Shown: in pieces, positions 1 through 64,000 of the stretch | Layout of the letters: the number at the start of each line of letters is the position of its first letter | How positions within the stretch are numbered: the stretch's first letter is position 1 | Source: Micromonospora sp. WMMD1082 | GTDB lineage: Bacteria > Actinomycetota > Actinomycetes > Mycobacteriales > Micromonosporaceae | Length of the DNA stretch: 64,000 nucleotides | NCBI RefSeq assembly: GCF_029626175.1 | Contig: NZ_JARUBM010000002.1 | Coordinates: 2,368,501 to 2,432,500 of the forward strand | Direction of reading: 5' to 3' | The notes under the pieces: model-generated | Databases searched by the model: none | What the model saw: the letters and a program-made list of their open reading frames with translations, nothing else | Told to the model about the DNA's origin: nothing | Made by a program: the position numbers and the translations under genes

Positions 1-29
1 CGCCGACCTCCATTGCTGACGTCACATGA

Positions 30-1802
<1,773 letters not shown>

Positions 1803-1809
1803 GGTGCAA

Positions 1810-1869
1810 GGAAGCGCCCCTTGTCGACAGCCCCGCCCGGCCGGACGGCGTCGACAAGGGGCCCTTCCG
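1810..1869. terminator. Bidirectional hairpin between leuA and the exporter
   Basis: A long inverted repeat lies between two convergent genes. The left arm contains gcgccccttgtcgac and the right arm gtcgacaaggggc, separated by a G/C-rich loop of about 20 bases. There is no T-run, as is usual for actinobacterial terminators. The right arm ends in ggggcccttcc, the same string found in the hairpin at 4571-4614. Confidence 0.75.
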
Positions 1870-1878
1870 CCATCGGGG

Positions 1879-3375
1879 CTACCTCGGGGTGGAGACCGGC
1901 GACGAGTGGCCGGTATGGGCCGGCGGCGGGCGGCGGCCCGGGCGGCGCACCAGTACGGCGGCCATGACCGCGCCCGTCAGCAACAGCCCGGCGCACCAGA
2001 GCAGCGCGCCACGGTAGGCGGCGGTGAGTTCGGCGGGCTGTTCGTACCCGGTGCCGGAGAGCCCGACCAGCAACGGCAGTGCGGCCACCGCCAGCAGGCC
2101 GCCGACCCGGGAGGCGGCGTTGTTGACACCGCTCGCCACCCCCGCGAAGCGATTCTCGACGGCGGCCAGCACGGAGGCGGTCAGCGGCGCCACCACCAGG
2201 GTCAGCCCGACGCCGAACACCGCCACACCGGGCAGCACCTGACTCCAGTAAGACGCACCCGGGGAGACCTCGCGCAGCAGCAGCAGACCGACGGCGGCCA
2301 GCACCGGGCCGACGGTCAACGGCAACCGTGGCCCGATCTTCGCCGACAGCGCCCCGGCGCCGGGCGAGCCGACCAGCAACAGCAGCGTCATCGGCAACAG
2401 CGCGAGCCCGGTGAGCAGCGCCGACCAGCCGAGCACGTTCTGCAGGAAGACCGCGATGAAGAAGGTGAACCCGCCGAGGGCCGCGTAGACCAGCACGGTG
2501 AAGATGTTCAGCACCGAGAACAGCCGGCTGCCGAACAGGCCGGTGGGCAACATCGCGGTCTCTCCGCGACGCCGCTCCACGAGGACGAAGACCACCGCGG
2601 CGAGCACCGCGACCAGGGCCGCCGCCAGCACGACGGGCGAGCGCAGGCCGCGACCCGGCCCGTCGACCAGGGCGTACGTGACACCGGCCAGGGCGAGCGC
2701 CCCGAGCAACGCGCCGGCGACGTCGAACCGGCGTGCTCCCCGGCTCCGGGAGGCGTTCTCGTCCCGGCTCTCCGGGACCCAGCGAAGGGTGGCCAGCACG
2801 ACGAGCACCGCCAGCGGAAGGTTCAGGAAGAAGATCCACCGCCAGGAGAGCGCGTCGATCAGCCAGCCGCCGATGAACGGGCCGAGCGCGGTGGAGACCC
2901 CGGACAGCCCCGACCATGCCCCGATCGTCTTTGCCCGGTCGTCCGGGTGGAAGCTGGCCTGCAGCAGCGACAGCGAGCCCGGGGCGAGCAGGGCGCCGCC
3001 GGCGCCCTGGAGAAACCGCGCGACCACCAGCCAGTCGGTCCGCAGCGCGAGCCCGCAGAGTACGGAGGCAAGGGTGAACCAGACGACGCCGAGCAGGAAG
3101 ATCCGCCGCCGCCCGAACCGGTCGCCCAGCGCCCCACCGAGCAGGACGAACGCCGCGAGCGTGAGCAGGTAGCCGTTGATCGTCCACTGTAGGCCGGCTA
3201 CGGAGGCGCCGAGGTCGGCGCCGAGTCGGGGCAGCGCCACGTTGACCACGGTGCTGTCCAGGAAGACCATGCCGGAGGCGAGCACCGCGGCGGCCAGGGT
3301 GCCTCGGCCGGCGCTGCTGCGCAGCCGGAGGGAGGGTGTGGGTTCGGGCATGGACACCAATCTGCCGTGCGCCAT
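1879..3375 (-). CDS. MFS drug exporter, DHA2 (EmrB/QacA) type
   Basis: Predicted proton-coupled exporter of the 14-helix DHA2 family in the cytoplasmic membrane; substrate unknown. The 498-residue protein shows successive hydrophobic helices from about residue 25 to 480. MFS motif A appears as GGALGDRFGRRRIF after helix 2, and the family signature LDSTVVNVALP lies in helix 1. A second possible start is the ATG at 3351 (MPEPTPS), giving 490 residues; neither start has a clear ribosome site. It is divergent from the HNH lipoprotein gene and has no adjacent regulator, so its induction cannot be read from context. Confidence 0.88.
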   Translation of the reverse strand: MAHGRLVSMPEPTPSLRLRSSAGRGTLAAAVLASGMVFLDSTVVNVALPRLGADLGASVAGLQWTINGYLLTLAAFVLLGGALGDRFGRRRIFLLGVVWFTLASVLCGLALRTDWLVVARFLQGAGGALLAPGSLSLLQASFHPDDRAKTIGAWSGLSGVSTALGPFIGGWLIDALSWRWIFFLNLPLAVLVVLATLRWVPESRDENASRSRGARRFDVAGALLGALALAGVTYALVDGPGRGLRSPVVLAAALVAVLAAVVFVLVERRRGETAMLPTGLFGSRLFSVLNIFTVLVYAALGGFTFFIAVFLQNVLGWSALLTGLALLPMTLLLLVGSPGAGALSAKIGPRLPLTVGPVLAAVGLLLLREVSPGASYWSQVLPGVAVFGVGLTLVVAPLTASVLAAVENRFAGVASGVNNAASRVGGLLAVAALPLLVGLSGTGYEQPAELTAAYRGALLWCAGLLLTGAVMAAVLVRRPGRRPPPAHTGHSSPVSTPR

Positions 3376-3459
3376 CTGTCAGACACCACGAAACGCCGAA
3401 ACCCCGCCCGGGTACTGTGCGGGATCGCCGGAAGCCCGCAAGCTGGAGAGGTGTCGTCT

Positions 3460-4119
3460 GTGCGTACCAGATCAGGTTCCCGCGCCCTGAGGGCGCTCGC
3501 GCTCGCCGCGGCGCTGGCTCTCGGCGCCGCCGGTTGCGTTCCGCTGGAGGAGCCGGAGGCGCCACCGAGCAGCGACGGCGGCACCGCCACCCAGATGCTC
3601 GCCCAACTCACCGTCGCCGAGGCCAATCCGATGCGGGGCTACAGCCGCAGCCGCTTCCCGCACTGGCGCAAGACCGGCCAGAACTGCGACGTCCGCGACA
3701 CGGTGCTGGAACGCGACGGCAAGGACATCCGGCACTCCGGCTGCAACGTGGTGGGCGGCCGCTGGGAGAGCGTGTACGACGGTCGCAGCTTCACCGACCC
3801 GTCCAGCGTGGACATCGACCACATGGTCCCGCTGGCCAACGCCTGGCGCTCCGGTGCCGACGACTGGGACGACTCGAAACGCGGCGACTTCGCCAACGAC
3901 CTGGACCAGCCGCAGCTCTTTGCGGTTTCCGCGTCCTCCAACCGGGCAAAGGGTGACCAGGACCCGTCCCAGTGGAAACCGCCAAACCGGTCATACTGGT
4001 GCCAGTATGCCGGCGACTGGGTGGCGGTGAAGCACCACTGGCGGCTGACGGTGACCAGTGCCGAGAAGGCCGCGCTGGCCGACATGTTGGAGGGCTGCAC
4101 ATGGGAGAGCAAGCCGTAA
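3460..4119 (+). CDS. HNH nuclease-family lipoprotein (DUF1524-like)
   Basis: Predicted secreted, lipid-anchored nuclease-fold protein. The N-terminus has Arg residues, an Ala/Leu-rich helix and the lipobox LGAAGC. The mature part has the His-metal core DIDHMVPLANAW followed about 35 residues later by a second part with N/D residues (DLDQPQLFAVSASSNRAKG), as in secreted actinobacterial HNH proteins of the GmrSD C-terminal/DUF1524 group. The GTG at 3460 is chosen because GGAGAG (3445-3450) sits 9 bases before it; the frame is open upstream to 3367. The 3' end overlaps the next gene by 19 bases, suggesting translational coupling. Substrate unknown; extracellular DNA scavenging is only a guess. 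Confidence 0.8.
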   Translation: MRTRSGSRALRALALAAALALGAAGCVPLEEPEAPPSSDGGTATQMLAQLTVAEANPMRGYSRSRFPHWRKTGQNCDVRDTVLERDGKDIRHSGCNVVGGRWESVYDGRSFTDPSSVDIDHMVPLANAWRSGADDWDDSKRGDFANDLDQPQLFAVSASSNRAKGDQDPSQWKPPNRSYWCQYAGDWVAVKHHWRLTVTSAEKAALADMLEGCTWESKP

Positions 4120-4553
4120 CCGGCTCCGGCGGCACCCCGGCGCCCGAGCAGGCGCCGGACGCTGGCGGCGAGGACGCGGCGGCGGCCACCGGCAGTCCGA
4201 CACCCGGCCCGGCCACGGCCGGGATGACCGCCGACGGCACCGCCGCGGGCGAGGTGGAGGTGCCCAGCGCCGGGATGACCGCCGACGCCGGCGGCGCCAC
4301 CGGCCCGCAGAGCCGGACGACCGACATCGTGCCCGGTCCGGGCGGGGTGATGACCGACGAGGTCGGCGTGGTCACCGGCGAGCTGACCCTGCGCACCGAC
4401 TTCGCCGACGGTCAGGTCAGCCTGCATGTCCAGTACAAGGACGCCGACGAGTGGTACGCGGTGACCGGCGGCAGGGCGTCGCTGGGCGACGCCGCCGCGC
4501 TGAACGCGGTGCACAGCATCGCCGTCGGCCTGCTGCACCGCCCCGAGGGCTGA
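4101..4553 (+). CDS. Hypothetical 150-residue protein coupled to the HNH gene
   Basis: I do not recognise this protein. The first 80 residues are rich in Ala, Gly, Pro and Thr with two AGMTAD repeats and look disordered. Residues 85-150 look folded and include LTLRTDFADGQVSLHVQYKDADEWY, which is two short strings joined by a charged stretch. There is no signal peptide. The ATG at 4101 lies inside the 3' end of the HNH gene, with GGAGG 7 bases before it. A cytosolic partner of a secreted nuclease might be an immunity protein, but nothing in the sequence proves it. Confidence 0.7.
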   Translation: MGEQAVTGSGGTPAPEQAPDAGGEDAAAATGSPTPGPATAGMTADGTAAGEVEVPSAGMTADAGGATGPQSRTTDIVPGPGGVMTDEVGVVTGELTLRTDFADGQVSLHVQYKDADEWYAVTGGRASLGDAAALNAVHSIAVGLLHRPEG

Positions 4554-4570
4554 GCGACTGTCGGCGTTGC

Positions 4571-4614
4571 GAGGGGCCCCTTCCTGTACGCGAGGCGTGC
4601 GGAAGGGGCCCTTC
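4571..4614. terminator. Hairpin between convergent genes
   Basis: Inverted repeat with arms ggccccttcc and ggaaggggcc (at least 10 pairs) around a loop of about 16 bases. It lies immediately after the stop of the small gene and overlaps the 3' edge of the dppF gene coming from the other side. It should serve both strands. Confidence 0.75.
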
Positions 4615-4615
4615 C

Positions 4616-5715
<1,100 letters not shown>

Positions 5716-5719
<4 letters not shown>

Positions 5720-6759
5720 GGCGTCTCCTCCTCGCTGGGGGCGGGCTCGCTGAGGGCCGGCTCGCTGGGGGCGGCGGCCAGGCCGGGCACGGGTGCCGGG
5801 TTGACGCAACGGTAGCTGTGCCCGTCGTGGGCGATCACCAGCTCCGGTGGTTCGCCCACGCAGGCGTCCACCCGGCGGGTGCAGCGCGGGGCGAAGGCGC
5901 AGCCTTCCGGCCAGGGCAGCAGGTCCCGCACCGAACCGGGAATCGGGTTCAGCCGCTCGCCGCGCCCGGCGTCCAGGCGCGGCACCGAGCCGAGCAACCC
6001 CACGGTGTACGGGTGCCGCGGCTCGCGGAACAGCGGGCGTCGCCGCGCGGTCTCCACCACCCGGCCGCCGTAGAGCACGTTGATCGTGTCGCACATGCCG
6101 GCGACCACGCCCAGGTCGTGCGTGATCATCAGCAGCGCGGTGTCGGAGTCCCGGACCAGATCCTTCAGCAGCTCCAGGATCTGCGCCTGGATGGTGACGT
6201 CCAGCGCGGTCGTCGGCTCGTCGGCGATGAGCAGGCGGGGCTGGCAGGCCACCGCCATGGCGATCAGGGCGCGCTGGCGCATCCCGCCGGAGAGCTGGTG
6301 CGGGTACTCCTTCAGCCGCCGCTTCGGGTCGGGGATGCCGACCCGGTCGAGCAGCTGGGCGGCCTCCTTCGCCGCCGCCTCGCCCTTCATCCCACGGTGC
6401 CGGGTCAGCACCTCCGTCACCTGCAGGCCGATCGGGACGACCGGGTTCAGCGACGACAGCGGGTCCTGGAAGATCATCGCGATGTCCCGGCCCCGGATGT
6501 CCCGCCGGGACCGGTCGTCGAGCTGGAGCAGGTCGGTCCCGTCGAAGACCGCCTTGCCGCCCACCCGCAGGCCGGGCTGCCGGGGCAGCAGGCCCATGAT
6601 CGCCAACGAGGTCACCGACTTGCCGCAGCCGGACTCGCCGACCAGGCCGACCACCTCACCGGCGTCGACGGAGAAGGACACCCCGTCGACGGCGCGTACG
6701 GTCCGCTGCCCGCGCCGGGCGAAGGTGACGGAGAGGTCGTCCACTTCGAGTAGTGCCAT
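5716..6759 (-). CDS. dppD: Peptide ABC transporter ATP-binding protein, DppD/OppD type
   Basis: Second ATPase of the importer, 347 residues. Walker A is [13 protein letters not shown], the signature [14 protein letters not shown] and Walker [13 protein letters not shown]. The C-terminal extension has the Cys motif [14 protein letters not shown]. The last 15 residues are an acidic repeat of [13 protein letters not shown], which is extra to the family fold. It is 9 bases from dppC and overlaps dppF by 4 bases. DppD and DppF form the heterodimeric motor for the two permeases. Confidence 0.93.
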
Positions 6760-6768
6760 GGAGGAAAC

Positions 6769-7737
6769 CTACTTCCGCAGCTTCGGGTCGAGGGCCTCAC
6801 GCATCGCCTCGCCGAGCAGCGTGAAGCCCAGCGCGGTGATGATGATGGCGACCGCCGGATAGATGGCCAGAGCGGGCCGGATGCCCAGCCACTGCTGCGC
6901 GTCGGCGAGCATCACGCCCCACTCGGGGATGGCCGAGTCGGGGTTGCCGAGGCCGAGGTAGGACAGCGCGGCGGCTTCGATGATCGCGGTGGCCAGGGTC
7001 AGCGTGGCCTGGACGATCACCGGGGCGAGGGAGTTCGGCAGCACGTGGGTCAGGGCGATCTTCGACTTCCGCACCCCGAGCGAGGTGGCCGCCAGCACGT
7101 AGTCGCTGTTGGACTGCCCGATCATGGAACCGCGCAGCAGTCGGGCGAAGACCGGCACCGAGACCATGCCAACCGCGATCATGACGGTGGTCAGGCTCGG
7201 CCCGAGCAACGCGGCGATACTCACCGCGAGCAGCAGGCTGGGCAGCGCCAGCAGCATGTCGATGAACCGCATCAGGGTGGCGTCCACCCAACGACCCCAG
7301 CGACCGCCGAGTCCGGCGGCGGCACCGGCGACGCCGCCGATCAGCGCGCCGACGGCCAGCCCGATCAGGGTGGCCACCACGCCGACCAGCAGGGTCTGCC
7401 GGGCGCCGACGACCATCCGGCTGAAGACGTCCCGGCCCTGGTGGTCGTAGCCAAGCCAGTGCTCCGCGGAGTGACCCGGGATCATGCCCTGGCCGACCCG
7501 GACCACACCCTCGCGGATGCCCATGGTGTCCTTCGGGCTGTACGGCACGAAGAACGGTCCGATGATCGCGACCAGCACGAAGATGGTCAGGATGACCGCG
7601 CCGACGATGGCCGCCGGGTTGCGCCGCAGTCGGCGGAACGCGTCCTGCCAGAGGCTGACCCCCCGCTCCTCGTCGCGGGCGGCCAGTTCGGCGAGCCGGT
7701 CGATCTTCTCGCGCTTCTTCCCGCTGATGATCGTCAT
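6769..7737 (-). CDS. dppC: Peptide ABC transporter permease, DppC type
   Basis: Inner-membrane permease of 322 residues. It has a cytosolic N-terminal arm of about 40 residues (OppC-N domain), one helix, a periplasmic-type loop, then the five-helix BPD core. The EAA-like coupling segment before the last helices includes AATSLGVRKSKIALTHVLPN. The ATG at 7737 forms ATGA with the dppB stop, fixing the start, although the frame is open far upstream. Confidence 0.93.
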   Translation of the reverse strand: MTIISGKKREKIDRLAELAARDEERGVSLWQDAFRRLRRNPAAIVGAVILTIFVLVAIIGPFFVPYSPKDTMGIREGVVRVGQGMIPGHSAEHWLGYDHQGRDVFSRMVVGARQTLLVGVVATLIGLAVGALIGGVAGAAAGLGGRWGRWVDATLMRFIDMLLALPSLLLAVSIAALLGPSLTTVMIAVGMVSVPVFARLLRGSMIGQSNSDYVLAATSLGVRKSKIALTHVLPNSLAPVIVQATLTLATAIIEAAALSYLGLGNPDSAIPEWGVMLADAQQWLGIRPALAIYPAVAIIITALGFTLLGEAMREALDPKLRK

Positions 7738-8738
7738 CGGACCCTCACCCTCGGGTCGATCAGGCTGTAGGAGAGGTCCACGATCAGGTTCACCAACACG
7801 TAGACCACCGCGATGATCATGATGAAGCCCATCAGGACCGGGTAGTCGCGCTGGCTGATGGCGTCGGCCAGGAAGGCGCCGATCCCGCTGAACGCGAAGA
7901 CGGTCTCGGTGAGCACCGCACCGGAGAGCAGGCCACCGGTGAGCAGACCGATCGAGGTCGCCACCGGGAGCATCGCGTTGCGCAGCACGTGCCGGCGGCG
8001 GACCACGTTCTCGGTGAGGCCCTTGGCCTCGGCGGTACGCACGAAGTCCTCGTTGAGCACCTCCAGCACGCTGGCCCGGGTGATCCGGACGATGATCGCG
8101 AGCGGGATGCTGGCCAGCGCCATGCCCGGCAGGATCAGGTGCCAGAGCGCGTCTGCGGCGGCGTCCCACTCCCGGGTCATCAGCCCGTCCAGCACGAAGA
8201 AGTTGGTGATCCGGGTGGCGCCGAGCGTCGGGTCCTGCCGGCCGCTGGAGGGGAACAGGCCCAGGTTCTCCGAGAAGATCGCCTTGAGGATGTACGCCAG
8301 GAAGAAGACCGGGATGCAGATGCCGATCAGCGAGCCGCCGACCGACAGGTGATCCAGCCACCGGCCGCGCCGCCGGGCGGCGAGGTAGCCCAGCGGGATG
8401 CCGATGCCGATCGCGATCACCAGCGCGGTGACGGTCAGCTCGACGGTGCCGGGGAAGCGCTGGAGGAACTCGGTGGTGACCTCACGCTTGGTCGAGATCG
8501 ACGTGCCCAGGTCGAGGCGGGCCATCCGCCGGACGAACCGGCCGTACTGGACCAGGATCGGCTCGTCCAGGCCGAGATTGCGGCGGATCGCGGCGCGCAT
8601 CTCGGGTGTGCCCCGCTCGCCGAGGATGGCGGTCTCGGGGCCGCCGGGCAATCGGCGGAGCCAGATGAACAGCAGGATGGAGAGCCCGAACAGCGTGGGT
8701 ATCAACTGCAGCAGGCGTCTGACGATGAACCGGAACAC
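7734..8738 (-). CDS. dppB: Peptide ABC transporter permease, DppB type
   Basis: Inner-membrane permease of 334 residues starting MFRFIVRRLLQLIPTLFG, the usual beginning of DppB/OppB proteins. Six helices are visible, and the EAA loop appears as FVRTAEAKGLTENVV. It pairs with DppC to form the channel. It follows dppA after 74 bases that contain a strong hairpin (8765-8797), so its expression relative to dppA is probably reduced. Confidence 0.93.
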   Translation of the reverse strand: MFRFIVRRLLQLIPTLFGLSILLFIWLRRLPGGPETAILGERGTPEMRAAIRRNLGLDEPILVQYGRFVRRMARLDLGTSISTKREVTTEFLQRFPGTVELTVTALVIAIGIGIPLGYLAARRRGRWLDHLSVGGSLIGICIPVFFLAYILKAIFSENLGLFPSSGRQDPTLGATRITNFFVLDGLMTREWDAAADALWHLILPGMALASIPLAIIVRITRASVLEVLNEDFVRTAEAKGLTENVVRRRHVLRNAMLPVATSIGLLTGGLLSGAVLTETVFAFSGIGAFLADAISQRDYPVLMGFIMIIAVVYVLVNLIVDLSYSLIDPRVRVR

Positions 8739-8764
8739 GGCGGCCTCGAAGGGTGCTGAGGATC

Positions 8765-8797
8765 GTGGGCGGGCGCTGTGGTACAGCGCCCGCCCAC
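8765..8797 (-). terminator. Perfect 14-bp hairpin between dppA and dppB
   Basis: Arms gtgggcgggcgctg and cagcgcccgcccac are fully complementary around a 5-base loop (tggta). The site follows the dppA stop and precedes dppB. In binding-protein operons such hairpins usually stabilise the upstream message or end most transcripts, giving excess binding protein over permease. That role is inferred. Confidence 0.75.
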
Positions 8798-8812
8798 GGT
8801 CTGTGCGTCAGA

Positions 8813-10474
8813 TCAGGACTTGAACTCGGCGGTGGAGAACCGCTCGTCGGTGAGCGGGCTCGCCTGGACCCCGGTCACGTCCTTGCCGAACACGATGGCC
8901 GGCGGCGAGTGCGAGATCGGCACACCGGGCAGGAAGCTCATGATGTCGGCGTTCAGCTCCTTGTAGAGCGCCACCTTGGCCGCCTGGTCCGCGGTGGAGT
9001 CCGCCTGCTTGAACTTCTCGAACAGGGCGGGGTTGTTGAAGCCCCACTCGTCCTTCTGCCGGTCGAAGAACGTACCGATGAAGTTGTAGCCGTCGCCGTA
9101 GTCGCCGGTCCACCCGAGGAAGTGCAGGTCGTGCTTGTTACCGGAGGTGGTGGCGTTCAGGTAGTCCGGGCTCCACTTCAGCGGGATCGCCTCGATCTTG
9201 ATGCCGGCTGCCTGGAGATCCGCCGAGACCAGCTCGAACAGGTCCTTCGGGTTCGGCATGTAGGGCCGGGTGACCTCGGTCGGGTAGTGGAACCGCAGGG
9301 TCAGGTCCGCCGCGCCGGCCTCGGCCAGCAGCGACTTCGCCTTCTCGACGTCGTACTCGTACTTGGTGACGTCGCCGTTCCAGCCCTCGACGGTGTCGGG
9401 GAAGAAGTTCACCGCGACCTGGGCGCCCGGGGGCAGCTTCGAGTCGACCAGGGCCTGCCGGTTGACCGCGTGGGCGAGCGCCTGCCGGACCTTCAGGTCG
9501 GCCAGCTTCGGGTTCCCCTTCTGGTTGATGGCCAGGTAGAGGATGTTGAAGGCCGGGCGGGTCAGGACGTTGAAGCCCTCGTTCTTCAGCGGCTCGACGT
9601 CAGCCGGGCCGACCAGGTCGTAGCCCTGGATGCCGCCGGAGCGCAGCTCCTGCTTGCGGGCGTTCTCGTCCGAGATGGTCTTGAAGATGAGGCTCTTCAG
9701 CTTGGCCTTGTCGCCCCAGTAGTCCTCGTTGCGCTCCAGGGTCAGCGTCTTGTTCGGGACGTCCCAGGACTTGAACTTGAACGGACCGGTACCGGTCGGG
9801 TGCTCGGTCGCGTACACCGGGTACTTGATGTCGTCCGCGCTACCCGAGACGTTGCTGGCGTCGTGCTCCTCCAGCGCCTTCGGGCTGTGGATGGAGAAGG
9901 ACGGCAGCATCAGGGCGGCCGGGATCTTGCTGGAGACCCGGCTGAAGGCCAGGCTGACCGTGGTGGGGTCGGTGGCCGTGCAGGACTTGAAGAGGCTCTC
10001 GCCGAGCGTCTCGTCCTCGTTGGCGGCGAAGCCACCCATGATGTCCTGCCAGTACGCGGTCACGTCCGGGCTCTGCATGAGGCCCTTGGCGTTGTACCAG
10101 CGGTCGAAGTTGACGCAGACGGCGTCGGCGTTGAAGTCGGTGCCGTCGTGGAACTTCACGCCGGAACGCAGCTTGAACGTCCACGTCGTGCCCGCGGCGT
10201 CCGGCTCCCAGGACTCGGCGAGGCCGGGGCTGACCTTGGTGCCACCCTCCTCGGGGCGGACCAGCGTCTCGAACACCTGACGGGCCACGCGCAGCGACTC
10301 ACCATCGCTGGCGAAGCTGGGGTCGAGCACCTTCGGGTCTCCGGCAACGCCGAAGACGAGGGTGTCATTGCTACTACCGCCGGAACCTTCGCGGTCGCTC
10401 TCGGCACAGCCTGCTACCGCGAGGGCCGCGGCCGCCACGGCCGCGATAGCGACCTTCGGCCTGGATGCACGCAT
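8813..10474 (-). CDS. dppA: Peptide-binding lipoprotein of ABC importer (SBP family 5)
   Basis: Extracellular lipid-anchored receptor of the importer, 553 residues. The N-terminus has basic residues, an Ala-rich helix and the lipobox LAVAGC. The mature protein has the SBP_bac_5 layout, with the domain start near DTLVFGVAGDPKVLDPS and the family segment VRQALAHAVNRQALV near residue 330. It is first in the operon. The upstream ribosome site GAGGTGA precedes the ATG by 6 bases. Ligand class (peptide, nickel complex, other) cannot be read from the sequence. Confidence 0.93.
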   Translation of the reverse strand: MRASRPKVAIAAVAAAALAVAGCAESDREGSGGSSNDTLVFGVAGDPKVLDPSFASDGESLRVARQVFETLVRPEEGGTKVSPGLAESWEPDAAGTTWTFKLRSGVKFHDGTDFNADAVCVNFDRWYNAKGLMQSPDVTAYWQDIMGGFAANEDETLGESLFKSCTATDPTTVSLAFSRVSSKIPAALMLPSFSIHSPKALEEHDASNVSGSADDIKYPVYATEHPTGTGPFKFKSWDVPNKTLTLERNEDYWGDKAKLKSLIFKTISDENARKQELRSGGIQGYDLVGPADVEPLKNEGFNVLTRPAFNILYLAINQKGNPKLADLKVRQALAHAVNRQALVDSKLPPGAQVAVNFFPDTVEGWNGDVTKYEYDVEKAKSLLAEAGAADLTLRFHYPTEVTRPYMPNPKDLFELVSADLQAAGIKIEAIPLKWSPDYLNATTSGNKHDLHFLGWTGDYGDGYNFIGTFFDRQKDEWGFNNPALFEKFKQADSTADQAAKVALYKELNADIMSFLPGVPISHSPPAIVFGKDVTGVQASPLTDERFSTAEFKS

Positions 10475-10780
10475 GGTGCTTCACCTCGTCCTAGGGGGTA
10501 CGGACAACGTGGTGACAGGGTCACCGATGGCGGTGACCTTAGCTCCCGTTCGGACCGCCCGGAAACGGCGCGGGAAGCTCTTGGTACCGGATCGTGTCCT
10601 TAGTGCCTGGCCCCCGTAACGCGGGTCATCTGGCTCTGGGACAAACCGCCCCAATCGCCCGCATAATCGATACCATTCTGTTACATCGATTGAACGGTCG
10701 ATCACGCCACTGTCATACCCACCGGCGGTCGCGGCCGCCTCGGTTTGACGGTGACGTCCACGGTGGCGTTCACGCCGCCG
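10475..10780. promoter_or_regulatory. dppA leader region with GGTGAC inverted repeats
   Basis: A 306-base stretch with no gene, between the dppA start and the 3' end of recR. At 10511-10538 three GGTGAC/GTCACC half-sites overlap: ggtgac-agg-gtcacc at 10511-10525, and ggtcacc-gatggc-ggtgacc at 10519-10538. They lie 37-64 bases upstream of the dppA ATG, a reasonable place for an operator. I cannot place a confident -35/-10 pair, and I see no attenuator or riboswitch fold in the rest. Confidence 0.45.
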
Positions 10781-11374
10781 CTACACCGCACGGCGGCCCT
10801 CGAATGCTCGGCCCAGGGTGATCTCGTCGGCGTACTCCAGGTCACCGCCGACCGGCAGCCCGCTGGCCAGCCGGGTCACGGCGATGCCCATCGGCTTCAC
10901 CATCAGCGCGAGGTAGGTCGCCGTCGCCTCGCCCTCGGTGTTCGGGTCGGTGGCCAGGATCAGCTCGCGGATCGCACCCCCGCCGAGGCGGGCCAGCAGC
11001 TCCCGGATGCGCAGGTTGTCCGGGCCGATGCCCTCCAACGGGTTGATCGCCCCGCCGAGCACGTGGTAGCGCCCACGGAACTCACCCGTCCGCTCGATCG
11101 CGACCACGTCCTTCGGCTCCTCGACCACGCAGATCACCTCGTCGGTGCGGCGCGGGTCGCGGCAGATCCGGCACTGGTCGGACTCGGCGACGTTGTAGCA
11201 ACTGGTGCAGAAGCGCACCAGTTCCTTGACCTTCCGCAGTGCCCCGGCCAGCCGTTCGACGTCGGCCGGGTCGGCGGAGAGCACGTGGAAGGCGATCCGC
11301 TGGGCGCTCTTCGGGCCCACGCCCGGCAGCCGTCCCAACTCGTCGATCAGATCCTGGATGGCGCCCTCGTACAT
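10781..11374 (-). CDS. recR: Recombination protein RecR
   Basis: Acts with RecF/RecO in loading RecA on gapped DNA. The 197-residue protein has the N-terminal helix-hairpin-helix ([18 protein letters not shown]), then a C4 zinc finger (CTSCYN...CRICRD), then a Toprim domain beginning [11 protein letters not shown], and a C-terminal Walker-B-like stretch. Length is normal. It lies 8 bases after ybaB, the conserved dnaX-ybaB-recR order of bacteria. Confidence 0.97.
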
Positions 11375-11382
11375 CTGCGGGC

Positions 11383-11715
11383 TCAGAACCCGGGCAGGCC
11401 GAGGCCGCCCATCCCGCCCGCGACCGGGCCCATCTTCTGCTCGGTCAGCTCACGGGCCGCCTCGGCAGCGTTGTGCAGCGCGGCGACGACCAGGTCCTCC
11501 AGGGTCTCCACGTCGTCCGGGTCGACCGCCTTCGGGTCGATCTTGATGCCCTTGACCTCGCCGGCACCCGAGACCGTCGCGGTGACCAGACCGCCGCCGG
11601 CGGTGCCGGTCACCTCGGCCTCGGCCAACTCGGCCTGCGCCGTGGCGATCTGCTGCTGCATCTTCTGCGCCTGCTTCAGCATCTGCTGCATGTTCGGCTG
11701 TCCACCAGGCCGCAC
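11383..11715 (-). CDS. Nucleoid-associated protein, YbaB/EbfC family
   Basis: Small DNA-binding protein of 110 residues. The N-terminal helix [19 protein letters not shown] and the strand segment [20 protein letters not shown] are diagnostic of the YbaB/EbfC family. The GTG at 11715 is supported by GAGGGA 6 bases upstream; the first 8 residues are not part of the fold. It is co-transcribed with recR and probably with dnaX, although 182 bases holding a palindrome separate it from dnaX. Confidence 0.93.
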
Positions 11716-11796
11716 GATGACTCCCTCGACTCGCCTCGCCCATCTACCGCGCCCACCCTAACGCCCCCCACCGACTCCCCTCTGCTGCGCAGGGTT

Positions 11797-11851
11797 GATC
11801 ATGAAGTTGTTGTCGCGACACGCCGGGCGGGGCGACAACAACTTCATGATC
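11797..11851. repeat. Intergenic palindrome with 20-bp perfect arms
   Basis: Left arm 11797-11816 (gatcatgaagttgttgtcgc) is exactly complementary to right arm 11832-11851, with a 15-base G/C-rich loop. The arms are strikingly A/T-rich for this genome. It sits in the 182 bases between dnaX (minus, ends at 11898) and ybaB. It could terminate dnaX transcription or be a copy of a dispersed palindromic repeat. Confidence 0.8.
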
Positions 11852-11897
11852 GACGCTGGGTGTGTGGGGTGGGGAGGAGGGGGAGGGGGTGGGTGGG

Positions 11898-14800
11898 TTA
11901 GTCGGGGATTTTTTCGGCGCTGCCGAAGGCTTCGCGGAGGAGGCGTACCGCCTGTTCCTCGCTGGACTCGCGGGCGGTCTTCTCGTCGATGATCTCGTCG
12001 AGCGGCTCGTCACCCGGGTCGAACCCCTCGTAGGTCGGGGTGGCGGCCGGCTCGCCGCCGCGACGTCCCGCGCCGCCGCGCACCGGGCCGTCAAAGTCCG
12101 GGTCGTACGGCGGCTCACCGGCGAACTCGACGTCCGCGGTCTGCCGGCTCGCCTGGGCGGTACGCGCACCCCGCCCGGCCGCCGCCGCCCGCGCCGCCGC
12201 GATCGCGCTGCTCACCGGCGCGCCACCGGTGCCGCCAGTGCCACCGGCGCTGCCGTTGCCGTTGGTCGCCCGGGCCTGCCGGGGCGGGACGGATGCCCTG
12301 GCCCCGCCCTGGGCGGCCGGTGAGCCACCCGGAACACCACCGCGACCCGCCGGGACACCGGACGCACCGGGCCCACCCGCCGGGGCACCGGACGCACCGG
12401 GTCGACCCGCCAGGCCGGCGGAAGCAGCAGGCCCATCCGCCGGGGCAGCCGGCCCACCCGCCGGGGCAGCGGGCCCACCCGCGAGGCCGGCGGAAGCAGC
12501 GGGGCCACCCGCCGGGGCACCGGACGCACCGGGCCCACCCGCCAGGCCGGCGGACCCACCTCCCGGGGCTGCGGAAGCAGCGGGTCCACCCATCGGGCCG
12601 GCGTTCCCGCCTGCCGGCGTGTTTCGCGCACCGGCCCGACCGGTCGCCGACGCGTCCGGAACCGGGGAGGCACCGGAGGACTCGCCGCCGGGGCGCGCCG
12701 CCTCCGGCCAGCCGTCATCCGGGTCGCCGGTCGCGGTGGCGGAAGAGGCCGGAGCGACGCCGCCGGGACGGGCCGGCTCGGGCCAGTCGTCCTCGGCGCC
12801 CTCTGCCGTGGCGGCGGAGGCGCCACCCGATCGATCGGCACCGGAACGACCCCGGGAGGCCCCGCCGGTGGACTGCACCGGGTCAGCGGCGGCCGGAGCG
12901 GGCGTGGCGCGGGGATGCCCGGGGGACATCCCGCCCCGCTCGCCCGCCACCTCGCACCGGATCTGCCAGCGCCCGCCCAACTCCTCGTAGAGCGCGTCGG
13001 TGAGCACCTGGGCGTGGTCGGACACCATCCGGGCCAGCACGGCCGACTTCACGGTCAGCACGAGGGTGTCACCGTCGAGGTCGCGTACGACCGCGTCCCG
13101 CATCAGCGCGGCGATCCGCTTGTTGGTCCGGTTGACCTTGCCGACCACCTCCGGCCAGACCCGGCGCACCGCGACCGCGTCCAACGCGCCCGGGGTCACC
13201 GCACCCGGGCGGGGCGGCTCCGGGGTCGCCGGATCAGGCATGACGGCGGCGGGCGGTACGGCCCGCCGGGACGTGGCCGCACCGCCGGGGGCGCCGTCCT
13301 CGCTCCCACCGGAGCGGCCCGAGAAGCCGCCACCCGGCCTGGCTGCGGCGGCCCCGTTCGCTCCGGCGCCCGTCTGGGCGGGACCGGTGGCACCGCCCTC
13401 CCCCGCGCCCGGACCGGCCGTCGACATCCCCCCGTCACGGCCAGCCGGTGCGGTCGCGCCAGCACGGCCGGCCACTGAGGTCACACCGTCACGGGTGGCC
13501 GGGGCGGTCACCCCGTCACGGGTCGTCGCCGACGTCACGCCGTCACGGGTGGCCGCTGAGGTCGCGGTGTCACGGGTCGTCGTCGACTTCGCGGTGTCAC
13601 GGGTAGCCGCTGAGGTCGCGGCGTCGCGGGTGGCCGGGGCGGTCACGCCGTCACGGGTCGTCGCCGACGTCGCGGCGTCGCGGGTGGGCGGTGCGGTCGT
13701 GGTGTTGGCGGCAGCCGGCGCGGCAGCGCCTGTCCCGGCCCGGGTCGCGGCGGCAGCCGCGGGCGCGGCGGGAGGTTGGGTGCGTACCGCCGCGGGGGTC
13801 GGAACGGGCGCGGAGTCGGCGGCGGCCGGCGGCCCGTCGGTGCCGGCGAGGGTGAGCCGGCGCTCCATGCGTTCGAGGCGCTGGAGCAGGCCGCCGGTGG
13901 AGTCATCGACGCCGGGCAGCAGCATCCGGGCGCAGATCAGTTCGAGCAGCAGTCGGGGCGCGGTGGTGCCGCGCATCTCCACCAGGCCGTCGTGCACGAT
14001 GTCGGCGCAGCGGGACAGGGTGCCCGGGCCGAGCTGCTGGGCATGAGCCGCCATCCGCTCGATCTGGTCGTCCGGCCCGTCGATGAGGCCCTTGGCGACG
14101 GCATCGGGCACCTGCTGGAGCACGATCAGATCGCGCAGGCGTTCCAGGAGGTCGGCGGCGAACCGGCGCGGGTCGTGCCCGGCCTCGGCCACGCGGTCAA
14201 CGGTGGCGTACGCGGCGGCGCCGTCCCCGGCCGCGAGGGCGTCGCACATCTCGTCGATCAGTGCCGCGTCGGTGACGCCGAGCAGCGCGGCGGCCCGGGC
14301 GTAGGTGACGCCGTCGGGGCCGGCGCCGGCGATGAGCTGGTCGAGCACGGAGAGGCTGTCCCGGGCGCTACCGCCACCGGCGCGCACCACGAGCGGGAAC
14401 ACCGCCGGCTCGACCTGCACCCCCTCGGCCTCGCAGAGCTGCTCCAGATAGGGCCGGAGCACCTTCGGCGGGATCAGCCGGAACGGGTAGTGGTGGGTCC
14501 GCGACTTGATCGTGCCGAGGACCTTCTCCGGTTCGGTGGTGGCGAAGATGAACTTGACGTACTCCGGGGGCTCCTCGACCAGCTTGAGCAGGGCGTTGAA
14601 GCCGGCCGACGAGACCATGTGCGCCTCGTCGATGACGTAGATCTTGAAGCGGCTGTTGGCCGGTGCGAAGAACGCCTTCTCGCGCAGCTCGCGGGCGTCG
14701 TCCACGCCGCCGTGGCTGGCCGCGTCGATCTCGATGACGTCGATCGAGCCCGCGCCGTCTCCGGCCAGCGACCGGCACGAGTCGCAGGTGCCGCAGGGCT

Positions 14801-15008
14801 CCGGGGTGGGGCCGTGCTCGCAGTTGAGCGAGCGGGCCAGGATGCGGGCGCTGGAGGTCTTGCCACAGCCACGCGGGCCGGAGAAGAGGTACGCGTGGTT
14901 GAGTCGCCCGCTGCGCAGCGCCTGCGACAGCGGCTCGGTGACGTGCTCCTGCCCGATAACCTCGGCGAAGGTACGCGGCCGGTACTTGCGGTAGAGCGCC
15001 AGTGCCAC
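11898..15008 (-). CDS. dnaX: DNA polymerase III subunit gamma/tau, enlarged
   Basis: Clamp-loader ATPase of the replisome. Walker A is GPRGCGKTSSA, a C4 zinc module follows (CEHGPTPEPC, CDSC), and Walker B is VIDEAHMVS; the AAA+ and collar domains fill about residues 1-370. A tau-type domain (residues about 620-720) precedes a short conserved tail near the C-terminus (AVRLLREAFGSAEKI). Between them are two low-complexity inserts: a 9-residue repeat TRDxxTxxx of about ten units (13424-13690), and a Gly-Ala-Pro repeat (about 12320-12610). At 1036 residues it is far longer than usual bacterial tau proteins (roughly 600-800). The GTG at 15008 has GAGGAGG 10 bases upstream; the frame is open to 15065. 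Confidence 0.95.
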   Translation of the reverse strand: MALALYRKYRPRTFAEVIGQEHVTEPLSQALRSGRLNHAYLFSGPRGCGKTSSARILARSLNCEHGPTPEPCGTCDSCRSLAGDGAGSIDVIEIDAASHGGVDDARELREKAFFAPANSRFKIYVIDEAHMVSSAGFNALLKLVEEPPEYVKFIFATTEPEKVLGTIKSRTHHYPFRLIPPKVLRPYLEQLCEAEGVQVEPAVFPLVVRAGGGSARDSLSVLDQLIAGAGPDGVTYARAAALLGVTDAALIDEMCDALAAGDGAAAYATVDRVAEAGHDPRRFAADLLERLRDLIVLQQVPDAVAKGLIDGPDDQIERMAAHAQQLGPGTLSRCADIVHDGLVEMRGTTAPRLLLELICARMLLPGVDDSTGGLLQRLERMERRLTLAGTDGPPAAADSAPVPTPAAVRTQPPAAPAAAAATRAGTGAAAPAAANTTTAPPTRDAATSATTRDGVTAPATRDAATSAATRDTAKSTTTRDTATSAATRDGVTSATTRDGVTAPATRDGVTSVAGRAGATAPAGRDGGMSTAGPGAGEGGATGPAQTGAGANGAAAARPGGGFSGRSGGSEDGAPGGAATSRRAVPPAAVMPDPATPEPPRPGAVTPGALDAVAVRRVWPEVVGKVNRTNKRIAALMRDAVVRDLDGDTLVLTVKSAVLARMVSDHAQVLTDALYEELGGRWQIRCEVAGERGGMSPGHPRATPAPAAADPVQSTGGASRGRSGADRSGGASAATAEGAEDDWPEPARPGGVAPASSATATGDPDDGWPEAARPGGESSGASPVPDASATGRAGARNTPAGGNAGPMGGPAASAAPGGGSAGLAGGPGASGAPAGGPAASAGLAGGPAAPAGGPAAPADGPAASAGLAGRPGASGAPAGGPGASGVPAGRGGVPGGSPAAQGGARASVPPRQARATNGNGSAGGTGGTGGAPVSSAIAAARAAAAGRGARTAQASRQTADVEFAGEPPYDPDFDGPVRGGAGRRGGEPAATPTYEGFDPGDEPLDEIIDEKTARESSEEQAVRLLREAFGSAEKIPD
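13424..13690 (-). repeat. dnaX: 27-bp tandem repeat inside dnaX
   Basis: About ten in-frame units of 27 bases encode degenerate TRDGVTAPA/TRDAATSAA/TRDTAKSTT units. The last two or three units toward the protein C-terminal side change TRD to GRA/GRD. The repeat lies in the linker between the ATPase/collar part and the tau part, so copy-number change would keep the frame. Confidence 0.85.
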
Positions 15009-15176
15009 GGCGTCCCGCCTCCTCTCGACCGCGCCATTGTCCGCCGCCTCGCCCCGCCTGACCACCCACCCCGCCGAGCCAGCGCTGGATGATCGACTCG
15101 GGTTGCGGCATGTCGGGCCATCCAGCCGCCCCGGATACCCCGAGATGCCGCAACTGGGGAGCTCTCCGGAGACAGA

Positions 15177-15270
15177 AAGGCCTCCCGTGCACCCGGCAGA
15201 GCTCGCTTATCCTTGCTGCCTTCCGGCCCTGGGGAGGTTCACGAGATACCGCCGCACGGGAGGTGCCCCC
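15177..15270 (-). ncRNA. ffs: Signal recognition particle RNA (small bacterial type)
   Basis: The minus strand contains the conserved SRP domain IV hairpin: GTGAACC, CAGGGCCGGAAGGCAGCA and then AAGGATAAGC. The two ends pair (cctcccgtgc with gcacgggagg), closing a single long hairpin of about 90 bases, the length of the 4.5S-type RNA in actinobacteria. Location just upstream of dnaX is common in this group. The ends are estimated to within a few bases. Confidence 0.95.
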
Positions 15271-15346
15271 AGCCTACCCGAGCCGTGGTGGATCTTCAGG
15301 GGGTGGTGGGGTGAGCGGCCCGGCGCAGACCTGTATCCTGTTCGGC

Positions 15347-15434
15347 GGAGGATTCGCCTAGAGGCCTAGGGCGCACGCTTGGAAAGCGTGTTGGGTTCAC
15401 ACCCTCACGAGTTCGAATCTCGTATCCTCCGCCA
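15347..15434 (+). tRNA. tRNA-Ser, anticodon GGA
   Basis: Class II tRNA of 88 bases including an encoded CCA. The acceptor arms ggaggat and atcctcc pair, the anticodon loop is ttGGAaa on stem gcacgc/gcgtgt, there is a long variable arm, and the T-loop is gttcgaatc. It reads UCC/UCU serine codons. It is followed by a hairpin terminator. Confidence 0.97.
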
Positions 15435-15451
15435 CCTCGGCAGCACACGAC

Positions 15452-15480
15452 AGGGCCGGTCCGCACACGGGACCGGCCCT
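15452..15480 (+). terminator. Terminator after tRNA-Ser(GGA)
   Basis: Arms agggccggtcc and ggaccggccct (11 perfect pairs) around a 7-base loop, starting 18 bases after the tRNA CCA and followed by a pyrimidine-rich stretch. Confidence 0.8.
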
Positions 15481-15583
15481 CGTCCGTCTCGACAGTCACG
15501 GTCGACATCAACGGTCACAGCGCGGTCGGTTCAGCGACGACGCCGCAGGCAGGCAGCATCAGACAAGCCGCAGGCACGCGGCA

Positions 15584-15943
15584 TCAGACGAGCCGGAGCG
15601 CCAGGGCGACGGCCACCGCGAGGGCGACGACGGCCAGCAGGATCCGCACCACCCGCAGACCGCGCCACCACGGCAGCAACCACAGCACCAGCCAGAGCGC
15701 GACGAAGGACAGGATGTACCCGGCCGCGACGCCGAGAACGCGTTCCTCGCAGCCGTCGACGGCGCGGACCGGCTCGCATACCGACGGGTACGGCCCACCG
15801 TCGCTCGCCAGCAACCCCGCACAGCAGGCCACCACCGGCGCTGCCACCAGCGTGCAGAGCGGCGTCAGGACGTAACCCGCCAGATCACGACGTCGATCCC
15901 ACCAACCGGAGCTCGGCGGCTCGGCGGCTCCAGCCTCTGACAT
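15584..15943 (-). CDS. Small membrane protein, hypothetical
   Basis: A 119-residue protein with three hydrophobic segments: about residues 23-45, 70-92 (GYILSFVALWLVLWLLPWW) and 97-118. Four Cys residues lie between helix 1 and helix 2 (ACCAGLL, SVCEPV, GCEERV), which could form disulphides in an outside loop. I do not recognise the family. It stands alone. A 26-base imperfect direct repeat (15541-15593) overlaps its 3' end. Confidence 0.65.
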   Translation of the reverse strand: MSEAGAAEPPSSGWWDRRRDLAGYVLTPLCTLVAAPVVACCAGLLASDGGPYPSVCEPVRAVDGCEERVLGVAAGYILSFVALWLVLWLLPWWRGLRVVRILLAVVALAVAVALALRLV

Positions 15944-16324
15944 GGCGACGACGATAGAGCGACGAACAGCAATGCGCTGCCCCGCCCGCAGAGGCGCCGC
16001 TCCTCCGAGATCTTGGTACGAAAGCGCCCCCAGAGGGGCATCTCCGTACCAAGATCCTCACGGCCCGAGCACCGGGCACCGGGTTAGCGGACAGGCCGGC
16101 GTCGCGGCGATACTGGCGCATGGGAGAACGTGCGCGGCGAGACGCTGTCGCACTGGCAGTCGGTCGAGCTGATCACGGTCGAGCTGATCAGGGAAGTGGC
16201 GGAGTCATGGCAGTGAACGACATCCGGGAACTGTCCGGCGCCCGGCGGCGCAAGAGCAGCCGCAGCAGCGGCAACGCCTGACCACCGTCGTACACATGTT
16301 CTATCCACAGGCTGTGGACGCCGG
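15944..16324. other. Intergenic stretch with palindrome and two tiny ORFs
   Basis: No standard gene. It holds an inverted repeat (16009-16056, listed separately) and two very short overlapping frames on the plus strand: GTG 16130-16216 (28 residues, containing LSHWQSVELITVELIREVAE) and ATG 16207-16281 (24 residues, ending RRKSSRSSGNA). The second ends in a string like the beginning of actinobacterial DUF397 proteins (KSSRSGGN), so it may be a decayed DUF397 gene. Support for translation is weak. Confidence 0.4.
16009..16056. repeat. Intergenic palindrome with 12-bp perfect arms
   Basis: Arms gatcttggtacg (16009-16020) and cgtaccaagatc (16045-16056) enclose 24 bases that themselves contain gcccc/ggggc. 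As at 11797-11851, A/T-rich arms begin with GATC around a G/C-rich loop, suggesting a second dispersed palindrome type. Confidence 0.7.
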
Positions 16325-16873
16325 GTGAGCTACCAGCTCAGCGCGATCGTCGCGGACGCCGACCTGCTGCGCGAGGAGACCCGCGAGCTGGATCATGCCG
16401 TCCTCGCCGAGCTGCGGCAGGACTTCGCGCTGCTGCCCGTCACGCCGCAGCTCGTGCAGGAGTTGACCGGCACGCCGCCGGACTACGCGATCGACGAACC
16501 CGACCCGGAGCACCCGTTCACGCTGGTCCTCTCCCCCGCACTGACCGGGGTGCTGGCCCGCTGGGCGCAGCGCGGCCCCCTGGCGTACGTCGAGGCGGAG
16601 TTCGCCGGTGGGGCCGGGCACCAGGCGGCGGCGGTCTGGATGGGCGGGGCCCTCACCTGGGGGCCGCGCTTCGACGCGACGTTCGACGGGCCGCGACCCG
16701 ACTGGCCGATCAACGCGGCCCTGGTCGAGCTGGGCGCGGAGCCGGGCCAGTGGATCGACCCCTTCGCCGAGCTGGGACTACACGTCGAGCGGAGCACCGA
16801 TGGATGGCTCGCCCACGGGCGGCGCGGGCTGAGCGCCGACTACTGGGACGAGTTGGTCGAGGATCGGCAATAA
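16325..16873 (+). CDS. Hypothetical 182-residue protein
   Basis: I do not recognise the family. The sequence is acidic and soluble, without signal peptide or membrane helices. It starts SYQLSAIVADADLLREE, and the middle has hydrophobic strands (YVEAEFAGGAGHQAAAVW) and a Trp-rich centre. The start is the GTG at 16325 just after a small hairpin-rich stretch. It is followed after 38 bases by a secreted protein gene on the same strand. Confidence 0.7.
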   Translation: MSYQLSAIVADADLLREETRELDHAVLAELRQDFALLPVTPQLVQELTGTPPDYAIDEPDPEHPFTLVLSPALTGVLARWAQRGPLAYVEAEFAGGAGHQAAAVWMGGALTWGPRFDATFDGPRPDWPINAALVELGAEPGQWIDPFAELGLHVERSTDGWLAHGRRGLSADYWDELVEDRQ

Positions 16874-16911
16874 CCTCTGCGCCCCCGTCACGTTGGGGAC
16901 TGGGGGATTCC

Positions 16912-17442
16912 ATGAAATTGCGACAATTCGGCTTCATCGCCGCACTGCTTCTTGCTGCCTCGATCTCGGGCAGCGGACCTATGCCACCGGGCAGCATCGC
17001 CATGCCCGAACCCGTCGCGGCGGCCACCGTCGTCGACCTCGACGGCGTGGCCGACATCGACTTCGGCGACTCGGAGAGCGAGCTGACCCGGCGCGGCATT
17101 CTCCGCACCGACGTCGACGCCTGCGGCCCGACGCTGGCCGGGCACGACATGATCAGCCCGATCTTCATCGAGGACCGGCTGGTGCTGCTCTGGGCCGGCG
17201 ACCCGGTCCGCACGCCGGAGGGCATCGCGGCCGGCACACCGACCGCCGAGGTCATGGCCAGCTATCCGACCGTACGCAAGCTGCGCGCTCCACAGGGGAC
17301 GTACCGCTTCGACGGGCTGCTCGCCCGCGACGGCGATCGCGCGTACCTGTTCCTGCACGACGGCCGGACGGTCCGCAAGGTCATCGCCGGGTACGCCGAC
17401 TGGGCGCAGCGCCTCTTCGTCGAGGGCCACGCCCCCTGCTGA
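16912..17442 (+). CDS. Secreted hypothetical protein
   Basis: A 176-residue protein with a signal peptide (MKLRQFGFIAALLLAASI). The mature part has two Cys, one mid-protein (DACGPTLAG) and one as the final residue (HAPC), which may form a disulphide. Segments such as TPTAEVMASYPTVRKL and RAYLFLHDGRTVRKVI resemble small secreted actinobacterial proteins with a beta-rich fold, but I cannot assign a family. The ATG at 16912 is chosen because it gives the signal peptide and follows GGGGGA by 5 bases. Confidence 0.75.
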   Translation: MKLRQFGFIAALLLAASISGSGPMPPGSIAMPEPVAAATVVDLDGVADIDFGDSESELTRRGILRTDVDACGPTLAGHDMISPIFIEDRLVLLWAGDPVRTPEGIAAGTPTAEVMASYPTVRKLRAPQGTYRFDGLLARDGDRAYLFLHDGRTVRKVIAGYADWAQRLFVEGHAPC

Positions 17443-17471
17443 CCCAGCTCACGCCCCTGCTGACCCAGCTC
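17429..17471. repeat. Tandem 21/22-base duplication at a stop codon
   Basis: acgccccctgctgacccagc, and the two bases after it, recurs immediately with one C fewer (17429-17450 and 17451-17471). It covers the stop codon of the secreted protein gene and abuts the 3' end of the convergent FG-GAP gene. It looks like a replication-slippage duplication. Confidence 0.6.
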
Positions 17472-19125
17472 AGTAGTAGAGGCCGCCGGTCTGCGGGGTG
17501 GCGAGGCGGCGGCCGTACCACTTGGGCCAGACGACGTCGGTGCGCATGCTCAGGCCACTCCACGAGGTGGACTGCGGGACCAGCCCACCGGAACCACCGT
17601 GGAACAGGGCGACCGACCCGGATCCGAGTCCGGCCTGGTCGCCGGCCACCTCTTCGCCGGGCGACGTCACGAGGGCGTCCAGCGGGCCGGTGCCGTTGAG
17701 GTTGAGGATCGCCACCGAGCCGCCGAACCGGTCACCCCGTTCCGCGCCACCCGGGACCACCGCGTGGTCCTGGTCGAAGCCCTGGGCGCCGGTGCCGGTC
17801 AGCCCGGAGGCGGCACCCTTCAACAGGGCGATCGTGCCGGCCCCGGCCTTCGTACCGATCGCCTCGCCGGGTGCGCCCACCAACACGTCGGCCCGACCGT
17901 CGCCGGTCACGTCACCGACCGCGAGCGTCGCACCGAACAGGTCACCGGCCTCCGGTGACCCCGGAACCCCGGCCGTACGCTGGCTGAAGAGCTTCGCGGC
18001 GCCGCTGGACAGGCCGCCGGTGCGGCCGGTGAGGACCGCGACCATGCCCTCGTTGCCCTTCGGGCTCTGCGCGTACGGCGCACCGGCGATCACCTCGCCC
18101 AGTCCGTCCCCGGTCACGTCGCCGACCGCGAGCACCATGCCCAGTTGCCAGACGTAGCTGTCGCTGCGCCCGGTCGCCTTGCGCAGCGCCGCGCCGGTGA
18201 CCGAGGTGGCCCCGCTGAGCTTCACCCCGCTCGCCGAGCCCCACATCAGCGTGATCATGCCGCTGCCGGTCGACGACGTGCTCTCGTTCTCCTGCGGGGC
18301 GCCGATGATCAGGTCCGCGTACTTGTTGTTGTTGACCTTCCCGATCGCGAGGGTCCACCCGAAGTGGTCACCGCGCTCGGCGGAGCCGGGCACCGCGGCC
18401 TGGTTCTGGTGCAGCTGCTGGGCGCCGGTACCGGTCAGGCCGCCGGTGCCGCCGAACAGGATGGTGACCGCCCCGGCCTCCTTGACGGTCCCGATCGACT
18501 CGCCGTACGAGCCGATAGCCAGGTCGTCCCGACCGTCGCCGTTGATGTCGCCGGCCGCGAGCGCCGAGCCGAAGAGGTCCTCCTTCTCCGAGGCACCCGG
18601 TACGCCCGGCGTGTCCTGGTTGACGTGCTTCGCCGACTCGACCCGCAGGCCGGTGCTGCTGCCGGGGATCACCCACACCCCGCCGGCGTGCGCCTTCGCG
18701 CTCGGGTCGTACTCCTCCGCGTCGCTGATCGCCAGGTCGTCGTAGCCGTCGCCGTTGAAGTCCCCGGCGGCGAGAACCTCACCGAAGCACACACAGCCGC
18801 CGGCCGGCGAGATCGCCGACGCGTAGTAGTCGACGTGCGGTGCCGACGAGTAGCGCACCACGACCAGGCCGGCGGGTGACTGCGGGAAGCGGTGCTCGAA
18901 GGGATCGGCGGAGGCGGCGATGTCGTCGACGCCGTCACCGTCGAAGTCGGACCGGGTGGCACCGGTCCCCTTCACCGGGGTCACTGCCTTCGCCACCCGG
19001 TACTGCTGGAGGACGAACCCGTCCCGGGTGACGTTCCGGAACTCGTCCGCCGCCCGCGCGGGGGCGCTCACCGCCAGGCTGGCCGCAACCGCCAGCACGG
19101 ACATGCCGGCAACTCTCCGTCGCAC
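17470..19125 (-). CDS. Secreted FG-GAP repeat beta-propeller protein (copy A)
   Basis: Predicted exported protein of 551 residues with a signal peptide (VRRRVAGMSVLAVAASLAVS, cleavage after ARA). Seven FG-GAP/integrin-alpha-like blades follow, each with a calcium-type loop: DFDGDGVDD, DFNGDGYDD, DINGDGRDD, KVNNNKYAD, DVTGDGLGE, DVTGDGRAD, NLNGTGPLD. The fourth loop has lost most ligand acids. The GTG at 19125 is chosen by alignment with copy B; the frame is open upstream to 19266 but overlaps copy B. Copy B ends 47 bases upstream, so the two are likely one transcript. Role unknown; adhesion or ligand binding is known for the fold. Confidence 0.85.
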   Translation of the reverse strand: MRRRVAGMSVLAVAASLAVSAPARAADEFRNVTRDGFVLQQYRVAKAVTPVKGTGATRSDFDGDGVDDIAASADPFEHRFPQSPAGLVVVRYSSAPHVDYYASAISPAGGCVCFGEVLAAGDFNGDGYDDLAISDAEEYDPSAKAHAGGVWVIPGSSTGLRVESAKHVNQDTPGVPGASEKEDLFGSALAAGDINGDGRDDLAIGSYGESIGTVKEAGAVTILFGGTGGLTGTGAQQLHQNQAAVPGSAERGDHFGWTLAIGKVNNNKYADLIIGAPQENESTSSTGSGMITLMWGSASGVKLSGATSVTGAALRKATGRSDSYVWQLGMVLAVGDVTGDGLGEVIAGAPYAQSPKGNEGMVAVLTGRTGGLSSGAAKLFSQRTAGVPGSPEAGDLFGATLAVGDVTGDGRADVLVGAPGEAIGTKAGAGTIALLKGAASGLTGTGAQGFDQDHAVVPGGAERGDRFGGSVAILNLNGTGPLDALVTSPGEEVAGDQAGLGSGSVALFHGGSGGLVPQSTSWSGLSMRTDVVWPKWYGRRLATPQTGGLYY

Positions 19126-19172
19126 CAGAAACCGCCGCCTTCTCGTTTCGGTAGGAGCCTTGCGTCCCGGGT

Positions 19173-20831
19173 TCACCACCACGGGCCGCTGCTCTGCGGA
19201 CCGGCGATCCGTTCGCCGTAGTTCGTGAGCTGGACGCGGTCGGTGTTCAGGGCGCGTCCACTCCACGAACCGGACTGCGCGACGAGGCCACCGGAGGCAC
19301 CGTGGAACCGGGAGAGCGTCCCGGCGCCGTACCCCACCGGGTCGCCGGCGACCTCTTCACCGGGCGACGACACGATCGCGTCCAGCGGGCCGGTGCCGTT
19401 GAGGTTGAGCAGCGCCGCCGACGCGCCGAACTTGTCCCCCCGCTCGGCGCCACCCGGGACGACCGAGTGGTTCTGGTCGAAGCCCTGCGCACCGCTGCCG
19501 GTCAGCCCGGCCGACGAGCCCTTGAGCAGCACGATCATGCCCGCCTCGGCCTTCGTGCCGATCGCCTCGGTGTACGCGCCGACCAGCACGTCCGCCCGCC
19601 CGTCGCCGGTCACGTCACCCGCGGCCAGGGTCGCACCGAACCGGTCCTGGTTCTCCGGAGAGCCCGGCACACCGGCCGTACGCTGGGTGATGATCTTTAC
19701 GGCGCTGCCGGACAGACCACCGGTGCGGCCCGTGAAGACCGCGACCAGGCCACCGTCGAGGTGCGGGGTCTGCGCGTTGGGCGCCCCGGCGATCACCTCG
19801 GCCAGCCCGTCCCCGTTCACGTCACCGATCGCCAGCGACATGCCCAGGTACCAGGCGATCGTGTCGCTGCGCCCGGTCGCCTTGTACACCCCCGCGCCGG
19901 TGACCGAGGTGGCGCCGCTGAGCTTCACCCCGCTCGCCGAACCCCACATCAGGGTGACCATCCCGGTGCCGTTGGCCCCGGCCTTCCCGTCGTTCTCGTG
20001 GGGAGCGCCGATGACCAGGTCGGCGTACTTGTTGTTGTTGACCTTCCCGATCGCGAGGGACATCCCGAAGTGGTCGCGCCGCTCCGCCGAGCCGGGCACC
20101 GCGGCCTGGTTCTGGTGCAGCTGCTGGGCACCGGTGCCGGTCAGGCCACCACTGCCGCCATAGAGGACGGTGACCGCGCCGGCTTCCTTGACGGTCCCGA
20201 TCGACTCCTTGAACGCACCGATCGCGAGGTCGTCACGACCGTCGCCGTTGATGTCGCCGGCCGCGAGCGACGCGCCGAACCCGTCGTAGTTCTCCGAATC
20301 GCCGGGTACGCCCGGAGAACCCTGGTTGAAGTGCTTCGTCGAGTCGACCACCAGGCCGGTCGGGCTGCCCGGGATGACCCAGACCCCGCCACCGTACGCA
20401 TTGTTGCGGGTGTCGATCTCGTCCGCGTCGCCGATCGCCAGGTCGTCGTAGCCGTCGCCGTTGAAGTCACCGGCGACCAGTGCGATGCCGAAACTGGAGC
20501 GGCCTTCCCCGATCAGCGAACCCATGAGGTAGTCGACCTGCGGCGCGGACGAGTAGCGCACGACGACCAGACCGGTCGGGTAGTAGGGCAACTGGCTGTG
20601 GTTGAGGGGGGTGGCCGAGGCGGCGATGTCGTCGACACCGTCACCGTCGAAGTCCGAGCGAGTAGGCCCCGTCCCCTTCAGCGGCGTGACCGACTTCGCC
20701 ACCCGGTGGTACTGCATCACGAGGCCGTCCCGGGTGATGGTCCGGAACTCGTCCGCCGCCTGGGCTGGCGCACCGGGCGCCAGGCTCGCGAACACCGCCA
20801 ACACCGCAGCCCCGGCAACTCTCCGCCGCAT
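19173..20831 (-). CDS. Secreted FG-GAP repeat beta-propeller protein (copy B)
   Basis: Paralogue of the downstream gene, 552 residues, with the same signal peptide plan (MRRRVAGAAVLAVFASLAPG...AQA) and seven blades with loops DFDGDGVDD, DFNGDGYDD, DINGDGRDD, KVNNNKYAD, DVNGDGLAE, DVTGDGRAD and NLNGTGPLD. The same fourth and seventh blades are degenerate in both copies, so the loss came before duplication. The ATG at 20831 has GGGGAGCGGGG just upstream. Both copies end with a Trp/Tyr-rich tail (SGPWW here, TGGLYY in copy A). Confidence 0.85.
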   Translation of the reverse strand: MRRRVAGAAVLAVFASLAPGAPAQAADEFRTITRDGLVMQYHRVAKSVTPLKGTGPTRSDFDGDGVDDIAASATPLNHSQLPYYPTGLVVVRYSSAPQVDYLMGSLIGEGRSSFGIALVAGDFNGDGYDDLAIGDADEIDTRNNAYGGGVWVIPGSPTGLVVDSTKHFNQGSPGVPGDSENYDGFGASLAAGDINGDGRDDLAIGAFKESIGTVKEAGAVTVLYGGSGGLTGTGAQQLHQNQAAVPGSAERRDHFGMSLAIGKVNNNKYADLVIGAPHENDGKAGANGTGMVTLMWGSASGVKLSGATSVTGAGVYKATGRSDTIAWYLGMSLAIGDVNGDGLAEVIAGAPNAQTPHLDGGLVAVFTGRTGGLSGSAVKIITQRTAGVPGSPENQDRFGATLAAGDVTGDGRADVLVGAYTEAIGTKAEAGMIVLLKGSSAGLTGSGAQGFDQNHSVVPGGAERGDKFGASAALLNLNGTGPLDAIVSSPGEEVAGDPVGYGAGTLSRFHGASGGLVAQSGSWSGRALNTDRVQLTNYGERIAGPQSSGPWW

Positions 20832-20955
20832 CAAAACCCCGCTCCCCCGTAGACGCTCCAACATTCTAGGGAGGCGTGGATCATTAGCTATGTCCGGACG
20901 GGCAGACATGTCGATCTAAACGGGCCGATGCCGGTTCGTGCCGGGCCTGCCCGCC

Positions 20956-22185
20956 TCACCAGCTGATCGGCAGCTCCCAGGGGCCGAGGATGGCGTGGCC
21001 CTGCTTCCACCGCACCTCGTCCGAGGCCACCGCCAGCCGCAGCCCCGGCAGCTCCCGCAGCAGCAGCGCCAGCGCGGCCCGGACCTCCAGGGCGCCCAGG
21101 TGCGCGCCGATGCAGTAGTGCGGGCCGTAACCGAAGGAGAGGTGCGGGTTCGGATCCCGCCCGAAGTCCATCCGCTCCGGGTCGGTGAAGACCCGTGGAT
21201 CCCGATTCGCGGCGTCGTGCGACGGGATCACGATGTCCCCCTCGGCCAGTCGGGCGCCGCTGGGCAGCGTCACGTCCGCCATCACCCGGCGGGGCATCTC
21301 GTCGCCGTTGGAGGTCGAGTGCAGCCGCTCCAACTCGGCGACCGCCCCGTCGACCTGCTCCGGGTGCTCCAGCAGGTAGTCCCACGCGCGGTCGTGCCCG
21401 GCGTACGGGCGGGTGCGCAGCAGGTACACGAAGGTCGAGATGGAACTGGCGGTGGTCTCCCATCCGCCGACGATCAGCGAGAGAGGCAGCTTCACCTGGA
21501 CGTCCACCGGCTGGTCCGCCGCCGCCGTGGCGATCCGGGTCATCAGGTCACCGGCCGGGCAGCCGCGACGCCCGTCCAACTGCTGCCACAGATAGCCGCC
21601 CATCTCCTCGGCGGACCGCGCGGCCTCGGCCCGGCTGAGGTCGCCCGAGCCCATGAACATGTCGCCCCAGCGGTGGAACTGCGCCCGGTCCGGCTCCGGC
21701 AGGCCGAGCAGATCGGAGATCACGTTCAGCGCGAACGGTACGGCGAAGTCGCCGACCAGATCGGCCCGACCGTCCTTGGCGACCAGTACGCCGAGTTGCG
21801 CCTCGGCGGCCGCCCGTACCGTGTCGCGCATCTGCGACACGGCGGGCCGGGTGAAGGTGTCCTTCACCGTGCCCCGGATCGCGGCGTGCTCCGCGCCGTC
21901 CATCCCGAGCATCGTCCCGGACACGTCGATCTGGTCGGCGTGCGCGGCGGCGGCCCGGGAAAACAGATCCTGTCGGCGGAGCACCTCCCGGACGTCGTCG
22001 TACCGGCAGATCAGCAGCGCCGGCAGCCACTCCCCGCCGACCTGCCGGACCACCGGAGCGATGCCGGACTCGGAGGCGGCGAACTGCGCGTAGTAGGGGT
22101 GCTTGTCCGGGCCGGGCGTCCGGTTGACACCCTCGGCGTCGACGTGGAAGGGGTGGGGGATGGGCGCGGCGTCGACCGGCATCAT
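20956..22185 (-). CDS. Cytochrome P450
   Basis: Soluble class I-type P450 of 409 residues. The heme loop is FGYGPHYCIGAHLG with Cys near residue 356. The K-helix ExxR is ELERLHS, and the following segment has DAANRDPRVFTDPERMDFGRD as two joined strings. The I-helix reads LIVGGWETTASS, so a Trp replaces the usual acidic or small residue before ETT; Glu-Thr-Thr still fits the proton-relay position. Start taken at the first of two ATGs at 22185; a TTG at 22224 is possible. No ferredoxin or biosynthetic partner is adjacent, so the substrate is open. The attachment repeat of the island begins 98 bases upstream. Confidence 0.93.
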   Translation of the reverse strand: MMPVDAAPIPHPFHVDAEGVNRTPGPDKHPYYAQFAASESGIAPVVRQVGGEWLPALLICRYDDVREVLRRQDLFSRAAAAHADQIDVSGTMLGMDGAEHAAIRGTVKDTFTRPAVSQMRDTVRAAAEAQLGVLVAKDGRADLVGDFAVPFALNVISDLLGLPEPDRAQFHRWGDMFMGSGDLSRAEAARSAEEMGGYLWQQLDGRRGCPAGDLMTRIATAAADQPVDVQVKLPLSLIVGGWETTASSISTFVYLLRTRPYAGHDRAWDYLLEHPEQVDGAVAELERLHSTSNGDEMPRRVMADVTLPSGARLAEGDIVIPSHDAANRDPRVFTDPERMDFGRDPNPHLSFGYGPHYCIGAHLGALEVRAALALLLRELPGLRLAVASDEVRWKQGHAILGPWELPISW

Positions 22186-22282
22186 GGGAAAACCATCGCA
22201 TGCGATCCCAGCGAAGGCAATCAATCACTCACGGTAACGCCCAACCCTCAACGGAAGACGCCCGGCCGATCCTCACGGATCT

Positions 22283-22363
22283 ACCGGGCGTTCTCGCTGT
22301 TCACGAGCGGTGGCGGCGGGATTTGAACCCGCGGAGGGCGTAAACCCTCACACGCTTTCGAGG
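22283..22363. repeat. Left attachment repeat (tRNA-Ser 3' remnant)
   Basis: Identical over 81 bases to 30817-30897. On the minus strand it contains the anticodon-loop 3' side, variable arm, T-arm and acceptor 3' strand of tRNA-Ser plus the terminator right arm. The tRNA 5' half is missing here, so this is a remnant and not a gene. Confidence 0.9.
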
Positions 22364-22608
22364 TCTGGGACCACGCGTCCGCACCGGTTCGACAGCGCAC
22401 ATGACCAGTAGTTCGGCTGTCCGCCGGACAGTCATGGACGACCGCGTACGGCAGCGAATGAGACCACAGTTGAGACCAGCCATCCTCGACGAGCAGCACG
22501 ACTGCCAAGCCGCGATGCGGGATCGGATGACTGGCGATTGCACGACGCGCCCCTCTCCACGCACTTCACTCATGAGCCTCCCGAGCGGGTGGCAGGTTGG
22601 AGAGTCAG
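22364..22608. other. Left island end with arm-site-like repeats
   Basis: No convincing gene. A 15-base palindrome ctgtccg-c-cggacag lies at 22417-22431. At 22459-22479 TGAGACCA occurs twice in direct orientation with a 12-base period (tgagaccacagttgagaccag). Nearly the same 21 bases occur at the right end (30762-30782). These fit protein-binding arm sites of an attachment region; that is inference. Confidence 0.5.
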
Positions 22609-22845
22609 GTGCCCGAAACGGTGAACGGCTCCACGGAACTCGTCATCGGTGAGACGGGGGGCGAGCTGGCCGAGCGACGGCCCGAGGGCCGCGACGACAC
22701 CGGCAAGCTCCTGGTGGTGATGAATGGGGCGCTGATCGGGGTGCCATCCGCGTACGCGGTGTCGAACTCGCTGGCCGTCACTGCGGTCGCCGCCGTGTTA
22801 GCAGTCGTGATGGTCCTCGCGTCCTTGGCCCGTCGCGCCCGCTGA
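22609..22845 (+). CDS. Small membrane protein, hypothetical
   Basis: A 78-residue protein: a hydrophilic N-terminus of about 35 residues (ETGGELAERRPEGRDD), then a hydrophobic stretch (NSLAVTAVAAVLAVVMVLAS) and a basic end (LARRAR), i.e. one or two membrane segments. GTG at 22609 is preferred, with GGAGAG 4 bases before; a TTG at 22597 is also open. No family recognised. Confidence 0.5.
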   Translation: MPETVNGSTELVIGETGGELAERRPEGRDDTGKLLVVMNGALIGVPSAYAVSNSLAVTAVAAVLAVVMVLASLARRAR

Positions 22846-23050
22846 CCTGCTCCCGGGGCCATCAAGTTTCTTGCTGAGCCGTTGCACGCTGATCCCTTGC
22901 CCGGTACTCAACTAACAAGGGCCAGGTAGTTGGACATTGGCCGTCGTCTCGTACGACGACCGATGTGTGCGCTACCTGGCGCACAGCATCCGGAAGCTCC
23001 GGAGGCAAAGGACCTCAGAGAGGTGTGCAGATGAACACATCGGACAGATT

Positions 23051-23069
23051 GCCCTGGATCCTCCAGGGC
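23051..23069. promoter_or_regulatory. Hairpin before the sigma-factor ribosome site
   Basis: Perfect inverted repeat gccctgga-tcc-tccagggc ending 4 bases before the GGAGG of the sigma gene. It could act as an operator or as an RNA hairpin affecting ribosome access. No promoter is certain in 22846-23050. Confidence 0.45.
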
Positions 23070-23086
23070 GAACGGAGGAATGAGAC

Positions 23087-23617
23087 GTGTCGTCACAGAC
23101 CGAAATCCGGCTCAGCCAGGATCAGCTGGCAGAGTTCGCTGCGTACTACCAGGGCGACTACAAGCCTCTGGTCGGACTGCTGATCCGCTGGGGGGCGTCC
23201 CGGCACGAGGCCGAGGACGTCGCCCAGGAGGCGATGCACGTCACGCTGACGAGTTGGCCGACCATCAAGTCCCCGAAGTCCTTCACCCGCACCGTCGCCC
23301 TTCGCATCCTGCACCGCAGTTGGCAGGTGACCGAGCGGGAGGTCACTGCGGCGAGGCACCTGGCGCAGGACATCACGGTGGGGTCTTTCGACGCCAACGA
23401 GGACCGGCCGGAGGTCATGAGCATGTTGTGGGCCCTGCCGGAGGCTCAGCGCGTGGTCTTCGTGCTGCATCACGACGGCTACGGACACACCGAGATTTCT
23501 GAGATCACGGGACAGCAGCGCGACACCGTGCGGTCGAACTTGCGGCACGCCCGTCGGAAGGTCCTCCGCATGCTGAACCTCGAGTCGACCCGGAAGGAGG
23601 CAACCCATGGACCATGA
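23087..23617 (+). CDS. Sigma-70 family (ECF-like) RNA polymerase sigma factor
   Basis: Transcription initiation factor of 176 residues. Region 2 covers about residues 20-85 and includes WGASRHEAEDVAQEAMHV and FTRTVALRILHRSW; region 4 covers about 110-165 with LPEAQRVVFVLHHDGYGHTE followed by an HTH (ISEITGQQRDTVRSNLRHAR). GTG at 23087 has GGAGG 8 bases upstream. The stop overlaps the next 54-residue gene by 11 bases. No typical zinc anti-sigma factor is adjacent. Its target promoters are unknown; being inside the island, it may drive island genes. Confidence 0.88.
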   Translation: MSSQTEIRLSQDQLAEFAAYYQGDYKPLVGLLIRWGASRHEAEDVAQEAMHVTLTSWPTIKSPKSFTRTVALRILHRSWQVTEREVTAARHLAQDITVGSFDANEDRPEVMSMLWALPEAQRVVFVLHHDGYGHTEISEITGQQRDTVRSNLRHARRKVLRMLNLESTRKEATHGP

Positions 23618-23771
23618 CAGGGAGCACGAACTCGACCAGCTCATGGATCGCGCGTCTGCGGCCGTACTGAGGTCCTTGGACGCCACGGTCGACGTCAAGC
23701 AGCGCCTGCAGGAGTTGTTCCGCCGGGCTGGCGTCGATCCTGAACTCGCGCCCAAGTCCGGCAGCCGGTAA
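23607..23771 (+). CDS. 54-residue helical protein coupled to the sigma factor
   Basis: MDHDREHELDQLMDRASAAV begins a short, charged, probably all-helical protein with no Cys and no membrane segment. Its ATG overlaps the sigma gene by 11 bases and AAGGAGG lies 6 bases before it, so it is almost certainly co-translated. It might regulate the sigma factor, but no family is recognised. It is followed at once by a strong terminator, making a two-gene operon. Confidence 0.7.
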   Translation: MDHDREHELDQLMDRASAAVLRSLDATVDVKQRLQELFRRAGVDPELAPKSGSR

Positions 23772-23777
23772 CGACGC

Positions 23778-23820
23778 CAGACCAGCAGGGCCCCGCAAAC
23801 GCGGGGGCCCTGCTGGTCTG
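23778..23820 (+). terminator. Strong terminator of the sigma operon
   Basis: Arms cagaccagcagggccccgc and its complement (with a single G bulge) around the loop aaac; 19 pairs. It begins 7 bases after the stop codon. Confidence 0.88.
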
Positions 23821-24195
23821 CCCGACCTGGGCCGTCGATCGGACCTGCGCATCCGGTGACGCGGACGCGCCCAGAACAATTCCAGTAAGCGCCAATGCCG
23901 GCTTGGTGGGGCAGTGCCCGCAGAAGTCCGTCGCCATGAGGCTAGGACATAGACCGTCCAGCCATACGACATGATGGACAGGGACCGCAGCCAAGTCGTC
24001 GGCGAACCGCCTGGGATGCGTATGGCTCAGTCACGCCTGCCGAGCAGGAAATGCTCCCGAAACTTCAGGGCGGCATTTGTCAAGCGACTGTCAGTTATCG
24101 GCCAGGCTGCATCGCAATAGCGCAAGGTCAATCGTTCGACGGGTAACTTGTCAGACCTCTTGCGTAACCTGCTTGCCAAGAACCGGGAGGAACCC
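23821..24195. other. 375-base stretch without a recognised gene
   Basis: Frames on either strand lack ribosome sites and look like chance. The end of the stretch should contain the promoter of the two-gene operon that follows; base composition drops from about 24040 onward. A TTG at 24148 would extend the next protein by 16 residues. Confidence 0.4.
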
Positions 24196-25035
24196 GTGGC
24201 GAAGAAGCGCGACACGCCCTACCGCTCGTTGACTACCCACAGATACGTCCTTGTGGCAGCTGCTGTCTTCGTTCTGGGCGCATACTTCCTATATCTAGGA
24301 GGCGAAGAGACCCGATTCTGGCAGAGTCATCCAGGTTTGAGGACCTTGATGGAACAGCTGGGCGGGCTACTAATCGTGACGGCCGGCATCTCCATCCTGT
24401 GGGAACTGATTGGAAAACGTTCGTTCGCGCGAGAGGTTCTGGAGTCAACGCGAACGGCCAACGAAATTGAATCGGCTGGCCTTAAGCGAATAACGAACCA
24501 GTTCTACGACGAAGCGCTGTGGAAATATTGCTTCAAGGGTGTCGAAAAGCTGGATATCTTCGTCGCCTACGGTGGAACGTGGCGGCGGACCTACCTCTCG
24601 CAGCTGCAAACGCTAGCCAAGAGCGCGAAGGGGCGAATTCGGGTCTACCTCGCCGATCCAGAAGACCCTGCAACGATCACAACGTTGGCGAATAGGTTTG
24701 GCTCCACCCCGGAGAAGCTGAAGGAAAAGATCTGGGAGACCAAGGAAGAATTCGAGGCGTTGCAGCAGGAAGGCGGAGCGTCCGTTCAGGTCTTCTTCTG
24801 GGCCGGTGACCGCGTATTCACCTTTTACAGATTCGACAACCGGGCTGTCGTTGCTCTATATCAACACAGTGAAGGGCGATCGCCGGTACTGCCAACGATT
24901 CAATGCGAGAACGGAGGCTCTCTGTTCCAGTTTGTCTATGACGAGCTTCGCTCAATCCGCACCGCAAGTCGTCCTGCGACACAGCAGGACGAGGATGACA
25001 TCTCTGCCGTCGTGACGCAAATCAGGAGAGGTTAG
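24196..25035 (+). CDS. Two-TM protein with soluble, PLD-like domain (candidate effector)
   Basis: A 279-residue protein. Two membrane helices come first: about residues 16-35 (YVLVAAAVFVLGAYFLYLGG) and 53-72 (LGGLLIVTAGISILWELIGK). The rest, about 200 residues, is cytosolic, with segments KLDIFVAYGGTWRRTYL and GRIRVYLADPEDPATI that recall noncatalytic phospholipase-D-like folds; no HKD motif is visible. GTG at 24196 is chosen because GGGAGG lies 5 bases upstream. GC is clearly lower than the flanks. The stop is 1 base before the exonuclease gene, so the two are an operon. Two-TM proteins beside a nuclease in an island suggest a conflict or defence role; this is inference. Confidence 0.72.
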   Translation: MAKKRDTPYRSLTTHRYVLVAAAVFVLGAYFLYLGGEETRFWQSHPGLRTLMEQLGGLLIVTAGISILWELIGKRSFAREVLESTRTANEIESAGLKRITNQFYDEALWKYCFKGVEKLDIFVAYGGTWRRTYLSQLQTLAKSAKGRIRVYLADPEDPATITTLANRFGSTPEKLKEKIWETKEEFEALQQEGGASVQVFFWAGDRVFTFYRFDNRAVVALYQHSEGRSPVLPTIQCENGGSLFQFVYDELRSIRTASRPATQQDEDDISAVVTQIRRG

Positions 25036-25036
25036 A

Positions 25037-25663
25037 ATGATGACGATGGAAGTGGACGTTGTTCGAGACGATCTCGACAACGCCACCTTTGCGACCCTGC
25101 GCTCATCAGGGGAATTTGCCTGCGACATCGAGACAACCGGCCTGGACCCAAATAGGAACAGTATTGGAACAGTGCAAATCCACGCGCGAGGCATTAGGTC
25201 TATTGTCATGCAAGTAAGCGACGCGCATCCCGTCAACCTATGCACTTTAATTCAAGATGCGAGAGTGCGGAAAGTATTCCACCATGCCATGTTTGATCTC
25301 CGTTTCATGGCTGCATCCTGGCGCGTGCAGCCACAAAACATTGCATGCACTAAGATTGCCTCCAAGCTTCTGCTGCCTCATGCGGATAGCGCACGTCATT
25401 CGCTTCGAGCGCTACTCAAAGAACGGCTCAATGTTTCCATCAGTAAGGACGAGCGGCTCAGCAACTGGACGAATTCGAGCCTGACTGCTGCGCAGATCGG
25501 CTATGCTGTGGCCGATGTGGAACATCTCCTTCCGCTACTCAATTCCCTTGAGCATGACCTACACGGGGCCGGGCTGATCGAGCTCTTCGAGGGATGCAAT
25601 TCATTTATACCCACACGAGTCCGCTTGGACCTGGGCGACTGGCCTGACGTGTTTATTTACTAA
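25037..25663 (+). CDS. DEDDy 3'-5' exonuclease, RNase D-like, compact
   Basis: Predicted metal-dependent 3'-5' exonuclease on RNA or DNA. All catalytic positions are present: D30 and E32 (CDIETTGLD), D87 (FHHAMFDLRF), Y156 and D160 (YAVADVEHL). The K/S-W segment before the last motif (ISKDERLSNW) is RNase D/WRN-like. At 208 residues it lacks HRDC or other C-terminal domains, unlike housekeeping RNase D. Low GC matches the upstream gene, to which it is coupled (1-base gap). Residues 95-208 lie in the 615-bp segment duplicated by the IS insertion, but this left copy is complete. Confidence 0.9.
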   Translation: MMTMEVDVVRDDLDNATFATLRSSGEFACDIETTGLDPNRNSIGTVQIHARGIRSIVMQVSDAHPVNLCTLIQDARVRKVFHHAMFDLRFMAASWRVQPQNIACTKIASKLLLPHADSARHSLRALLKERLNVSISKDERLSNWTNSSLTAAQIGYAVADVEHLLPLLNSLEHDLHGAGLIELFEGCNSFIPTRVRLDLGDWPDVFIY

Positions 25664-25933
25664 TCCGACGGAGCGACAGAGTCCCGTCGATGCTGGGGCA
25701 AGATGTTCCAGTACCGCCCTCGCGGCAATGGCTACTGGCGGCGCTTTAGGCTGTTCCGAATGTGCTGAATTCGGCAGCCAGTGCAAACCAACGCAAACAT
25801 CTTGATTGCAGGGTCTACCGACTGGCAGAATGACCGCCGATGCTGACCGGCTAAGGGAGTTGGAAATGTCCTTAGAGTTTCTCGGCAAAGATCCTGATAG
25901 CCCAAACGGTGATTCGCCAACGCTGTACTACGA
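25319..25933. repeat. Left copy of the 615-bp target duplication
   Basis: Identical, as far as read, to 27704-28318. It abuts the left end of the IS exactly. It contains the second half of the exonuclease gene, the intergenic promoter region and the first 22 codons of the small gene that is intact at 28251. Confidence 0.93.
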
Positions 25934-25979
25934 CCTGAGTTTGGTCATTTCGTTAGTGCCTGAGGTCCGCTCGGCGTGA
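25866..25979 (+). pseudogene. 5' fragment of the 75-residue gene, cut by the IS
   Basis: Begins MSLEFLGKDPDSPNGDSPT like the intact gene at 28251, then runs into IS sequence after LYYD and stops 15 codons later. It keeps the promoter and ribosome site, so a 37-residue fusion could still be made, but it has lost most of the protein. Confidence 0.85.
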
Positions 25980-27703
25980 GGGCGTTGATGATGGCTTGCT
26001 GGTCGGGGTCGATTTGGGGTGGGAACGTCTGGGTGGCGTTGTTGATCGCGAGGGTCGCGGATCGTAGTGGGCGTAGTTGACGGAGGACGTTGCGGATCGC
26101 GAGTCCGGTGCGGTTCTGGACTTCGCGGGTGACGGCCAGGGCGGTGAAGACGATGGTCAGGTGTGCCTCGATGGCGTCTTTGGTGTGGTGGAACATGGGT
26201 CGGGCGGCGAGGTCGGTTTTGGACATGCGGAAGGACTGCTCGACGTGCCACAGGTCGTGGTAGTTGGAGATCACGTTGCTGGGGCTCATCACGTGGTGGC
26301 CGATGTTGGTGACGTAGCCCTTGAGCCCGACGAGTTTGCGTGCTCTGGCCAGTGACGCTTCGTCGAGGGTGCGGGTGTTGCCGTTGATGGTGACGAACCT
26401 CGGGGTTCGGGTCGTCTTCTCTCCGGCGATGACGGCTCGTGCCTTTGCCTCTTGGGCGTTGAGGGTCTTGTTGTCCCGGACAGCGCGGGTGGCTGAGTAG
26501 GCCCACACCGCCCGCCACGAGGATGTATGGGTTCGTGGGTTCCACACCGGTTCGGCTTTGAGGGCGGGGTCGTTGTCGCGGTTGGTGCCGGTGCGGGGGG
26601 TGATCGTGTCGATGATCTGCCCGTCGGTGAAGTAGTCCCCGTGCCAGCGGTAGTGGGACTCCAGGTCGATCGGCGCTTTGGTGGTGCGGGAGCCGACGAT
26701 GAAGCCGAGGCCGGCCTCGTCGAGTTCGCGTAGGTTGGTCGCCGAGAGCATGCCGGCGTCGGCGACGATGACCATGCCGGTGATCTGGTGGCGGGCCTGG
26801 AACTGGCGGATGACCGGCAGCAACGTCAGCGTCTCGGCCTTGTTGCCGGCGAAGCAGCCGATCTCCAACGGGAACCCGTGCCGGTCGACGAGCAGCCCGA
26901 CGACGATCTGCGGGTCTACGCGTCGTTCCTTGGAGTATCCGACCTTGCGCAGGTCGTCCTCCTTGTCGGCCTCGAAGTACAACGTGGTCACGTCGTACAG
27001 GCACAGGCTGACATCGCCGCTGCTCATGGCGTGGGCGAAGCACAACTGCGCGATCTGGTCGCGGTATGCGCCTGTGTGGGCGCGGGTCAGGGTGCGGCGC
27101 ATCGTCTTCTCGCTGGCCGGCTTACAACCCAGGTCGGTCAGCACCCGGCCGGTGTCTCGGATCGAGGTCGGCTCCACGATCCGCGCGATCACCAGGTCCC
27201 GGAAGACCCTGTCACCCACCGCGTCGAACCCCAGGGCTGTGAACACCGAGGCCAGCACGTCGTACAGCACCCGCGACGCCGTCGACACCACCCGCGGCGC
27301 GGCGACCGCCGCTGGCCCACGCTCCGGTGAACCGTCGGCGTCCAACAGCGCCGCGTCACCGGCCGGGCCGACCAACGTCGCCCTCGGCGCGACCGGCTCG
27401 ATACCGAGCTCGAACTCACCCTGCCCGGGATCGGCGAGAAGCTCGCGGGCCCGCGACAACAGCAGCCCCAACTCAGCCTCGGTACGCGCCGAGCCCACAT
27501 GAGCAACGATCCGCCGACGCCCGCCAACGGACTCGGCGATCTGCACCGCCGTCGCGCCCGAAGCCGTCCGCACCCGCCGAATCCACGCCACGAACCCGAG
27601 CGTAAGACACCAATTAGTGCCTCAGAAACATCCCACCAGCACCCAACACCCCAGGTCAGAGCGCTACACCCCGTCGCGCCGCGAGGCGGTGACCAAACTC
27701 AGG
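25934..27703. mobile_element. IS1634-family insertion sequence, 1770 bp
   Basis: Bounded by terminal inverted repeats beginning cctgagtttggtca (left 25934-25947; right 27690-27703 as its complement), 14 bases perfect. One transposase gene on the minus strand fills it. The element is flanked by a 615-bp direct repeat. IS1634-type elements of mycoplasmas are known for making unusually long, variable target duplications, so the duplication fits the family. Identity of the two copies indicates a recent insertion. Confidence 0.93.
25945..27591 (-). CDS. IS1634-family transposase
   Basis: DDE transposase of 548 residues, full length. Catalytic acids appear as D in CLYDVTTLYFEADKED (about residue 199), D in VIVADAGMLSATN (about 277) and E in LWHVEQSFRMSKTDL (about 451); the last matches the E-x6-K part of the IS4/IS1634 signature. 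The N-terminal 120 residues carry a variable, Ala-rich region. The stop lies 11 bases from the IS left end. High GC and actinobacterial codon use contrast with the low-GC gene it landed beside, so the IS came from a high-GC host. Confidence 0.95.
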   Translation of the reverse strand: MAWIRRVRTASGATAVQIAESVGGRRRIVAHVGSARTEAELGLLLSRARELLADPGQGEFELGIEPVAPRATLVGPAGDAALLDADGSPERGPAAVAAPRVVSTASRVLYDVLASVFTALGFDAVGDRVFRDLVIARIVEPTSIRDTGRVLTDLGCKPASEKTMRRTLTRAHTGAYRDQIAQLCFAHAMSSGDVSLCLYDVTTLYFEADKEDDLRKVGYSKERRVDPQIVVGLLVDRHGFPLEIGCFAGNKAETLTLLPVIRQFQARHQITGMVIVADAGMLSATNLRELDEAGLGFIVGSRTTKAPIDLESHYRWHGDYFTDGQIIDTITPRTGTNRDNDPALKAEPVWNPRTHTSSWRAVWAYSATRAVRDNKTLNAQEAKARAVIAGEKTTRTPRFVTINGNTRTLDEASLARARKLVGLKGYVTNIGHHVMSPSNVISNYHDLWHVEQSFRMSKTDLAARPMFHHTKDAIEAHLTIVFTALAVTREVQNRTGLAIRNVLRQLRPLRSATLAINNATQTFPPQIDPDQQAIINALTPSGPQALTK

Positions 27704-28048
27704 TGGCGCGTGCAGCCACAAAACATTGCATGCACTAAGATTGCCTCCAAGCTTCTGCTGCCTCATGCGGATAGCGCACGTCATTCGCTTCGAGCGCTAC
27801 TCAAAGAACGGCTCAATGTTTCCATCAGTAAGGACGAGCGGCTCAGCAACTGGACGAATTCGAGCCTGACTGCTGCGCAGATCGGCTATGCTGTGGCCGA
27901 TGTGGAACATCTCCTTCCGCTACTCAATTCCCTTGAGCATGACCTACACGGGGCCGGGCTGATCGAGCTCTTCGAGGGATGCAATTCATTTATACCCACA
28001 CGAGTCCGCTTGGACCTGGGCGACTGGCCTGACGTGTTTATTTACTAA
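27704..28048 (+). pseudogene. C-terminal fragment of the DEDDy exonuclease
   Basis: Encodes residues 95-208 of the exonuclease (from WRVQPQNIACTK to the end). It lacks D30, E32 and D87, so it cannot be active. It has no ribosome site of its own; a frame reading in from the IS end (27617) is open but fortuitous. A by-product of the target duplication. Confidence 0.88.
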
Positions 28049-28166
28049 TCCGACGGAGCGACAGAGTCCCGTCGATGCTGGGGCAAGATGTTCCAGTACC
28101 GCCCTCGCGGCAATGGCTACTGGCGGCGCTTTAGGCTGTTCCGAATGTGCTGAATTCGGCAGCCAG

Positions 28167-28216
28167 TGCAAACCAACGCAAACATCTTGATTGCAGGGTC
28201 TACCGACTGGCAGAAT
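28167..28216 (+). promoter_or_regulatory. Promoter of the small-protein/DUF6879/XRE cassette
   Basis: TTGATT (28187-28192) and CAGAAT (28211-28216) are 18 bases apart, about 35 bases before the ATG at 28251. Just upstream lies tgcaaaccaacgcaaac (28167-28183), two GCAAAC boxes. A near match, TGCAAACC-N3-GCACAC, occurs at 29852-29868. The whole site is also present in the left duplicate (25782-25831). Confidence 0.55.
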
Positions 28217-28250
28217 GACCGCCGATGCTGACCGGCTAAGGGAGTTGGAA

Positions 28251-28478
28251 ATGTCCTTAGAGTTTCTCGGCAAAGATCCTGATAGCCCAAACGGTGATTC
28301 GCCAACGCTGTACTACGATGAGGAGCGGGACACGTACCTTTTCCAGAGTTGGAAGGTGACGGACCTTGAGCGGTTGGCCCAGCTGGATATGCCCGACCAC
28401 GAGACGGTGATCGAGTTTCCGAGGCGGATGATGCAGTTTTTCCCGGAGGTGAACGGTGGTGCCGACGCCTCGGCTTGA
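28251..28478 (+). CDS. 75-residue acidic protein of a DUF6879/XRE cassette
   Basis: MSLEFLGKDPDSPNGDSPT opens a small acidic protein with SWKVTDLERLAQLDMPDHE in the middle and RRMMQFFPEVNGGAD near the end. I recall similar short proteins next to DUF6879 and DUF5753 genes in actinomycetes, but no function is established. ATG at 28251 is chosen because AGGGA lies 8 bases upstream and the promoter candidate would place the transcript start after the alternative ATG at 28215. It overlaps the DUF6879 gene by 23 bases. The first 22 codons lie in the IS target duplication. Confidence 0.75.
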   Translation: MSLEFLGKDPDSPNGDSPTLYYDEERDTYLFQSWKVTDLERLAQLDMPDHETVIEFPRRMMQFFPEVNGGADASA

Positions 28479-28974
28479 GGATCTGCTGCGCTCATGTGTC
28501 CGGTCGGCAGTGCATCTGGAGTTGCGTGACGGCTACCAACTGGACGATCCGATGTTCCGGGACTGGCAGGCGGGCCACCGGTTCGACCAGGCCGACCGTG
28601 CATCGTGGTGGCATCCGTGGCTGGAGGTCGTGACCGAGACGGTAGGCCGTGGGGTCGACGTCCGGCGGGCACGGGTCGTGTCCGAGCCGGTCAGCGAGTA
28701 CATCCAGTTCGAGTACGACGTGACCTTCCGGAACGTCGTCGTGGGCGAGCACGTCCGGTGGCTGTCCCGACGACGGACGACTGACCTGGCGCTGCCCGGT
28801 AACGACTTCTGGCTGTTCGATGACGAGGTGTTGTTGGTGCACCACTTCAACGGGGAGGGCGACAAGATGGATGCCGAGCTGGTGACGGAGTCGGACGTGG
28901 TGAAGCTATCCAGCTCGGCGTTCGAGTCGGTGTGGGAACGTGCCACCCCGCACGCCGACTACCGGCCGATCTGA
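28456..28974 (+). CDS. DUF6879 family protein
   Basis: A soluble 172-residue protein with Trp/Phe-rich segments (FRDWQAGHRFDQADRASWW, VGEHVRWLSRR, DFWLFDDEVLLVHHFN) typical of the DUF6879 family, which is found beside XRE-type regulators in actinomycetes; function unknown. GTG at 28456 (or 28459) follows GGAGG at 28445. It is translationally coupled to the upstream 75-residue gene and is followed after 21 bases by the XRE gene. Confidence 0.82.
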   Translation: MVPTPRLEDLLRSCVRSAVHLELRDGYQLDDPMFRDWQAGHRFDQADRASWWHPWLEVVTETVGRGVDVRRARVVSEPVSEYIQFEYDVTFRNVVVGEHVRWLSRRRTTDLALPGNDFWLFDDEVLLVHHFNGEGDKMDAELVTESDVVKLSSSAFESVWERATPHADYRPI

Positions 28975-28995
28975 CGACCGACTATCGCCGTTCTC

Positions 28996-29847
28996 GTGCC
29001 GTCGCCCTCGTCCAGTGCACAGCAGGCACTCGAAGCGCTCGGCGTCCGCCTGCGTGAAATCCGCACCGACGCTGGCTTGACCGGACGTGACCTCGGCCGG
29101 CTAGCCGGCTGGCATTCGTCCAAGGTGAGCAGGATCGAGCATGCCAAGCAGACGCCTTCCCCCGACGACATCGACGCCTGGTGCCGGCACTGCCGAGCCG
29201 TGGACCAGGCTGCGGACCTGACCGCCTCGCTGAGGATCGCCGAAGGCATGTTCGTGGAGTGGCGTCGGATGGAACGCACCGGCCTCCGGTTGGCGCAGCA
29301 AGCCGTGGTGCCGCTCTGGGAACGGACCCGTGGATTCCGCATCTACTCTCCCCGGCTGATACCCGGGCCAGTGCAGACACGCGAATACATCACCGCGCTG
29401 CTCTCCGGCCTCATCGTGCGGCGGCGCATCCCCGACGACCTGGAGGCCGCCGTACAGGTCCGTGTCGACAAGCAGCACGTCGTGTACGAGGGCGATCATC
29501 GCTTCGCCATCGTCCTGGAGGAGAGCGTGCTTCGGTATCCCATCGGCGGGGACGACACCATGGCCGGCCAACTCGGCCACCTGCTGACGGTCGGTGCCCT
29601 CCCATCGGTGTCCCTGGGCGTGATCCCGCTCGGGGCGGACCGGTCCACGCTGTGGCCGGTCGAAGGGTTCTGGATGTTCGACGACGAGCAGGTCTCCGTG
29701 GAGCTGGTTTCCGGCCATCTCACGATCACCCAGCCACGCGAGATCGCGATGTACGCCGACGTCTTCACCCAACTCGCCGACCTGGCGGTCTACGGCTCTG
29801 CGGCACGGCACCTCATCACCGCAGCAATCAACGCCCTCGACACCTGA
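28996..29847 (+). CDS. XRE-family regulator with DUF5753 domain
   Basis: A 283-residue DNA-binding protein. The HTH lies at about residues 15-70 (LREIRTDAGLTGRDLGRLAG, then WHSSKVSRIEHAKQTPS). A DUF5753 domain of about 180 residues follows, starting at LIPGPVQTREYI and containing DDEQVSVELVSGHLTI. Such proteins are abundant in actinomycetes; some act as antitoxin-like or developmental regulators with DUF397 or DUF6879 partners. GTG at 28996 lacks an obvious ribosome site. It probably controls this cassette through the GCAAAC boxes, which is inference. Confidence 0.88.
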   Translation: MPSPSSSAQQALEALGVRLREIRTDAGLTGRDLGRLAGWHSSKVSRIEHAKQTPSPDDIDAWCRHCRAVDQAADLTASLRIAEGMFVEWRRMERTGLRLAQQAVVPLWERTRGFRIYSPRLIPGPVQTREYITALLSGLIVRRRIPDDLEAAVQVRVDKQHVVYEGDHRFAIVLEESVLRYPIGGDDTMAGQLGHLLTVGALPSVSLGVIPLGADRSTLWPVEGFWMFDDEQVSVELVSGHLTITQPREIAMYADVFTQLADLAVYGSAARHLITAAINALDT

Positions 29848-29851
29848 GCGA

Positions 29852-29868
29852 TGCAAACCGCTGCACAC
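29852..29868 (+). promoter_or_regulatory. Second TGCAAACC-N3-GC box
   Basis: tgcaaaccgctgcacac begins 5 bases after the XRE stop and precedes the gene at 29978. It matches the element at 28167-28183 in 13 of 17 positions with identical spacing. It may place the downstream gene under the same regulator. Confidence 0.45.
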
Positions 29869-29977
29869 CCATAGTGGTCAATCCTCTGCCGAAACTACCG
29901 TTGTCGCGAGGAATGGCCGCCCGGATTCGTTGTTGGGTGAACGCCTCTCCCTACCGGCACGACGAACGGGAGACAGG

Positions 29978-30379
29978 ATGGACCAACTGGACGCGTACGT
30001 GCAGCAGCGACTTTCGCCACGGGAGCGCCGACCAGCCAACATGGCACCGGCCAACGCCTATCATCCACTCGACTCTGACACGGTGTTCCGGCCACTTCCC
30101 AGGGATGCCGTACACGCCTTCACTGGTCGCCACGCAGCCGCCGCGAACCGTTTTGCTATCCTGCTTCCGACCGAGGCGACCGACCTTCACAAAGCGGTCA
30201 ACCTCGCTGTGATCCTCGGTCGCTCGCTGCACTATTTGCCTGAGTTCATTGCCAGGGACGAACTTGTCATCGATCTGGCGGACAACACCAGCCACCTGGC
30301 GTTCTGCGACCTAATCATGCCAGGCGAGGTAAACTGCTCGCGTACTCACGGACACCCGGGGCGTTGCGAAAAACTGTAG
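29978..30379 (+). CDS. Hypothetical 133-residue protein
   Basis: No family recognised. Soluble; a Pro/Arg-rich N-terminus (QQRLSPRERRPANMAPANAY) is followed by a mixed region with an aliphatic helix (LHKAVNLAVILGRSLHYL) and a His/Cys-containing end (CDLIMPGEVNCSRTHGHPG, then RCEKL), which might bind a metal. ATG at 29978 follows GGGAG/CAGG. It ends against a perfect terminator hairpin. Confidence 0.68.
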   Translation: MDQLDAYVQQRLSPRERRPANMAPANAYHPLDSDTVFRPLPRDAVHAFTGRHAAAANRFAILLPTEATDLHKAVNLAVILGRSLHYLPEFIARDELVIDLADNTSHLAFCDLIMPGEVNCSRTHGHPGRCEKL

Positions 30380-30420
30380 AAGCGGCGACGGCCCGAATGT
30401 CATTCGGGCCGTCGCCGCTT
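30380..30420. terminator. Perfect 20-bp terminator hairpin
   Basis: Arms aagcggcgacggcccgaatg (30380-30399) and its exact complement (30401-30420) around a single base, followed by gcgttt. It starts directly at the stop of the 133-residue gene. Confidence 0.92.
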
Positions 30421-30516
30421 GCGTTTGTCAGTCCATTGGCTGACTTCGTGCTTCAAGGGCCGCCCGCACCGCAGGCCACTCGGCCGCGATGACGCTGTAA
30501 AGATCGAGGTTCGCAG

Positions 30517-30714
30517 GTGGCCGTCTCGGAGTATCCGGTGGTTGCGGAATGCGCCTTCCCTCGTCGCGCCAATGCACTCGATCGCCCGCTGAGAACGTAC
30601 GTTGCAGCTGTCGGTCTTGACCGGACGGCTCCCAGTCCCTCGAAGGCGTGGCGCATCAGCGGGTACCGGCAGCAGCAGCTTGACCAGCCTGCCGAGGTCA
30701 AGCACGAAGAGTGA
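30517..30714 (+). CDS. Hypothetical 65-residue protein
   Basis: Possible small gene: VAVSEYPVVAECAFPRRANA at the start and YRQQQLDQPAEVKHEE at the end. GTG at 30517 has GAGG 7 bases before it. Frames on the opposite strand are longer but lack start signals. No family recognised; moderate to low support. Confidence 0.4.
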   Translation: MAVSEYPVVAECAFPRRANALDRPLRTYVAAVGLDRTAPSPSKAWRISGYRQQQLDQPAEVKHEE

Positions 30715-30816
30715 CAAGAGGCTTACTTCACCGTCCCTGGTGTGTCGCCGTTGACGCCGACTGAGACCACAACTGAGACCAGATGCGAAAACGCCCGGGG
30801 CGATCCTCACGGACCG

Positions 30817-30897
30817 ACCGGGCGTTCTCGCTGTTCACGAGCGGTGGCGGCGGGATTTGAACCCGCGGAGGGCGTAAACCCTCACACGCTTTCGAGG
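30817..30897. repeat. Right attachment repeat
   Basis: Identical over 81 bases to 22283-22363. It covers the 3' half of the intact tRNA-Ser(CGA) and the right arm of its terminator. At its left, 30762-30782 holds the TGAGACCA pair matching the left end of the island. Confidence 0.9.
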
Positions 30898-30928
30898 CGT
30901 GCTCCTTAGGCCACTCGGACACGCCACC
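30842..30928 (-). tRNA. tRNA-Ser, anticodon CGA
   Basis: Class II tRNA of 87 bases on the minus strand: acceptor ggtggcg/cgccacc, anticodon loop ctCGAaa on stem cacgc/gcgtg, long variable arm and T-loop gttcaaatc. CCA is not encoded. It reads UCG. Its 3' half is the island attachment core. A hairpin (30790-30826, arms aacgcccgg/ccgggcgtt) serves as terminator. Confidence 0.97.
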
Positions 30929-31003
30929 GCCGAGTAGGCTACAGGACCACCGGTTCCGACGCCGAACCGGTCCCTGCCAGGCCGGCCTGGCAGGATCTCT
31001 GCC

Positions 31004-31711
31004 ATGAGTACGCACATCGGCGCGAAGCCGGGCGAGATCGCCGAGCGGGTCCTGATGCCGGGTGACCCCCTGCGGGCCAAGTGGATCGCGGAGACCTACC
31101 TCGAGGGCGCGGACTGCTACTCGACGGTCCGGGGGATGCTGGGCTTCACCGGCCGCTGGAACGGCGTCGAGGTCTCGGTGCAGGGTTCCGGGATGGGCAT
31201 GCCGTCGGCCTCGATCTACGCCCACGAGTTGATCAACGATTACGGCGTACGGTCGCTGATCCGGGTCGGCTCGTGCGGCGCCCTCAGCGAGGATCTTCAG
31301 CTGCGCGACGTGATCGCCGCGATCGGTTCGTCCACCGACTCGAACATGAACCGGATGCGTTTCGACGGGCTGATCGACTACGCCCCGGTCGCCGACTTCG
31401 GCCTGCTGCGTACCTCGGTCGAGGTGGCCGAGCGGCGCGGCGTCACGATGCGGGTCGGGCCGATCCTGGCCGCGGACGCCTTCTACACCGACCGGCCGGA
31501 CCTCTACGACAGCCTCGCCGAGTACGGCGTGCTGGCGGTGGAGATGGAGTCCGCCGCGCTCTACACGATCGCCGCCCGGTTCAAGGCCCGCGCCCTGACG
31601 CTGCTAACGGTCAGCGACCACATCAAGACCGGCGAGAAGACCACTTCGCAGGAGCGCGAGCAGACGTTCAGCGAGATGGTCGAGGTCGCCCTGGACACGA
31701 TCATCGCCTGA
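31004..31711 (+). CDS. deoD: Purine nucleoside phosphorylase, DeoD type
   Basis: Cytosolic salvage enzyme that splits purine (deoxy)nucleosides with phosphate. The 235-residue protein has the hexameric PNP plan: phosphate loop [13 protein letters not shown] near residue 20, [16 protein letters not shown] near 65, RVGSCGALS near 90 and [13 protein letters not shown] near 180 followed by the catalytic Asp in LTVSDH. Length is normal. The ATG follows AGGATC by 8 bases. It ends at a hairpin terminator and stands alone. Confidence 0.95.
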
Positions 31712-31730
31712 TCCCCGCCGCCCTCTCCCG

Positions 31731-31760
31731 CGTCCCGCCACTGCTTCCGGTGGCGGGACG
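31731..31760 (+). terminator. Terminator after deoD
   Basis: Arms cgtcccgccac and gtggcgggacg (11 perfect pairs) with an 8-base loop, 20 bases after the stop codon. Confidence 0.8.
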
Positions 31761-31806
31761 CTTCGCATCGGGCGGGTAGTGACGACCGTCACCGCACAAA
31801 TAAATA

Positions 31807-31816
31807 CGACCGGTCG
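31807..31816. promoter_or_regulatory. Probable TetR operator
   Basis: Palindrome CGACCGGTCG, extended as aCGACCGGTCGgt, in an A/T-rich promoter region (ataaatac before, tttttt after) about 24 bases before the TetR start codon. GACCGGTC centres are common TetR-family operators. Autoregulation of the regulator-thioesterase pair is likely. Confidence 0.6.
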
Positions 31817-31839
31817 GTCTTTTTTAGTAGGCTCGCCGC

Positions 31840-32478
31840 ATGACCGTCGACGGCCGGCTCGCCCGGGGTGAGCGCACCCGCACCGCCGTGCTGGACGCCG
31901 CCGTCAGGCTCGCCTCCACCAGCGGCCTCGACGGGCTCTCCCTCGGGCATCTCGCCGAGTCGCTCGGCGTGAGCAAGTCCGGCCTCTTCGCGCACTGGCG
32001 CTCCAAGGAGGCGCTGCAACTCGCCACCATCGACCGGGCGGTCGGGCAGTGGCAGGCGCTGATCATCGCCCCGGCGCTGCGCACCCCCCGGGGCGTACGC
32101 CGGATCCGGGCGCTGCACGAGGCGCGGCTCGCCTTCTACGCCGCGCGGGTGTTGCCCGGCGGCTGCTTCTTCGCCACCACCGAGTTCGAGTTCAGTGCCC
32201 GACCCGGCGCGGTCCGGGACCGCCTCACCCAGGTCTTCGCCGACTGGACCGCGTTCCTGGAGCGGCTCGTCCGGGAGGCGGTCGAACTCGGCGAACTGCC
32301 CCCCGATGTGGATGTCGCGCTGCTGGCCTACGAGATCGACGCGTTCGGGATCGCCGCCGCCATGCGTTCCCAGCTGCTGGCCCCGGAGACCACCTACCGG
32401 CACGCCCGCCTCGGCGTGCTGAGTCGCCTGCGGGCGCTCTGCCCCGATCCTGCCCTGCTACCGGAAGGCCCGTCATGA
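31840..32478 (+). CDS. TetR-family transcriptional regulator
   Basis: A 212-residue repressor. The HTH is at about residues 12-55 (LDAAVRLASTSGLDGLSLGH, then LAESLGVSKSGLFAHWRSKE). The C-terminal part resembles the TetR_C domain with GGCFFATTEFEFSARPG and a helix pair. It overlaps the thioesterase gene in ATGA, so the two are co-regulated; an acyl-CoA-type ligand is plausible but unproven. Confidence 0.93.
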   Translation: MTVDGRLARGERTRTAVLDAAVRLASTSGLDGLSLGHLAESLGVSKSGLFAHWRSKEALQLATIDRAVGQWQALIIAPALRTPRGVRRIRALHEARLAFYAARVLPGGCFFATTEFEFSARPGAVRDRLTQVFADWTAFLERLVREAVELGELPPDVDVALLAYEIDAFGIAAAMRSQLLAPETTYRHARLGVLSRLRALCPDPALLPEGPS

Positions 32479-32963
32479 GTCACGCCGTCGCCGAACAGCC
32501 CGCCCCCGAACAGCCCGCCGCCGTACAGCCTGCCGTCGAGTACGGCCACGTCGAGCACACCATCGTGCACTTCGATGACCTCGACGCCCTCGGCATCCTG
32601 CACAACGCCCGGTACGCACTGCTGCTGGAACGGGCGCTCACCGCGTACTGGTCCGCCCGTGGCGTCGCCTACCAGGCCGGACGGGCCACCGCGCCCGACG
32701 TGTTCCACGCCGTCCGCGAGTTCACCATCACCTACCGCGCACCGATCACCGCCACCGGCCCGGTTGCCGTGCACTTCTGGCTGGAGCACTTCGGCACCAG
32801 CAGCGCCGAGTACGCCTTCCGGTTCCACTCGCTCGACGGCACCACCGCGTACGCGGAAGGCCGCCGGGCGATCGTCCGGCTCGATCCGGCGACCCGGCGA
32901 CCGACCCCGTGGACGGACACCGCGCGGGCGATCGCCACCACCCTGCTCCGCCCCGCCACCTGA
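32475..32963 (+). CDS. Hotdog-fold acyl-CoA thioesterase (YbgC/4HBT type)
   Basis: Predicted cytosolic thioesterase of 162 residues. After a Pro/Ala/Gln-rich start of about 24 residues, the hotdog domain opens with VHFDDLDALGILHNARYAL, the D-x-D-x2-G-x3-N-x2-Y pattern of the 4HBT family. EFTITYRAPI follows as the beta-sheet part. It is translationally coupled to the TetR gene. Confidence 0.85.
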   Translation: MSHAVAEQPAPEQPAAVQPAVEYGHVEHTIVHFDDLDALGILHNARYALLLERALTAYWSARGVAYQAGRATAPDVFHAVREFTITYRAPITATGPVAVHFWLEHFGTSSAEYAFRFHSLDGTTAYAEGRRAIVRLDPATRRPTPWTDTARAIATTLLRPAT

Positions 32964-33032
32964 CGCCTCGGGCCTCGGACCTCGGGCTGGGCGACGCGCG
33001 AAACGACGCGGGACAGGCAGACGTAGCCGGCC

Positions 33033-33719
33033 TCAGCGGAAAAAGGCGCGCAGGACGGCGGCGGTTTCGGTTTCCAGCACACCGCCGTACACCTCGGGGC
33101 GGTGGTTGAGCCGGCGGTCGCGCAGCACGTCCCAGAGGGAACCGGCCGCGCCGGTCTTCGGTTCCCAGGCACCGAAGACCACGGTCGAGATCCGGGCCAG
33201 CACCAGCGCGCCGGCACACATGGTGCACGGTTCGAGGGTCACCACCAGGGTGCAGCCGTCCAGCCGCCAGCGGCCCAGCCGTTGCGCCGCCCCGCGCAGC
33301 GCGAGCACCTCGGCGTGGGCGGTCGGGTCGCCGGTCAGTTCCCGCTCGTTGCGACCGGTCGCCAGCTCGGTGCCGTCCGGCCCGTAGAGCACCGCACCCA
33401 CCGGCACGTCGTCCGCCTCGCCGGGGCCGGTGACCGCGATCTCCAGCGCGCGGCGCATCCAGAGTTCGTGCCGCTGCCGCCGGCCGGTGCCGGTCGGATC
33501 GGCCAGGCCCTCGTCCGCGCCCGGGCCGACCCGGCCGACCGAACCGGGGGTGGGTTGTCCCGGCCGGACCGTCTCCAGCACCGGGTCGGTCACGTCGCTC
33601 GGCCCGCCACCACCGAACGGCACCGGACCGACCGGCGCGGCACCGCCCGATGGCGGAGCACCGCCCGATGGCGGAGCACCGCCCGCTGGCCCGACACCGT
33701 CAGCCGGCTCAGACCTCAC
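33033..33719 (-). CDS. tadA: tRNA-specific adenosine deaminase TadA
   Basis: Converts wobble A34 of tRNA-Arg(ACG) to inosine. The zinc/catalytic motifs are TAHAEVLAL (His, catalytic Glu) and LEPCTMCAGAL (two Cys). The deaminase domain starts near residue 82 (RHELWMRRALEIA). The N-terminal 80 residues are Gly/Pro-rich with GGAPPSGGAPPSGG encoded by an 18-base tandem repeat, unusual for TadA (normally about 150-170 residues). The GTG at 33719 overlaps the upstream gene by 11 bases; an internal start (for example near 33595) would remove the repeat. It pairs with the TadA-associated gene. Confidence 0.93.
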   Translation of the reverse strand: MRSEPADGVGPAGGAPPSGGAPPSGGAAPVGPVPFGGGGPSDVTDPVLETVRPGQPTPGSVGRVGPGADEGLADPTGTGRRQRHELWMRRALEIAVTGPGEADDVPVGAVLYGPDGTELATGRNERELTGDPTAHAEVLALRGAAQRLGRWRLDGCTLVVTLEPCTMCAGALVLARISTVVFGAWEPKTGAAGSLWDVLRDRRLNHRPEVYGGVLETETAAVLRAFFR

Positions 33720-34239
33720 GCAGCTCCTCGACCTCGTCGACGCAGCCCAGCACCTGGCAGATCTCGGCCGTGACGTCGGCCGGCATCATTCCCTCGTGGG
33801 CGCTGAGGGAGAGCAGCCGCTGCGCGGGGATGCCCAGGTCGGTGAGGAGGTCCGCCTCGCCCACCGGGTCCGCCTCCGGATCGACGGCGGGCTGCTCGTT
33901 CTCCTCGCCGTCACCGGTGGCGACCGGTCGCGCCTCCTCGGTGTCGTCCAGCCCGGTGACCGATGTCTTGAGGTCGCCGACCAGCAGGGCGCCCAGCCGG
34001 GATTCCTCCGCGTACGCCGAGTCGGAGCCGAAGACCCGCAGGTCCTCCCCCTCGTCCAGGCGCAGGATGACCAGGTAGGTGTCATCCGCCTCGACGAACA
34101 GCAGCGACAGGTCAGCGTCGGGAGCGACATCGCGCAACCGTTCGGCGACCTCGTCGAGGTCGGCGGCGCCCCGCAGGCTCAGCTCGGCGGCCGTCCAGCC
34201 GCCCTTCTCGCGCACCACGGCCGCAGCGAAGTACGACAC
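33709..34239 (-). CDS. tRNA adenosine deaminase-associated protein
   Basis: A 176-residue protein conserved next to tadA in actinomycetes. It starts SYFAAAVVREKGGWTAAELS, has an acidic linker in the middle (DGEENEQPAVDPEADPVGE) and ends with GMMPADVTAEICQVLGCVDE. The biochemical role is unknown. GTG at 34239 is chosen over the upstream ATG at 34263 because GGGGGAA precedes it and the protein family begins with SYFAA. Confidence 0.82.
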   Translation of the reverse strand: MSYFAAAVVREKGGWTAAELSLRGAADLDEVAERLRDVAPDADLSLLFVEADDTYLVILRLDEGEDLRVFGSDSAYAEESRLGALLVGDLKTSVTGLDDTEEARPVATGDGEENEQPAVDPEADPVGEADLLTDLGIPAQRLLSLSAHEGMMPADVTAEICQVLGCVDEVEELREV

Positions 34240-34370
34240 GGTTCCCCCAAGTTGCCTCGGCACAGCACACGCCGACCCGTCAAGCGTGCACGTTAGCCGG
34301 TCGGGTCGGTAGGCGACCGGTCAACGCCCCGAAGGGCCGGTCATTCCTGGGGAAAGTATCTCCGGGCCAC

Positions 34371-34538
34371 TCAGCCGGCGAGGCGACGACGGGTGGCGAT
34401 CAGCTGGCGCAGCCGTTCGGTGCGGGCCCGCTGTGGCCGTTCACGTTCGCGTACCGCGCGCGCGTCCGCCAACTGCGCCAGAAGCTGAAGGCGGCGGCGG
34501 CTGCGATCGGGATCCAGCCGCGGAGTGGTCCAGGCCAT
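34371..34538 (-). CDS. Small basic hypothetical protein
   Basis: A 55-residue, Arg-rich, probably helical protein: MAWTTPRLDPDRSRRRLQLL begins it and RERERPQRARTERLRQLIAT lies near the end. The frame continues upstream to 34640 without start signals, so the ATG at 34538 is preferred. It might bind nucleic acid; no family recognised. Confidence 0.5.
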   Translation of the reverse strand: MAWTTPRLDPDRSRRRLQLLAQLADARAVRERERPQRARTERLRQLIATRRRLAG

Positions 34539-34624
34539 ACCGGGAGAGTGCCCAGTTACGGCGATCCAGTCAAGACGGGTTTCGGTGCCTGCACGACGAC
34601 GCACCGCAGTCGCCGCCGGTGGGG

Positions 34625-34966
34625 TCACCAGAGCGGCCAATCACCGCTGGTCACCCAGCGGGTGACGATCGCGGCGGCGGCGATGCTCCACCCTCCGGCG
34701 GTGACGATCGCGATGCCGGCGGCCACCCCCCGGTCGCCGTACCGGACCAGCACCAGGGCGACGAGCCAGGCCAGGGCGCCGGCGAGCAGCGTCCACCAGG
34801 CGTACTCGGCGAAGCCCCTGCCGAGCAGGCCGAAGAGGACCAGCCAGGCGAGTGTTCCGGCGGCTCCCGCCGCGACACCACCACCCCCGACCGGGTTCGG
34901 CTCGCGGTAGGTGGGGCGCGGGGGTCGCCCGGAAGGGAAGAGGCCCGACGGGTGGTACGGCATCAT
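34625..34966 (-). CDS. Small membrane protein, hypothetical
   Basis: A 113-residue protein: Pro-rich N-terminus (YHPSGLFPSGRPPRPTYREP), then three hydrophobic segments: about residues 30-52, 56-77 and 81-102. ATG at 34966 follows AAGGAG by 9 bases. The family is not recognised. Confidence 0.65.
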   Translation of the reverse strand: MMPYHPSGLFPSGRPPRPTYREPNPVGGGGVAAGAAGTLAWLVLFGLLGRGFAEYAWWTLLAGALAWLVALVLVRYGDRGVAAGIAIVTAGGWSIAAAAIVTRWVTSGDWPLW

Positions 34967-35034
34967 CGGTGCCCACTCCTTGCACGCATGGACGGCTCTG
35001 CGTACCACCGTATCGAGTCTGTCAGGATGGCCCG

Positions 35035-35769
35035 GTGGTCTCGCTGAGGATCGGACGCCGGCCGGCGTACGCGGTGCTGCTGCTCGTGCCGGTGCTCGCC
35101 GCCGGCGGCTGCGGTGCCGGCGGCACACCGACGGCCGGCCCGACGGCCGCGACCACGCCGGCGGTCACGGGCGCGCCGGGCGCAACCACCCCGGCGCCCG
35201 ACACCGCGGACCAGCCGGCGGCGACGGCGGCGCCGACCCGCGCGGGGCTGCCGCACGTCTTTCCGGTACGCGCGACGAAGGTGGCCTACCATCCGACCCA
35301 CTCCGCGTATCCGGGGACGGACATCTTCGCCGACTGCGGCGAACCCGTCGTCGCGGTCACCGACGGCACGATCGGTGAGGTCAGCCGGCGCGACCGGTAC
35401 GACCGGCGCGGCCCGCAGGGGCCGTACAACGGTGGCCTGTCGGTGTCGGTCATCGGCGACGACGGGGTGCGGTACTACGGCTCGCACCTGACCGAGATCG
35501 CCGAGGGCGTCGACGCGGGCGTACGCGTGCGGGCCGGTCAGCGGCTCGGCACCGTGGGCCGGACGGGCAACGCCAACAACGTCTGCCACCTGCACTTCGG
35601 CATCTCTCCGCCCTGCCTCGGCGAGGACGGCTGGTGGATCCGCCGGGGCGTGGTCTGGCCGGCGCCGTACCTCGACTCGTGGCGCAAGGGCGGCAACCGC
35701 GAGCCGGCGGCCGAGGTCGCCGCGTGGCACCGCAAGCACGGCTGCCCGGCGAAGCCACCCGCGCGCTGA
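35035..35769 (+). CDS. M23-type peptidase-like lipoprotein
   Basis: Predicted extracellular lipoprotein of 244 residues with lipobox-like VLAAGGC. A Thr/Pro/Ala linker of about 55 residues precedes an M23/LytM-like domain: AYPGTDIFADCG supplies the HxxxD-type region (H in HPTHSAYPGTD) and VCHLHFGISPP the HxH motif. YNGGLSVSVIGDDGVRYYGS is the central strand pair. If active it would cut peptidoglycan peptides. GTG at 35035 follows CAGGA by 7 bases. Confidence 0.8.
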   Translation: MVSLRIGRRPAYAVLLLVPVLAAGGCGAGGTPTAGPTAATTPAVTGAPGATTPAPDTADQPAATAAPTRAGLPHVFPVRATKVAYHPTHSAYPGTDIFADCGEPVVAVTDGTIGEVSRRDRYDRRGPQGPYNGGLSVSVIGDDGVRYYGSHLTEIAEGVDAGVRVRAGQRLGTVGRTGNANNVCHLHFGISPPCLGEDGWWIRRGVVWPAPYLDSWRKGGNREPAAEVAAWHRKHGCPAKPPAR

Positions 35770-35815
35770 CCCGGCGGCGCCACGCGACGCTGCCGCGTTT
35801 CATCAGTCGGAAACA

Positions 35816-35873
35816 TTGACGCAAGTCTTGCCGGTGAACTACCGTCCGCGTAACGCGATGTGAGAGCGCTCTC
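35816..35873 (+). promoter_or_regulatory. GH81 promoter with LacI/CebR-like operator
   Basis: TTGACG (35816-35821) and TACCGT (35840-35845) are 18 bases apart. The 12-base palindrome GAGAGCGCTCTC (35862-35873) lies just after the expected start of transcription. It resembles the WGGGAGCGCTCCCW-type operator of the cellobiose regulator CebR in Streptomyces. This suggests repression of the glucanase lifted by a beta-glucan oligosaccharide; no LacI gene is adjacent. Confidence 0.6.
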
Positions 35874-35949
35874 TCACGTAACTAACCTCACAATACCGAC
35901 GAAGCGTGCGCCGACCGGCGCGGCCGGGCCGGCACGCGATGGAGGAAAG

Positions 35950-38871
35950 ATGAGACCTCCCGTCCCACGCCGCCCCCACCACCGGATCCTGGCCGCCACC
36001 GCCGCCGCGACCCTCGTCCTCGGCGGCCTGGCCGTCATCACCGCCACCACCGCGGCGCAGGCCGCACCGGTCGGCGCCGGTAGCTACACCACCACCCCCG
36101 TCGGCCCGCTCCCCGGCGGCTGCGGGAACATCACCACCAACCCCCGGCAGTTCGCCACCGCCGACGCGCCGCCGGGGCCGGTGCCCACCAACGACTGGTG
36201 GTCCTCGCTGCTGTGGAAGCGCCTGAACTGCTCCTTCAGCGAGCCGCTGCACGCGCACCCGGTGTCGTACCAGCCCGTCACCGACGGGCTCGGCTTCTCG
36301 GCCACCTCGACGCCCACCATCACCGGCACCGCGACCGGCGTCGGCGAGTTCAAGTACCCCTACGTCGAGGACATCCGGGTCGGGGTGGCCGGGCTCGGGG
36401 CGCCCAACGTGCTGGTCGACGACTGGACGGACTGGACGGTCACCCCGTACTGGAGTGACGGGACGCGGACCCTGCGCGCCACTGTCGGCCACGGCCTGCC
36501 GATCGCGTACTTCCGCAGCAGCGGCGGTGACGCGGTGATCAACGCGACCGGCGGCAGCCCCACGGTCTGGTCGAACAGCGGCAGCAGCATCGGCTTCACC
36601 GTGCGCGGTCACGACTACGTGGCGTACGCGCCGACCGGCGCCGGCTGGACCGTCAGCGGCAGCCGGATCAGCTCCACCCTTGCCGGGCGGGGCTACTTCT
36701 CCGTCGCGCTGCTGCCGGCCACCAGCGACAGCACGGCCCGCGCCCAACTCGCCACCACCTACGGCCAGTACGCGCACGCCCACGTCACCGGCACCCGGGT
36801 CGGATACACGTACAACCAGGCGACCAGCCGGGTGGAGACCCGCTACACCTTCACCACCACCCCGCGCGAGGGCAGCGAGACGCGGACCGTGGTCAGCCTC
36901 TACCCGCACCAGTGGAAGGCCCTGACCGGCGCCACCCCGATCGCGCCGACCTACCCGTCGGCCCGGGGTCGGATGAAGGTGCTCACCGGGGTCGGCGAGT
37001 TCCGCACCACCATGCAGTTCCACGGCGTACTGCCGGAGGTGCCCGCCGTCGCCACCGGGGCCGGCGCCGACCTGACCACGCTGCAACAGCAGCTCGCGGC
37101 GGTCCGGGGCAACCCGATGGACCAGCGCGGCGGCGACACCTACTGGACGGGCAAGGGGCTCGGCCGGGCGGCCCGGATCGCCGAGATCGCCGACCAGGTC
37201 GGCGACACCGAGACCCGGAACTCGGCGCTGAACGCCATCCGGTCCACGCTCAACGACTGGCTCACCGCCTCGCCCGGCGAGACCGAGCGCCTCTTCTACT
37301 ACGACGAGCGGTGGGGCACGCTGATCGGCTACCCCGCCTCGTACGGCTCCGACCAGGAGCTCAACGACCACCACTTCCACTACGGCTACTACATCGCCGC
37401 CGCCGCGACGCTGGCCAAGTTCGACCCGGCCTGGGCCCGCCCGGAGCAGTACGGCGGCATGATCGACCTGCTCATCCGGGATGCCAACAACTACGACCGG
37501 ACGGACAGCCGCTTCCCGTACCTGCGCGACTACGACATCTACGCCGGGCACGACTGGGCCTCCGGGCACGGCGCGTTCGCCAGCGGCAACAACCAGGAGT
37601 CGTCGTCCGAGGGGATGAACTTCGCCAACGCCCTCATCCAGTGGGGCCAGGCCACCGGGAACACCGCCGTGCGCGACGCCGGCATCTTCATCTACACCAC
37701 CCAGGCGGCGGCGATCCACGAGTACTGGTTCGACGTCGACAACGAGAACTTCCCCGAAGCGTTCGGGCACTCCAACGTCGGCATGGTCTGGGGCGACGGC
37801 GGTGCGTACGCCACCTGGTTCAGCGCCGAGCCGGAGATGATCCAGGGCATCAACCTGCTGCCGAACACCGGTGGCCACCTCTACCTCGGCTACCACCCGG
37901 ACTACAACTCGATCAAGTACCAGGAGCTGGTCCGCAACAACGGTGGCGAGCCGACGGAGTGGCAGGACATCCACTGGCAGTTCCTGGCGCTCGGCGACGC
38001 CGACGCCGCACTGGCCAAGCTGCGGGCCAATCCCGGATACACCCCGGAGGAGGGCGAGAGCCGGGCACACACCTTCCACTGGATCCGCAACCTGGCCGCT
38101 CTCGGTCGGGTCGACACCGGGGTCACCGCCGATCACCCACTGGCGGCCGTCTTCCAGCGTGGCGGCGCCCGCACGTACGTGGCCAGCAACATCTCCGGCT
38201 CGCCGCTGACCGTACGCTTCTCCGACGGTACGCAGCTGGCCGTGGCGCCGGGGCGTACCGCCACCAGCGGCGCGCACACCTGGACCGGGGGCAGCGGCGG
38301 CGGGGGCGTCGAGCCGACCCCGACGCCGAGTCCCACCCCGACGCCGACGCCGACTCCCACGCCGACCCCCACTCCCACGCCGACGCCCACCGACCCGCCG
38401 TCCAGCGCGCCGGTGCGGTACCTGCTGTCGGGCGGCGGCCTGGGCGCGGCCGGCACCGCCGGCACCGCGACGGTGGCCGGTGCCGGGGGCGCCAACCAGG
38501 ACGGCACGCCGAACAACCCGGTGGTGTTCACCGCGACCGGGCTCACCCTGGATCACAACGGCGCGCAGACCGCGTTCGACCTCTTCCTCGACGCCGGCCA
38601 GGCGGTCGGCAACGGGGTGCAGGCCCGGATCTCCTACGACCTGACCGGTGACGGCAGCTGGGAGCGGGTGGAGACGTACCGCTACTTCGCCACCGACCCG
38701 GTGCCGGGCTGGGAGCACTACACCGAGTCCGCCGGGCTGCACTCCAGCACCGGTTCCCTCGGCAACCTGCGCGGCGGCACCGTGCAGGTGCAGGTGTGGT
38801 CCGCCATCGGCACCAACCCCAGCACGCTCGGGGTCGGCGACCGCTCGGTGCTCCGGCTGCCGTACAGCTGA
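35950..38871 (+). CDS. Secreted GH81 endo-beta-1,3-glucanase with C-terminal binding module
   Basis: Predicted to attack laminarin-like and fungal cell-wall beta-1,3-glucans outside the cell. The 973-residue protein has a twin-Arg-like basic start and signal helix ending AQA, a GH81 domain at about residues 40-745 and GH81 hallmarks DHHFHYGYYIAAA near 474 and GNNQESSSEGMNFANAL near 546 (the catalytic Glu region). A (PT)n linker lies at about 790-817 and a beta-rich module at 820-973 (ISYDLTGDGSWERVETYRYF) resembles glucan-binding modules. ATG follows GGAGG by 4 bases. It is controlled by the upstream operator and ends at a terminator. Confidence 0.92.
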   Translation: MRPPVPRRPHHRILAATAAATLVLGGLAVITATTAAQAAPVGAGSYTTTPVGPLPGGCGNITTNPRQFATADAPPGPVPTNDWWSSLLWKRLNCSFSEPLHAHPVSYQPVTDGLGFSATSTPTITGTATGVGEFKYPYVEDIRVGVAGLGAPNVLVDDWTDWTVTPYWSDGTRTLRATVGHGLPIAYFRSSGGDAVINATGGSPTVWSNSGSSIGFTVRGHDYVAYAPTGAGWTVSGSRISSTLAGRGYFSVALLPATSDSTARAQLATTYGQYAHAHVTGTRVGYTYNQATSRVETRYTFTTTPREGSETRTVVSLYPHQWKALTGATPIAPTYPSARGRMKVLTGVGEFRTTMQFHGVLPEVPAVATGAGADLTTLQQQLAAVRGNPMDQRGGDTYWTGKGLGRAARIAEIADQVGDTETRNSALNAIRSTLNDWLTASPGETERLFYYDERWGTLIGYPASYGSDQELNDHHFHYGYYIAAAATLAKFDPAWARPEQYGGMIDLLIRDANNYDRTDSRFPYLRDYDIYAGHDWASGHGAFASGNNQESSSEGMNFANALIQWGQATGNTAVRDAGIFIYTTQAAAIHEYWFDVDNENFPEAFGHSNVGMVWGDGGAYATWFSAEPEMIQGINLLPNTGGHLYLGYHPDYNSIKYQELVRNNGGEPTEWQDIHWQFLALGDADAALAKLRANPGYTPEEGESRAHTFHWIRNLAALGRVDTGVTADHPLAAVFQRGGARTYVASNISGSPLTVRFSDGTQLAVAPGRTATSGAHTWTGGSGGGGVEPTPTPSPTPTPTPTPTPTPTPTPTPTDPPSSAPVRYLLSGGGLGAAGTAGTATVAGAGGANQDGTPNNPVVFTATGLTLDHNGAQTAFDLFLDAGQAVGNGVQARISYDLTGDGSWERVETYRYFATDPVPGWEHYTESAGLHSSTGSLGNLRGGTVQVQVWSAIGTNPSTLGVGDRSVLRLPYS

Positions 38872-38889
38872 TCGGTTTCCACCACCACC

Positions 38890-38922
38890 CGCGCCGCCGG
38901 TCGTATCCCGACCGGCGGCGCG
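38890..38922 (+). terminator. Terminator after the GH81 gene
   Basis: Arms cgcgccgccggtcg and cgaccggcggcgcg (14 perfect pairs) with loop tatcc, 19 bases after the stop codon. Confidence 0.85.
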
Positions 38923-38942
38923 GCCGCGTAGGTTCTTGGACC

Positions 38943-40007
38943 ATGAGCGAGCGGGATCCCATCGCCGACCTGCGCCGGATCGCCTTCCTGCTGGAGCGGG
39001 CGAACGAGGCCACCTACCGGGTACGCGCCTTCCGCTCCGCGGCGACGGCGCTGGCCGCGCTGCCGAGCGAGGAGGTTGCCGAGCGGACCCGCGCCGGCAG
39101 GCTCACCGAGTTGGCCGGCGTGGGCGACGTCACCGCCCGCTGCGTGGCCGAGTCGCTGGCCGGCGAGGAGCCGGTCTACCTGCGCCGGTTGGTCGCCACC
39201 GAGGGCACCGACCTGGATGCCGAGGCCACCGGCCTGCGTACCGCCCTGCGGGGCGACTGCCACACCCACTCGGACTGGTCCGACGGCGGATCGCCGATCG
39301 AGGAGATGGCGCTGGCCGCGGTCGAACTGGGCCACGAGTACCTGGTGCTGACCGACCACTCGCCCCGACTCAAGGTCGCCCGCGGGCTCACCGCGGACCG
39401 GCTGCGCCGCCAACTCGACCAGGTGACACGGCTGAACGAGGCGCTACCGGAGGGGTTCCGCATTCTCACCGGCATCGAGGTGGACATCCTCGCCGATGGC
39501 TCGCTCGACCAGGAGGAGGAGTTGCTGGCCCGGCTGGACGTGGTGGTCGGGTCGGTGCACAGCGGCCTGCGCGACGACCGGGCGAGGATGACCCGCCGGA
39601 TGCTGACCGCCATCGCCAACCCGCACGTGGACATCCTCGGGCACTGCACGGGCCGGATGGTGTCGTCCCGGCCGGCCGGCGTGACCGGGCCGGGCGACCG
39701 GGGCCATCGCGCCCGGACCCGCCCGGAGAGCGACTTCGACGCCGACGCGGTCTTCGCCGCCTGCGTGGAGCACCGCACCGCCGTGGAGATCAACTCGCGC
39801 CCGGATCGACAGGATCCGCCGAAGCGGTTGATCCGGCGGGCGCTGGAGGCCGGCTGCCTGTTCGCCATCAACACGGACGCGCACGCGCCGGGGCAGCTCG
39901 ACTGGCAACGCTTCGGGTGTGAGCGCGCGGCCCGCTGCGGTGTCCCCGCCGACCGCGTGATCAACACCTGGACGGCCGGCGACCTGGTCGCCTGGACGCA
40001 CGCCTGA
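38943..40007 (+). CDS. PHP-domain phosphoesterase (PolX-like, no polymerase core)
   Basis: A 354-residue protein. Residues 1-95 form a helix-hairpin-helix DNA-binding part like the beginning of family X polymerases (ADLRRIAFLLERANEATYRV; LTELAGVGDVTARCVAESL). The PHP metallo-phosphoesterase domain follows with motifs DCHTHSDWSDGG near 104, LTDHSPRL near 137, IEVDIL, SVHSG and NTDAHAPGQL near 312. The polymerase palm between them in bacterial PolX is absent. A 3'-5' exonuclease or phosphatase activity is plausible. ATG at 38943. Confidence 0.85.
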   Translation: MSERDPIADLRRIAFLLERANEATYRVRAFRSAATALAALPSEEVAERTRAGRLTELAGVGDVTARCVAESLAGEEPVYLRRLVATEGTDLDAEATGLRTALRGDCHTHSDWSDGGSPIEEMALAAVELGHEYLVLTDHSPRLKVARGLTADRLRRQLDQVTRLNEALPEGFRILTGIEVDILADGSLDQEEELLARLDVVVGSVHSGLRDDRARMTRRMLTAIANPHVDILGHCTGRMVSSRPAGVTGPGDRGHRARTRPESDFDADAVFAACVEHRTAVEINSRPDRQDPPKRLIRRALEAGCLFAINTDAHAPGQLDWQRFGCERAARCGVPADRVINTWTAGDLVAWTHA

Positions 40008-40014
40008 CTCCGGG

Positions 40015-40986
40015 TCAGCGGGCGGCGGGCGCGGCAGTGGCCGTCCGCTCCACACCGGCCACCACCGGTCGCCGTCGCCCGACCAGGCCCTGCGACACGG
40101 CGACGCCGAGCAGCACGATCAGCGCACCGACGGGCTGGTGCCAGGTCAGCCGCTCGCCGAGCACCACGGCGCCGATCAGCACCGCGAAGACCGGGATCAG
40201 GTAGGTCACGGTGGACGCGGTGGTCGCCCCCACGATCCGGATGTTCCGGAGGTTGATCACGAATGCCAGCCCGGTGCCGAGCGCGCCCAGCGCCAGCACG
40301 GCCGCGAGCACCCGGGGTGACAGCGTGGTCGGCAGCGGCGGGGCGCCGGCCACCAGCGGCGCCACGACGGCCAGCTGCACCGCCGCGACCACCAGTTGCG
40401 CGGCGGACAGCGACAGCCCGGACAGCGCCCTCCCGGCGATGAACTTCTTCTGGTACGGGATGGCCAGGCCGTAGCAGGCGGCGGCACCGAAGCACATCAG
40501 TTGGCCGACGAAGTGCGTCCCTCCGATGCCGCTCCAGACGCCGAGCACCACCATCACCCCGGTGAAGCCGAGCGCCAGCCCGGCGGCACCGCGTGCGGTC
40601 AACCGCTCGGTGCGGAACAGCAGCACCGCCAGCGGCAGCACGACCAGCGGGGTGGTGGCGTTCCAGATGCCGGCGAGCATCGACTCGATCCGCTGCTCGC
40701 CGTAGCCGAACAGGGTGAACGGCAGCGCCACGCCGAGGGCGGCGACCACCGTGAGGTGGCCCCAGATCCACGGATCGCGGGGCAGCCGGTCACGCAGCAC
40801 GGCGAGCGCCACGAGCAGGGTCAGCGCGCCGGAGCCGACCCGGTAGAGGGTGAGGTGCAGCGGATGCAGCTCGGCCACCCCGACCTTGATCAGCAGGAAG
40901 CTGGAGCCCCAGATCGCGGCGAGGGCGACGAAGCCGGGCAGCCAGCTCCGCAGCGCCGGCCGGTCAGGAGTGAAGTGGGCTGTCAC
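40015..40986 (-). CDS. EamA/DMT-family transporter
   Basis: Predicted ten-helix exporter of small metabolites, 323 residues, with two EamA repeats (first from LAAIWGSSFLLIKVG, second from AACYGLAIPYQKKFIAG). The substrate cannot be assigned. GTG at 40986 gives the usual EamA start; the frame is open to 41061. It ends 8 bases from the convergent PHP gene. Confidence 0.87.
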   Translation of the reverse strand: MTAHFTPDRPALRSWLPGFVALAAIWGSSFLLIKVGVAELHPLHLTLYRVGSGALTLLVALAVLRDRLPRDPWIWGHLTVVAALGVALPFTLFGYGEQRIESMLAGIWNATTPLVVLPLAVLLFRTERLTARGAAGLALGFTGVMVVLGVWSGIGGTHFVGQLMCFGAAACYGLAIPYQKKFIAGRALSGLSLSAAQLVVAAVQLAVVAPLVAGAPPLPTTLSPRVLAAVLALGALGTGLAFVINLRNIRIVGATTASTVTYLIPVFAVLIGAVVLGERLTWHQPVGALIVLLGVAVSQGLVGRRRPVVAGVERTATAAPAAR

Positions 40987-41124
40987 CCCTGACACTCTGC
41001 TCCTGGGGACCGACATTGTCCTGCGGATTTCGGCCTCCGTGTCGCGCACCACAGAAACCACCTGCTGCCCTGACCCGTGGCTGACGCCACCATCGGCGTG
41101 GCCGCCTCGCGTAAGGTTCGCACC

Positions 41125-42795
41125 GTGGGACGAATCGATGACCTCGCGAACCGCTATGTGGCCGACTGGGCCGCACTGAGCCCGACCGGCGCCACCTTCG
41201 TCGGCATCCCCGGTTACGAAGACCAGCTGGACGATCTGTCACCGGATGGCTACGCCGCGCGCGCCGGGCTGACCCGCCGCACCCTGGCCGAGCTCGACGT
41301 CACCGAGCCGGAGACGGAGGCCGAACGCACCGCCCGGGAGGCGATGCAGGAACGGCTGGGCCTCGAACTCGACCTGTACGAGACCGGTGAGACGACCAGT
41401 GAGGTCAGCGTCATCACCAGCGGGCTGCACGAGATCCGGATGGTCTTCGACCTGATGCCGACCGAGGGGGAGCAGGCGCAGGCCAACCTCGCCGCCCGGC
41501 TGAACCTCTTCCCGGGCGCGCTGGAGGCGTACAAGACCACGCTGCGCGAGGCCGCGGCCGCCGGGCGGGTCAGCTCGCGGGCGCAGCTGGTCGAGGTGGC
41601 CAAGCAGTGCGACACCTGGGTGGACCCGGAGGGCGACAACGTCTTCCACGGGCTGGTCGAGCGGCTCGACGCCGACGGTGCCCTCGGCGCCGACCTGCGC
41701 CGCGGTGCGGCGGCGGCCTCCGCGGCGACCGCCGAGTTCGGGCAGTTCCTGCGCACCGAGTTGGCCCCGCACGGGCGGGAGAAGCAGGCCGCCGGGCGCG
41801 AACGCTACGAGCTGGCCTCGCAGTACTTCCTCGGCGCCCGGGTCGACCTCGACGAGACGTACGCCTGGGGGTTCGCGGAGCTGGCCCGGCTGGAGGCCGA
41901 CATGCGGACGGTGGCCGGGCAGATCGTCGGCCCCGGCGCCACCATCGACGAGGCGGTGGCCGCGCTGGACGCCGACGCCACCCGCACCATCCGGGGCAAG
42001 GACGCCTTCCGCGACTGGATGCAGGAGCTGGCCGACCGGGCGATCAGTGAGCTGAACGGCACGCATTTCGACATTCCCGAGCAGGTACGGCGCATCGAGT
42101 GCCGGCTCGCGCCGACCAGCGACGGCTCCATCTACTACACCGGCCCGAGCGAGGACTTCAGCCGGCCGGGCCGGATGTGGTGGGCGGTGCCGCAGGGGAT
42201 CAGCGACTTCTCCACCTGGCGCGAGGTGACCACCGTGTACCACGAGGGAGTCCCCGGCCATCACCTCCAGATCGGGCAGACCGCCGTCCGGGCCGAGTTG
42301 CTCAACCGCTGGCAGCGGTTGCTCTGCTGGGTCTCCGGGCACGGCGAGGGCTGGGCGTTGTACGCCGAGCGGCTGATGGACGAGCTGGGCTACCTGGAGG
42401 ATCCGGGCAATCGGCTCGGCATGCTGGACGGCCAGGCGCTCCGGGCCGCCCGGGTGATCGTCGACATCGGCATGCACCTGGAGTTGGAGATCCCCAAGGA
42501 CAATCCCTTCGACTTCCACCCGGGTGAGCGCTGGACGCCGGAGCTGGGTTGGGAGTTCCTGCGGGCACACTGCCGGGTGCCGGACGAGGTGCTGCGCTTC
42601 GAGCTGAACCGCTACCTGGGCTGGCCGGGACAGGCCCCGTCGTACAAGGTGGGCGAGCGGATCTGGCTCCAGGCGCGGGAGGACGCCAAGGCCCGCAAGG
42701 GCGCCGACTTCGACCTGCGGGAGTTCCACCGGCAGGCGCTGGACCTCGGCGCGCTCGGGCTCGACCCGCTGCGTCGGGCACTGGCCCGCCTCTGA
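41125..42795 (+). CDS. DUF885 family protein, putative metallopeptidase
   Basis: A 556-residue soluble protein of the DUF885 family. The zinc-type motif is VYHEGVPGHHLQIG near residue 373 and the second conserved motif is GHGEGWALYAERLMDELGY near 407, which resembles the Glu site of gluzincin metallopeptidases. Length is normal. GTG at 41125 is preferred, with AAGG about 9 bases before it; 41077 is also open. Substrate unknown. Confidence 0.87.
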   Translation: MGRIDDLANRYVADWAALSPTGATFVGIPGYEDQLDDLSPDGYAARAGLTRRTLAELDVTEPETEAERTAREAMQERLGLELDLYETGETTSEVSVITSGLHEIRMVFDLMPTEGEQAQANLAARLNLFPGALEAYKTTLREAAAAGRVSSRAQLVEVAKQCDTWVDPEGDNVFHGLVERLDADGALGADLRRGAAAASAATAEFGQFLRTELAPHGREKQAAGRERYELASQYFLGARVDLDETYAWGFAELARLEADMRTVAGQIVGPGATIDEAVAALDADATRTIRGKDAFRDWMQELADRAISELNGTHFDIPEQVRRIECRLAPTSDGSIYYTGPSEDFSRPGRMWWAVPQGISDFSTWREVTTVYHEGVPGHHLQIGQTAVRAELLNRWQRLLCWVSGHGEGWALYAERLMDELGYLEDPGNRLGMLDGQALRAARVIVDIGMHLELEIPKDNPFDFHPGERWTPELGWEFLRAHCRVPDEVLRFELNRYLGWPGQAPSYKVGERIWLQAREDAKARKGADFDLREFHRQALDLGALGLDPLRRALARL

Positions 42796-42889
42796 CCGGC
42801 CCGGCGGTCCACCCCGGGCCGCTGGGCGAAGCAGCCCTCGCACCTGCTGGGAGGTGCCGGCGGATCGTCCGGTGCCCTACTGTGTGCCG

Positions 42890-43624
42890 GTGAGCTTGAA
42901 CGACGTGCGCCGCGACTGGACCACCCTGGGCGCCGAGGATCCGCTCTGGGCCGTCCTGGTCCGGCCCGGCAAGCGCGGCGGCCGGTGGGACGTGGACGAG
43001 TTCCTGGCCACAGGCCGGGCCGACGTCGAGGAGACCGTCGGGTGGCTGGGCCAGCTCGGCCTGCCCACCCGATGGGAGCGGGTGCTCGACTTCGGTTGCG
43101 GTGCCGGGCGACTCTCCCAGGCGCTGGCCGCCCACGCCGGGCACGTGGTCGGGGTCGACATCGCCCCCTCCATGCTCGACACCGCCCGCCGGCTCGACCG
43201 CACCGATGGCCAGATCGAATTCGTCCTCAACGACGCGCCCGACCTGAGCCGGTTCCCCGACGGCCACTTCGACCTGGTCTACAGCGCCCTGGTGCTACAG
43301 CATCTACCTCGACCAGCAGTCGACCGCTACCTCGCCGAGTTTCTTCGCGTCCTCCGCCCAGGCGGGGTAGCCGTGGTGGGCCTGCCCACCGAGGCGGCCC
43401 CCACGTTCAAGGGTCTGATCTGGCGGTTCGCACCGTTCCGGCTGATCAGCTGGGCTCAGCGCCGGGTCCTCGACTACCCGGCGGCGATGCGGATGACGCC
43501 GGTACCGCACGCCGACATGGAGCGACTGGTCGCCGCGCACGGCGGGGAGATCGTCGACCGGCGGCCAGACCTGCCGTACACCGAGGACTGGCGGTGCAGC
43601 CGGTACGCCCTTCGCCGCCGCTAG
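42890..43624 (+). CDS. SAM-dependent methyltransferase
   Basis: Class I methyltransferase of 244 residues. Motif I is VLDFGCGAGRLSQAL near residue 65, motif II VVGVDIAPSML, and post-motifs YSALVLQHLPRPA and VLRPGGVAVVGLP follow. The family is the UbiE/Methyltransf_11 type; the acceptor is unknown. The start is the GTG at 42890. It is convergent with the envelope cluster across a perfect palindrome. Confidence 0.88.
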   Translation: MSLNDVRRDWTTLGAEDPLWAVLVRPGKRGGRWDVDEFLATGRADVEETVGWLGQLGLPTRWERVLDFGCGAGRLSQALAAHAGHVVGVDIAPSMLDTARRLDRTDGQIEFVLNDAPDLSRFPDGHFDLVYSALVLQHLPRPAVDRYLAEFLRVLRPGGVAVVGLPTEAAPTFKGLIWRFAPFRLISWAQRRVLDYPAAMRMTPVPHADMERLVAAHGGEIVDRRPDLPYTEDWRCSRYALRRR

Positions 43625-43639
43625 GCCAATGACGACCAG

Positions 43640-43675
43640 GACGAGGGGGTGGCCCGGCCGGGCCACCCCCTCGTC
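43640..43675. terminator. 36-bp perfect palindrome between convergent genes
   Basis: gacgagggggtggcccgg is followed directly by its exact complement, 18 + 18 bases with no spacer. It sits 15 bases after the methyltransferase stop and 27 bases before the 3' end of the DUF3068 gene, so it should terminate both. Confidence 0.9.
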
Positions 43676-43702
43676 GCGTCCTTGTCCCTACGGTTCAGCC
43701 GT

Positions 43703-44830
43703 TCAGTGCTTCTCCGCGTCGTCCTGCGCGGGCCGCTGGCCCGGCACCTCGGACTTCCAGTTGGTCGACGCGGGCGGGATCTCGTCGGTCAACGGACCGC
43801 CCTCCCTCTCGTCGTCCCGCACCGCCGGCTCGTCGACACGGGTCGGCGTCGGGTCCGCGGAGTGCCGTCCCACGGTGGCCGGGGTACGGCTACGCGAGAC
43901 GAACAGCGCCACGAGGATCAGCACCAGGCCCAGCACGGCGAGCCCGACCGGCGCGGCCACACCGAGGATGGTGAGCTGGAACCGACTGTCCTTGGCCCGC
44001 TGCACCGAGGACGTCACCGTCTCCTCGTTGTAGGAGAAGTCCGCGTCCAGCAGCGTCACCGGGGCGCCCGCGTTCGGCACCAGCACCTTCTTCTGCTGCT
44101 CCCGCACCTTGACGTAGGCGCCGGTGACCGGGTCGACCCAGAGCGTACGGGTGTTGCTGTAGACGAGGTCGCCCGAGGTCGAGCCCGGGGCGAGCACACC
44201 GAGCAGCAGGCCCATCCGGTCGGCGGCCAGCGACAGCTTCTCATCGGTGATGACCTGCTCGTAGCGGTACGCCTCAAGGCCGTTGACGTCCTCGGTGCCC
44301 TTGAACTCGGCCACCCGGGTCTGCCGCAGGTCGCGGTCGAAGACCTCGTAGTTTCCCCGCTCGGAGTTGAACGGGAACTTGTAGACCTGGCCGGCGAACG
44401 AGATCTTCTCCGGGGCACCGTTCTCGTCGAGGAACTGCTCGTTCCACTCGACGGCCTCGCCGGTGACCCGATCCAGCGCCAACTCGGCGGCGTACGCGCT
44501 GACCCGCTCCTTCCGGTCGGTCCGCTCGACGGTCTGGCCGACCTGCCAGACCACCGTCTCGCCGGCGAGGTCACCGCTGAGCGCCGCGGTCTTGTCCCGT
44601 TCCGGGGTGACCTTGACGATGGAATCCAGGTCTGCCTGGTGGATCCCGATTCCACTTTCGCTGATCTGGAGGAACGTCGCGCCCTTGGCCTCGGCAATCG
44701 ACGTCGACGGCTCCAGGTCGTAGGGCAACTTGGTCATTGCCGGTTTGACGACGAACACCAGCCCGGCGGCCAGCGCCAGGAGCAGTACGCCGCCGCCGAA
44801 CAGCACGGCACCCACCGCGCGGTGCTTCAT
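43703..44830 (-). CDS. DUF3068 (PorA-family) membrane protein
   Basis: A 375-residue envelope protein: an N-terminal membrane helix (VLFGGGVLLLALAAGLVFVV), an extracellular domain of about 260 residues characteristic of DUF3068 (YDLEPSTSIAEAKGATFLQ; VNGLEAYRYEQVI), a second helix near 310-330 (PVGLAVLGLVLILVALFV) and a disordered cytosolic tail. The family is actinobacterial and often lies near cell-wall genes; function is not settled. ATG is preceded by an excellent GGGAGGAA. Confidence 0.87.
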   Translation of the reverse strand: MKHRAVGAVLFGGGVLLLALAAGLVFVVKPAMTKLPYDLEPSTSIAEAKGATFLQISESGIGIHQADLDSIVKVTPERDKTAALSGDLAGETVVWQVGQTVERTDRKERVSAYAAELALDRVTGEAVEWNEQFLDENGAPEKISFAGQVYKFPFNSERGNYEVFDRDLRQTRVAEFKGTEDVNGLEAYRYEQVITDEKLSLAADRMGLLLGVLAPGSTSGDLVYSNTRTLWVDPVTGAYVKVREQQKKVLVPNAGAPVTLLDADFSYNEETVTSSVQRAKDSRFQLTILGVAAPVGLAVLGLVLILVALFVSRSRTPATVGRHSADPTPTRVDEPAVRDDEREGGPLTDEIPPASTNWKSEVPGQRPAQDDAEKH

Positions 44831-44897
44831 ATTTCCTCCCTGAGGAGCTAATTTCGTCGGTATCAATCAGTGAGATGGCCGCGAGGTTACTACCTGG

Positions 44898-45719
44898 TCA
44901 CATAGCAACGCGACCCCCGGTCAGCTCTGATTTCTCCACCGCGCCGGGCTGTCGTTCCCCAGTACGACGCACTACCAGCACGAAGTTCCATGCCGCGACC
45001 TCCCGAACACCGGGCACCCGGATCACCCACCGCGCCCACCAGGGGTGGTAGCGCGGCAGCACGTCCACCACCTCGATGTCGCCGTTGCCTCGCGCCCAGC
45101 GCAACGTGTCGGCGATCGAGACCGGGAACAGCGTCTCGCCGAAGCGGTTCTTGGGCGGGCGTCCCACCCGACGCTCGAAGCGACGCCGAGCCCGGTCACC
45201 CCCGAGGTAGTGCCAGGGCGCCGTCTCGTGCCCGCCCCATGGCGACAGCCAGGGGGTGTACGACACGAAGAGCAACCCGCCCGGTCGGGTCACCCGGACC
45301 ATCTCGTCGAGCATCCGTGGCGGCTCGGCGACATGCTCCACGACGTTGGACGAGAACGCCACGTCCACACTGGCGGTGCGCACCGGCAACGCGGTGCCGC
45401 TACCCCGCAGCATCCCCGCCACCGACTCGCCAGCGGCGGAGAAGTCACCCACGTCCGGATCGAGCCCGATGTATCGGGCGCCGGCCGCACGGAACGCCGT
45501 CGCGAAGTATCCCGGCCCCCCGCCGACGTCGAGCACCGTACGGCCGTCCAGGTCGGTGTAGCCGGAGACTTGGCGGACCGAGTCGGTCGCCAGCAGTCCG
45601 TAGAAGTGATCCGGGTCGGTCTGCTCGACCAGAAACGCCCGGAACAGGTCGACCGAGCGACGCAGCGTGGCGAAACGTCGTCGCGCCACCCGTCGCGTCC
45701 GGTCCTCCGCTGCTGTCAC
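44898..45719 (-). CDS. SAM-dependent methyltransferase of the arabinan cluster
   Basis: Class I methyltransferase of 273 residues: VLDVGGGPGYFATAFRAAG near residue 62, VDVAFSSNVVEHVAEPP and MVRVTRPGGLLFVSYTP. The C-terminal part is basic and Trp-rich (WWARWVIRVPGVREV). Similar proteins accompany AftD in mycobacteria-like clusters. GTG at 45719 overlaps the aftD stop in GTGA, so the two are translated together. It may methylate a cell-wall glycan sugar; this is inference. Confidence 0.88.
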   Translation of the reverse strand: MTAAEDRTRRVARRRFATLRRSVDLFRAFLVEQTDPDHFYGLLATDSVRQVSGYTDLDGRTVLDVGGGPGYFATAFRAAGARYIGLDPDVGDFSAAGESVAGMLRGSGTALPVRTASVDVAFSSNVVEHVAEPPRMLDEMVRVTRPGGLLFVSYTPWLSPWGGHETAPWHYLGGDRARRRFERRVGRPPKNRFGETLFPVSIADTLRWARGNGDIEVVDVLPRYHPWWARWVIRVPGVREVAAWNFVLVVRRTGERQPGAVEKSELTGGRVAM

Positions 45720-48700
45720 CGCGCCACCGTCCCGTCGTCGCCCTCAGCCCTGGTCTCGGGCGCCTCCGGCGACCCACCGGATGTGCCCGGCGTCACATCA
45801 TCCTGGACGGCCGGATCGGGCCGTACGCCGGGGACGGGCACCACCGCCGCGACCACCGCCCCGATCGCGATCAGCATGGCCGCCTGCGTCCAGGAGCCGT
45901 ACACCCACTCCTGCCCATGGCCGTTCAGGCGTCCGGCCACCGCGACCGTCGTCGCCACGGCCAGGCCGCCCAGCACCACCACCGGGAGCGCCCGCACGGC
46001 CAGCTGCCGCAGCAGCATCGCGGCCAGCACGATGGCCACCGGCAGGACGCCGCCCAACGCGGCGAGCAACAGCACCAACACGGTGCCGATGGCCCAGGCC
46101 GGGGCCTCGGCCGGGATCGTGCTCCCCAGCCCCGCGCCCACCATCGCCCGGCGGCGCGCCGGCCATGCGGCCAGCACCAGCACCCCGACCGCCGTCAACG
46201 CGCCCGCCGCCAACCCGGCCCGGTACGGCCGGTCGGGCTCGAAGATCAGCCGGACCTCGCCGCCGGCGCCGGCTGGCAGTATCCACGCCTGCTGCCAGCC
46301 GTCCACCCGGGCCGTGACCACCGGTTCGCCGTCCAGCGTTGCTGCCCATCCGGCGTTCGCGTTCTCCGGCACCACCAGCAACGCGTGCTCGCCGCCAGCA
46401 ACCCGGACCGTCCGGTCGGTCGGCGCCCAGTCCAGTACGGTGACCTCCCGGTGCCGGGGCCCGGCGGAACTGTCGCCGCGCGCCGGCCGCAGGGCCGCAT
46501 CCTGCACCACGAATCCCACCGAGGGCGTCGTCGCCAACCGGTGGCCGCCGGCCGGCAGATCCAGTACCGCGCCGTCCACGCCGCATATCCGCAGCGGCAC
46601 CGGCCGCCCGGCCAGCACGTCACCCAGGGTCGCGTCGACCGCGGTGTCGTAGCGGAACCCGTCCAGTTCGACGGCCGGCCCGTCGCCACACCGTTCGACC
46701 ACGGGGGTGTCGGCGTCGATCGGGTCCGACAGCTCCGCCAACGCGGGAATCTCCACCTCGGCGATGCCCGCAGTGGCGGGCCAGCCGTTACCACGCAGGT
46801 CGGCCAGCCGGTGCTGGGTCTCCCGCACGACGATCTCGATCCGATCGGTGCGTACGGCAGGGAACCGGACGGTTCCGTCGGTGCCCACCGGCACCGTCAC
46901 CGCGCGACCCGGCGTGCGGATCTCGACCCGCTCGGGCAGCGAGCCGACCGGCAGCTCCGCCCCCTGCAATCGCAAACTGTCGATGCGTAGCTGGCCCGGC
47001 CAGCTCAGCCTCAGGGTGGGGCGCAGGTCGCCGGTGCCGGCCAGCCACGCCGTGCCCGGGTCACCGTCGATCGCCGCGTACGCGGCCACCGCTGGGTCTC
47101 CGGCTAGGTACGACGAGGCGGTCGCCCGCAGATCCTGGCCGGGCAGCCTCAGCTCGCCGCCCGGCCGGGCCACCGCGCGCAGTTCCATCCGGTATGTGCC
47201 GGCGGACGGATTGTGGAAGAGCCGATCCAACCCCATCGGCTCCTCGCCGACCTGAGCCAGGAACCGGTCGCAGCGGATCACCACGTCGTCCGCCCGCGTC
47301 GGGGCGCCGGTGCCCGCAGAGCCCGCTGCCGCGTTCCCGTCCGCGCCGGAGAGCGAGGTCGAGTAGCACGCCGGCCGGTGGGTTGGCCCACGGCTGAAGA
47401 CCCAGCTGACCGGGCTCGACAGGTGCTGCGGCAGGTCAGTCGGGGCGCGCAGCGTGCGACGCACCTCGGCGTCCGGGATGGACAGCTCCCGGATGCCCAC
47501 CCCTCCGTCGAGTCGGCCATCGGCCACCTCCAGCACGGTCACCCGGATCCGGTTGGTCGGCCCGGGCAGCGTGTAGTACGAGTGACCGCCGAGCGTCCGG
47601 GCAACCTCATGTTCGACCGAACCCCGGTCGGTGGTGATCCGGAATCTGGTCACCGGCCAGCCCACCGCCAGGTCGCTGACGAACGCGACAGCCACGCTGT
47701 CCACCTGGCGCGGGGTGTCCAGGTCGACCTGGAGCCACTGCCCGACCGGCCCGCTCAGCGGAGCCGAGTGCCAGGCGGTGGCGTCGTCGCCGTCGACGGC
47801 CGCGAACGGCAGGTGCGACGGGTCGGCCGGGCCGAGATGGTCCACGAAACTCGTCGCCGACGAGGCGGTCACATCGCGGATGCCCTGGTAGACCGCGGTG
47901 GTCTGGTGCTGGCTGCCGGCGAACGGCAGCAGGTCGAGGGCGACTCTGCCCTGCCGCCCCGCCTCGTTGGCGGTCAACGTCTGGGAAAGGTTGTCCCGGG
48001 CCCGGCCGATGTTCCGCTCCCGGCGGCGCAGGCCGTCGGTGACGATCCACGAGTCGCCGGTCAGGTTCGGGGAGTCGTCCCGGTCACCGGCGAGTACCAC
48101 CGGCCGGTCCCGTTCCACCACCCCCTGTTCCAGCAGGGGCAGCAGCGACTCTGGGCCACCGCTGACCGTCGGCACGTCGGCGGTGAGCACCGCCGAGGCG
48201 GTCGGCACCGACCGCTGTACCTCGTACACCTCGATGGCCGGCAGGGAGCCGGAGCCGCCGTCCACCGGGCTGCCGAGCGTCCGGGACAGGGCGTCGGTGG
48301 TGCCGAAGGTCGCCACCCGGGCAATGCCCGGCGAGTCCGCCAACGCCCGGCGCAGCACCGCCACCGGCGGCGCGTCGATCTGGTTCCGGTCGAGGTCGTT
48401 GCGCAGCAGCAGATGCCGGAAGCCGGAGCGGGCGAGCAGATCGGCCAGACCGGTCGAGCCCTGGCCGCCGGCCAACACCTGCTCGACGGTGTCCATCATC
48501 CGGGTGTTGCCGTTCGAACCGAGCGGGATCTGGTTGCGCACCGCCCATGGTGCGCCGGCCAACGCCTGCAACGGTTCGTCGACCGTACGCCCCCACACGT
48601 ACTGCCCGAAGCCGGAGCCGGGCACCATCAGCGTGCGGGCCAACGCGTCACGGTCGGCGAGCCAGGTTGCCGCGGCCCGCCAGTGCGGTGGCAGATCGGA

Positions 48701-49987
48701 CCAGCCCGGCCCGGCCCGCAGCTGCCCGAGCCAGGCCGGCGCGGCGGAGCCCAGGACGAGCAGCAGCACCGGCACGAAGATCAGCGGACGCAGCCGGATA
48801 GTGGGCCGGCGCCGGGCCAACGCGTGGTGCATCCGGGTGGCGACCGCATCGACGCCGTGCGCGAAGCCGAGCATCAGCGGCAGCCGCAGCACCGGGTCGA
48901 GCTTGTGCACGTTGCGAAACGGCGCCAGCGGGCCGTCCAGCAGGTTGCGGACCGACTCGGACAGCGGGCTGTCCACCGCGCCGACGTAGCCGATGGTCAG
49001 CAGGGTCAGCCCGGTGAGGAAGCCGGTCACGAGAAACCGTCGCTCGGGCAGCAGGTTCCCGGCCAACCCGGCCAACCCGATCAGCGCCACCAGCGCGGTG
49101 AGCACCATCAGCGCAGGGTGGTCGATCAGCATCCAGCCGGCCGGCCACCAGGGGTCGCCCTGCACGATGTACGCCACCCACTGGTTGGTGCCGCGTACCG
49201 CCTGGAACAGCGAGGCCACCGCCGTCGTGGTGGTGGACGACTCGATGAAGTCGAGGAAGGGGAGACTGTACTGGCCGAGTAGCAGCAGCGGCACGATCCA
49301 CCACAGGCAGACCCCGAGTACGCAGACACACCACCAGGCGACCAGCCGCCGATGCTGCGTGTCCCAGCGCCGGGTGAGCAGCCAGACACCGGGTAGCAGC
49401 AGGGCGAGCAGCACGATCGCCGCGTTGATCCCGCCCATGCCCAGGACGGCCAGCGCGGAGAGCGCGGCGGCCCGGCGCGGCGAGCCGATCCGGCGTACGG
49501 TCACCAACGGCAACAGCACCCACGGCAGCATCGCGGCGGAGATCGTCTCCGCCGACAGCACGCCGACCTCGGTGATGACCCGGGGTGCCAACGCATAACC
49601 CAGCGCCGCCGCGTAGCGGGTCGGCTCGGTGCCGATGTTCAGCGCCCGGGCCAGCCGCAGCAGTCCGTAGAAGGCGGCGACGAGCAGCAGCGCCGTCCAC
49701 AGCCGCTGGGTGGTCCACGGCGCAATCCCGAGCAGCTGACCGGCCGCGAAGAACGGCCCCATCGGGAACAGGTAGCCGTACGCCTGGTTCTGCAGTTCCC
49801 CCGAGGTGGCCTCCGGGTTCCACAGGTGCAGCGCCCGGGCCAGGAAGTGGATCGGGTTGGCGGCCAGATCGAGCTTGGTGTCGAAGGTGACCTGCCCAGG
49901 CCGCTGACCGAACGCGATCGCGGTAAGCAGTAGCAGCGACAGCATGGTGCCGGGCGAGCGGCGCAGCCGCGCCAGCACCCGGCTCAT
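45716..49987 (-). CDS. aftD: AftD-like alpha-(1->3)-arabinofuranosyltransferase
   Basis: Large membrane GT-C glycosyltransferase that in mycobacteria adds arabinofuranose branches to arabinogalactan/LAM from a polyprenyl donor. The 1423-residue protein begins with about 11-13 helices (to residue 420; DUF3367-type core). The catalytic region probably includes VTFDTKLDLAANP near 33. Two F5/8-type carbohydrate-binding modules are seen at about 700-795 (DVTASSATSF, AAVDGDDATAW) and 954-1060 (LRATASSYLAGDP, AAIDGDPGTAW). Four or five helices end the protein. ATG at 49987 forms ATGA with the vWA gene. Whole-cell arabinose is known in Micromonospora. Confidence 0.9.
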   Translation of the reverse strand: MSRVLARLRRSPGTMLSLLLLTAIAFGQRPGQVTFDTKLDLAANPIHFLARALHLWNPEATSGELQNQAYGYLFPMGPFFAAGQLLGIAPWTTQRLWTALLLVAAFYGLLRLARALNIGTEPTRYAAALGYALAPRVITEVGVLSAETISAAMLPWVLLPLVTVRRIGSPRRAAALSALAVLGMGGINAAIVLLALLLPGVWLLTRRWDTQHRRLVAWWCVCVLGVCLWWIVPLLLLGQYSLPFLDFIESSTTTTAVASLFQAVRGTNQWVAYIVQGDPWWPAGWMLIDHPALMVLTALVALIGLAGLAGNLLPERRFLVTGFLTGLTLLTIGYVGAVDSPLSESVRNLLDGPLAPFRNVHKLDPVLRLPLMLGFAHGVDAVATRMHHALARRRPTIRLRPLIFVPVLLLVLGSAAPAWLGQLRAGPGWSDLPPHWRAAATWLADRDALARTLMVPGSGFGQYVWGRTVDEPLQALAGAPWAVRNQIPLGSNGNTRMMDTVEQVLAGGQGSTGLADLLARSGFRHLLLRNDLDRNQIDAPPVAVLRRALADSPGIARVATFGTTDALSRTLGSPVDGGSGSLPAIEVYEVQRSVPTASAVLTADVPTVSGGPESLLPLLEQGVVERDRPVVLAGDRDDSPNLTGDSWIVTDGLRRRERNIGRARDNLSQTLTANEAGRQGRVALDLLPFAGSQHQTTAVYQGIRDVTASSATSFVDHLGPADPSHLPFAAVDGDDATAWHSAPLSGPVGQWLQVDLDTPRQVDSVAVAFVSDLAVGWPVTRFRITTDRGSVEHEVARTLGGHSYYTLPGPTNRIRVTVLEVADGRLDGGVGIRELSIPDAEVRRTLRAPTDLPQHLSSPVSWVFSRGPTHRPACYSTSLSGADGNAAAGSAGTGAPTRADDVVIRCDRFLAQVGEEPMGLDRLFHNPSAGTYRMELRAVARPGGELRLPGQDLRATASSYLAGDPAVAAYAAIDGDPGTAWLAGTGDLRPTLRLSWPGQLRIDSLRLQGAELPVGSLPERVEIRTPGRAVTVPVGTDGTVRFPAVRTDRIEIVVRETQHRLADLRGNGWPATAGIAEVEIPALAELSDPIDADTPVVERCGDGPAVELDGFRYDTAVDATLGDVLAGRPVPLRICGVDGAVLDLPAGGHRLATTPSVGFVVQDAALRPARGDSSAGPRHREVTVLDWAPTDRTVRVAGGEHALLVVPENANAGWAATLDGEPVVTARVDGWQQAWILPAGAGGEVRLIFEPDRPYRAGLAAGALTAVGVLVLAAWPARRRAMVGAGLGSTIPAEAPAWAIGTVLVLLLAALGGVLPVAIVLAAMLLRQLAVRALPVVVLGGLAVATTVAVAGRLNGHGQEWVYGSWTQAAMLIAIGAVVAAVVPVPGVRPDPAVQDDVTPGTSGGSPEAPETRAEGDDGTVAR

Positions 49988-51651
49988 CGGCGACACTCCG
50001 GGGGCAGGCAACTCAGGTCGGCCAGCGCCGAGAAGAAGATGCGCCGCATCCCGCCCGGCTGCTCGGTGACGAAGACCCGCCCGCCGGTGGCCTTCGCGAT
50101 CGCGTTCAGCTCCTCGGGGTCGATGTCCGCACCGAGGCCGATGAAGATGATCGGCAAGGGGCGGCGCGGTTCCTGCAACCGCTTGAGTTCGGCGAGGAAG
50201 TCGGCCCGGCCGATGCTGTCGTCGTCCTCGTTGCGCCCGTCGGTCATCACCAGCACCAGGTTGATCCGCCCCGGCGTCCAGTTGCGCCGCGCGTCGCGGT
50301 ACGCGGCCAGCGTGCTGTCGTACAGCCCGGTGCCGCCCTGCGGCTTGACCCGAACGTCGGCCAACGCCTCGGTCAGCTGTTTCCGCTGGCCGCCCAGCGG
50401 GCCCACCGGCAGGATCTCGCGGTAGTCCCGGTCCCCGTCGACCTTGGTGGAGAAGGCCCAGATGCCGAGTTCGCTGTTGTCCAACAGCAGCGCGGCCCCC
50501 TCCTGGGCAGCCCGCACGGTGGCGTCGAGCCGGGTGCCGCCGCCCGGCACCGCCGCGGCCATCGAACCGGAAACGTCCAACAGGGTGAGGATCCGGGCGC
50601 TGCGCTGCACCCCGCTCCAGCCGGTCAGCACATCGCTGACCGTCTCCTCCGCCGGCAACGCAACCGGCCGACGTTCCTCCGCCCGCAGTCGGTCGCCGGC
50701 CGGCATGGCCGGCGGAAAGCCGGCCGAGGTCCGGAAGCCGTAGCCGGTAAACGTCTCCCGCGCCTCGCCGGTGAGCAGCCTGGCGAGGAATCCCGCGGCG
50801 GCGTCGCGCGTCCGGGCCTGCGCGGCGGGCAGCACCGCGTACGGCAGGTCGAGCCAGGGCACCTCGATCTCCGGGTACGCCGCGACCAGCTTGCCGGCGG
50901 CGGCGAGCGCGTTGTGTTCGAGTACGGCCTGTTCGCTGGCGGCGACGGCGTCGACCCGGCCGGGCAGGTCCCGGTTCGGGGCCAGCGAGCTGGCGTCCTC
51001 GGCCGGGCTGAAGGTCCGCTCGGCGAGGCGGCGCAGGGTCGCCGCCACGGTCGCGGCCGAGTCCCGGTTGTCGTCGGCCAGCACCCGGGCACCGAGCAGC
51101 GCACCGACCCCGACCGGGTCCACCGCCGGGTCCGGCAGCCCGACCTGGATCGCACCCGCCCTGGCGCCGACCAGCGATGCCCAGGTCAGCGGCCTGGCCG
51201 GCCACCCCGATCGGCGTGCGACGCGTTCGTTGACCGCCAGCACCACCGGCGTGCTCGCCACCGACGTGCCCTGACCGGGCACCTCGAACGCGCCCGCGGC
51301 GCGGGCCCGGCGCAGCCAGAACGTCGACTCCGGCAGCCACGCGTCCGCGACATCCTCACCGTCGGCGAGTTCCCGGACGACGGTGGCCGACGGCCGGGCC
51401 TGCACCTCGACCGACACGCATGGTTGGCTGCCGGCGTTCTCCCGCGCCACGCGGTCGAGCGCCGACGCGATCACCGGAGCGGCCATCACCCGGAGTCGGA
51501 CCTGTTCGACGCAGGTCGGGGTGCCCCGGTCGGCCCGGATGTACGCCACCGCCGCCCAGGCGGTCAGCAGCAGCACCAGTGCGGCACTGAGCAGCACCAC
51601 CGGCGAACGGCGGGACAGGGCGCGCGTCGGCGCGGGACGGTCGGCAACCAC
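49984..51651 (-). CDS. Extracellular substrate-binding-like/vWA fusion protein
   Basis: A 555-residue protein with one N-terminal membrane helix (VVLLSAALVLLLTAWAAVAY). Residues 45-330 look like a family 1 solute-binding fold (VSVEVQARPSATVVRELADG; TPVVLAVNERVA; GYGFRTSAGFPP). Residues 345-540 are a von Willebrand A domain with a complete MIDAS: LLDVSGSMAAA near 357, GGTGLYDST and VLVMTDGRNEDD. It is coupled to aftD by ATGA and leads the operon. Such proteins could scaffold wall-polysaccharide machinery; this is inference. Confidence 0.85.
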   Translation of the reverse strand: MVADRPAPTRALSRRSPVVLLSAALVLLLTAWAAVAYIRADRGTPTCVEQVRLRVMAAPVIASALDRVARENAGSQPCVSVEVQARPSATVVRELADGEDVADAWLPESTFWLRRARAAGAFEVPGQGTSVASTPVVLAVNERVARRSGWPARPLTWASLVGARAGAIQVGLPDPAVDPVGVGALLGARVLADDNRDSAATVAATLRRLAERTFSPAEDASSLAPNRDLPGRVDAVAASEQAVLEHNALAAAGKLVAAYPEIEVPWLDLPYAVLPAAQARTRDAAAGFLARLLTGEARETFTGYGFRTSAGFPPAMPAGDRLRAEERRPVALPAEETVSDVLTGWSGVQRSARILTLLDVSGSMAAAVPGGGTRLDATVRAAQEGAALLLDNSELGIWAFSTKVDGDRDYREILPVGPLGGQRKQLTEALADVRVKPQGGTGLYDSTLAAYRDARRNWTPGRINLVLVMTDGRNEDDDSIGRADFLAELKRLQEPRRPLPIIFIGLGADIDPEELNAIAKATGGRVFVTEQPGGMRRIFFSALADLSCLPPECRR

Positions 51652-51912
51652 CGCCGCCTCACCTCCTCGTCACCCCTGCGGACGGCGCCCCACCGCAGGT
51701 CACCACACCGGCCACGACGAGGTCGGGCGGCCGGGCACCGGGCATCGCACGCGGTTGCGCTGCACACCCTGCCAAGGTTTACGCCCGTCGGCAAACCCCC
51801 GATCGACGACCCGTTATCGGATCGTCGCTGCCGAATCTGCCCATTGCGCACCCGGGGCGCACCGCCCTAGGGTGGCGCGATCGTGCTCACATTACTCACC
51901 GGTAGGAGCAGC

Positions 51913-53073
51913 GTGGACAAGTCCGGCACCCCCTCCCGCCACGTCCTGTTCCTCAACTGGCGAGACACCACCAACCCCGAGGGCGGCGGCTCCGAGGTCT
52001 ACATCGAACGGATCGCCGCCGAGCTGGTCACCGCTGGTTACCGGGTGACTCTGCTCTGTGCGGCCCACCGTAACGCCGGCCCGGCGGACACCACCGAGTC
52101 CGGCGTACGCGTGCTGCGCCGTGGCTCGCGGATGACCGTCTACCTCCGCGCGGCGCTGATCTGCCTCGCCGCCCGTTTCGGGCTTGGCCCGCTGAGCCGA
52201 CGCGGTCTCGGCCGGCCCGACCTGGTCGTGGACGTCTGCAACGGGGTGCCGTTCTTCGCCCCCCTCTACGCCGGGCGGCCGGTCATCGCGCTGGTGCATC
52301 ACGTGCACCGGGAACAGTGGCCGGTGGTCTTCGGCCCGTGGATGTGCCGGCTGGGCTGGTGGATCGAGTCCTGGCTGGCGGTGCGGCTCTACCGGCGGTG
52401 CCGCTACATCACCGTCTCGGAGGCGAGCCGGGCCGAACTGACCGAGTTGGGGGTGGACGTCGAACGGATCGACGTGGTGCCCAACGGCACGCCACCGGTG
52501 ACCGGCCCGGCACTACCGCGCACCGCCCACCCGTCGCTGCTGGTGCTCGGCCGTCTGGTGCCACACAAGCGGGTGGAGATCGCCCTGCGGACGGTCGCCG
52601 AACTGGCCACCGAGCTGCCCGAACTGGAGCTGGTGGTGGCCGGGCAGGGCTGGTGGGAGGAGCCGCTACGCGAGCGGTGCGCCGCCCTCGGCATCACCGA
52701 CCGGGTACGGTTCGCCGGCTTCGTCAGCGAGGACGAGAAGCACGAGCTGCTCTGCTCGGCCTGGCTCGCCCTGACCCCGTCGGTCAAGGAGGGCTGGGGT
52801 CTGATCATCGTGGAGGCCGCCGCGCGCAGTACGCCGACGGTGGCCTTCCGGTACGCGGGCGGGGTCGCCGAGGCGATGGTCGACACCGAAACCGGTCTGC
52901 TGGTCGACGACGAGCGGGAGTTCACGGCGGTCGTCCGCGAGCTGCTCGCCGACGACGTACGGCGCAAGGCGATGGGCGAGGCGGCGCTGGCCCATGCGGC
53001 CCGCTACACCTGGACGGCGACCGGCGACCGGTTCGCGCAGCTGGTAGCTCAGGCGACCGCCCGCACCGGCTGA
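51913..53073 (+). CDS. GT4-family glycosyltransferase
   Basis: GT-B retaining glycosyltransferase of 386 residues. The N-terminal Rossmann half holds NWRDTTNPEGGGSEVYIERI and the C-terminal half the sugar-nucleotide site ending SVKEGWGLIIVEAAARSTP, with the E-x7-E arrangement of GT4 enzymes. It is divergent from the vWA-aftD operon with 261 bases between, probably holding both promoters. GTG at 51913 is chosen because TAGGAG lies 4 bases upstream; 51883 is also open. Acceptor unknown. Confidence 0.9.
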   Translation: MDKSGTPSRHVLFLNWRDTTNPEGGGSEVYIERIAAELVTAGYRVTLLCAAHRNAGPADTTESGVRVLRRGSRMTVYLRAALICLAARFGLGPLSRRGLGRPDLVVDVCNGVPFFAPLYAGRPVIALVHHVHREQWPVVFGPWMCRLGWWIESWLAVRLYRRCRYITVSEASRAELTELGVDVERIDVVPNGTPPVTGPALPRTAHPSLLVLGRLVPHKRVEIALRTVAELATELPELELVVAGQGWWEEPLRERCAALGITDRVRFAGFVSEDEKHELLCSAWLALTPSVKEGWGLIIVEAAARSTPTVAFRYAGGVAEAMVDTETGLLVDDEREFTAVVRELLADDVRRKAMGEAALAHAARYTWTATGDRFAQLVAQATARTG

Positions 53074-53102
53074 GCTACCCCGGTCGGGGCTGGACACGAC
53101 GA

Positions 53103-53129
53103 AGGGCGCCCGCGTGACGCGAGCGCCCT
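53103..53129. terminator. Two-step hairpin between convergent genes
   Basis: agggcgc-c-cgcg, loop tga, then cgcg-a-gcgccct: 11 pairs with one internal mismatch, between the GT4 gene and the DUF2613 gene. Confidence 0.75.
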
Positions 53130-53143
53130 GTCGCCGTGCGGGG

Positions 53144-53305
53144 TCAGCGCGTGCCGTACAGCGGGGCCTCGGTCTGCTCACTCACCTTGGAGTTCGCGGC
53201 CTCCTTGGCGGACGGGCTGAGCGCATTCGCCAGACCGACGCTGCCGAGCAGGCCGAGCACGACCCCGAGTACCCCGACGGCGACGAACGCGGGCAGGTTC
53301 CTCAT
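53144..53305 (-). CDS. DUF2613 family small membrane protein
   Basis: A 53-residue protein with one helix (FVAVGVLGVVLGLLGSVGLA) and a short hydrophilic tail, matching the actinobacterial DUF2613 family. Its ATG overlaps the upstream gene stop in ATGA and GGAG lies 7-8 bases before it. Function unknown; the family usually travels with this large membrane protein and the arabinan genes. Confidence 0.82.
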   Translation of the reverse strand: MRNLPAFVAVGVLGVVLGLLGSVGLANALSPSAKEAANSKVSEQTEAPLYGTR

Positions 53306-55020
53306 CCACCTTCTCCTTCCGCGGGACTCGCGTGCCGGGACGCTACCACGCGGTAGCACCGTCGTGCAGTGCCCGAAAATCCGACAACCAGCACCACCGT
53401 TCCGGCCAGCAGGTGAGCCAGGCCCACCGGGCCGGGTCGGCGCGGCGCGGGCGGTGGACGCCACGCCGGATTCTCGTACAGGCTCAGCTCCTCGCCCGCG
53501 TACGCCGGCCGCAGGCCGGCCAGTGTCGCCGGGTCCGGCGACGGACCGGCGGCCCGCTGCACCAGCACCCAGCGGGGGCCGGCCACCGCCACCGGCTCGC
53601 CCGCCGCGAGCAGCTCACGCAGCCGCGCGGCCCGGTGATCCTCCCCGGCGACCGAGATGCCGTCCACCCGCAGCGTGTCGTCGATGAGGACGGGCACACC
53701 GAGGTACCGGGGCGCCGGGTCGATCACCACCCGACCGCCGTTCCAGGCGTAACTCTGGTACTCCTGGAACGGCAGCGAGACGACCTCACCCGGCCGCTCG
53801 TCGACCAGCCGGGCCACCGTCGCCCAGTCCGCCGGCCAGGCCACCGGACGTAGCCGTCCCGCACCGCCGAAGGCGAGGTCGGGCAGGATGGCCAGCGGCA
53901 ACAGCGCCGCGCCGGCCAGCAGCACGCGCCCGGTCGCCGCGTCGAACCGGGCCGCGAGCCGCCCGGCGAGTCGCTCCGCACCGAGCGCCCCGGCGATCGC
54001 CAGGACCAGCACGTACGGCACCAGCAGTTTCTGCCCGTCGCGGAGCAGCCCGGCACCGGGCACACCGGCGACGAGCCAGCCCAGCAGGCTCGCCCCGCCG
54101 GGCAGTACGCCGAGCGCCGCGCCCAGCCACGAACCGACCGCCAGCAGCCCGAGCCGGCCCACGACCGGGCCCGGCCAACGGCGCCGCAGCAGCGGTACGC
54201 CGTACCCGGCGACCGCCAGCACCACCAGCGTGGCCAGCGGCACCAGCCACCCGCCCCGGGATGCCGGGGTGGCCTGCCCGTTCCAGATGCCACCGGTGCC
54301 GGCGAGCGCCACCAGCGGCCCGGCCCAGTTCTCCGTGCGGGCGGCGAAGACCGCCACCCCGGCCGGATCGGAGCGGCCGTCACCGGCCCCGGCGAACCCG
54401 GCCACCAACCACGGCGCGTTCAACAGCAGCGTCACACCCACTCCGGTCGGCGCCGCGCGGACCGCCCCCGGGTACCGCCCCACCAGCAGCACGGCGACCA
54501 CGACCAGGGCGAGCAGGCCACCGGTCGGTGTGATCGCCGAAGCGGCCGCCGCCAGCAACAGGCGCCGCAGCGCACCCCGCTCGGCCCGGCGTACCCCGAT
54601 CGCCGCGCCCACCAGCCAGGGCAACGCGGCGTACACGACCAGCAGCCCCCACTGGCCGATCAGCAACCGCTCGGCCAGGTACGGCGTCCAGGCGTACCCG
54701 AGTGCGGCCACCACCCGCACCGCCACCCGCCCGGTCGGCACCAGCCGCGCGGCGCCGAGCGCGGCCAGGTACAGGATCGCCACCAGAACCAGTCGTTGCA
54801 GCAGCCACCCCGGGACCAGCTGGTTGGCCAGTGCCACCACCGCGTCCTGCGGGACGGCCCGGGGCAGCGCCGTGGCCGGAGCGATCGCCTCCCAGCCCAG
54901 CTGCTGCCGGGGCACGAAGACCATGTCGTAGCGCAACACGTACCCGGGCAGGGCCAGCGGCGCGAGCACCACCGCCGTCACGGCGGCGGCCACCGCGTGC
55001 GGCACCAGCCGTTCCCGCAT
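53302..55020 (-). CDS. Large polytopic membrane protein, GT-C-like, hypothetical
   Basis: A 572-residue protein with about 12 helices from residue 8 to 400, a soluble region (GRVVIDPAPRYLGVPVLIDD) and one C-terminal helix. The acidic first loop (YDMVFVPRQQLGW) after helix 1 is a GT-C-like placement. It is probably an envelope polysaccharide glycosyltransferase or polymerase; no family is certain. ATG at 55020 follows GAGG by 6 bases. Confidence 0.72.
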   Translation of the reverse strand: MRERLVPHAVAAAVTAVVLAPLALPGYVLRYDMVFVPRQQLGWEAIAPATALPRAVPQDAVVALANQLVPGWLLQRLVLVAILYLAALGAARLVPTGRVAVRVVAALGYAWTPYLAERLLIGQWGLLVVYAALPWLVGAAIGVRRAERGALRRLLLAAAASAITPTGGLLALVVVAVLLVGRYPGAVRAAPTGVGVTLLLNAPWLVAGFAGAGDGRSDPAGVAVFAARTENWAGPLVALAGTGGIWNGQATPASRGGWLVPLATLVVLAVAGYGVPLLRRRWPGPVVGRLGLLAVGSWLGAALGVLPGGASLLGWLVAGVPGAGLLRDGQKLLVPYVLVLAIAGALGAERLAGRLAARFDAATGRVLLAGAALLPLAILPDLAFGGAGRLRPVAWPADWATVARLVDERPGEVVSLPFQEYQSYAWNGGRVVIDPAPRYLGVPVLIDDTLRVDGISVAGEDHRAARLRELLAAGEPVAVAGPRWVLVQRAAGPSPDPATLAGLRPAYAGEELSLYENPAWRPPPAPRRPGPVGLAHLLAGTVVLVVGFSGTARRCYRVVASRHASPAEGEGG

Positions 55021-55168
55021 CGTCGACCTCACCACTGCCGGTGCGCGGCGACCGGCCGCGCTGGTGGCGGCCACTGTACGCGGCCGTCGCCGGTCCGAAG
55101 CGGCCCGCCGCCGAACCATCCGTTGGCCTGATGGGAGCCGCGGTGATCGGTGTGGCAGTCTTCCCGCC

Positions 55169-57418
55169 ATGGCATCGACGGAGGCGGACCACTCCGCGGC
55201 ACCTGGCCGGATCGGTGGCTGGCTCGATGGCGACCGGATCGGGGCGGCGGCGCTCGCGATGATCGCGCTCAGCGTCTTGGGGCGTGTCCACGTGGCGTCC
55301 CGCGGTTTCCTGGCGGCGGACGACTACGTGATGATCAGCCAGGCGGCCGAGTCCGAGCTGACCGTCGAGCATCTTCTCACCCTCTACAACAACCACCTCA
55401 TGCCCGGTGGACGGCTGATCACCTGGCTGGTCACCGAGCACTTCGGGGTGGCCTACTGGCCGTATGTCCTGCTCATGGCGATCGGCCAGGCGATCCTCGG
55501 GGTCGCCTTCTTCCACCTGCTGCGCCGGCTGCTCCGTCCGTCGGCGCTGCTGCTCCTGCCGCTCGGCGTGCTGCTGTTCAGCCCGCTGACCCTGGAGGCG
55601 ACCTCCTGGTGGGCCGTCGGGGTCAACCTGCTGCCGATGCAGATCGCCATGGTGCTCGCGGTCGGCGCGCAGGTCGGCTACGTGCAGACCGGGCGCAGGC
55701 GGCACCTGGCCATCCTGGCGCTGTCCGTCGTCTTCGGGCTGGTCTTCTTCGAGAAGTCGATCCTGATCGTGCCCTTGGTCTTCCTGCTGACCGCCGCTCT
55801 CTACGCCGAAGGCGGTCTGCTCCGCAGCGTCTGGACCACGATCCGCCGCTGGTGGCCGTCGTGGCTGCTGCTGACGGTGCTGTCGCTCGGCTTCCTCGCC
55901 GCCTACCTGGTGCGCTCGGAGTCCTCGCTGCGCCGGCCGGAATCGGCGGGGGAGGTGTTCCTCTTCCTACGGCAGTTGTTCGGGTCCACCCTGATACCGG
56001 GGCTGGTGGGCGGACCGTGGCAGTGGCTGGAGGCGGGGGACGGCGCACCGGTCGCGGCCCCGCCGGAACTCGGCACCTGGGTGGGCTGGATCATCGTCGT
56101 CGCGCTGATCGTGGCGACCGTACGGCGAGGTCGCCGGGCCCGGCGGGTGTGGCTGCTGCTCGGGGCGTACCTGCTCATGGTGGCGGCGCTGCTGGCCGCG
56201 ACCCGGCTCGGTTCGGTCTTCAGCGAGGTCGCCGGCGGCGTCCCCCGCTACGTCAGCGACGTCGTCGTGGTCGCCGCGATCTGCGTCGGTGTCGCGGCGG
56301 TCGGGCTGGCCCGACCATCCCGGGCGACGGGTGGGATCGAGCCCCCCGTCGGCGCTGGGCAGCCGGCCGGGCCGGACACCCGCCCGCAGCCGGAGGAGAA
56401 GAGTGCCGACGCTCCGGCCCCGCCGCCGCTTGCCCTGCAACCGGTGACCACGCCGGCCGTGGTGGCCGCGCCCGCGGCGCCGGTACGAGCCGCCCAGCCG
56501 GTCCGGGTGGTGTCGCGACCGGGTGTCATCCACGCCGAGGCACCGGTGGACCCGGAGCCGGAGTTCGTTCCACCACGTACCCCCGAAGCGGAGCAGGCCC
56601 TCGGACCGGAACCCGTCCCCGGACCGGAACCTGCCCCCGCTCTGGACGCCGCACCTACCCCGCAGTCGGCCGGTACACCACAGCCGGTCACCCGGCCGGA
56701 TCCCGACCCGGTTGCGGAACCCGAGCCCACCCCACCCACGCGGTCCGCCGACCGGCCGGGACCGGCGACGGCGGCGGTGAACATGGCGTTGGCACTGGCA
56801 CTCGTCGCCCTCTGCCTGGGCACGGCCTGGACCACCGCCCGGTACGGCGACGAATGGGCGGCAAAGGCCGGCAGGTCGTACATCGACACCGTCCGGATCG
56901 AGATGGCCAGCGCGCCACCGGGAACGGTCTTCTTCGACGCACCGGTTCCGGACCGCGTCGTGCCGAGCCTCTCCTGGCCGTACAACCTCCAGTCCCGGTT
57001 CTTCAGCGCCATCGACACCCGCCCCACCTTCGTGGATGAGGCCGACAACCTGTCGGTGCTCGACGGGCTCGGCCGCATCCAGGTGGCCGCCGTCGTCGGC
57101 AGCACGATCCAGCCCGGCCCGCAGGACGGCTGTGGATACCTGGTCACCAGCGCAGAGACGGTCCGGATGCGCCTGGACGAACCGCGCAGTGACTGGCACT
57201 GGGTGGTACGGGTCGGCTACCTGAGTTCGGCCGACGGCACGGCCACGCTGAGGTTCGGCAGCGGTGTCGCCCATTTCCCGGTCAAGAAGGGCCTGCACCA
57301 GCGCTTCTTCCGGATCGTCGGAGGTGGCGCCGCAGTGGAACTGACCGTCGCCGGGGCGGACGTGTCGCTCTGCATCAACGACATCTCGATCGGCGACCTG
57401 GCGCCCAGATCCGAGTGA
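55169..57418 (+). CDS. Large membrane protein with Pro-rich insert, hypothetical
   Basis: A 749-residue protein. About ten helices lie between residues 22 and 400. The first large loop carries FLAADDYVMISQA, like the acidic catalytic loop of GT-C transferases. Residues about 400-530 are a Pro/Glu/Ala-rich linker (EPVPGPEPAPALDAAPTPQS). One more helix (NMALALALVALCLGTAW) and an extracellular beta-rich domain of about 190 residues follow. ATG at 55169 is chosen. It is divergent from the preceding membrane protein gene and 19 bases before the flippase gene. Confidence 0.75.
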   Translation: MASTEADHSAAPGRIGGWLDGDRIGAAALAMIALSVLGRVHVASRGFLAADDYVMISQAAESELTVEHLLTLYNNHLMPGGRLITWLVTEHFGVAYWPYVLLMAIGQAILGVAFFHLLRRLLRPSALLLLPLGVLLFSPLTLEATSWWAVGVNLLPMQIAMVLAVGAQVGYVQTGRRRHLAILALSVVFGLVFFEKSILIVPLVFLLTAALYAEGGLLRSVWTTIRRWWPSWLLLTVLSLGFLAAYLVRSESSLRRPESAGEVFLFLRQLFGSTLIPGLVGGPWQWLEAGDGAPVAAPPELGTWVGWIIVVALIVATVRRGRRARRVWLLLGAYLLMVAALLAATRLGSVFSEVAGGVPRYVSDVVVVAAICVGVAAVGLARPSRATGGIEPPVGAGQPAGPDTRPQPEEKSADAPAPPPLALQPVTTPAVVAAPAAPVRAAQPVRVVSRPGVIHAEAPVDPEPEFVPPRTPEAEQALGPEPVPGPEPAPALDAAPTPQSAGTPQPVTRPDPDPVAEPEPTPPTRSADRPGPATAAVNMALALALVALCLGTAWTTARYGDEWAAKAGRSYIDTVRIEMASAPPGTVFFDAPVPDRVVPSLSWPYNLQSRFFSAIDTRPTFVDEADNLSVLDGLGRIQVAAVVGSTIQPGPQDGCGYLVTSAETVRMRLDEPRSDWHWVVRVGYLSSADGTATLRFGSGVAHFPVKKGLHQRFFRIVGGGAAVELTVAGADVSLCINDISIGDLAPRSE

Positions 57419-57437
57419 CGACGCGCGCGGGGGTGGC

Positions 57438-58670
57438 ATGACGCAGACGACGGGCAGGGACGCCGCGAGGGTACGGCTCGGTGCGGCCGGCGCCGCCGTC
57501 ACCATCGCCACCCTGGTGACCAACTCGCTGGCGTACGTCGTGCCGGTGCTGGGCGCCCGCCGGCTCAGCGCCGCCGACCTGGGCGCGCTGGCGACGGTGC
57601 TCGCGCTGGCCGCGATAGCGGCGGTGCCCGGTTTCGGCCTGCAGATCGCGGTGGCCGCGCACCGGGCCCGCTGGGGCGGCGGTGGCGCGGCGCGGCTGGG
57701 GCTGCGCACCGCGGCGCTCACCGCCGTGCTCACCCTCGCCGCGGCACCGGTGCTGACGATGGCCCTGCGGCTGCCGCACACCCTGACGCTGCTGCTTCCG
57801 GCCACCACCTTCGCCACCGTGCTGGCCGGCCGATGGCTCGGGGAACTCCAAGGCGACCAGCGCTTTCTGCGGCTGGCCGCCGCGATGACCGTGCTGGCCG
57901 CCGGCCGCTACGGCGGCCTGGTCGTCGGTCTGCTGCTCGGCCGGGGACCGGTGGCCTGCCTGCTGCTGGCCACGCTCACCGGCCTGCTCGCCCTGCCGGT
58001 CCTGGCCCGTCTCGCCGCGCCAACGCGGGCCGCCCCGCTCGCCGTCCGACGCGGCACGCCGGTGCCGGCCGGCACCGGCGTGCCGCGTCGGCTGGGCGCC
58101 CGGCAGGTGATGACGGCGTGTGGCGCGACGCTGGCGATGCTCACCATCTCGTACGCCGACCTGATCCTCGCCCGTCAGCTGCTGCCCGCCGCCGGCTCCG
58201 GCGCCTACGCGGTCGGCTCGGTCCTCACCAAGGGTGCGCTGTGGGCTCCTCAGGTGGTCACGCTGCTGGTGCTACCCCGGCTGGCCCGGGGTGACCGCCG
58301 CGCCCGACTGGTCGCCCTGACCCTGATCCTGGCCTGCGGGGCGGTCCTGGTCGCCGCCGCCACCGTCGGTGGCGAGTTGGCGTTCCGGCTCGCCGGCGGC
58401 GTCGACTACCTGCACCTGGCCGGTTCAGCGCCGCTGTTCGCCGCCACGGGCGCGCTCTACGCGGTGGTGTTCATGTTGGTCAACGACCGGGTGGCGACCG
58501 GTGCCCGGTGGCCTGCCGCGCCGCTGTGGCTGGCGACCGTCGGCCTGGCCGGTGCCGCCGCGCTGATCGCGCCACGCACCGTTACGGGGGTGCTCTCCTG
58601 CGCCCTGGCCGCCGCCGCGGTGACCACGGTGACGATGGCGTGGCTCGCCTTCCGGCCCGCCCGTCGCTGA
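57438..58670 (+). CDS. Polysaccharide flippase-like membrane protein (MVF/Wzx type)
   Basis: A 410-residue protein of about 12 helices. The beginning (TLVTNSLAYVVPVLGARRLS) and length match lipid-linked oligosaccharide flippases of the MATE/MOP superfamily. It likely moves the polysaccharide precursor made by the neighbouring enzymes across the membrane. GTG-rich context; the ATG at 57438 follows GGGGG. Family level only. Confidence 0.8.
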   Translation: MTQTTGRDAARVRLGAAGAAVTIATLVTNSLAYVVPVLGARRLSAADLGALATVLALAAIAAVPGFGLQIAVAAHRARWGGGGAARLGLRTAALTAVLTLAAAPVLTMALRLPHTLTLLLPATTFATVLAGRWLGELQGDQRFLRLAAAMTVLAAGRYGGLVVGLLLGRGPVACLLLATLTGLLALPVLARLAAPTRAAPLAVRRGTPVPAGTGVPRRLGARQVMTACGATLAMLTISYADLILARQLLPAAGSGAYAVGSVLTKGALWAPQVVTLLVLPRLARGDRRARLVALTLILACGAVLVAAATVGGELAFRLAGGVDYLHLAGSAPLFAATGALYAVVFMLVNDRVATGARWPAAPLWLATVGLAGAAALIAPRTVTGVLSCALAAAAVTTVTMAWLAFRPARR

Positions 58671-58851
58671 CTCCGACGGCAGCAGATCGTTACTCTTCGT
58701 GACCAAGCAACAGTCGGATACCGCTGATCGACGGGCTCCGGCGAATCGCACCGCACTCGGGCTCCCCGCCGGCCGTCCTGTTGGCTACCGTAGTTGTCTC
58801 CCCAGGGTGGGGGTCCCGGCTCCAGACGCCGCATTTCCCTAAGAGGTAGTT

Positions 58852-60666
58852 GTGACGCTGTACGGCGAAGAACGTCCGCCCGCTGACGATGACCGGCCCA
58901 CCGTTCAGGTGAAGGCGGTCAGCTGGCCCGTCGAGGAACCGGTGCGACCCGCGCCGGTCGACCCGCAGGGCGGGCGGAAGCGGTCCCGCCGGTTCCGGAT
59001 GCTGCTCGCGGCCGGCGTGACCACCGCCGTGCTCGCCTCGGTCGGCGCGGTCGCCGTCTGGGCGTACGCCGGCGATGTGCCACGCGGCACCAGCGTGCTC
59101 GGCACCGAACTCGGCGGCCGCAGCCGGACGGACGCGGCGCGGGAGCTGCGGGCGCAGCTGGACCGCCGCGCGGCCGAACTCGAAGCCCCAATCCAGGTAC
59201 GCGTGGGCGAGCGCACCGCCGAGATCAACCCGGTCGAGGTCGGGCTCACGGTCGACGTCGACGCCACCGTGGCCGCCGCGGCGGCCGCCAACGCCCACGC
59301 CGTGGATCGGCTCGTCGGCTCGCGGGAGATCGAGCCGGTGGTCTCGGTCGACGTGCCGAAGCTCGAGGCCGCGCTGAAGAAGCTCGTCGGCGACCAGGGC
59401 CGGAAGATGACCATGCCGGCCATCACCTTCTCCGGCACCACGCCGAAGGTCCGCTACCCGAAGCCGAGCCTCACGGTCGACCCGGAGCATTCCGCGCAGG
59501 TTGTCAGGGAGGGCTGGCTGAGCGGGCAACCGGTGACGGTCCCGCTGGTGGAGAACCATCCGGCCACCTCCGCCGAGGAAGTGGATCGGCTGGTCGCCGA
59601 GCTGGCCGAGCCGGCGGTGGCGGCGCCGGTCAAGCTGACCACGGATCGCGGATCGGTGACCATTCCGCCGGAGGCGATCGCCAAGGGCCTTCGGTTCAAG
59701 GCGGACAAGGCCGGCAAGCTGACCCCGAGCGTGGACATCAAGCAGCTGCGGGCCGCGCTCGGGAACAGGCTGGGCGCGGTGGAGGTGGCACCGAAGGACG
59801 CGACGATGACCATCTCCGGCGGCAAGCCGAAGGTGGTCGACGGACGTGCGGGGCAGCAGGTGGATACCAGCACGCTCGGCCGCGACCTGCTCGCCGTCCT
59901 GCCGCGCGGGGAGGACCGTACGGTCTCCGCGAAGCTCACCTCGACCGAGCCGAAGCTCACCGCGGAGAAGCTCGGCGGCCTGGGGATCAAGGAGAAGGTT
60001 TCCTCCTTCACCACCAACTTCACCGGTGGGCTGTCGTCGCCGCGCAGCCAGAACATCGTGACGATCGCCAACGACGTGAAGGGCACGGTGGTGTTGCCCG
60101 GCGAGACGTTCTCGCTCAACGGTCACACCGGCGAGCGCGGCTACGCGCAGGGCTACCGCGATGCGCCGGTCATCCTCGACGGCAAGCTGGTGCCGGGCGT
60201 GGGCGGGGGCACCTCGCAGTTCACGACCACCCTCTTCAACGCCTCGTACTACGCCGGTCTTGAGGACGTCGAGCACAAGCCGCACTCGTACTACTTCAGC
60301 CGCTACCCCGCGGTCATCGAGTCGACCATCTTCTGGCCCGACCTCGACTTCAAGTTCCGCAACAACACCGACTACGGCGTCCTGATCGACACCTCGTATA
60401 CGGGCAGCTCGGTGACGGTGTCGATCTGGAGCACGAAGATCTGGGACAGCGTGAAGACGGAGTACGGCCCCCGGCGGAACATCACCTCGCCGAAGACCGT
60501 CTACCTGGAGCCGGGGCCGAGCTGCATCCCCGCCAACGGCAGCCAGGGCTTCACCCAGGACGCGTTCCGCGTCATCAAGAAGGACGGCAAGGTCGTCAAG
60601 CGCGAGAAGTTCAGCTGGACCTACAGCGCGGAGCCGCGCTTCATCTGCGCAAAGGAGCCCGCCTGA
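58852..60666 (+). CDS. VanW family protein
   Basis: A 604-residue envelope protein. A cytosolic start of about 45 residues is followed by one helix (LLAAGVTTAVLASVGAVAVW). Two repeated domains of the putative peptidoglycan-binding YoaR type follow (GTELGGRSRTDAARELRAQL near 85; SVDIKQLRAALGNRLG near 300). The VanW domain is at about 380-520 with VLPGETFSLNGHTGERGYAQ and GVGGGTSQFTTTLFNASYYA. VanW proteins occur with glycopeptide resistance genes but are also widespread without them, as here; function unknown. GTG at 58852 has AGAGGT nearby. Confidence 0.9.
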   Translation: MTLYGEERPPADDDRPTVQVKAVSWPVEEPVRPAPVDPQGGRKRSRRFRMLLAAGVTTAVLASVGAVAVWAYAGDVPRGTSVLGTELGGRSRTDAARELRAQLDRRAAELEAPIQVRVGERTAEINPVEVGLTVDVDATVAAAAAANAHAVDRLVGSREIEPVVSVDVPKLEAALKKLVGDQGRKMTMPAITFSGTTPKVRYPKPSLTVDPEHSAQVVREGWLSGQPVTVPLVENHPATSAEEVDRLVAELAEPAVAAPVKLTTDRGSVTIPPEAIAKGLRFKADKAGKLTPSVDIKQLRAALGNRLGAVEVAPKDATMTISGGKPKVVDGRAGQQVDTSTLGRDLLAVLPRGEDRTVSAKLTSTEPKLTAEKLGGLGIKEKVSSFTTNFTGGLSSPRSQNIVTIANDVKGTVVLPGETFSLNGHTGERGYAQGYRDAPVILDGKLVPGVGGGTSQFTTTLFNASYYAGLEDVEHKPHSYYFSRYPAVIESTIFWPDLDFKFRNNTDYGVLIDTSYTGSSVTVSIWSTKIWDSVKTEYGPRRNITSPKTVYLEPGPSCIPANGSQGFTQDAFRVIKKDGKVVKREKFSWTYSAEPRFICAKEPA

Positions 60667-60692
60667 CGTCCGTCGGGCACCAGGCTCGTCGC

Positions 60693-60719
60693 GGCCCGCC
60701 GGCCCTCGCCGGCGGGGCC
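60693..60719 (+). terminator. Terminator after the VanW gene
   Basis: ggcccgccggc and gccggcggggcc around the loop cct, 26 bases after the stop codon. A second palindrome, tgggcgggg-g-ccccgccca, lies at 60829-60847 and may back up termination. Nothing else is seen in 60720-60890. Confidence 0.7.
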
Positions 60720-60893
60720 GTTCCATGCCGGTGTACGCCCACCAGCGCGTCTGGCACGGGGCTTGGGCTTGGTCCTACTTGGTCAGCATTTGCAGCACGG
60801 CGTGCGGGATCTCGGGTTGTCGCGCTGATGGGCGGGGGCCCCGCCCACATGCCGCAACCTCGGCGGGTGCGTATGGAAAAGGCCCAGAAATGC

Positions 60894-60931
60894 GTTCAGG
60901 GCCGCCCCCACGTGGTGGGGTGGCCCTGAAC
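60894..60931 (-). terminator. rRNA operon terminator
   Basis: Arms gttcagggccgcccccac and gtggtggggtggccctgaac are complementary with minor irregularity and lie directly downstream of the 5S gene on its strand. In the direction of transcription they are followed by gcatttctgggcctttt, one of the few T-runs in the window. Confidence 0.88.
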
Positions 60932-60942
60932 GGTGGGTTGTG

Positions 60943-61059
60943 TCCGGCGGTGTCCTACTCTCCCACACCCTCCCGGGTGCAGTACCATCGGCGCTGGAGG
61001 GCTTAGCTTCCGGGTTCGGAATGTTTGCCGGGCGTTTCCCCTCCGCCATGACCGCCGTA
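60943..61059 (-). rRNA. rrf: 5S ribosomal RNA
   Basis: About 117 bases on the minus strand. It begins ttacggcggtcatggcgg and ends aggacaccgccgga, whose ends pair to form helix I. Internal 5S signatures include cgaaccc-type and ggtactgcac segments. It lies about 105 bases downstream of the 23S end with no tRNA between. Confidence 0.96.
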
Positions 61060-61164
61060 ACCTTATCAACATGTCAAACAACACCAACACCAACAACAGC
61101 AATCCTGTTGGGGGTGTGTTTGTTTGTTGTGAGTTGCACAGTGGACGCGAGCAGGATCTTTGTA

Positions 61165-64000
<2,836 letters not shown>

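Follow-up and report, generated by a model that had tools for sequence, protein, structure and literature searches.

The window analysed here, a 64-kb stretch of DNA, contains an insertion sequence (IS) of the IS1634 family lying between two copies of a long direct repeat. The features of the locus are as follows:

25037-25663, + strand: 3'-5' exonuclease gene (DNA_pol_A_exo1), intact, ending within the left repeat
25319-25933, no strand: left copy of the 615-bp direct repeat (putative duplicated target), identical to 27704-28318 and maximal
25866-25979, + strand: 5' remnant of the small gene (22 codons) in the left repeat, running into the IS and stopping there, 37 aa
25934-27703, - strand: IS1634-family insertion sequence, 1770 bp; the genome has five identical copies, this one included
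25934-25947, + strand: terminal inverted repeat, left end in the window, CCTGAGTTTGGTCA
25945-27591, - strand: DDE transposase of the IS1634 family, 548 aa (PF01609, 2.6e-11; NF033559, 2.2e-120)
27690-27703, - strand: terminal inverted repeat, right end in the window
27704-28048, + strand: 3' remnant of the exonuclease gene (114 codons and stop) within the right repeat, its frame staying open into the end of the IS
27704-28318, no strand: right copy of the 615-bp direct repeat, by sequence identity
28251-28478, + strand: small gene, intact, 75 aa from the chosen ATG, starting within the right repeat

A base-by-base comparison of the two repeat copies, proposed in a preliminary description of this DNA, found them identical at 615 of 615 positions, with no mismatches. 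The exact repeat is maximal, in that it cannot be extended at either side; its two sites, starting at 25319 and 27704, are the only ones in the window, and both copies abut the element, whose ends are perfect 14-bp inverted repeats, so that the length and inverted ends first described are borne out. A 15th base of the inverted repeat (A at 25933, T at 27704) was considered and rejected as flanking DNA, because copies L160 and L161 do not have it. Both neighbouring genes are preserved, each with a broken twin, as had been noticed: the exonuclease gene and the small gene are intact, and their remnants lie in the opposite repeats. We took the start of the small gene to be the ATG at 28251; a mechanical list of open reading frames starts it at a TTG, 28191.

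The transposase scores 402.9 bits against the NCBIfam model of the IS1634 family (NF033559; cut-off 100), which confirms the identity given to the element at the outset. The region of its catalytic E reads Y-x2-L-x3-E-x6-K (YHDLWHVEQSFRMSK), and it thus shares the incomplete YREK motif of the IS1634 family, in which, in the part of PMC2266710 concerned, the arginine is said to be mostly missing. The table of that source gives the family a length of 1500-2000 bp, within which the element falls, and ends of the form C-----YT, which both ends (CCTGAGTT) fit. Family repeats are 5-6 bp, or long and variable, and those found here (5, 15, 23, 459 and 615 bp) fall under this description; a typical 5-6 bp repeat alone is present at one of the five genome copies, and the type element is likewise described as departing from this length (PMC2266710). 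Membership of the IS4 family sensu stricto, described there as having Y-x2-R-x3-E-x6-K and 7-13 bp repeats (PMC2266710), was rejected on three counts: leucine replaces the arginine, the IS4 model gives 28.3 bits, below its cut-off of 115, and the direct repeats span 5-615 bp. A search of a phage collection found no relatives of the transposase at E 1e-60.

The five genome copies are 100% identical to each other, and the direct repeats listed above are all perfect, suggesting recent transposition activity. The flanks of other copies had been named as a check, with short repeats as a possible refutation. Collected here, they show that repeats of 5, 15 and 23 bp exist beside one of 459 bp; variable length is the behaviour of the element, and the short repeats are therefore no refutation of a target duplication that is long.

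We extended the comparison to related copies at loci L038-L061, L084, L158-L236 and L278-L309 together with the window, other loci, including short first versions, being left out. Filtering 163 transposase ORFs (profile score at least 150, CC..GG ends, inverted repeat score at least 10, one copy per joint sequence) gave 77 unique copies, which are not independent trials; the filters dropped distant members such as those of G987 and G435, and two G435 copies outside the survey have 6-bp repeats. Repeats of 8-615 bp flank 41 of the 77 copies (perfect in 37), repeats of 5-6 bp flank 16, and 20 have none; in 7 of these 20, at least one flank does not exceed 3 kb. When only the copies with both flanks longer than 3 kb are counted (n=64), the repeat is at least 7 bp long in 35, 4-6 bp long in 16 and absent in 13. 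When a copy allowed more than one pairing of ends, preference went to a pair giving a repeat of at least 12 bp, a bias bounded by a mispaired control: only 2 of 4032 pairs of flanks from different copies reach 12 bp or more, and chance repeats are thereby excluded. The element belongs to a large actinobacterial group with very variable target duplication lengths. These lengths are compatible with an exponential distribution (KS p 0.49, n 40, with the mean estimated from the same lengths) and equally well with a log-uniform one (KS p 0.35), and no helical phasing was found over seven periods (Rayleigh p 0.24-0.94). Two lineages have 5-bp repeats only, namely G481 (5 of 5 copies with recognised ends) and L169/L170/L175 (3 of 3). 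In a quick tree of 63 of the 77 copies, omitting short-ORF copies and seven named loci, the 5-bp label clusters (8 changes; 0 of 500 shuffles as low), while no clustering was seen for the long label (19 changes; 263 of 500) or for the label none (11 changes; 369 of 500).

Long variable repeats are of a known kind, seen with IS1634 and IS1549. Those of IS1549 reportedly range from 71 to 246 bp, whereas the element here, likened to it by description, reaches 459 and 615 bp. In the text of PMC2266710 that we cite, IS1549 of Mycobacterium smegmatis is reported to have long variable repeats, and a range of 8-514 bp is quoted for IS1549 and IS1634 together. Our repeat, first described as a high-GC actinobacterial case near or beyond the longest, is indeed long and actinobacterial, but IS1549 is a precedent for that setting; 615 bp, and 608 bp in another case from this analysis, lie just above the quoted range, with which they were compared. 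IS1634 itself, the family type element, shares the long variable repeats but has a Mollicute host, Mycoplasma mycoides, and is 1872 bp long (PMC1798306, in the part cited) against 1770 bp here. For two further members of the family, ISGka5 (PMC8024623) and ISPfe2 (PMC3281130), the cited passages give repeats of 6 bp and report no long ones. Variable repeats are also described for IS1630 of Mycoplasma fermentans, with 16, 23, 25 and 26 bp at four copies; it differs in belonging to the IS30 family, in its inverted-repeat targets (according to a title cited in PMC3317919, the excerpt of which also gives the lengths) and in its much shorter range.

Ten plasmid loci entered a search for empty sites, three of which were followed to an empty site. 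All three related plasmids fetched hold a single copy of the segment that is duplicated around the IS (repeats of 147, 93 and 102 bp). The listed matches further include H104 for L279 and H96-H102 for L289. For the window, three queries were run against 121 genomes of the genus, at most two candidates per genome being scored, and among these no empty site was found. A query with the whole stretch matches 17 of the 121, its own genome included, the other 16 in the IS only, a search in which flank matches could have been crowded out; the left flank with its repeat matches its own genome alone (1 of 121). The right repeat with its flank matches 6 of 121, its own and five others (69-73%, 156-210 bp), all five beyond the 615-bp segment.

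The joints themselves carry a target signature. We took as long-repeat copies the 40 with repeats of at least 12 bp, the copy with an 8-bp repeat standing outside both the long and the short joint sets, and compared 38 of them (two were dropped for N or short context) with random placements in the same targets. At these 76 joints, T or A is found at +1 in 56 (null mean 27.1), A or G at +5 in 57 (null 38.1) and T at -1 in one (null 13.5), and for each of the three positions 0 of 5000 placements were as extreme. Both ends contribute: of 40 ends on each side, T/A at +1 is present at 28 left and 31 right ones, A/G at +5 at 31 left and 30 right ones. No association of +1 with +5 within a joint is apparent (45, 14, 16, 5). 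Copies with 5-bp repeats have C at +2 in 27 of 32 joints and G at +4 in 28 of 32 (8 of 12 for each in the six 5-bp copies of variable lineages), whereas long joints are without this preference (C 28 of 80, G 27 of 80). Long-repeat joints thus carry part of the 5-bp target signature (+1, +5 and also -1) at both ends, an observation that is new here. The 5-6 bp tracts of the family are described as AT-rich in the section of PMC2266710 cited; those of the actinobacterial fixed lineages here read YCNGR. When both ends are pooled, the long signature shows an asymmetry about +3 that was equalled in 0 of 5000 flips (+1 compared with mirrored +5, p 0.0014; +2 against +4, p 0.00061; -1 against +6, p 5.3e-5; -2 against +7, p 0.033), as expected if only one strand is attacked per site.

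Broken genes at the repeat-free copies with more than 400 bp on each side (n=16) gave no clear sign of deletion. L281, which has no repeat, is nested in a related IS, and positions 171-480 of that host IS are missing exactly between the joints. This one copy shows the mirror outcome, a target loss of 310 bp, although the deletion could predate or follow the insertion. The other 12 repeat-free copies with full flanks could reflect recombination between copies or later loss. For a Salinispora copy without a repeat a flank search gave no clean empty site, and the IS end coincides exactly with the start of a paralogous stretch (92%) in the same genome, which suggests rearrangement.

Our conclusion from these results is that a long target duplication at insertion, as initially proposed, is the best reading of the 615-bp repeat, supported by the variable exact repeats across copies. 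As far as sequence can show, the 615 bp were duplicated in one event by a recent insertion of this IS1634-family element; that they were, and that the ends likely attack separate target sites, is in our judgement probable. The joint signature and the deletion case favour a strand transfer that is uncoupled, at two separate sites. In this model the 3' ends of the IS would not both be forced onto one 5-bp staggered site; each would capture and attack a target site of its own, and these sites, on opposite strands, could be separated by as much as several hundred bp. With one direction of stagger, repair or strand-displacement synthesis would copy the intervening stretch into a long direct repeat; with the opposite direction the stretch between the sites would be lost, and with both ends at one site an ordinary 5-bp repeat would result. 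We put at slightly better than even the fuller proposal that each end chooses its site independently, the pair of sites determining whether the outcome is a short repeat or, on a scale of hundreds of bp, a long repeat or a deletion, such that a near-palindromic YCNGR serves both ends and gives 5 bp, while a site fit for one end sends the second elsewhere. Counted against uncoupling are the incomplete 5-bp signature of the long joints, the single deletion case, the equal fit of the lengths to a log-uniform law and the failure of the genus searches to turn up an empty site for the window. The two lineages with 5-bp repeats only mean, therefore, that uncoupling is not general in the IS1634 family.

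The best surviving alternative, though an unlikely one, is that two nearby 5-bp insertions in the same orientation underwent unequal recombination between sister chromosomes, so that a single IS now lies between two copies of what had been the intervening stretch. On this view, too, each joint would have a signature of the 5-bp type, and the reciprocal product would be a deletion. However, that signature should be symmetric about +3 and complete at +2 and +4, and the long joints are asymmetric and without C at +2 and G at +4; moreover, two close insertions would be needed for each of some 40 copies, and fresh laboratory insertions of IS1549 are said to have had 71-246 bp repeats from the outset. 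We give still less credence to one 5-bp insertion after which repair synthesis ran on too far: strand displacement in gap repair is plausible, but the signature would be expected at one boundary only, and both carry it at similar strength. Slightly less probable again is capture of the IS at a break during a duplication event, the target not being cut by the IS itself, as proposed for IS481 and IS5 in the part of PMC11708052 cited, which describes one IS flanked by the two copies of a duplication and another at a deletion. A transposase target signature at both joints is not expected from break capture, yet is present; exact element ends were required for entry to the survey, and their exactness is therefore no test of it. 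Insertion of the element at the junction of a tandem duplication that was already there would account for perfect repeats abutting the IS, but is scarcely credible when three of three fetched relatives are single-copy and exact junction hits would have to recur, at 459 and 615 bp in one genome. An assembly artefact, long identical repeats around a multicopy IS being a classic trap, is as improbable on the indirect evidence that the genome is in 2 contigs and has two such loci of different lengths, that genome copy L178 and plasmid record L289 carry an identical 93-bp repeat, and that two more plasmid records match the stretch with that repeat (over 100% of it at 99.7%, over 80% at 98.9%).

No model for the long variable repeats had been proposed as of 2008, according to the passage of PMC2266710 that treats them. 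The joint signature and the deletion case make this observation of the late 1990s testable. Normally the points at which a transposase joins the two ends are separated by a constant stagger, which fixes the target repeat at one length; a group departing from this is naturally suited to asking how the two strand transfers are coupled. With long repeats, an IS can also insert among densely packed genes and still leave one whole copy of each gene that spans the site, and the homology between the repeats gives recombination a means of removing the IS exactly. If true, uncoupled two-site transfer would be a distinct integration mode among DDE insertion sequences, and would explain the long variable repeats.

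The preliminary description read the 615-bp sequences on either side of the 1770-bp insertion sequence (IS) as a long target duplication abutting its inverted ends exactly, and this reading is correct. Compared base by base, 25319-25933 and 27704-28318 are identical throughout their 615 bases and the repeat cannot be extended on either side; the element fills the gap between them, and its 14-bp inverted ends are perfect. The window alone leaves a one-base ambiguity in where the element starts and stops, which two other copies (L160 and L161) resolve. The assignment to the IS1634 family also holds, as the element's long gene encodes a DDE transposase (PF01609) scoring 402.9 bits against NF033559 (cut-off 100). 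Its catalytic region, Y-x2-L-x3-E-x6-K, and the element ends, CCTGAGTT, both match the family description in the accessible part of PMC2266710. The arrangement is as follows.

25037-25663, 3'-5' exonuclease gene, whole, its 3' end within the left repeat
25319-25933, left repeat, with the small gene's first 22 codons, after which the reading frame enters the IS
25934-27703, IS1634-family element, transposase gene on the minus strand
27704-28318, right repeat, with the exonuclease gene's last 114 codons and stop
28251-28478, small gene, whole, its 5' end within the right repeat (start codon of our choosing)

Both neighbouring genes are therefore intact, each with a broken twin, as had been proposed. 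The exonuclease gene is preceded at a distance of 1 base by a gene whose 295-aa product has no Pfam match (together 24148-25663), and the two are perhaps a two-gene unit; the exonuclease itself weakly matches the BrxHI model at the model's end (7.3e-8). On the other side, the small gene, a DUF6879 gene and an HTH_31-DUF5753 regulator lie in a row (28251-29847). An 8.5-kb stretch looks like an integrated island carrying the IS, because it is bounded by a 103-bp direct repeat (22261-22363 and 30795-30897, 99/103 identical), the right copy overlaps tRNA-Ser(CGA) at 30841-30928, and G+C at 24000-26000 is 53-57%, against 70% for the window. No integrase was found among the proteins scanned, which represent part of the ORFs in this stretch.

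Five full-length copies of the element are present in the host genome (7.44 Mb, 2 contigs); they are 100% identical across 1770 bases and have perfect direct repeats of 5, 15, 23, 459 and 615 bp. A single element in a single host thus yields all these lengths, from 5 to 615 bp. Short repeats at other copies had been named beforehand as evidence against a long target duplication; such repeats (5, 15 and 23 bp) do exist, yet the 459-bp copy beside them shows that length is variable, and so they do not refute it. The same genome carries a second IS1634-type element (L162, C2 about 3,589,000; transposase 38% identical) with a perfect 50-bp repeat.

Surveying genomes at family, class and order level, contigs of named genomes and plasmid records gave 77 unique copies, with repeats of at least 7 bp (8-615) in 41, of 5-6 bp in 16 and none in 20; in 37 of the 41 the repeat is perfect. 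Examples include a Mycobacterium riyadhense plasmid copy (608 bp, one mismatch), a Mycolicibacterium tusciae copy (523 bp) and copies in genomes G383 (365, 128, 64 and 5 bp) and G353 (330 and 126 bp). Two lineages have 5-bp repeats only: that of G481 (5/5 copies with recognised ends, from 7 places found) and the L169/L170/L175 element (3/3; L176 has no recognised ends). Genome G205, the source of the Salinispora mooreana copies, is mixed: one element has two copies with 5-bp repeats, a second has one copy with 99 bp and one without a repeat, and a third has no repeat. Because it carries both types, repeat length is not set by the host alone. In a quick transposase tree of 63 copies, a large supported group including the window element has 46 rows (30 long, 10 without repeats, 6 five-bp); both fixed 5-bp lineages fall outside it, as do some long repeats. 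Two side observations arose here. In G205, L167 and G205:C1:2206062-2207264 share a 92% paralogous stretch whose start coincides exactly with where a repeat-free IS copy ends. In distant IS1634-type elements (L189-L191, L193, L194, L296, L297) the inverted ends continue across CTAG, which may be a palindromic target of 4 bp.

For repeats of 147, 93 and 102 bp, IS-free related plasmids have one copy of the segment, and the flanks plus one repeat align across the site (2853 bp at 95.3%, 2908 bp at 91.5%, 1944 bp at 98.4%); the 93-bp case recurs in another genome at the expected spacing. In these three cases the duplication comes with the insertion. A search of 121 genus genomes (two candidates scored per genome) turned up no relative with the window's 615-bp segment, so the same change from one copy to two is presumed for the window by analogy.

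The original target is readable on both sides of every joint (element end/target boundary) of long-repeat copies. Counting outward from the element end at the 80 joints of 40 copies with repeats of at least 12 bp, +1 is T 37, A 22, C 18, G 3 (p 6e-14) and +5 is A 33, G 28, C 12, T 7 (p 1e-7); on the other side, -1 is T at only 2/80 (p 3e-4), with weak deviation at +2 and -2 (p 0.0065, 0.016). When joints were placed at random within the same targets (38 copies, 76 joints), 0 of 5000 placements were as extreme on any of five measures. The signature is alike at left and right ends and persists when each element is represented once (29 targets; +1 T/A 42/58, +5 A/G 45/58). The 5-bp copies also favour +2 C and +4 G (27/32 and 28/32 joints; 18/18 and 18/18 in the fixed lineages, 8/12 and 8/12 in the variable ones), a preference missing from long joints (28/80 and 27/80). 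Among 13 repeat-free copies with full flanks, +5 is A in 15/26 joints. As +5 is where the partner end joins in an ordinary 5-bp insertion, each long joint looks like a 5-bp-type site used by one end, and not like a full site; it may be that both ends can use a palindromic site and that a one-sided site accommodates a single end.

Long, variably sized duplications at exact element ends, single-copy empty sites in three relatives and a signature at both joints are probably explained by uncoupled strand transfer at two sites, although the missing +2/+4 preference makes us slightly less confident. Each end would attack its own target site; with the stagger one way, the stretch between would be copied by repair or strand-displacement synthesis, and with the other it would be lost. 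Repeat lengths (n=40, median 92 bp) are as compatible with a log-uniform distribution (p 0.35) as with an exponential whose mean was fitted (KS p 0.49), and show no helical phasing, suggesting that the sites may meet by chance proximity rather than fixed geometry. Independent attack also predicts target deletions. L281, a repeat-free copy nested in a related IS1634 copy, has host-IS 1-170 on its left and 481-1740 on its right, judged against three reference copies, so that 310 bp of target are absent exactly between the joints. This single case, which gives no frequency, is the mirror outcome, though the deletion could possibly have been made before or after insertion. We lean narrowly towards two-site uncoupling as a distinct integration mode, in which each end picks its own site and a short repeat, long repeat or deletion results. 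It is unlikely that two complete 5-bp insertions later recombined, given that the pooled pattern is asymmetric about +3 (0/5000 flips as large). Entry of the IS into breaks arising during duplications or deletions, as the accessible part of PMC11708052 proposes for other families, is opposed by the joint signature and very improbable.

In the part of PMC2266710 (2008) accessible to us, repeats are 8-514 bp for IS1549 and IS1634 and typically 5-6 bp for the IS1634 family, and no mechanistic model for the long ones had been proposed; 615 bp lies at the upper edge, just beyond that range. By title and abstract we recognised no later mechanism paper for the family, in a search thin on subscription journals. 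The 615-bp case is a known kind of element; what makes it worth attention is the comparative evidence for uncoupled integration at two sites, through which a long-standing question becomes testable.
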